Origin: a virus
IMG/VR virus record: IMGVR_UViG_3300028581_000276
Location: 1-21,820 of that record
Reading direction: 5' to 3' (one strand)
Length of the DNA stretch: 21,820 nt
Within the stretch, counting starts at the first letter, position 1; each line of letters begins with the position of its first letter. This document shows, one piece after another, positions 1 through 21,820 of the stretch. The position numbers and the translations under genes were made by a program. Below the pieces are notes generated by a model that was given only the letters and a program-made list of their open reading frames with translations, did no database searches and was not told the origin of the DNA.

Positions 1-587
1 TTCTGCATGGCTTGCTTGCTGGTCTTGAGGAAGGCGGACAGGTCGGGCAGGTGGAAGCCGATCCAGTCCTTAGTGTGGGCGAAGACGGCCTTGGCCCCGG
101 CCAGCGTGGTGCCCTTGGTGTAATTGTTGGTGCCATCATCGGCCCGCTGGAAAGCTACGGCGGTCTCGGCGGTCAATTCGCTGGACCGGACGGCCATCAC
201 CTTGGCCTTAACCGCCTCGCTCATGGTGCGCCGGTCTCCGTGGTCCCAGCCTTTGGCGCGGGCGATGACCCGCAGGAGGGCCGTGATGTTCCGGTGGGCC
301 GTGTCGCAGTCGCTGACCTTCTCGTAGTGCTCGACCAGGGCGGCGATGGTCGGGGCGTCATTGCGCATGCCGGCCACCTCTTTCAGCTTGGCCATGCCCT
401 GACCGGCCGCGATAGTGAGGAACGACATGCCCTTCTGCTTCGCCATCTTTTCGTCTGTCGTCTTGAGGCTGACCCGCCGCATCCTGTGGGTGCTGGGATC
501 GGTAAAGCGCAACCACCAACCGCCATTGCGGATGAAGCAGGTGCCACGCATCCCGAGTTTCGGGGCGTCTAGTTTGAAGGATGCCAT
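1..587 (-). CDS. int: Tyrosine-type phage integrase, N-terminal part (runs off the left edge)
   Basis: The reverse strand has an uninterrupted frame of 195 codons from an ATG at 587 to the window edge, so the catalytic half (R-K-H-R-H-Y) is not visible. Residues about 1-60 (Gly-Met-Arg-Gly, then GGWWLRFTDP, then an arginine/lysine-rich strand) look like the small beta-sheet arm-binding domain that starts many integrases with a description of their own substrate arm. Residues about 80-195 are helical and resemble the SAM-like core-binding domain. Role by family: site-specific recombination between attP and attB. It reads away from the tRNA-Met fragment at 716-758, the usual position of int beside its att site. 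There is no Shine-Dalgarno sequence; the promoter at 597-624 puts the transcript start almost on the ATG. The integrase call is inferred from fold-like features and context, not from catalytic residues. Confidence 0.72.
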   Translation of the reverse strand, partial: MASFKLDAPKLGMRGTCFIRNGGWWLRFTDPSTHRMRRVSLKTTDEKMAKQKGMSFLTIAAGQGMAKLKEVAGMRNDAPTIAALVEHYEKVSDCDTAHRNITALLRVIARAKGWDHGDRRTMSEAVKAKVMAVRSSELTAETAVAFQRADDGTNNYTKGTTLAGAKAVFAHTKDWIGFHLPDLSAFLKTSKQAMQ

Positions 588-596
588 AACAGGCGC

Positions 597-624
597 AGGA
601 TACTTGGTGTCAAAAGTGTGTCAA
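597..624 (-). promoter_or_regulatory. Promoter for the integrase gene
   Basis: On the reverse strand a consensus -35 TTGACA (624-619) is followed after 16 nt by TATCCT (602-597), matching four of six -10 positions. Only 9 nt separate the -10 from the integrase ATG at 587, so the mRNA would be leaderless or nearly so. The spacer carries one copy of the 10-mer GGTGTCAAAA (plus strand 606-615), repeated at 640-649, a likely protein-binding site. Confidence 0.45.
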
Positions 625-649
625 GTTCTGTGCAAGTTCGGTGTCAAAA
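606..649. repeat. Direct repeats GGTGTCAAAA upstream of int
   Basis: Two exact copies of GGTGTCAAAA lie at 606-615 and 640-649, 34 bp apart. Between them a CAAGTTC heptamer is also repeated (622-628 and 633-639). They flank and overlap the integrase promoter and lie within about 110 bp of the att-like tRNA fragment. They could be arm-type integrase sites or an operator; the sequence alone does not decide. Confidence 0.5.
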
Positions 650-715
650 ATAATGAGGCAATGTGTTACAACGTGAGCCATTTGCGTTACAGGTTTACAG
701 AGAGAAATGAATTTC

Positions 716-758
716 GGGGGTGTAGCTCAACGGTCAGAGCAGGCGGCTCATAATCTTC
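716..758 (+). pseudogene. tRNA-Met(CAU) 5' half, candidate attachment site
   Basis: From 716 the sequence follows a tRNA: seven-base acceptor strand GGGGGTG (716-722), TA, D stem GCTC/GAGC (725-728 with 737-740) enclosing an 8-nt loop with GG, and an anticodon loop CTCATAA (747-753) whose anticodon is CAT. The flanking anticodon-stem strands GGCGG and TCTTC do not pair well, and no T arm or 3' acceptor strand follows. It is therefore a tRNA-Met 5' half, or a chimera broken around the anticodon loop, not a working tRNA. Its place between the integrase and the phage early genes suggests attP, or an att junction. Confidence 0.55.
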
Positions 759-819
759 TGCTGATTGTGGCGTAACAGAGTAAATATGCCTGTTCGGTTG
801 GCGGGTGCAAGCGTAGGTG

Positions 820-1072
820 TCATTCGGTGGGCTTGGCGGCCATCACCTTGCAGGCGTTACGGGTCTTCATGCGCCCCTTGGTTGCGGGATGCAGGTGCGG
901 TCGGCGCCACTTGCGCTTGCTGGCTTTTTCAATGGCCCGGTTGGCTTGGTTTCCATAGGTTCAGCGGCCATCACCGCCCCGCGACCAGAGCAAGAGCCTT
1001 GCGGCCCCTGCCCCGGTGTGAGCGGCGAATGTTTAGGCGGACGCGGCGGCCATCACTTTGCCGTAACGGCAT
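820..1072 (-). other. Gene-poor stretch with a chain of coupled micro-ORFs
   Basis: Between the tRNA fragment and the end of the gene at 1053 no normal-sized gene is seen. On the reverse strand three very short frames are chained: 1072-971 (33 codons, arginine-rich), 971-867 (34 codons, joined by TGATG) and 870-820 (16 codons, joined by ATGA). The stop/start overlaps copy the style of the real operon, but the products resemble nothing I know. Two of the three junctions or starts coincide with the repeated 12-mer described separately. They may be decayed genes, or chance frames in an integrase-binding region. Confidence 0.25.
836..1057. repeat. Three direct repeats GCGGCCATCAC(C/T), fourth copy in int
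   Basis: GCGGCCATCACC occurs at 836-847 and 964-975, and GCGGCCATCACT at 1046-1057. A 14-base match to the first copy (CGGCCATCACCTTG) lies inside the integrase at 191-204. All are in the same orientation, with spacings of 128 and 82 bp. Position beside int and the tRNA fragment suggests arm-type binding sites, though this is inference. Confidence 0.45.
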
Positions 1073-1415
1073 AGCCGTAGCCCGAGCCGTCGATGCTGTC
1101 GATGTGGTATTGCGCGCCGAGCGTGCCGTGCCGCTCGGCGAGTCGCTCGATCGCGTCGAGCGTGTTCTGCTCAACGACCATCTCGCGCCGGCCCGATTCG
1201 GTCAGCGGCCGGACGCCATCCCGCCAGGGGATGAAATCGAGCGTAACGTGCAAATGGGTCGCTTGGGCTAGCGCGGAATCGGGCAGGTTGTCCACCGGCC
1301 CGCCATCCTCGTTGCACAGTGTGGCGTCCGCGCTTTTTGCGTTCGCCGTTTTACACGCCTCGGCGAGTAGTTTGTGTAGCTCGCGGGCAGCTTTGATCTC
1401 TGGTTCTGTTTTCAT
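1053..1415 (-). CDS. Hypothetical protein, 120 aa, leftward early operon
   Basis: This starts with ATGAAAAC at 1415 behind AAGGAGA, a good ribosome binding site about 7 nt away, and overlaps the stop of the upstream gene by ATGA. The first 45 residues are helical and alanine-rich; the middle has THLHVTLDFIPW, a probable beta strand, and the end is glycine/tyrosine-rich (DGSGYGYAVTAK). I do not recognise a family. There is no signal peptide, membrane segment or metal motif. It is the last clear gene of the leftward operon. Small early genes in this position of temperate phages often act on the host or on lysogeny, but nothing here shows that. Confidence 0.7.
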   Translation of the reverse strand: MKTEPEIKAARELHKLLAEACKTANAKSADATLCNEDGGPVDNLPDSALAQATHLHVTLDFIPWRDGVRPLTESGRREMVVEQNTLDAIERLAERHGTLGAQYHIDSIDGSGYGYAVTAK

Positions 1416-1579
1416 TGTGTGTCTCCTTTGTCTGTGTTCGAGGAACTGGCGTCTTTCTTGGGCCAGCGTTTTGCGCGGGCGGCAGCAAGCCGTTTCTTTC
1501 GGCGGGCCAGCTCAGCCGCAGAAAAGTTTTTAGGCTTTCCAGCGGCGAGTTTTCCGAGAGCTTGGGCGGCTTTATTCAT
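1412..1579 (-). CDS. Small basic protein, 55 aa
   Basis: I chose the ATG at 1579 because it overlaps the stop of the upstream gene (ATGAATAA) and because residues before it in the same frame are unlike protein. The product is lysine/arginine/alanine-rich (KNFSAAELARRKKRLAAARA) and predicted helical throughout, with a Ser/Asp tail. Short basic helices of this type are common in phages and may bind nucleic acid; no known domain is visible. It is coupled to the next gene by a 4-bp ATGA overlap. Confidence 0.6.
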   Translation of the reverse strand: MNKAAQALGKLAAGKPKNFSAAELARRKKRLAAARAKRWPKKDASSSNTDKGDTQ

Positions 1580-1979
1580 TTTCCGTTTCCGTGAAATAAC
1601 AGTTCGCGGCCCAAATAGGGTGCTGTCCCCACATCGCCGCGGCGAACCGGTTAACGGCGACCCGCGCCGCATTGCGCTTGGCCGCCGGCTCTCCATCCGC
1701 CATAAGTTCTCCGTGCGGAGTCCGCGTCCGCGATCCTTTTTCGGGCTTGCTGGCATACGCCACCTGAACCTCGTTTTCGTCGTATATGCTCACGCCCCAT
1801 ACCGGGACGGCCTTATAGCGGTAGGTTGGGTAACCGTCGCTCCCGTCGTCGTGAAATGAGTGTGTCCAGCCATTCGGAAGACGGCGGAGCGCACGCTCCA
1901 TTTTAGTTTCTTTTATCGCAGCGACGGCAACGCTGAGTTCCTCGCCCGTCATGTGGTGTTGGTAGTAGGCGGTTTTCAT
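1572..1979 (-). CDS. Hypothetical protein, 135 aa
   Basis: This is the third gene of the leftward operon. It begins ATGAAAACC at 1979, behind a G-free A/C-rich leader (1980-2010) with no Shine-Dalgarno sequence. The N-terminus (MTGEELSVAVAAIKETKMERALRRLP) is helical; the middle contains WTHSFHDDGSDGYPTYRYK and VWGVSIYDENEVQVAYASKP, which look like beta strands; the C-terminus holds an Ala/Arg helix and a Trp-rich end. No family is recognised. The 3' end overlaps the following 55-aa gene by 8 bp. Confidence 0.65.
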   Translation of the reverse strand: MKTAYYQHHMTGEELSVAVAAIKETKMERALRRLPNGWTHSFHDDGSDGYPTYRYKAVPVWGVSIYDENEVQVAYASKPEKGSRTRTPHGELMADGEPAAKRNAARVAVNRFAAAMWGQHPIWAANCYFTETENE

Positions 1980-2015
1980 TGTGTGTATTTTTGTGTGTTC
2001 GTGTGTGTTTGTTTG

Positions 2016-2186
2016 TTAGTAGGCGACAATCTCCATGACGCTGGAGACTTGATCGTCGGACAGACCGAACGACTTGAGTCGATCGGCAATTCTTTCGCGG
2101 CGTTTCTCGGAGTTGATGAGACCAGCAGCAATTCTATCGGCTCGCCGCATTGCCTCGCGTTGCTCCGGTGTGGTTGGCGGATTCAT
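2016..2186 (-). CDS. Small helical protein, 56 aa
   Basis: The start at 2186 is chosen because ATG overlaps the stop of the upstream gene (ATGA) with GGAGG 5 nt before it; a longer in-frame start at 2228 would overlap that gene by 45 bp. The product is charged and helical, with TPEQREAMRRADRIAAGL and then a C-terminal half (RLKSFGLSDDQVSSVMEIVA) that reads like a UBA-like or three-helix bundle. Function is unknown. Confidence 0.6.
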   Translation of the reverse strand: MNPPTTPEQREAMRRADRIAAGLINSEKRRERIADRLKSFGLSDDQVSSVMEIVAY

Positions 2187-2566
2187 GCGACCTCCTTCGC
2201 CATGAGTTCGGCAATGACAACCGGCCATTCATGGGACGGCGGGCAATCGCCGTCTGCGGACGCGGGGCGTTGACGAACCTCGGCGACCTGCGGCTCGTCG
2301 GTGCGCTCGTCCATGTTCCCCTTTTTTGCTTCCGCATCGATCCATCGCTGCAACTCGGCCACTTCCTCGGAGAGCATGGCTCTCAAGTCATCGTTCGTGG
2401 GCTGCCCGCTGACGCCGATATATCCGGCCGTTCCGGTGTCCGCCCATGCGGAAACCTCAATTACGTAGTCAAACTGAGTTTCGTCGGGCATTTTTCCGGC
2501 GTTGGTGTAGCGGGTGGTGATTTGCGCGGCGGAATTCCCCGCGCCCGTTGTGGTGTGTGTTTTCAT
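2183..2566 (-). CDS. Hypothetical protein, 127 aa, first gene behind the leftward promoter
   Basis: The ATG at 2566 starts ATGAAAACAC and overlaps the stop of a possible 57-aa upstream frame (TAATG). AGGGGAG lies only 2 nt before the ATG, very close for a ribosome binding site. The first half has beta-like segments (QFDYVIEVSAWADTGTAGYI); residues about 60-80 (DDLRAMLSEEVAELQRWID) are a clear amphipathic helix; the C-terminus ends in an Ala/Glu helix. No family is recognised. A promoter with a palindromic spacer lies directly upstream, so this gene is probably the most tightly controlled of the operon. Confidence 0.65.
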   Translation of the reverse strand: MKTHTTTGAGNSAAQITTRYTNAGKMPDETQFDYVIEVSAWADTGTAGYIGVSGQPTNDDLRAMLSEEVAELQRWIDAEAKKGNMDERTDEPQVAEVRQRPASADGDCPPSHEWPVVIAELMAKEVA

Positions 2567-2739
2567 TACTCCCCTACTATACGCCAGACGCTGGGGAATG
2601 CAAGAAAAAAGATCAATTTTCTGAAAGTTTTTTTCCTACAGAGTAAAATGGCCTGTTTTACCGCAAAAACGCCGAGCAACGTGTTTAAGTTTTTGCGTTT
2701 TTTAGACAGGTTTCTAGGGCGTCGTTTGTTGGTTTTCAT
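2566..2739 (-). CDS. Possible small basic protein, 57 aa
   Basis: An AT-rich frame from ATGAAAACC at 2739 runs to a TAA that overlaps the next ATG (TAATG). The first 22 residues are almost all Lys, Arg and Asn; the rest is hydrophobic with an IFFLAFPSVW stretch. For: the coupled stop/start, and the ATGAAAAC start shared with neighbouring genes. Against: the DNA is A/T-homopolymer-rich and carries the promoter and an inverted repeat. I treat it as uncertain. Confidence 0.3.
   Translation of the reverse strand: MKTNKRRPRNLSKKRKNLNTLLGVFAVKQAILLCRKKTFRKLIFFLAFPSVWRIVGE
2576..2603 (-). promoter_or_regulatory. Leftward early promoter with palindrome in the spacer
   Basis: Reverse strand -35 TTGCAT (2603-2598), 16-nt spacer, -10 TATAGT (2581-2576). 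The spacer contains CCAG-CGT-CTGG, a perfect 4-bp inverted repeat around three bases, a plausible operator for a dimeric repressor. The -10 ends 9 nt before the ATG at 2566, so the transcript would be nearly leaderless, as at the integrase promoter. Confidence 0.5.
2662..2703. terminator. Inverted repeat followed by T6 in the divergent region
   Basis: CGCAAAAAC at 2662-2670 pairs perfectly with GTTTTTGCG at 2689-2697 across an 18-nt loop, followed on the plus strand by TTTTTT (2698-2703). The arrangement is like a rho-independent terminator for rightward transcription entering this region, though the stem is A/T-rich and no rightward gene precedes it. A regulator-binding palindrome is the alternative. 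Confidence 0.3.
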
Positions 2740-2876
2740 AAAATGCACTTAGGGACACTTCGGGACATTTGTCAAATAGGGTCTTGGCCCCACGGGTGGT
2801 GAAAAATATGTCTTGCGCTGTCCGCGCATGTCTGCAATTATCCACCCAGGTGCGCGCCCATCTCGCCCTCACAACT
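2740..2876. other. Divergent intergenic region, no gene supported
   Basis: Between the leftward operon and the first rightward gene I see no convincing gene. It has a direct repeat GGGACA (2752-2757 and 2762-2767) and, on the reverse strand, a consensus TTGACA (2775-2770) without a good -10. The rightward promoter that should lie here is not obvious. A rightward frame opens at a TTG at 2769 but looks non-coding before the ATG at 2877. Confidence 0.4.
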
Positions 2877-3002
2877 ATGACACCCACACCACTGGACGTC
2901 CTTAGCTACCTCACCGATGCGACCTTCATGTCGCTCGTCGGGTTACTCGTCGTCGGCTCCATCGCCCTCAACGCAATCAACAAGATTGGAGGCCGGCGAT
3001 GA
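2877..3002 (+). CDS. Small single-pass membrane protein, 41 aa
   Basis: First rightward gene. The ATG at 2877 gives a short polar N-terminus, then a hydrophobic segment (FMSLVGLLVVGSIALNAI, about residues 17-34) and a basic KIGGRR end, so it probably sits in the membrane with the C-terminus in the cytoplasm. It overlaps the next gene by ATGA. No function can be read; small early membrane proteins of phages include holin-like and host-takeover proteins, but it is not near any lysis gene. No clear ribosome binding site precedes it. Confidence 0.5.
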   Translation: MTPTPLDVLSYLTDATFMSLVGLLVVGSIALNAINKIGGRR

Positions 3003-3139
3003 TCGACCCCGACTACGACGACCGGTGCGACGATGAACAGCGTGAGGCCGACATCAGCCGGGCGCATTCGGCTGACTGCATGGCGGCCTATGGCGTGCCC
3101 TACGATCCCTATGATGATGGCGACGAGGAGGACGCATGA
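2999..3139 (+). CDS. Small acidic protein, 46 aa
   Basis: This starts at an ATG overlapping the preceding stop (ATGA), with GGAGG about 6 nt before, and ends in ATGA with the methyltransferase. The sequence is Asp/Glu-rich throughout (MIDPDYDDRCDDEQREADIS and a DDGDEEDA tail). Such small acidic phage proteins can mimic DNA and inhibit host nucleases, but nothing specific is visible. The reading is supported by coupling on both sides. Confidence 0.5.
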   Translation: MIDPDYDDRCDDEQREADISRAHSADCMAAYGVPYDPYDDGDEEDA

Positions 3140-4302
3140 GCCATGTGGGTTCTGCCTCGCCAGTTACACACGTCTCCCTTTGTGCCGGATACGGAGGCAT
3201 TGATCTCGGACTCCACCGAGCAATCCGAAATCTGCGCACAATCGCTGTTAGCGAGATCGAAGCCTTCGCCTGCGCGAACCTGGTCGCAAAGATGGAAGCG
3301 GGACTCTTGGACTGCGCGCCTATCTGGACGGACCTTAAAACCTTCCCATGGTCAGACTTTCGTGACCGCGTGGACATCCTCTCTGGAGGTTATCCCTGCC
3401 AGCCCTTCAGCACAGCAGGAAAGCGGCTTGGCAAAGAAGATCCCAGACACCTCTGGCCTCACATATCAGCCGGAATTGCTCTCATGCGACCGGGTGTCTG
3501 TTTCTTTGAAAACGTCGAAGGACATATCTCGCTGGGGCTGCCCGACGTTTTGCAAGACCTGGTCGGACTGGGTTACCGACCGACGTGGTGCGTGGCGTCA
3601 GCGCGTGAATGCGGCGCGCCTCACCAGAGGAAGCGGGTCTTTATCTTGGCCTACCGCGAATGCAAGGGACTGGAAGGATTCTATAACCGGAACACACCCA
3701 CCGAGCCGACCGAATATGTCGGAGCAGACGCTTGGGCAAGCAGTGAGTGTGATGTTTGGCCAAGCCGCCCAGGCGAGCAGCAGCACGGATGGGAGCCGCC
3801 GAGAACAGTGGGGAACCCCGCGAGCATCCGAAGCGAAATGCGGAACCCCAACAGCCCGCGACCACATTACCGGGGATCAAGTGTTTGCGGAGGAGATAAA
3901 GAAGCAGTGGCCGACACCAACAATGCAGGATGGGAAACAAAGCGGTATAACTCCGTTCCAAGCGAAGGGAGGGAATCACACAAACCTTCTGCACGTGAAA
4001 GCAATGTTGGAGAATCAGAAGCAGTGGGCAACGCCGACGCCGTGGCAGCAAGACGAGTCAGCAGAATCTTGGGAAGCCCGCAAGGCGAAGAACATGGTGG
4101 AGAGACGGCAGAGCGGCAGGCTGAACCCCCGCTGGGTCGAGACGTTGATGGGTCTCCCTGTGGGCTGGACTATGCCCAGCTGTGTGAATCCTGTGACAAC
4201 CGCACCGACGAGTTGCGACTCCTCGGGAATGGCGTTGTGCCAGCCGTCGCAGAGCGAGCGTTTAGGCTTCTTGTTAGTGAGCTGATGGAGCACCAGCCAT
4301 GA
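3136..4302 (+). CDS. dcm: DNA cytosine-C5 methyltransferase (Dcm-like)
   Basis: Transfers a methyl group from S-adenosylmethionine to C5 of cytosine in a DNA target. Visible motifs: I, LCAGYGGIDLG at residues 15-25 (SAM binding); IV, GGYPCQPFS at 84-92 with catalytic Cys88; VI, ENVEG at 125-129; VIII, QRKR at 164-167; and RLLGNGVVPAVAERAF near residue 361, the conserved Asn/C-terminal motif. Residues about 175-350 should be the target-recognition region. They are low-complexity-like, Glu/Gly/Asn-rich and repeat VAD/VGN units, because a second long frame uses the same DNA. The length of 388 is normal. No restriction enzyme is adjacent, so this is a solitary phage methyltransferase, probably protecting phage DNA from host restriction. 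It overlaps both neighbours by ATGA. Confidence 0.93.
   Translation: MSHVGSASPVTHVSLCAGYGGIDLGLHRAIRNLRTIAVSEIEAFACANLVAKMEAGLLDCAPIWTDLKTFPWSDFRDRVDILSGGYPCQPFSTAGKRLGKEDPRHLWPHISAGIALMRPGVCFFENVEGHISLGLPDVLQDLVGLGYRPTWCVASARECGAPHQRKRVFILAYRECKGLEGFYNRNTPTEPTEYVGADAWASSECDVWPSRPGEQQHGWEPPRTVGNPASIRSEMRNPNSPRPHYRGSSVCGGDKEAVADTNNAGWETKRYNSVPSEGRESHKPSARESNVGESEAVGNADAVAARRVSRILGSPQGEEHGGETAERQAEPPLGRDVDGSPCGLDYAQLCESCDNRTDELRLLGNGVVPAVAERAFRLLVSELMEHQP
3143..4285 (+). CDS. Long overlapping ORF (380 codons) inside the methyltransferase gene, +1 frame
   Basis: This frame is open from an ATG at 3143 to 4285, entirely within the methyltransferase gene and shifted by one base. Its translation has its own pattern: SLSWPTANARDW at about 167, then WGTP, WPTP and WATP repeats, and a C-terminal RLNPRWVETLMGLPVGWT (about residues 326-343). 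From memory, WPTP repeats ending in LNPxWVxxLMGxPxGWT recur in phage proteins listed as hypothetical or methyltransferase-associated; I could not check this. In this DNA the methyltransferase repeats (VADT, VGNAD, GNPAS) and the WPTP-type repeats are the same bases read in two frames. It could be a real second protein, a product reached by frameshifting, or a by-product of codon constraint. There is no ribosome binding site before 3143. Confidence 0.4.
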   Translation: MWVLPRQLHTSPFVPDTEALISDSTEQSEICAQSLLARSKPSPARTWSQRWKRDSWTARLSGRTLKPSHGQTFVTAWTSSLEVIPASPSAQQESGLAKKIPDTSGLTYQPELLSCDRVSVSLKTSKDISRWGCPTFCKTWSDWVTDRRGAWRQRVNAARLTRGSGSLSWPTANARDWKDSITGTHPPSRPNMSEQTLGQAVSVMFGQAAQASSSTDGSRREQWGTPRASEAKCGTPTARDHITGDQVFAEEIKKQWPTPTMQDGKQSGITPFQAKGGNHTNLLHVKAMLENQKQWATPTPWQQDESAESWEARKAKNMVERRQSGRLNPRWVETLMGLPVGWTMPSCVNPVTTAPTSCDSSGMALCQPSQSERLGFLLVS

Positions 4303-4421
4303 CCGTCCCAAGCCAACTCCACGCCCGCAACTACCACGGCACACGCCCATGCATCCCTGTGGATGCGCTGATGGCCATGTGCCAGCGGATCTTTAGCAAA
4401 CTAACCAAGACCAAACCATGA
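4299..4421 (+). CDS. Small hypothetical protein, 40 aa
   Basis: The ATG overlaps the methyltransferase stop (ATGA) and the TGA overlaps the ATG of the next gene. The sequence is polar and basic, with a helical second half (VDALMAMCQRIFSKLTKTK). Nothing is recognisable. Support comes only from tight coupling on both sides. Confidence 0.45.
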   Translation: MTVPSQLHARNYHGTRPCIPVDALMAMCQRIFSKLTKTKP

Positions 4422-4624
4422 GCACCAACACCAAGAACCAGACCAACCGCATCCTGCGCTATCTGCGCACCGGCCGCGGGATCACGCCGCTGTCAGCCTC
4501 CACCCGCTTCAAGTGCATGCGGCTGGCGGCACGCATCGAGGAGATGCGCGAAGCCGGCATCCGTGTGCAGAGCCGGATGATGCGACGCAACGGCAAGCGG
4601 TTCGCTTGCTACTCGCTGGCTTAA
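4418..4624 (+). CDS. Helix-turn-helix protein (HTH_39-like), 68 aa
   Basis: The whole protein matches the pattern of the HTH_39 winged-helix family as I know it: an N-terminal helix (NRILRYLRTGRGITPLSAST), a recognition helix (CMRLAARIEEMREAGI) and a hairpin wing (VQSRMMRRNGKRFACYSL). Phages carry this family near early and replication genes, probably as DNA-binding regulators; the target is unknown. There is no Shine-Dalgarno sequence; an A/C-rich leader and an ATGA overlap with the preceding gene suggest translational coupling. Length is normal for the family. Confidence 0.75.
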   Translation: MSTNTKNQTNRILRYLRTGRGITPLSASTRFKCMRLAARIEEMREAGIRVQSRMMRRNGKRFACYSLA

Positions 4625-4631
4625 CTCATTC

Positions 4632-4696
4632 GGACGTGGCCACCGTGCAGCAGCGCAAACCTAAGCCCGCGCCGGGTTCCAATCCCGGCACGTCCA
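4632..4696 (+). tRNA. tRNA-like element (acceptor stem and T arm, abnormal middle)
   Basis: GGACGTG (4632-4638) pairs perfectly with CACGTCC (4689-4695), followed by A as a discriminator base. Directly before the 3' strand is a perfect T arm: CCGGG-TTCCAAT-CCCGG (4672-4688). The 33 nt between acceptor strand and T arm are too few for a normal D arm, anticodon arm and variable loop, and I find no standard anticodon stem. It may be a degenerate tRNA, a tRNA mimic, or the end of an unusual structured RNA. It overlaps the GTG start proposed for the next gene. I cannot assign an amino acid. Confidence 0.4.
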
Positions 4697-4896
4697 CTTT
4701 ATGCGCATGGCAAGTCGGCGACTACTGGCATGTCCAGAGCCGTGACCCGTGGCTTAGTGGCGTGCTGCTGGACATGGGCATGAAGAAGATTGCGAGGGCG
4801 GTCAGGGGGCCGCACCTAAACATTTTCGAGACGGACCAGGGGGTTGAAGCGGTGAGGCCGCTCTTGAGGCGGCACAAGGGGAGGATTTTGAGGTAA
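4636..4896 (+). CDS. Hypothetical protein, up to 86 aa
   Basis: The frame ends at 4896, just before the next gene. The C-terminal 60 residues look like a real protein: YWHVQSRDPWLSGVLLDMG then KKIARAVRGPHLNIFETD and VEAVRPLLRRHK, mixed alpha/beta with a basic end. The start is unclear: GTG at 4636 or 4645 lies inside the tRNA-like element and has no ribosome binding site. I could not find a better start that keeps the conserved-looking part. Function is unknown. Confidence 0.45.
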   Translation: MATVQQRKPKPAPGSNPGTSTLCAWQVGDYWHVQSRDPWLSGVLLDMGMKKIARAVRGPHLNIFETDQGVEAVRPLLRRHKGRILR

Positions 4897-4900
4897 CCTT

Positions 4901-5500
4901 ATGGCGAGACCTAAAACACGATCAAAGCCCAAGGCCGGCGGACACCGCGTCAAGATCATCAAGGATGACGAGGGCAAAGAACTGGTCAGTGTCCAGGGCC
5001 ACACCGGCCAAGATGTGCCCCCGGGCAAGGTCGCTGAGATCCTCGCGGCGCACGTTTCAGGGATGCCAGCCACGCGCATTGCCCGAGCCTACAACACGTC
5101 CTACCACACCATCATTGCGCTCATCCGCAACCGTCCCGAGGCACTAGACAAGGCCCGCCAGACGGCTGCCAACAATTGGAAAACCCTCGCGGCTGTCGGC
5201 ACGGCAGAACTTCTTGACCGCGTGCCGGATATGAAGGACCACGGCCTAGTCATCATGTCGGCTGTGGCAAGCGAGAAGGCAGAGCTGCTGTCCGGCGGTG
5301 CAACACAGCGGGTTGAACACGTGCTGGCCCCAGCGGCTGACGAGTGGATCACATTCGTGGCTGGCCTGCGGAAGGGCTCTGAGGTCGTGGATGTGGCGTT
5401 TATACCGGTCGAGGGTCAGGAGCGGCCGCCACAAACAGAGACGCCGAGCCTACCTCCAGCACCGATAGTGACCAATCGTGACATTATCACCCTTGATTAG
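4901..5500 (+). CDS. HTH DNA-binding protein, small-terminase-like
   Basis: Residues about 41-80 (KVAEILAAHVSGMPATRIAR, a turn, then SYHTIIALIRNRPE) form a clear helix-turn-helix like those of phage small terminases and transposase-type regulators. It is followed by helices (NWKTLAAVGTAELLDRVPDM, then HGLVIMSAVASEKAELLSGG) and ATQRVEHV, an arrangement I have seen in small terminase subunits and related phage DNA-binding proteins. The C-terminus is proline-rich. The gene lies about 8.4 kb before the large terminase, so a regulatory or replication role is also possible. The ATG is preceded by GAGGTAACCTT, an acceptable ribosome binding site. Confidence 0.6.
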   Translation: MARPKTRSKPKAGGHRVKIIKDDEGKELVSVQGHTGQDVPPGKVAEILAAHVSGMPATRIARAYNTSYHTIIALIRNRPEALDKARQTAANNWKTLAAVGTAELLDRVPDMKDHGLVIMSAVASEKAELLSGGATQRVEHVLAPAADEWITFVAGLRKGSEVVDVAFIPVEGQERPPQTETPSLPPAPIVTNRDIITLD

Positions 5501-5536
5501 CAACGACTTACACTATAACTAAAGACAAGATCCATC

Positions 5537-6571
5537 ATGTATAATGACTCAGAATTAAACATCACAACGCATGTTCCTCTGTCGGATGGGGGGGGAGGGG
5601 GTTGCGTGTTCTCAATTTCTTCAAACACCCCCACCGATTCGGCTCCGACACTGTCCAAAGAAAAACGATTCCGAAGAGGCGATGTAAACCCTTCTGATGG
5701 AACGATTTTCTGGTGCTACGAACGCGACAGGAGGGTTGATGGCAGTGTTCATGTCAGAGAGCGCTGGATGCCGTTACAGAGATACGCCGCACAGCGCGAA
5801 TGGAAAAAGCTGGTTGCCGCCCGATATATGAACGGAGAGGCGTTTAAGGCACGGGCCGTGGACCGGGCGCAAGCCACGAAGAGGTGGGCGCAGTCTGAGC
5901 GGGGAAGGGAGCGCGCCAAGATCGGCCGGCAGAAGCCAGAGAACAAAGAGCGGCGGCGCGCTTACTCCAAGAAATACAGGCAGCGCCCAGGAGTTGCAGA
6001 AAAGAAAAGGGCAGCGGAAATAAATAGATATCAGCGCTTAAAGCATGACCCCGCATGGGTGGCCAAGATTCGCGAAAGGACGCGCAGATGGCAGCAAAAC
6101 AACCAAGAAAGATGTAAGGAACTGCAGCGCCAGTGGGCTGCGCGCAATCCCGGCCGGCGGAATAAACTTGCCAAGGCATACGTCAAGCGCCGCTACGCCC
6201 AAGACCCACAGTTTGCATTGGCCTACAAGGTCCGCGCTCGCGTTTACCAAGCCATCCAAAAGGGCGGCGCCTCCAAGACCGGCCGCACCGAGGAACTAAT
6301 CGGCTGTTCCTTTGACTTCCTGCGCCAGCACATTGAGCGGCAGTTTAAGGGCAAGATGTCGTGGGATAACCCTGGCAGTTTTCACATCGATCACATTGTT
6401 CCCCTCGCCGCCTTGGATCTTGCCAATCCAGAGCAACTCAAAGTCGCCTGCAACTGGCAGAACATGCGCCCTTTGGCGCCACGCAAAAACATGAGCAAGG
6501 GCGCCAAACTCACTGAGCCCCAACTCCACCTGCCCCTAACCATCCACAGCACAACCACCTGCCCCTTATGA
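5537..6571 (+). CDS. HNH endonuclease, 344 aa
   Basis: The C-terminus carries a phage-type HNH motif: FHIDHIVPLAALDL at about residues 280-293 (catalytic HIDH) and NWQNMRPLAPRKNMSKGAK at about 306-324. Upstream, LIGCSFDFLRQHIERQFKGK is the segment that usually precedes this motif in phage HNH proteins. Residues 90-230 are a long, very basic helical region probably binding DNA. It likely cuts DNA as a free-standing, homing-like or recombination nuclease. The N-terminus is odd: it reads through an almost pure G tract (5588-5600) giving five glycines, and the true start may lie after it. It overlaps the next gene by ATGA. Confidence 0.8.
   Translation: MYNDSELNITTHVPLSDGGGGGCVFSISSNTPTDSAPTLSKEKRFRRGDVNPSDGTIFWCYERDRRVDGSVHVRERWMPLQRYAAQREWKKLVAARYMNGEAFKARAVDRAQATKRWAQSERGRERAKIGRQKPENKERRRAYSKKYRQRPGVAEKKRAAEINRYQRLKHDPAWVAKIRERTRRWQQNNQERCKELQRQWAARNPGRRNKLAKAYVKRRYAQDPQFALAYKVRARVYQAIQKGGASKTGRTEELIGCSFDFLRQHIERQFKGKMSWDNPGSFHIDHIVPLAALDLANPEQLKVACNWQNMRPLAPRKNMSKGAKLTEPQLHLPLTIHSTTTCPL
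5588..5600 (+). repeat. Poly-G tract (G8-A-G4, continuing into one more G) near the start of the HNH gene
   Basis: Eight G residues at 5588-5595, one A, then five more G (5597-5601). It codes for a glycine run 18 residues from the proposed start. Such tracts slip during replication, so gene length could vary among copies, and sequencing or assembly errors are also likely here. Confidence 0.8.
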
Positions 6572-6936
6572 TCAACGAACTAATCAAAAAAGCCACCGAC
6601 ACCCTCAGGGGGCAACCTAGCCCGCAACCCGAAGCCGCCCCAGAGCCCCCACCCGCAGCAGCCCAAGATGCCACGCCCAAGCCTCCCGGCGCCCCCTACG
6701 CCGTGGGCGAGGAAGTCACCGCGGCCGTCTCGGCGAAGTCCTGCCCCCACCCCAAGATGCTCTTCATCCTGCCCCCCAGCTTCGACGGCCCCGCGGTCAC
6801 CTATGTCCAAGAGAAGAAGGACTGGCGAACCAACGACCGCATGAAGGTTCGATTTGCGCGGGTGCGCCCGGACGGCGTCCTCGAGTTCGATGGCCCCAAG
6901 GGCGCCCACCGGAACAAATTTGGGAGGCGCAGCTAG
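6568..6936 (+). CDS. Hypothetical protein with proline-rich N-terminus, 122 aa
   Basis: A short helix (MINELIKKATDTLRG) is followed by a proline/alanine-rich linker (residues 16-45) and a compact C-terminal domain with beta character (VGEEVTAAVSAKSCPHPKML, then WRTNDRMKVRFARVRPDG). I do not recognise it. It ends with TAG overlapping the GTG of the replication initiator and begins in ATGA with the nuclease gene, so it belongs to the replication operon. No ribosome binding site is visible; translation is probably coupled. Confidence 0.6.
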   Translation: MINELIKKATDTLRGQPSPQPEAAPEPPPAAAQDATPKPPGAPYAVGEEVTAAVSAKSCPHPKMLFILPPSFDGPAVTYVQEKKDWRTNDRMKVRFARVRPDGVLEFDGPKGAHRNKFGRRS

Positions 6937-7763
6937 TGGAACCAAAGCGCCAAAAACCGGAGCGCGAATACGCCTACGCGCAGAAGCTGCCAACCCGCGA
7001 CAAGTTTGTCTTGGTCGCCCTGGCAGACCTAGCCAAGGACCGCGGCGTCTTTGCCAGCCGCAACAAGCTCCACGAAATGACCGGCATCAGCACCCGGCGC
7101 ATCACTGACATTCTCAACCGGCTGATCGCCGGCGGCTACATCAGCAGGGTCAATACGGCACGCATCAAGAACGGTATGCGCATGGCTGCCGTCTATCAGT
7201 TTACCGGTATGGGTGACGCAGCGTCACCGGTGACAGAGCGTCATCTAGGACACAGCGTCCCTTGTACAGGTGACACAGCGTCCTCTGTACAGGTGACGCT
7301 GCGTCACCCCAACTATAAGACAACATTAAGAAAGAGTAATGACGCTGACGCGCCCGCTCCGGCCGCTTCGCAGCCTTCGCTCCCTTCTTCTTCCCCTGTA
7401 GCAGTTCCGCGTCCAAAGCCGCCCAAGTTCGACCCCGCCACCATTTCCCTGCCCCACGGCGCCGGCCTCGCCAATGCCTGGGCCGAGTTTGCCCAACACC
7501 GCCGAGAGATCAAGGCTCCCCTAACCCCAACCGCCGCCCAGCGCATTGTCGCCGATCTGGCCGCCGTCAACGAGGCCAACGCCGTCGAAGCCCTCCGCAA
7601 GTCCGTCAAGCACGGCTGGCGCGGCGTCTTCCTCGACAGCCTCAAGGACGCCCCCAAAGTCCTCCACATCCCCCGCACCGGACCCGTGCAGCCCTCCGAG
7701 GCCGAACGCCGCATGCTCGCCCTGGAAGCCCTGCAAGCTGACCGCATGAAGGGAGCCGCATGA
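6936..7763 (+). CDS. Replication initiator (lambda O-like organisation)
   Basis: The gene starts at GTG (TAGTG overlap). Residues 1-90 hold a winged helix: DKFVLVALADLAKDRGVFA, then HEMTGISTRRITDILNRLI and GGYISRVN. Residues about 92-124 are encoded by five iterons, and a Ser/Pro-rich linker follows. Residues about 175-235 (LANAWAEFAQHRREIK, PLTPTAAQRIVADLA, LRKSVKHGWRGVFLDSL) match a C-terminal domain common in phage initiators that meets the helicase loader or DnaB. As in lambda O, the initiator would bind the iterons inside its own gene. The DnaB helicase follows 1.4 kb downstream. The role is inferred from domains plus iterons. Confidence 0.75.
   Translation: MEPKRQKPEREYAYAQKLPTRDKFVLVALADLAKDRGVFASRNKLHEMTGISTRRITDILNRLIAGGYISRVNTARIKNGMRMAAVYQFTGMGDAASPVTERHLGHSVPCTGDTASSVQVTLRHPNYKTTLRKSNDADAPAPAASQPSLPSSSPVAVPRPKPPKFDPATISLPHGAGLANAWAEFAQHRREIKAPLTPTAAQRIVADLAAVNEANAVEALRKSVKHGWRGVFLDSLKDAPKVLHIPRTGPVQPSEAERRMLALEALQADRMKGAA
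7213..7307. repeat. Five palindromic iterons, probable replication origin
   Basis: Five 15-bp units: GTGACGCAGCGTCAC (7213-7227), GTGACAGAGCGTCAT (7230-7244), AGGACACAGCGTCCC (7247-7261), GTGACACAGCGTCCT (7270-7284) and GTGACGCTGCGTCAC (7293-7307). The first and last are perfect 7-bp inverted repeats around one base. Spacing is 17, 17, 23 and 23 bp; the last two are preceded by TGTACAG. An A/T-richer stretch follows (7311-7343), a possible unwinding element. The set lies inside the initiator gene. Confidence 0.8.
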
Positions 7764-8245
7764 CCCAGGCAATCTTCGCCATCTGCGAGGGCTTCAACGC
7801 CCCGGTGCCCGAAGCTGCCGCCCGCAGCCTATCAAACTGCCGCCGCGGCGACCTCACCGAAGCCCTCTTCATCGCCGGCTGCATCGTCTACGACTGGGAG
7901 ACGTTCAAGGCGTTTGGCCACGACCACACCGCCGACTGGGTGCTCGTCCGGGGAGCCTTTAGGCTGACCGTACAGGTCAAGACGGCTAGGCTGACCGACC
8001 GCGGCGACTACCTCATCGGCACCAAGCGCGGCGGCGGCGAAACCACCCGGCCTTACGCTGCCGGCGACTTCGATGTCCTCGCTGCCTACCTGCCGGACCG
8101 CAACCAGTTCGTTTTCTGGTCGTTTGAACATGTTCGCAACCGGCAGTCCGTCCGCTACAGCCCTGACCGCCACCGCCAGCCCGGCAACTGGAACCTCCTT
8201 GACGAGGTCGCAGAAGCCCTAACCGCAAATCAAAACCCCTTGTAG
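7760..8245 (+). CDS. PD-(D/E)XK endonuclease (group I intron endonuclease-like), 161 aa
   Basis: The pattern is a PD-(D/E)XK nuclease core: Glu34 in GDLTEALFIAGCIVY, Asp59 in HTADWVLV, and Gln72-x-Lys74 in VQVKTA, where Gln replaces the usual Glu or Asp as in the intron-associated PDDEXK group. Then come YLIGTKRGG and FDVLAAYLPDRNQFVFW, the strands typical of these proteins. It is likely a DNA-cutting enzyme, free-standing and without an intron visible. It begins in ATGA with the initiator gene, behind GGGAG. Family match is from memory. Confidence 0.75.
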   Translation: MTQAIFAICEGFNAPVPEAAARSLSNCRRGDLTEALFIAGCIVYDWETFKAFGHDHTADWVLVRGAFRLTVQVKTARLTDRGDYLIGTKRGGGETTRPYAAGDFDVLAAYLPDRNQFVFWSFEHVRNRQSVRYSPDRHRQPGNWNLLDEVAEALTANQNPL

Positions 8246-8293
8246 CCTAAGACAGCCAATGTCCCACCCCCTACTGTACATTTGACCACCTAT

Positions 8294-8464
8294 ATGAAAA
8301 CCAAAGCAACCACCAAGAAAAAGCTCCCCGCGGTCACCCGCGAGAACGGCCGTCCCACGATCAACGCGGAGGCCATCGACGACCTCTTTGAGCAAACCAT
8401 CGCCAACCTCATGGCCCTCCAAGATGTCTGGGAAAAGATCAGCCTCAAGGAGGAACTACAATGA
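8294..8464 (+). CDS. Small basic/helical protein, 56 aa
   Basis: I chose the ATG at 8294 (ATGAAAACC) over a TTG 12 nt upstream. The first 13 residues are Lys/Thr-rich; residues 25-56 (NAEAIDDLFEQTIANLMALQ) form a helix. The family is unknown. The gene after it starts inside its stop (ATGA). No ribosome binding site precedes it; the 45 bp before it hold no clear promoter. Confidence 0.5.
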   Translation: MKTKATTKKKLPAVTRENGRPTINAEAIDDLFEQTIANLMALQDVWEKISLKEELQ

Positions 8465-8655
8465 TGACCAAAAACGGCAAGACGGAGGTCATCGAAGACG
8501 GCACCCCGGGCTGCCCCTACATACGCCACCTCGAAGTCCACGCAGCCTGCGACCGCTTCTTGGCCTCCCGCGGCATCATCACCGAGCCGACCTTCCGCAA
8601 GTCCGCCTGGCTCTACGGCCACGGAGCGACGGAGAAGCGCAGGAGGGCCGCGTAA
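8461..8655 (+). CDS. Hypothetical protein, 64 aa
   Basis: It starts with ATGATG overlapping the previous stop, behind AAGGAGG. The protein has Cys-Pro-Tyr near residue 18 and a helix (HLEVHAACDRFLASRGII) followed by a basic C-terminus. There is no paired-cysteine metal site. Function is unknown; it is coupled to both neighbours (TAATG at the end). Confidence 0.6.
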   Translation: MMTKNGKTEVIEDGTPGCPYIRHLEVHAACDRFLASRGIITEPTFRKSAWLYGHGATEKRRRAA

Positions 8656-8888
8656 TGCTCGGCCAAATCAACTTCGGCCCCGCCCAGGCGGAGTCCAGCA
8701 TTCAGTCCATCAAGATCCGCGATTTGGAATCCAAGATCGCCGACCTCAAGAGCCATCGCCGGCTGCTCCGGCAAGCCCTCCAAGGCTGCGCCGCGCTGAC
8801 CCCCGCGGCCGCCCAAGAGAAGCACGAAGCCCTGCTCGTGACCGACCCGGAAAATCTTGATCTGCCCGCAGAAAAACTCTTGCCATGA
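8655..8888 (+). CDS. Coiled-coil-like small protein, 77 aa
   Basis: The ATG overlaps the preceding TAA (TAATG) and follows GGAGGGCC. Residues 14-42 (SSIQSIKIRDLESKIADLKS) read as a coiled coil with heptad leucine/isoleucine spacing, then helix (HRRLLRQALQGCAAL) and an acidic end. It could be an oligomerising small phage protein; no specific function is supported. Confidence 0.55.
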   Translation: MLGQINFGPAQAESSIQSIKIRDLESKIADLKSHRRLLRQALQGCAALTPAAAQEKHEALLVTDPENLDLPAEKLLP

Positions 8889-8909
8889 CGTGGACGGTTT
8901 GGGACACTC

Positions 8910-9167
8910 ATGGACACACCGCGGCACACCACACGCAGTCCCTTTAGTGCCATGGAAAAATTCGCCGACCTACCACAACCGGAAACCGCACCACACCTAT
9001 GGCTCGACCCATTCACCGAAGAAAGCATCCCCATAGTGGACGCCGCGTGCGAGCGCTGGTTGAAGCGCCGCGCAGAGCTGCGGAGGAAACGCGATGAACG
9101 CACTGCTGACAACCTACCTGCTGCTGATTGTGCTGGCCATGATTGTCATAGCGATCTTGGAAAATAA
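8910..9167 (+). CDS. Hypothetical protein, up to 85 aa
   Basis: The frame begins at ATG 8910; an internal ATG at 8952 would give 71 aa and may be the real start. The middle (WLDPFTEESIPIVDAACERWLKRRAEL, at most 20 of these in a stretch resemble one helix) is plausible protein; the last 20 residues look artificial because another gene (9094-9186) reads the same DNA in a different frame. No ribosome binding site is clear. A 20-codon frame at 8885-8947 is not considered a gene. Confidence 0.45.
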   Translation: MDTPRHTTRSPFSAMEKFADLPQPETAPHLWLDPFTEESIPIVDAACERWLKRRAELRRKRDERTADNLPAADCAGHDCHSDLGK

Positions 9168-9186
9168 CGACGGAGGCGCAGCCTAA
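9094..9186 (+). CDS. Small membrane protein, 30 aa, nested out of frame
   Basis: ATG at 9094 stands behind GGAGG with 8 nt spacing (the best ribosome binding site in this area). The product is a single membrane segment (ALLTTYLLLIVLAMIVIAIL) followed by a short acidic tail. It overlaps the last 74 bp of the preceding frame and ends 1 bp before the helicase ATG. Too short for usual gene finders, but the ribosome binding site and the purely hydrophobic helix support it. Function unknown. Confidence 0.55.
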   Translation: MNALLTTYLLLIVLAMIVIAILENNDGGAA

Positions 9187-9187
9187 C

Positions 9188-10576
9188 ATGAAAAAGCAAG
9201 TCACACCAAACTCCCCCGAGGTCGAATCCGCCGTCCTGGGCGCTTTGATGAGCGAGCCCAACATGATCGACGAGATCGCCGGTCTGAACGCCGACCTTTT
9301 CTTCACCCCCGCCAACGCGCAGGTCTTCGGCGTCATCCGCGACATCCGCGCGGCTGGCGGCGTGCCGAACATTGTGGCCGTCACGCAGGTGCTCGCCAGC
9401 CACGACCGCCTTGAGTTTGTCGGCGGTGCCGGCGCCGTCACCGACATGGTCTCGCACACCGCCGGCGGTCCCGCCGCAGTGGAGTACCATGTGCAGACCC
9501 TCCGCGACCTCCGCGCCCGCCGCGCGATCCTTACTGCCGCCGGCCGCCTGCAGTCTGCCGCCAGTGACCTTTCCCAACCCGCCGACGACGTGCTGCAGGA
9601 CGCCGGAGAGTCCGTCTTGTCGCTCTCCCTCGGGCAATCCACGGACAGCATGCGCCCCGCCAGCGCCATCGTGCCTGGCTTGCTTGACGAGTTGGAAAAA
9701 CTCATGACCCCGGGGCAGAAGCTCGGCGTTGAAACCGGGTTCAAAGCCTTCGATTTCATGACCGGCGGTCTGCGCCCAGGCCAGCTCACCATCATCGCCG
9801 GCCGTCCCGCGATGGGCAAATCCGCGTTCATGCTCAACATGTGCGAAAACATGGCCCGCCGCGGCGTACCTGCCCTCTATTTCAGCCTTGAGATGCCCGC
9901 CAACGAACTGGGCTGCCGCGTCGTCCTCGGGCGCGCGGAGACCAACATTGAAGTCATTCGCAACGGCTTCCTCGACCACGCATCGAAGCTCCGCATCACC
10001 GAGGCCGCCGACCAGTTCGCCAGCGAGCCCTTATACGTGGATGACCGCGGAGGCTTAACCATGCTCGACATCCGCGGCCGTGCCCGCTTGGCCGTCCGCC
10101 GCTGGGGCGTCAAAGCCATCTTCGTTGACTACCTGCAGCTCGTCTCGCATGTCGGCGCCCAAAGCCGCGAGAACGAGGTCGGCTTCGTCTCCCGCGGCCT
10201 CAAAGCCATGGCCATGGAGTTGGGCGTCCCGGTCATCGCCGCCGCGCAAGTCAACCGCAAGAGCGAAGACCGCAGCGATAATCGCCCCAAGATGTCCGAC
10301 CTCCGGGAGTCCGGCAGCATCGAGCAGGACGCCGACCTGGTGCTTCTCCTCCACCGCCCCGCGTATTACGCCGCGGACCAAGAAACTGAGCCCGATCCCC
10401 AAGACGCCGAGTTGCACATTGCGAAACATCGGGCCGGCGCCACCGGCAAGGTCAATCTGATCTGGCGTCCGCGCCTCACGCGCTTTCAAGACGCCGCCCT
10501 CGGGGGCCGCACCACAGACGGCGGCGACTCCGTCTACGCACCATCGCGCCAAGTGCAGGAGGTCTTCTACAAATGA
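9188..10576 (+). CDS. dnaB: Replicative DNA helicase, DnaB family
   Basis: Hexameric 5'-3' helicase that opens the replication fork, using ATP. Residues 1-120 form the DnaB N-terminal domain (SPEVESAVLGALMSEPNMID, LFFTPANAQVFGVI). The RecA-like motor shows Walker A GRPAMGKSAF near residues 205-214, FSLEMPANELGCR, Walker B AIFVDYLQLV near 310-319, and motif H4 (AAQVNRKSEDR through LRESGSIEQDADLV). Arg in the last HIAKHRAGATG segment is a usual end motif. The length of 462 is normal. It works with the initiator gene upstream, whose iterons would load it. The gene after it overlaps by ATGA. Confidence 0.95.
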   Translation: MKKQVTPNSPEVESAVLGALMSEPNMIDEIAGLNADLFFTPANAQVFGVIRDIRAAGGVPNIVAVTQVLASHDRLEFVGGAGAVTDMVSHTAGGPAAVEYHVQTLRDLRARRAILTAAGRLQSAASDLSQPADDVLQDAGESVLSLSLGQSTDSMRPASAIVPGLLDELEKLMTPGQKLGVETGFKAFDFMTGGLRPGQLTIIAGRPAMGKSAFMLNMCENMARRGVPALYFSLEMPANELGCRVVLGRAETNIEVIRNGFLDHASKLRITEAADQFASEPLYVDDRGGLTMLDIRGRARLAVRRWGVKAIFVDYLQLVSHVGAQSRENEVGFVSRGLKAMAMELGVPVIAAAQVNRKSEDRSDNRPKMSDLRESGSIEQDADLVLLLHRPAYYAADQETEPDPQDAELHIAKHRAGATGKVNLIWRPRLTRFQDAALGGRTTDGGDSVYAPSRQVQEVFYK

Positions 10577-10932
10577 ACTCCCGCGCAAAAGGAGCCCGCG
10601 GAGAACGCATGTGGCGCGACCAACTACGCGAAGCATTCGGCGACTCCGGCATCCGCCGCGGCCAGCAGTTCTCGGGCCTCGGCGATTCCCCCGATGTCGT
10701 CTGCCCCTGCCTGCCGGACATCCACTGGGAGGTCAAGTTTTGCCAAGTCACCAAGGTCAAAGACTGGATCGCCCAGGCCATCCGCGACGCCAAGGACAAG
10801 TTGTTCCCGGTCGTTGCCCACAAGCGCACCGGCGAGGACTGGCTCATCACCCTCCGCGCGGCCGACTTCCTCACCATTCTTCGACGCTCCGATTTCTTAG
10901 TACCAACAACAACACAACCACAAACCAAATAA
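10573..10932 (+). CDS. Holliday junction resolvase-like PD-(D/E)XK nuclease, 119 aa
   Basis: Core nuclease pattern: Glu11 in GARGERMWRDQL, Asp38 or Asp41 in GLGDSPDVV, and Glu53-x-Lys55 in HWEVKFC. This is the E-D-ExK arrangement of phage resolvases and VRR-NUC-like proteins, and the length fits. The rest (WIAQAIRDA, FPVVAHKR, DWLITLRAADFL) follows the fold. It would cut branched DNA formed in replication or recombination. It overlaps the helicase stop by ATGA behind CAGGAGG. Lys/Thr/Gln at the end is a disordered tail. Confidence 0.78.
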   Translation: MNSRAKGARGERMWRDQLREAFGDSGIRRGQQFSGLGDSPDVVCPCLPDIHWEVKFCQVTKVKDWIAQAIRDAKDKLFPVVAHKRTGEDWLITLRAADFLTILRRSDFLVPTTTQPQTK

Positions 10933-10936
10933 CATC

Positions 10937-11509
10937 ATGGCAACAAAAACCATCACGACACCCGTGGGCATCGCCCGCTATCCCAGCCTCAATCGCGCCG
11001 ACACCAAGTTTGACGAGATTGGCGTCTACAAAGTGAACCTCGAAATGTCCTCCGAGGACGCCGAGCCGTTCATCAAACAAATCGAAGCCCTCTTCGCCGA
11101 GTTCCTCGACGACAAGAAGCGCGAACTGAAGAAGGACAAGCTCAAGCTCCATGCTGCGCCGTGGGAAGACAACGACGGCATGACCCAGCTCAAGCTCAAG
11201 GTCAAGGCCATGGGCAAGAACAAGGAGGGCGAAACCTTCAGCCGCCAGCCGAAGCTCTTCGGATCAGACGGCCAGCCCATCACCGACAACATCGGCGGCG
11301 GGTCCAAAATCAAAGTCGCCGTAGTTCCCTACTGCTGGTACACCGCGTCCCTCGGCGCTGGCATCACCCTGCAGCCGAAGGCGGTCCAAGTCCTCGACCT
11401 CGTCACCTGGGGCGACGGCGGCAGCGCGCAAGCCTACGGCTTTGACGTGAGCGAGGCTAAAGCCCCCGCGACCAAGACCGGCACCGACGACCAAGAGATC
11501 AGCTGGTAA
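10937..11509 (+). CDS. Single-strand DNA-binding protein, T7 gp2.5-like
   Basis: It coats single-stranded DNA and helps annealing in replication and recombination. The sequence follows the phage gp2.5/DUF2815-like pattern: GIARYPSLNRADTKFDEIGV, then alpha-rich KKRELKKDKLKL, KVKAMGKNKEGETF, KLFGSDGQPITDNIGGGSKI, and AGITLQPKAVQVLDLVTWGD. The C-terminus is acidic and ends in an aromatic residue (DDQEISW); in T7 gp2.5 an acidic tail with a terminal Phe contacts partner proteins. The gene begins behind a G-free leader, without a Shine-Dalgarno sequence. It is followed by a PD-(D/E)XK nuclease, a usual pair. Confidence 0.8.
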   Translation: MATKTITTPVGIARYPSLNRADTKFDEIGVYKVNLEMSSEDAEPFIKQIEALFAEFLDDKKRELKKDKLKLHAAPWEDNDGMTQLKLKVKAMGKNKEGETFSRQPKLFGSDGQPITDNIGGGSKIKVAVVPYCWYTASLGAGITLQPKAVQVLDLVTWGDGGSAQAYGFDVSEAKAPATKTGTDDQEISW

Positions 11510-11514
11510 CCGCT

Positions 11515-12273
11515 ATGCCTGCCAAAACACCACGCAAGGCAGCTCCGCGCAAGGCCAAGGCGGTTAAACCCGCCGAGCCCGACCGCTTCACCGAGGACGG
11601 ACGCAAAATCGTCCGCCTTGAGAAGACCCGCGCTCACCAGAAGTATCCGTTGAAAGACGGCACCGACGTTCCTGGTGCCTCAACCATCGCCAAGATTGGC
11701 GAGGACACCAGCGGGCTGATCCATTGGGCATGGAAGCTCGGCATGGAAGGCCAAGACTACCGGAAGGTCCGCGACAAGGCGGCCGACATCGGCACGGCCG
11801 CCCACTTCATGATCGAGTGCTTCCTGCACAATCACGAACCCGACCTCGCCGAGTTCTCCGCGGCGGACATTGAGAAGGCCAACATCGCCTTCGGCAACTT
11901 CCGCAAGTGGTGGGACGCGGAGGGCTTCACGGTCATTGAGCCCGAGGTCCAGCTGGTCTCCGAGGATTACCTCTTCGGCGGCACCATTGACGCCCCGAGC
12001 CGCGACCGCGACGGCAAGATCGTCCTTCTTGACTGGAAGACGAGCAAAGCCATCGTGGGCGCCCACAAGGTGCAGCTCGCCGGCTACGAGCAACTGTGGA
12101 ACGAGAACCGGCCCGACATGAAGATCCAGCGGCGCGGCATCGTCCGCATCGGCAAGGAGAGCCCAGATGACTTTGAGATCGCCTGGATGTTCAGCGCCGA
12201 GCCGTACTGGGAAGTCTTCAAGGCGCGGTTGTTCCTGCACTACGCAAACTCGCGCCTCAAGAAAGCCGCCTAG
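11515..12273 (+). CDS. PD-(D/E)XK nuclease, RecB/Cas4-like
   Basis: Residues 93-97 are GTAAH, the helical His motif of RecB-type nucleases; Glu144 and Asp159 (in FGGTIDA), then Asp173-x-Lys175 (LLDWKTSKAI) form the metal site; Gln187 and Tyr191 in QLAGYEQLW match motif QxxxY. Likely acts as a 5' exonuclease for recombination with the SSB upstream, similar to phage recombination pairs. The first 22 residues are a basic, proline/alanine-rich tail. The ATG follows 5 nt after the SSB stop. The family assignment is strong; the exact substrate is inference. Confidence 0.85.
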   Translation: MPAKTPRKAAPRKAKAVKPAEPDRFTEDGRKIVRLEKTRAHQKYPLKDGTDVPGASTIAKIGEDTSGLIHWAWKLGMEGQDYRKVRDKAADIGTAAHFMIECFLHNHEPDLAEFSAADIEKANIAFGNFRKWWDAEGFTVIEPEVQLVSEDYLFGGTIDAPSRDRDGKIVLLDWKTSKAIVGAHKVQLAGYEQLWNENRPDMKIQRRGIVRIGKESPDDFEIAWMFSAEPYWEVFKARLFLHYANSRLKKAA

Positions 12274-12274
12274 C

Positions 12275-12646
12275 ATGAAACGCCTCGCCCGCCGCTTCAC
12301 CGTGCGCGAACAGACTTTCGGCCTAGCCGTTGAGTTCTTTTGCGGCACCCCTCAGAGCACGGCGTTGCGGCGGTGCGTGGCGCTTCTTCAGCTTGACCCC
12401 AACGATCCGGAGAACGCCCCGGACGAAGGCGACGCCGCCTGGGCCATGTGCTTCAACTCGCACGCCGTTGTCTGGATCGAGGACGCCACAGACATCGGCT
12501 CGCTTGTGCATGAACTCTACCACGTCACGGCCCACGTCCTCCGTCACATCGAGAGCAACGACGAAGAGACCGGCGCTTATATCCAGCAATACCTTTTCCG
12601 CGAAGCGTGGCTTCGCCTCAACAAGAAACCGAAAAACCAACCATGA
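12275..12646 (+). CDS. HExxH protein (putative zinc metallopeptidase), 123 aa
   Basis: The start at 12275 is taken 1 nt after the preceding stop. Residues 79-83 form HELYH, the HExxH zinc motif, followed 14-15 residues later by ETGAYIQQYLF, which supplies a possible third zinc ligand (Glu97 or Glu98) as in gluzincin-type families. WAMCFNSHAVVWIED before it gives the usual beta strand. Phages carry short proteins of this shape whose target is unknown. It could be structural zinc binding rather than proteolysis. The C-terminus is basic. It is coupled to the next gene by ATGA. Confidence 0.6.
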   Translation: MKRLARRFTVREQTFGLAVEFFCGTPQSTALRRCVALLQLDPNDPENAPDEGDAAWAMCFNSHAVVWIEDATDIGSLVHELYHVTAHVLRHIESNDEETGAYIQQYLFREAWLRLNKKPKNQP

Positions 12647-12888
12647 GCACCCCGCTTGAACAAGCCCGAGCCATCGCGCAAGCCCGACACTTCCTGTCGG
12701 AGCTGTGCGTGCCCGGTAAGATCAAGCGGGTGCCCAGCGAGGTCCGCCGCGAAGCCCGCAACCGTCTCAAGCACATGCCTATGTCTTGGGATCTTAAAAG
12801 CATCGTTGCCGAGCCCGGTGCCTTGGAGAACGTGGCGAAAATCGAGGAGCACTACCGGCAGGTATTCTGGGAGGACGTAAAGAAATGA
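12643..12888 (+). CDS. BPSL0761-like small protein, 81 aa
   Basis: From memory, MSTPLEQARAIAQARHFL, the VPSEVRREARNRLKHMP segment and the overall arrangement match the BPSL0761 family (TTPxERTRAxxxTRxFL...VRxEARxLLRHYP), which is found in phages and mobile islands and has no known function. ATG overlaps the previous stop (ATGA), with no clear ribosome binding site. The remainder is a charged helical tail. The gene before it shares ATGA coupling, so they likely form one operon. Confidence 0.6.
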   Translation: MSTPLEQARAIAQARHFLSELCVPGKIKRVPSEVRREARNRLKHMPMSWDLKSIVAEPGALENVAKIEEHYRQVFWEDVKK

Positions 12889-13142
12889 GCGGCAAAGGCG
12901 ATACCCCGCGTGCGGTGAATGGCACCCTCTTTCGCCGCAACTGGGACGGAATTTTTATGATGAAACCCAAACAGTATCCCGACTGGATATGCAATCGGTG
13001 CGGCCGTCTGCACGGCAAGCGCCCCGAGGGCAGGTCCGTGGCCACCTACCATATCGGGCGGTGCGGCGTGTGCGGCACCGGCGGCATCGAGGTTACGGAG
13101 CCGCGAGACTTTGGGCACCTGCGGGAAGGATGGGACCAATGA
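12885..13142 (+). CDS. Fused SGKGDTPRP-type / zinc-ribbon protein, 85 aa
   Basis: Residues 1-24 (MSGKGDTPRAVNGTLFRRNW) match a small phage protein family with this opening. Residues about 30-85 match another: YPDWICNRCGRLHG with CxxC, then RCGVCG as the second CxxC, and VTEPRDFGHL, a zinc ribbon. In my recollection these two occur as separate short genes in phages, and here no stop divides them; an ATGATG at 12957 sits at the joint. Four cysteines are spaced for one zinc ion. Starts at ATGA with GGGAGGACG upstream. Confidence 0.6.
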   Translation: MSGKGDTPRAVNGTLFRRNWDGIFMMKPKQYPDWICNRCGRLHGKRPEGRSVATYHIGRCGVCGTGGIEVTEPRDFGHLREGWDQ

Positions 13143-13294
13143 CCTTCACGCCCCTCCTCATCACGACCGTCTGTTACCTGGTGACGGCCGCCGGCTTCTA
13201 CCGCGAGGGCAACGTCGGTCTTTCCGTCGCCTTCCTTGGCTACAGCTTCGCGAATTTCGGATTCCTTTATATTTGCGTCGCCGGCCAACCCTGA
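13139..13294 (+). CDS. Small two-helix membrane protein, 51 aa
   Basis: Two hydrophobic segments, LLITTVCYLVTAAGF (about 6-20) and GLSVAFLGYSFANFGFLYIC (about 27-46), separated by YREGN, an arrangement seen in small phage membrane proteins with no known role. ATG overlaps the preceding stop (ATGA) behind GGAAGG. It lacks the usual holin context. The last residues are short and polar. Confidence 0.6.
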   Translation: MTFTPLLITTVCYLVTAAGFYREGNVGLSVAFLGYSFANFGFLYICVAGQP

Positions 13295-13298
13295 CTTT

Positions 13299-13454
13299 AT
13301 GGAAAAATATAAAACGATGACACCCGAGATTGAGGCCATCGACAACGAGATCATGCGTCTCAAGGGTCTGCGCGCCACGATGGTCGCCAAGTCGGCCAAG
13401 AAAAAGGCCGACGCTCTGTGTGCCGAAATGGCAGCGAAGAAAGCGCGCCGATGA
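13299..13454 (+). CDS. Small charged helical protein, 51 aa
   Basis: ATG at 13299 (or 13317, giving MTPEIEAIDNEI) starts a helix-rich, lysine/alanine-rich protein (EIMRLKGLRATMVAKSAKKK). It ends in ATGA with a doubtful following frame. No ribosome binding site is visible. It resembles many small phage proteins; I cannot assign a function. Confidence 0.5.
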   Translation: MEKYKTMTPEIEAIDNEIMRLKGLRATMVAKSAKKKADALCAEMAAKKARR

Positions 13455-13573
13455 ATTTATCTGACGGCATCAAACGCTCTGCAGCGGCCTGCGATGTGGT
13501 GTGGCGGCCGAGAGCATGTGGTGTGAGCGAGCGGAGGCGCCTGCAGCGAACCTCCGCGCCGTCACATTTTTAA
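13451..13573 (+). CDS. Doubtful 40-aa frame before the terminase region
   Basis: ATG overlaps the previous stop and the TAA overlaps the next ATG (TAATG), which keeps the operon chain unbroken. But the sequence (WRPRACGVSERRRLQRTSAP) is arginine/cysteine-rich and protein-unlike, and the DNA carries a direct repeat, ATGTGGTGTG, at 13494-13503 and 13516-13525. It may be a spacer with a signal rather than a gene. Confidence 0.3.
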   Translation: MNLSDGIKRSAAACDVVWRPRACGVSERRRLQRTSAPSHF

Positions 13574-13845
13574 TGATCCACGAATTCCAGCGCATTGTCC
13601 CAGTGGAGACACCGGTCGGCTACGGCAGCCTGCTCTACGTTGAGTCTGGCGGCCCGCTGTCGAATGACATTTTCGCCGTTGTCCTCGAGGACGGCGGCAA
13701 GATCCGGCACTTCCGGTCGGATCAAGTGACAGTTTTAGAAAACCCGACGATGGACATCGTTGGGAAGCAACCTTGGGACGCCGAGACGGCTCAACAACAG
13801 CTTGGGGAAGCTGGCCCGGCGCAGGGCACCGGCTCGGCGTCCTAA
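13573..13845 (+). CDS. Conserved phage protein with SH3-like region, 90 aa
   Basis: I used the ATG at 13573 (TAATG overlap) because the protein-like part starts there. The pattern VPVETPVGYGSLLYVESGGP, NDIFAVVLEDGGKIRHFRSD, then QVTVLENPTMDI looks like a small beta barrel that I have seen ahead of terminase genes in phages. The C-terminus is Gln/Gly/Ala-rich. The function is not known. It ends 53 bp before the chosen start of the large terminase. Confidence 0.6.
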   Translation: MIHEFQRIVPVETPVGYGSLLYVESGGPLSNDIFAVVLEDGGKIRHFRSDQVTVLENPTMDIVGKQPWDAETAQQQLGEAGPAQGTGSAS

Positions 13846-13898
13846 TTACTTTGGAAAACGCCCACCAATCCCGCTTTACGCCAGCTCCGCATCCCGTG

Positions 13899-15476
13899 AT
13901 GCAGGTTGACTATGACTATCTCGCTTCATTAGGAGCCGAGGAGGGCTGGGCGTACCTCAAAAAGCGCGAGGAATTAATCGCCCGCGAGTCCAATGACCCA
14001 TTCCGTCACGGTTTCATCCCTCCCGTGTGGCGCCGCGCGTCCGAACTACTGGAAAAACACCGCGAGTTGCTTGTCATGGGCGGAAATCGCAGCGGCAAAA
14101 CCGAATGGGCGGCGAAAGAAGTCATCAAGACCATGTATTCCAAGCCCGGATCGGTCGTCTGGTGCTTCCAAACCACGGCGCCAAACTCCATCGAGTTGCA
14201 GCAGCCCCGAATCTGGAAGTACATGCCGCCGGAGTGGCGTAATGCGCGCAAGGGACAGGTCACCAACATCACCTACAGCGTTAAGGGCGGTTTTACCGAG
14301 GCCAAGTTTGTCGCGCCCAACCAGGCGGTCTGCATCTTCCGCAATTACGCCCAAGATCCGTCCACCATTGAAGGCGGCGAGATTGATGCGTGCTGGTGCG
14401 ATGAGTTGGTGCCGCTTGATGTTTTGGAAACCCTCCGGTTCCGCCTCGTTGACCGCAACGGCAAGCTCGCCGTGACCTTCACCCCGGTGCAGGGCTGGTC
14501 GCCCACGGTCGCCGACTACCTCAACGGCGCCAAGAACGTGGAGGAGATCGACGCCGAGCTTCTCCCGCGGAAAGACGCAGACGGCAAGGTCATTGGCCAC
14601 GAGCAGGTGCCCATCGAGCAGATCAACCCCAAGGGCCGCCCAGTTCTCTACTTTCACACGCAGTCAAACCCTTGGGCCGGATGGTCCCGCATGAAGCGCG
14701 AGCTGCAGTCTGAGACCCGGGAGAAAATCCTCACCCGCGCCTACGGTGTGCCCACCAAAGCCATCGCCGGCCGCTTTCCGCTGTTCAATCCCAAGGTGCA
14801 CGTCATTCGCCATTCAGAAATACCGAACGGCACCCGCTATCACTGGGTCGATCCGGCGTCCGGCAAGAACTGGTTCATGCTCTGGACCGTCTTTGACCCC
14901 GCGGGCCGCACCATCGTCTACCGCGAGTGGCCCAGCCAGACCGAATACATTGAAGGCATTGGCTACGCCGGCGAGTGGGCGCTGCCCGATGGCAAACGCA
15001 TGGACGGCCGCCCCGGTCCCGCCATGCAGGACTTCGGCTTCGGCCTTGAGCGCTACAAAGACGAGATCCTGCGCGTTGAGGCCGGCGAGCCCATCTTCGA
15101 GCGGTGGATGGACAGCCGCTATGGCCATTCGAAGACGCTCGGCAAGGAGGCGCCGACCACGCTCATCGATGAGATGGCGTCCTTGGACATGTTCTTCACG
15201 GCCACGCCGGGCGACTCCATCGACGAGGGTGTTGGGATGATTAACGACATGCTGTCATACAATCCGGACCAGCCGGTGGACGCGCGCAACCAGCCACGGC
15301 TCTACATCTCGGAGAACTGCAAGAACACGATCTATGCGCTGCAGACCTATACCGGAGCGGACGGCAAGAAGGCGCCGACCAAAGATCCCATCGACGTGCT
15401 GCGCTACATTTGCCTTTCCGACGCGATGTTCATCGACGGCGGCAGCATGAAGTCCCGCGGAGGCGGCAGCTACTAA
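13899..15476 (+). CDS. terL: Large terminase subunit
   Basis: DNA-packaging motor: ATPase plus nuclease. From the ATG at 13899, Walker A is GGNRSGKT at residues 61-68 and Walker B is IDACWCDE at 162-169. QTTAPNSIELQQPRIWKYMP lies between. The RNase H-like nuclease probably begins near YHWVDPAS (Asp about 318), followed by WTVFDPAGRTIVYREW. 525 aa is normal. The start is uncertain: no ribosome binding site is present, and the frame extends upstream to 13773 over the previous gene. A classical small terminase gene is not next to it; the HTH protein at 4901 is a candidate. Confidence 0.93.
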   Translation: MQVDYDYLASLGAEEGWAYLKKREELIARESNDPFRHGFIPPVWRRASELLEKHRELLVMGGNRSGKTEWAAKEVIKTMYSKPGSVVWCFQTTAPNSIELQQPRIWKYMPPEWRNARKGQVTNITYSVKGGFTEAKFVAPNQAVCIFRNYAQDPSTIEGGEIDACWCDELVPLDVLETLRFRLVDRNGKLAVTFTPVQGWSPTVADYLNGAKNVEEIDAELLPRKDADGKVIGHEQVPIEQINPKGRPVLYFHTQSNPWAGWSRMKRELQSETREKILTRAYGVPTKAIAGRFPLFNPKVHVIRHSEIPNGTRYHWVDPASGKNWFMLWTVFDPAGRTIVYREWPSQTEYIEGIGYAGEWALPDGKRMDGRPGPAMQDFGFGLERYKDEILRVEAGEPIFERWMDSRYGHSKTLGKEAPTTLIDEMASLDMFFTATPGDSIDEGVGMINDMLSYNPDQPVDARNQPRLYISENCKNTIYALQTYTGADGKKAPTKDPIDVLRYICLSDAMFIDGGSMKSRGGGSY

Positions 15477-15479
15477 ATT

Positions 15480-15524
15480 ATGAAAACCGACAAAGCCAAG
15501 ATGGCGGACAAGGTGAAGTGGTAG
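15480..15524 (+). CDS. Possible 14-codon leader-like frame
   Basis: A tiny frame beginning ATGAAAACC just after the terminase stop, encoding a lysine-rich peptide (MKTDKAKMADKVKW). It is too short to call with confidence; the ATGAAAAC start is shared with several genes here. It may help translate the next gene, whose GTG follows 1 nt after its TAG. Confidence 0.2.
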   Translation: MKTDKAKMADKVKW

Positions 15525-15525
15525 C

Positions 15526-15729
15526 GTGAGCGACAAGGAATACTTTTGGAGCGAGCTAACGCGCAAAAACCCGCGCCTGCTGGAAGATCCCCACTTTACA
15601 CCCAAGAGCATGCGCAAGTTTTTCGATGCGGTCTACGACAAGGCGTGGAACCACGGATACAACGTAGCGCGGTCAATGCCGACATCCGGAGGTGCTGATT
15701 TCTTCTCGCAAATCTTTGGGAAGCGATGA
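15526..15729 (+). CDS. Hypothetical protein, 67 aa (GTG start)
   Basis: GTG at 15526 follows the stop of the tiny frame above. The sequence is compact and protein-like, with EYFWSELTRKNPRLLEDPHF, a helix MRKFFDAVYDKAWNHGYNVA and FFSQIFGKR at the end. I do not recognise it. Position just after terL hints at a packaging or head role, without proof. Overlaps the next gene by ATGA. Confidence 0.6.
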   Translation: MSDKEYFWSELTRKNPRLLEDPHFTPKSMRKFFDAVYDKAWNHGYNVARSMPTSGGADFFSQIFGKR

Positions 15730-15935
15730 CAACCCTCGACCGCAGACAACCACCGCCACCACCGCCGGACGACCGGAAGGTCGCCCCGGGCGGCCACCCG
15801 CTGTGCCAGGTCTGTGAGCAGCCCCTTACGCCCAAGTGGCTCCGCGATCCGCAGCTGGGGCCGTGCTGCATTGACTGCGCGCCGTTTGTCATCAACGCCG
15901 ACAAGCTGCTCCGCAGCATACGAATTTCACGATAG
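15726..15935 (+). CDS. Small cysteine-rich (zinc-binding) protein, 69 aa
   Basis: A proline run (residues 8-14) is followed by CQVCEQPLTPKWL and CCIDCAPFV: two CxxC pairs spaced like a treble-clef or zinc-ribbon. This suggests a small zinc-binding nucleic acid or protein adaptor. It begins in ATGA with the preceding gene behind GGGAAGCG. A proline-coding CCACCGCCACCACCG repeat lies near its start. Function is not known. Confidence 0.6.
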   Translation: MTTLDRRQPPPPPPDDRKVAPGGHPLCQVCEQPLTPKWLRDPQLGPCCIDCAPFVINADKLLRSIRISR

Positions 15936-15968
15936 TTCAAGCCACACTTTAACTACTAACCCAAAACT

Positions 15969-16262
15969 ATGCAGATCAACATATGTACACGCCGTAAACA
16001 TGTCGTCATGGACATGTATAAAAACCCCGAGGATTTCGACACGTCCGCCGCGCTGGCCTTCCCGCGGGAGCAGGCGCCGGCTGCGTGGCTGGCCGTCATG
16101 CTCGCCCTCCAAGACCGCATCGCCGATGCCGTTTTGCTGGTCAGCGCCATGGCGACAGCGAAGGAGCCGGGCTTTGTCGCCCACGCCGCTGGCCAGCTGA
16201 ATGCCTTGCAGGAGCTGTGGGACGACCTTGAGCAGCGCAGGGCCGAGGCGGCGAAGCTGTAG
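15969..16262 (+). CDS. Helical protein of unknown function, 84-97 aa
   Basis: Three starts are possible: ATG at 15969, 16008 and 16014. From 16008 the product MDMYKNPEDFDTSAALAFPR continues into two helices (AWLAVMLALQDRIADAVLLV and QLNALQELWDDLEQRRAEA). The first 13 residues from 15969 are less protein-like. The inner starts lie in a perfect 7-bp inverted repeat, 15998-16017. No ribosome binding site fits any start. Function is unknown; it is the last gene before the gene-free region. Confidence 0.55.
   Translation: MQINICTRRKHVVMDMYKNPEDFDTSAALAFPREQAPAAWLAVMLALQDRIADAVLLVSAMATAKEPGFVAHAAGQLNALQELWDDLEQRRAEAAKL
15998..16017. promoter_or_regulatory. Inverted repeat over a start codon
   Basis: ACATGTC (15998-16004) and GACATGT (16011-16017) are perfect complements with GTCATG between, so the ATG at 16008 lies in the loop and that at 16014 in the stem. 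It could be an operator or an RNA hairpin limiting initiation. Confidence 0.35.
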
Positions 16263-16380
16263 GTTCCAGCTCGGGTATAAAAAGCCGCCGCCCGACCGCT
16301 TTATACCATGTCGGGTATAGCCGACATCCCGCTCGGGAACGCAACGCTACACCGGTCTGGTGTAGTCTTCGCGCTACACC
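16263..16380 (+). promoter_or_regulatory. Hairpin cluster after the packaging genes
   Basis: Dense structure without genes. GGTATAAA (16274-16281) pairs with TTTATACC (16300-16307); ATGTCGG-GTATAG-CCGACAT (16308-16327) is a perfect 7-bp hairpin; CTACACC-GGTCT-GGTGTAG (16347-16365) is another; a second CTACACC at 16374-16380 could displace the first copy. TCGGGTATA occurs twice (16271, 16311) and GCTCGGG twice (16269, 16331). It resembles a terminator/antiterminator or RNA-switch arrangement, but matches no class I know. Confidence 0.5.
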
Positions 16381-16593
16381 AGCAATCCGCTGTTTGATTT
16401 ACAACCCCCAGATGAACTCTCAGTCGATCTCCGGCCGCCAGCACAAACAGCATACCCTTTAAGCCATTCTCGCCAAATGTCCTCGGAAGCCATTTGCAAG
16501 CAATGCGCATCATTCCCCCCAAAGATCCCAAAAGCATCTTTCGCGCAACACTTGCGCACAAGTAGTGCCTTTTCTATCCAGCGAAATAAGTGC
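16381..16593. other. Gene-free stretch before the capsid operon
   Basis: I see no convincing gene here: the frames on both strands give cysteine-rich, low-quality translations. Inverted repeats are AAAGAT (16521-16526) with ATCTTT (16536-16541), and GCGCAA-CAC-TTGCGC (16543-16557), which lies 36 bp upstream of the promoter -35 and may bind an activator. A run of CCCCCC lies at 16515-16520. Confidence 0.4.
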
Positions 16594-16622
16594 TGGACAA
16601 ATGTTCAGCTATGCCGCATAAT
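16594..16622 (+). promoter_or_regulatory. Promoter of the capsid operon
   Basis: TGGACA (16594-16599), 17-nt spacer, CATAAT (16617-16622): each box differs by one base from the sigma-70 consensus. It lies 105 bp before the scaffold gene, the first gene downstream, and follows the hairpin cluster that may end upstream transcription. Confidence 0.55.
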
Positions 16623-16642
16623 CAGGTTATCGATTAAGGAGT

Positions 16643-16660
16643 GCCCCGCTGTGTCGGGGC
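16643..16660 (+). promoter_or_regulatory. Leader hairpin of the capsid operon
   Basis: GCCCCG-CTGTGT-CGGGGC, a perfect 6-bp GC stem, lies just downstream of the promoter, in the untranslated leader, and is followed by the T/G-rich TGTGGTTTGTTTTAG. It could be an attenuator (weak U-tract) or a stability element. The scaffold gene follows with GGGAGG at 8-nt spacing. Confidence 0.45.
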
Positions 16661-16727
16661 TGTGGTTTGTTTTAGTCGGTCGGTCTTGGTGACGTTCACC
16701 CTGGCACCATCTTGGGAGGTTTAGACC

Positions 16728-17735
16728 ATGGAGGAAGTTACGGTTGCCGATCAATCGGCAGGAGAAGTTGATGTTTTGTCGTCCGCACTAGGCGACTTGG
16801 GTTTTTCACCCGAGCCGGCAAAGGCAGACAACAGCGAAGCATCAGAAAGCGATAGCGATCTTTCACAAGACGAAGAAGACAAGCCGGAGACTGAAGATCC
16901 GGCTGAAGATGTTTCCGAGGCCGAAGAAGCCGAGGAAGAACAGGACGAGGAAGCCGAAGATGTCCCGCGGGAGAAAGTCCAGCGACGCATCGACAAGCTG
17001 ACCGCCGCCCGGAAGTCCGCCGAGGAGAAAGCCACCGCCCTAGCCGCTGAAGCGGAAGAGGCCAAGGCCAAGGTCGCCGAATACGAAGCGCAGCTCAATG
17101 AAGCCGCTCGCCCGGTGCTCTCCCCCACGGCCGACAACCCGCTGGCCGACGTGGACACGCAGGAGGCGCTTGATGCTAAAATCAAGTCCGCCCAAGAGGT
17201 CCGCCGATGGGCTCTGCGCAATACGGACGGCGCCACAGTCAAACGCCCAGACGGCACAGAGGTCTACCTCGATGCCGACCAGGTCAAAGACTACCTCATA
17301 AAAAGCGACGATGTGCTTACGCTGTACGTGCCGGCCCGCCAGCAATGGCTTGCCCAACGCCAGCCGGCGCTTGAATCCGCCAAGTCCCTGTTCCCAGACA
17401 TCTTCAAAAAAGGCACCCAGATGCACCAGGCGTTCACCGCCACGGTTAGGCAGGCGCCGGAGCTGCTGAAGCTCCCGCAGGCTGAATACTGGGTCGGTCT
17501 TGCTCTTCTCGGAGAGCAGACACTCATGGCCAAGCAAGGTGCTCAAGCCGCGAAGGCCAAGGCCGCACAGAAAGTCTCTTCGTCGAAGGAAATCGCCAAA
17601 ACGCCCACTCCCGCCAAGCCGGTCAGCGCAACGAAATCTTCCACCAGTAGCAAAAGCGCCAAAGGCGCGATGAGAGCACTGACGGGAGATTCGATGGAAG
17701 ACATTGAGTCATTTGTTTCCGCGGCGCTCTTGTAA
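16728..17735 (+). CDS. Capsid scaffolding protein, 335 aa
   Basis: The ATG at 16728 stands behind GGGAGG. Residues 1-85 are strongly acidic (Glu/Asp with Ser), residues about 83-125 form a charged coiled coil (VQRRIDKLTAARKSAEEKAT), and the C-terminus is lysine/serine-rich, a profile typical of phage scaffolds that hold major capsid protein during assembly and then leave. The middle contains ALDAKIKSAQEVRRWALRNT and EYWVGLALLGEQ. It lies directly upstream of the major capsid gene. The call rests on composition and place rather than on a sequence motif. Confidence 0.8.
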   Translation: MEEVTVADQSAGEVDVLSSALGDLGFSPEPAKADNSEASESDSDLSQDEEDKPETEDPAEDVSEAEEAEEEQDEEAEDVPREKVQRRIDKLTAARKSAEEKATALAAEAEEAKAKVAEYEAQLNEAARPVLSPTADNPLADVDTQEALDAKIKSAQEVRRWALRNTDGATVKRPDGTEVYLDADQVKDYLIKSDDVLTLYVPARQQWLAQRQPALESAKSLFPDIFKKGTQMHQAFTATVRQAPELLKLPQAEYWVGLALLGEQTLMAKQGAQAAKAKAAQKVSSSKEIAKTPTPAKPVSATKSSTSSKSAKGAMRALTGDSMEDIESFVSAALL

Positions 17736-17765
17736 GGAAACCCTAACAAGAAAGACCAACCAATC

Positions 17766-18776
17766 ATGTCACAAGGCACAGTATTCCCGAATTTCTCGGG
17801 ACTTCGCGAAGACCTCGCGGACGTTATCAGCATTGTTGATAACAAAAACACCCCAGTCACCTCGACCGCCCGCAAAGGCGCCGACATCACTAATCCCGGA
17901 GTTTTCTCCTGGCAGGCCGATGAGTACAAAGACCCGTCCTTTGACGGCGTGCTCACCAACGCCGACGTTGCCACGTTTGACGACGCCTCTTCCACCCGCG
18001 CATTGCTTTCGGGCCGCGCGATGAAGTTCCGCCGCTCAATCAAGGTTGATGACTTCACGCAGATCTCCGACATCGCCGGCATCGGCAAGAACAAAGCGTT
18101 TGCGCACAGCGTTTCCAAGAGCCTCGTCGAACTGAAGCGCGACATTGAGTCCGCCGTCTGTTCCGACCGCGACAGCCAAGAGCAGGCCAGCACCAACCCA
18201 TACCGCACACGCGGTCTCGGCAGTTGGATCAGCAACAGTGCGCAAACTGACCTCCCGGTCCCTGCCGCGTTCCGCACGCCGGCCGCCAGCATCAACACGA
18301 CCGCCACCGCCTCCCTCATCGAGACCGAAGTGCAGGCCGTGCTGCAGAGCATGTACCAAGTCACCGGCACCATGAGCAGCATGATGCTCGTCTGCGGTCC
18401 CGAACTGAAGCGCGCCTTCACTAACTTCACTCGCTTCGCGGGTGGAACTGACCACAAGGCCGGTCTCTCGATCCGCACCTTCAGCCAGTCCGCCGAGTCG
18501 AAGAAGATTGTGGCGTCCATCGACAGCTTCCACGGCGACTTCGGTGTGCTCGACATCGTGCCCTCGCTGTTCTTGGCCAAGGACCAAGCCGAAGCCTCGC
18601 AGCTTCGCCGCGGCTATGTCCTCAGCGCCGACATGATCGAACTCCGTTACGGCCGTCGCCCCCGCTTCCAAGAGTTGGAAGACATGGGCGGTGGTAAACG
18701 TGCGCTCGTCGATGCAATCGCCGCGCTCGTCTGCATGAACCCCAAAGGCTTGGCCAAGTTCGCCGCGACTTCCTAG
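17766..18776 (+). CDS. Major capsid protein, SU10/DUF5309-like
   Basis: A shell protein of the HK97 fold, from memory of the SU10 major head protein family (DUF5309): LREDLADVISIVDNKNTPVT near the N-terminus, FSWQADEYKDP, then AMKFRRSIKVDDFTQISD, ELKRDIESAV, and a C-terminal MIELRYGRRPRFQELEDMG. The length of 336 fits. It follows the scaffold by 30 bp and begins behind an A/C-rich leader (AAGAAAGACCAACCAATC) with no Shine-Dalgarno sequence. Expression should be high; codon choice is G/C-ending and uniform. Confidence 0.88.
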   Translation: MSQGTVFPNFSGLREDLADVISIVDNKNTPVTSTARKGADITNPGVFSWQADEYKDPSFDGVLTNADVATFDDASSTRALLSGRAMKFRRSIKVDDFTQISDIAGIGKNKAFAHSVSKSLVELKRDIESAVCSDRDSQEQASTNPYRTRGLGSWISNSAQTDLPVPAAFRTPAASINTTATASLIETEVQAVLQSMYQVTGTMSSMMLVCGPELKRAFTNFTRFAGGTDHKAGLSIRTFSQSAESKKIVASIDSFHGDFGVLDIVPSLFLAKDQAEASQLRRGYVLSADMIELRYGRRPRFQELEDMGGGKRALVDAIAALVCMNPKGLAKFAATS

Positions 18777-18800
18777 TCGTAAACCAGAGAATATAATTCA

Positions 18801-19259
18801 ATGAAAACATACGAACTCCCCGCTGAAACCAAAGCCGCCACCGGCTTTACCCACAAGGTTATCGTCACGCACGACGACCTCACCGACACCGACGCTGCGC
18901 AGACCATCAACCTCATCCCGGTTGTCGCCGGCACGGTTGTCAAGTCCGCCGCAACCAAGGTTGTTACCGACTTCGACAGCTCTGACGCTGCGACCATCTC
19001 GACCACCGTTGAGGTTGGCCACAACGACACGGTAGCTGACGCTGACGAGTTCATCACCTCGCAAGAGCTGAACCCGGGCGGCACCGTGGTCGATTACAAA
19101 GTTGAAGCCACGGTCCCCTATGTGTTCGCCGCAGGCACTTCCGCCTCGCCGAAATACATCCAAGCCGCCTTCGCCTGCACGGCGGGCGACAGCTTGGCCG
19201 ATCACACTCAGGGCGAGCTGCATGTCTATCTGCAGATCGTTTCCCTGTCCGCGATCTAA
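18801..19259 (+). CDS. Beta-rich capsid-associated (decoration-like) protein, 152 aa
   Basis: The protein directly follows the capsid gene, begins ATGAAAAC, and is almost all beta-type sequence with Thr, Val, Asp and Ala: THKVIVTHDDLTDTDAAQTI, VVAGTVVKSAATKVVTDF, and ending in GELHVYLQIVSLSAI. In tailed phages a gene of this place and shape usually codes a head decoration or head-fibre protein that binds the outside of the shell. No motif proves it. The upstream A/T-rich AGAATATAATTCA contains no clear ribosome binding site. Confidence 0.55.
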   Translation: MKTYELPAETKAATGFTHKVIVTHDDLTDTDAAQTINLIPVVAGTVVKSAATKVVTDFDSSDAATISTTVEVGHNDTVADADEFITSQELNPGGTVVDYKVEATVPYVFAAGTSASPKYIQAAFACTAGDSLADHTQGELHVYLQIVSLSAI

Positions 19260-19266
19260 GACTGTT

Positions 19267-19305
19267 CTAACACTCTGCGGCTCCTCCGGGGGCCGCAGCA
19301 GTTAG
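19267..19305 (+). terminator. Strong hairpin between the decoration-like and next gene
   Basis: CTGCGGC (19275-19281) pairs with GCCGCAG (19292-19298) over a 10-nt loop, extended by CTAAC (19267-19271) with GTTAG (19301-19305). The next ATG is only 2 bp after the hairpin and no U-tract follows. It may slow polymerase or trim mRNA to keep capsid mRNA abundant rather than stop transcription. Confidence 0.5.
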
Positions 19306-19306
19306 G

Positions 19307-19642
19307 ATGGCTGAAACACTTTGGAGCGATCTTGTCGCCGATTTGGGCGATGAGATGCAGCACCTCGTCAAGGAGGAATTGCTGCGCGGCTGGCATGCGG
19401 ACGCTGTCCTAGCGGCCACGCGCCAGCAACGCATTGCCCAGGCCAACGCCCGTCTAGAGAACTGCGCCATTGAAGGCATCGGCGTCCGCGAGATGAGCAT
19501 CGACGCCGACGCTTACTGGGCTTGGCACGGCACCAACCCCGGCTGCTGGCAGGACAAGGGATTCCGCGATTGGTTCAAGAAGAAGAACCCCGAGACGGTC
19601 GTTAAATACACACCCCGCAACACCACCATCCTCGTCCCTTGA
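19307..19642 (+). CDS. Conserved phage protein of the head operon, 111 aa
   Basis: The sequence is mixed: LVKEELLRGWHADAVLAATR, then a pattern GIGVREMSIDADAYWAWHG, and a tail GCWQDKGFRDWFKKKNPETV. Proteins with this arrangement occur near portal genes in phages, from memory, without a known job. ATG at 19307 is 2 bp past the hairpin. Its TGA overlaps the TTG start of the portal gene (TTGA). It is not a typical head-tail adaptor. Confidence 0.6.
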   Translation: MAETLWSDLVADLGDEMQHLVKEELLRGWHADAVLAATRQQRIAQANARLENCAIEGIGVREMSIDADAYWAWHGTNPGCWQDKGFRDWFKKKNPETVVKYTPRNTTILVP

Positions 19643-21756
19643 AACCCATCGACCGCGACAAGATCGTAGAAATCCTCGGCGAGGTTGAGCAGGCTGACAG
19701 CGACGCCAGCACCTACATCCAGCGCAAGCTGCGCAATTGGAACACCCGCTACTGCATCTGGCCCGGGCAAAACGAAGACGGCCGCAAGCGCAAGGGCAGC
19801 CTCGGCGCCCAGCCATTCCCTTGGGACGGCTCAAGCGACTGTAAGATCTTCCTCAGCGACAACATCGTCCGCGACCACGTCGCCATGCTGACCTCCGCGT
19901 TCTTCAAGTCCCGCGTGCAGGTCCAGCCGGTCGAAAGCATGGACATCGACAAGCGCAACGCCGCGGAGGCTGTGCTCAAATGGCTCCTCTTTCAGCATTG
20001 CCTCTCTGACCTCCAGCGCGAGGTCCGCCTAGCCGCTGAGTTTCGGGAAACCTACGGCCTCGCCGTCATGGCCATCGACTGGCAGACCACCACCCGCACC
20101 GAGGTCAAGACCTTCACGCTGGACGACGCCATGGGTATGCTTGAGGCCGCGGCGCAGCAAGACCCCGAGCAGGCGGCCAACATCCAAGCCCTCATCGAGG
20201 TTGTCCTTGATCCTCTGCAGGAAGAACTCGCCGCCCAGCTGCTCGGTGAGATCGTGCCGGAACTCGGCAAGCCGGCCAAGGTGCGCGAGCTGCGCGAGAA
20301 GGGTGTCGTCGAGTGGGACAGCCCTTATATTTTTGAGAACAAGCCGGTGTGGACCGCCCTGGAAGCCTTCGAGGACATCATCTTCCCAATCCAGACCTTC
20401 AGCCTGCAGCGCGCTGCCTTCGTGGCCCGCCGGGAACTGCTCACCGAGGTTGAACTGCGCGAGCGCGGCATGATCGAAGGCTGGGACGAGGACTGGGTTG
20501 AGCGCACCAGCAAGCACAAGGGCGAGATGCGCCGGATCACGGCAAACCTGCACCGCACCGACCAATACCTCTACGAGCAGCTGCGCGACATGGTAGAAGT
20601 TTGGCACGTTTACAGAAAAGAGATCGACGAGAAGACCGGCGCCGTCCGCGTGACGCGCAGCATCATGTCCTTCCACGTCCCTGACACGGTCGCCAGCCAT
20701 GAGATCCTGCCCTACGCCCACGGCCTTTATCCTTTTGTCGAGCTAGCCCGCGAGCGCACCACCCGCCCGCTCCTCGAGTCCCGCGGCGTGCCGGAGATCT
20801 GCCAGACGGCTCAGAACGAGATCAAGACCCAGCGCGACTTCCGCGTAGACGCCGCCAGCCTCAGCGTGCTCCCCCCAGTGCGCGTGCCGGCCAACCGCGG
20901 CAAGTTCGACCTCGTCCTCGGCCCCGGCGTCCAGATCCCCGAGCGGAGGCAAGGTGAGGTCAGCTTCATGGAGCCCCCGCGGGTCAGCCAGGGCAGCATC
21001 GAAGTTGAAGCCGCCACCCGGCTGGACGTGGACAATTACTTCGGCCGCATGTCCCAAGGCGTCCCGCCCCAGCTCGCCATGCTGCACACCCAAGAGCTAA
21101 TCGACACCTGGCTCCTCGACATGAAGCTCTGCGTTGTCCAGACGATGGCCCTTGCGCAGCAGTATATGTCGCCGGAGGAAGTCGCCCGGGTGACCGGCAA
21201 CCAGCTCCCCTTTAACGCCAGCCCGCAGGACATCCGCGGCAGGTTTGACATAACCGCCGAATTCGACGCCCGCATGCTCGATGCCGAAGCCCTCGGCGCC
21301 AAGTTGAACTACCTCGCCAAGATCCTCGTCCCGATGGATTCATTCGGCGTCATCGACCGCGTTGGCCTCATCAAATACATGTTCCAAGCCGTCGATCCCA
21401 ACATGGCGAGCATGCTGGTCCAAGACATCGGCGCCGCGACCCAGCAGGAGATCGAAGACGAGCAGGGCGCCTTTGCCAAGATCGCCGCCGGCACCGAGCC
21501 CCCAATGAAAGAGGGCGGCCAAAACGCCCAAGTCCGCTTGCAGACTCTCCAGCAAATCATCCAAAGCAACCCCGCCGTCAGCCAACGCTACCAGCAGGAC
21601 GAAATCTTCCGCCGCATGTTGGACGCCCGCATGCAGGCATTCACCTTCCAGCTCCAGCAGTCGCAAAACGCCGTCATCGGCCGGGTCGGCGCGCAGCCCG
21701 CGCTCCAGCAGATGGCGCAGGAGCAACAACTCGGAGGTCCGCAGGCAGCGGCTTAA
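19639..21756 (+). CDS. Portal protein, 705 aa
   Basis: The dodecameric DNA-entry ring of the capsid. The start is TTG at 19639 in a TTGA overlap with the previous stop. The N-terminus (KLRNWNTRYCIWPGQ, FPWDGSSDCKIFLSDNIV, then LTSAFFKSRVQVQPVE), the central long helices and the C-terminal Gln-rich, disordered tail (residues about 640-705) match large phage portals. The 705-aa size is also typical of podovirus/large-siphovirus portals. EICQTAQNEIKTQRDFRVDA is the conserved wing/clip segment. A weak start codon with coupling suggests lower expression than the capsid genes, as expected for 12 copies. Confidence 0.85.
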   Translation: MKPIDRDKIVEILGEVEQADSDASTYIQRKLRNWNTRYCIWPGQNEDGRKRKGSLGAQPFPWDGSSDCKIFLSDNIVRDHVAMLTSAFFKSRVQVQPVESMDIDKRNAAEAVLKWLLFQHCLSDLQREVRLAAEFRETYGLAVMAIDWQTTTRTEVKTFTLDDAMGMLEAAAQQDPEQAANIQALIEVVLDPLQEELAAQLLGEIVPELGKPAKVRELREKGVVEWDSPYIFENKPVWTALEAFEDIIFPIQTFSLQRAAFVARRELLTEVELRERGMIEGWDEDWVERTSKHKGEMRRITANLHRTDQYLYEQLRDMVEVWHVYRKEIDEKTGAVRVTRSIMSFHVPDTVASHEILPYAHGLYPFVELARERTTRPLLESRGVPEICQTAQNEIKTQRDFRVDAASLSVLPPVRVPANRGKFDLVLGPGVQIPERRQGEVSFMEPPRVSQGSIEVEAATRLDVDNYFGRMSQGVPPQLAMLHTQELIDTWLLDMKLCVVQTMALAQQYMSPEEVARVTGNQLPFNASPQDIRGRFDITAEFDARMLDAEALGAKLNYLAKILVPMDSFGVIDRVGLIKYMFQAVDPNMASMLVQDIGAATQQEIEDEQGAFAKIAAGTEPPMKEGGQNAQVRLQTLQQIIQSNPAVSQRYQQDEIFRRMLDARMQAFTFQLQQSQNAVIGRVGAQPALQQMAQEQQLGGPQAAA

Positions 21757-21759
21757 CCT

Positions 21760-21820
21760 ATGGCCTTTTCCCCCAACGTCGCCGTCCGCAATGTCGCCGG
21801 GCTCAACATCCCGCAGCACG
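21760..21820 (+). CDS. Start of the next structural gene (incomplete)
   Basis: An ATG at 21760, behind CGGAGG, opens a frame of 20 codons to the window edge (MAFSPNVAVRNVAGLN), with no stop seen. It is located 3 bp after the portal stop, so it belongs to the head/tail operon. No function can be read from so few residues. Confidence 0.55.
   Translation, partial: MAFSPNVAVRNVAGLNIPQH

Follow-up and report, generated by a model that had tools for sequence, protein, structure and literature searches.

Reading Frames and Features of the Locus

The window, by which we mean the whole stretch of 21,820 nucleotides that was analyzed (IMG/VR virus record IMGVR_UViG_3300028581_000276, positions 1 to 21,820), is a segment of a tailed phage, and its methyltransferase gene occurs at 100% identity on two IMG/VR contigs (L001 and L002). 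This gene is the open reading frame (ORF) at positions 3136–4302 (frame A, 388 aa), and all features given below are, like it, on the + strand. An earlier note on this DNA had pointed out a 380-codon ORF in the +1 frame inside the gene, and this was confirmed: frame B runs from an ATG at 3143 to a stop at 4285, encodes 380 aa, and is entirely nested within frame A. A Shine–Dalgarno-like sequence, GAGGAGG (3125–3131), lies 4 nt 5′ of ATG 3136 and 11 nt 5′ of ATG 3143. The candidate starts of frame A are ATG 3136 and GTG 3145, and the latter overlaps the ATG of frame B in the sequence ATGTGG (3143–3148), which was recognized in the survey of homologue starts described below. Upstream, the sequence and its translation contain a short ORF of 46 aa (2999–3139; MIDPDYDD...DEEDA, then the stop), the TGA of which overlaps ATG 3136 of frame A (ATGA), and translational coupling of the two is possible. 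An ORF at 5537–6571, whose C-terminal part resembles endonuclease VII (PHROG 1035), lies a short distance 3′ of the methyltransferase gene.

Frame A was assigned to the putative large subunit (alpha) of a C5-methyltransferase by its matches to PF00145, to the M.HhaI profile, and to solved folds. It contains motif I (SLCAGYGGIDL, 3175–3207; SAM binding), identified from the translation and invariant columns; the catalytic motif IV (PCQPFS, 3394–3411), motif VI (ENVEGH, 3508–3525), and motif VIII (QRKRVFIL, 3625–3648), all identified in the homologue alignment; and motif X (LLGNGVVP, 4219–4242), identified from both the translation and the alignment. The PF00145 match (E = 6.9e-33) covered only residues 12–190 and ended at profile position 180 of 324. 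In the AlphaFold2 model, a catalytic domain predicted mostly with high confidence (residues 1–180) is followed by disorder and then by the helices of motif X; residues ∼188–358 mostly have a pLDDT < 50, and the best solved matches of the model, M.HaeIII and M.HhaI, extend over only ∼170 aa. No target-recognition fold was present in the alpha model, and, as judged from the extent of the Pfam match, the motifs of the homologues, and the model, frame A does not carry a motif IX-like element and a target-recognition domain in the same chain.

Frame B, the putative beta subunit, was defined by its ORF, its homologues, and a profile match. PHROG 1008 (“DNA methyltransferase”) matched residues 72–343 of frame B (E = 6e-24). 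Its final portion also gave a weak match to frame A at residues 355–382, around motif X (E = 0.008); this was the first hint that parts of one enzyme are written in two frames. The profile also matched 88 of the 88 B proteins scanned. Searches of frame B against Pfam, NCBIfam, PADLOC, and PDB sequences gave no useful match, its AlphaFold2 model when folded alone was of low confidence (pLDDT 55), and a fold search with this model found no PDB match.

The stretch 3647–4120, which in frame A reads as a linker predicted to be disordered, encodes target-recognition-like modules in frame B. Five module heads are present in the window (WPTANARD, WGTPRASE, CGTPTARD, WPTPTMQD, and WATPTPWQ), so the repeated W-TP units of the earlier note (WPTA, WGTP, WPTP, and WATP) are indeed present in the translation. 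Among the B proteins, there are 1–8 units headed W/C-x-T-P, commonly 30–40 aa in length, and the WxTPxAxD modules are ∼35 aa. The ordinal position of a given unit varies from phage to phage, which is what exchangeable recognition cassettes would be expected to show, and each W/C-x-T-P module may correspond to a target-recognition unit.

The modules are followed by a motif IX-like element, LNPRWVETLMGLPVGWT (4121–4171), which was recognized from residue homozygosity, third-position divergence, and a profile match. The element (LNPRWVETLMGLPVGW) is found in frame B and is absent from frame A, and the position and letters of LNPRWVETLMGLPVGWT resemble those of motif IX (LTPRE..RLQGFP). The protein had previously been described as ending with RLNPRWVETLMGLPVGWT; this motif is present, but “ending” is a loose description, because the protein continues for ∼37 residues beyond it. 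The element was in frame B and not in frame A in 116 genes of three clades, and in both frames in none; the same was true of frame B and frame A in 60 further genes of a second set, retrieved with a frame A alignment. A profile of frame B matched the enzyme of Gordonia phage JKSyngboy at its in-frame element (E = 7.8e-7), as did an HMM of the element (8e-8). The direct profile link between the B element and a canonical motif IX was weak (E = 0.95, to the single-chain enzyme L224), and hhalign comparisons of frame B with canonical single-chain enzymes were unconvincing and aligned elsewhere than motif IX. The link between the B element and motif IX runs via the phage relatives.

Openness of Frame B and Selection Along the Gene

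Given the frame A protein, the probability of an open +1 frame in the window alone was ∼0.011, and the same value was obtained when synonymous codons were permuted and when they were sampled anew according to codon usage in 11 other window genes. The open frame could therefore be luck if the window were considered alone, and the test rests on homologues. For the main set, loci were retrieved with the frame A protein only, giving 65 distinct genes with a total of 24,272 codons as far as motif X, and the null expectation was calculated by permuting the synonymous codons of frame A within each gene. Frame B contained 1 stop codon versus 325.9 ± 11.8 expected, and it was open in 64 of the 65 genes versus 0.21 expected. 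When the synonymous codons of frame B were permuted instead, frame A contained 0 stops versus 774 expected, i.e., frame A is not a by-product of frame B. After the loci retrieved with frame B were added, there were 2 frame B stops in 86 genes versus 444 expected, and 1,433 stops in the third frame. The second set, for which the frame A alignment was the query, comprised 76 genes with identities down to 38%; here, 25 frame B stops were counted versus 421.5 expected, most of them near the end of the tested stretch.

In 87 of the 87 genes with the motif IX-like element, frame B was open from the start of frame A through the element; up to that point, none of these genes combined a broken frame B with an intact frame A, an arrangement that the earlier note had regarded as evidence against a second gene. 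In two loci (L006 and L091, at ∼641–643), a single stop breaks frame A and frame B is open over the whole gene, attributable to a sequencing error or a decayed copy. Codon permutation ignores position-specific codon bias; nevertheless, single-chain controls match this null. In these controls, which are both bacterial and phage enzymes (L222, L223, L224, L392, and L393), motif IX (e.g., RKLTPRECWRLQGFP) is in frame A and frame B is full of stops, with a stop count equal to the null in L222–L224.

We also analyzed the conservation of residues and codon positions in each frame. On the frame A alignment, the mean homozygosity of B residues was 0.479 versus 0.261 (sd 0.002) for the permuted-codon null, and it was above the null in all of the gene stretches tested. 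The N-terminal part of frame B was constrained (0.6–0.7 versus ∼0.3 for the null), and at the motif IX-like element the homozygosity was 0.87 in B, 0.53 in A, and 0.28 in the null. The divergence at positions 1/2/3 of the A codons was 0.203/0.128/0.349 in the N-terminal region of motifs I–VIII and 0.191/0.103/0.442 at motif X; that is, the third base was the most divergent, which is the pattern of an ordinary gene. In the motif IX window, the third base was the least divergent (0.453/0.094/0.027), and identity at four-fold third bases was 98.5% versus 33% if saturated. The corresponding identity in the N-terminal part was 62.8% versus 27% if saturated, the values in the canonical controls being 38–47%. 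For the linker modules, 192 homologous pairs gave divergences of 0.289/0.087/0.070, with an amino acid identity of 66% in A and 90% in B. The linker and the motif IX window, with their frozen A wobble positions and high B identity, are therefore mainly B-frame protein, and the strongest constraint along the gene runs from frame A to frame B and back to frame A. The suppression of synonymous change that the earlier note had suggested measuring is seen at the wobble bases of A, which are frozen in the stretches under constraint in B. Together with the open frame, the conserved B residues, and the conserved overlapping starts of the homologues, these data strongly support the view, already put forward in that note, that two proteins are encoded by one stretch of DNA.

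Start Sites and Gene Layouts Among Relatives

The start region was ATGTGG, in which the ATG of B overlaps the GTG of A, in 68 of 89 homologues, and ATGACATGG, with the ATG of B and an ATG of A at the same A position, in another 18. The second residue of B, a tryptophan, was invariant among the homologues, and an SD-like site was found within 20 nt 5′ of the B start in 43 of the 89. A second, divergent clade, which includes Acinetobacter phage ABMM1, had ATGAATG in 51 of 74 genes, with the ATGs of A and B four bases apart. These starts suggest that A and B share initiation from one site.

The nested form was found in divergent clades, including phages of Paenibacillus, Acinetobacter, Escherichia, Klebsiella, and Salmonella; examples are Escherichia phage ev129, Klebsiella phage BUCT541, and Salmonella phage vB_SalP_ABTNLsp11242, and the form is also present on one plasmid each of Citrobacter and Leptospira. 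A different layout was found in Gordonia phage JKSyngboy, where a related sequence, LSPVFVEWMMGLPRGW, is in frame A between motifs VIII and X, frame B stops before the element, and the C-terminus of the enzyme is likewise matched by PHROG 1008. Upstream in this gene (L123, 1489–2553), frame B is still open over a long stretch containing PTPxAxD. It is possible that JKSyngboy represents an intermediate between the single-chain and dual-frame forms. In a third layout, that of Mycobacterium phages Eagle (gp78/gp77; L122, 1477–2572) and Catdawg (gp6/gp5; L390, 1098–2049), motifs I–VIII are in the first ORF, and the PTP part, the element, and motif X are in an overlapping second ORF; the overlap in Catdawg is 209 nt. 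The Paenibacillus polymyxa plasmid pAP1 (L225, 1441–2931) has two LNPxWVECLMGFPLxW elements in frame B, the first of which is followed by stops, and a matching duplicated stretch in frame A.

A Proposed Two-Subunit Enzyme and Its Precedents

Considering the motifs, selection patterns, and gene layouts together, we think it probable that a single cytosine-C5 DNA methyltransferase is encoded here, its two subunits being written in overlapping frames. The proposed mechanism combines features that the homologous sequences demonstrate (dual coding by selection, the distribution of the motifs, the conserved starts, and the exchange of modules) with steps that we infer (shared initiation, assembly, activity, the role of the modules, and anti-restriction). 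Ribosomes loaded at one site would initiate at the ATG of B or, a few bases from it, at the start of A. Translation of frame A would give alpha, in which a long unstructured linker joins the SAM-binding and catalytic domain (motifs I–VIII) to motif X. The product of frame B would be beta, which probably docks on alpha through its N-terminal part and carries exchangeable target-recognition-like modules and the motif IX-like element. Alpha and beta would then assemble into a working heterodimeric enzyme that methylates the phage DNA, most likely countering host restriction, and several modules may confer several specificities. The earlier note had suggested that the second protein is involved in target recognition or is otherwise part of the methyltransferase: its coding nature is strongly supported, and for its function the support is indirect, coming from the presence of the element in B only, the B-constrained modules, PHROG 1008, and the complementarity with single-chain enzymes.

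Other explanations of frame B must be weighed against the same data. Frame B might be no gene at all but a by-product of the codons and repeats used by the methyltransferase gene: the window-only probability is not negligible in a scan, and GC-rich DNA lengthens spurious ORFs. However, the stop tests in the 65 genes and the wider sets, the frozen wobble positions, and the closed frame B of the single-chain controls refute this explanation, short of a serious error in the codon-permutation null, and we consider it extremely improbable. Frame B could also be a hidden homing endonuclease, given that an out-of-frame HNH ORF is known within a phage methylase gene, in the inserted ShiLan domain (PMC11855218), but frame B covers the whole gene and is not an insertion, and we attach hardly any weight to this idea. 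An HNH endonuclease identity was rejected, as there was no HNH match in 88 B proteins.

Two further explanations accept that frame B is translated. It might be a functionally separate protein, e.g., an anti-restriction or regulatory protein, that shares its DNA with a complete methyltransferase, a possibility favored by the lack of Pfam and PDB matches to B and by its uninformative model. However, alpha has neither motif IX nor a folded target-recognition region, and B carries a motif IX-like element; in single-chain relatives, motif IX is in A and B is missing; and the second protein of Eagle and Catdawg bears the element together with motif X. We therefore regard a separate function as unlikely. 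The run of strongest constraint from A to B to A would also be expected of a single polypeptide made by programmed frameshifting, with motifs I–VIII read in A, the modules and motif IX in B, and motif X again in A. This requires two shifts, and it has no need of a conserved B start beside the A start or of a constrained N-terminal part with an invariant Trp2; because B has both, a frameshift product is less likely, and we consider it quite improbable.

The two-subunit reading has precedents in known enzymes. M.EcoHK31I (YGGCCR) consists of two polypeptides, the large one with motifs I–VIII and X and the small one with motif IX, and its predicted target-recognition domain is on the large subunit (PMC3404938). 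M.AquI is likewise a C5-methyltransferase made of two chains, the second of which carries motif IX (PMC3404938). Compared by its described motif layout, M.EcoHK31I resembles the present locus in having motifs I–VIII and X on the large chain and motif IX on the second. The small subunit of M.EcoHK31I is also reportedly encoded in another frame within the large-subunit gene, in work said to be that of Lee and colleagues in 1995, and this arrangement too is seen here. The two differ in that the recognition domain of M.EcoHK31I is on the large chain, whereas at this locus it is in B that the modules are under constraint, and the linker of A appears disordered; moreover, B here covers almost the full length of the gene, begins at the A start, and contains 1–8 modules. 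In M.AquI, motif X is on the small subunit, whereas here it is in frame A, and the layout of Eagle and Catdawg is closer to the M.AquI-like order. Phages such as SPbeta and phi3T encode multispecific C5-methyltransferases that have several target-recognition domains; as in the present system, short modules lie between motifs VIII and IX and vary in number, but here the modules are in a second frame, on another polypeptide. Paenibacillus phage Tadhana gp54/gp55 has a nested second ORF in the +1 frame with LNPDWVECLMGFPIGWT, both products being annotated as methyltransferase, but its B starts ∼67 codons inside A, away from the A start.

It is reasonably likely that these genes represent a widespread class of phage C5-methyltransferase that is written twice, once as a catalytic frame and once as a specificity frame with swappable modules and motif IX, with one ribosome-binding site and overlapping starts. 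Under this reading, the two subunits would be made together, and any exchange of modules would have to keep phase in both frames. To our knowledge, it is rare for long overlaps on the same strand to be conserved over large distances, and those that are usually pair unrelated proteins; here, both products look like parts of one enzyme, across many phages. The system would allow a direct test of the evolution of overlapping genes and of two-subunit methyltransferases, a function would be provided for the “WPTP...LMGFPxGWT” proteins, and the modules may yield new methylation specificities. Methyltransferases of this class may appear inactive if only one frame is expressed, and annotation in these phages often chooses one frame or the other.

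A literature search of incomplete coverage, and hence a weak negative, found no account or explanation of a dual-frame phage methyltransferase. PHROG 1008 mixes nested B proteins with forms fused to motif X, and the dual-frame situation is not stated there. In GenBank, both frames are annotated as methyltransferase in Paenibacillus phages, so annotators have met the frame pair. Relatives of B were also found in genomes and MAGs of Verrucomicrobiota (L127–L131), e.g., Geminisphaera colitermitum TAV2, and these may hint at the hosts of the phage clade to which the window belongs.
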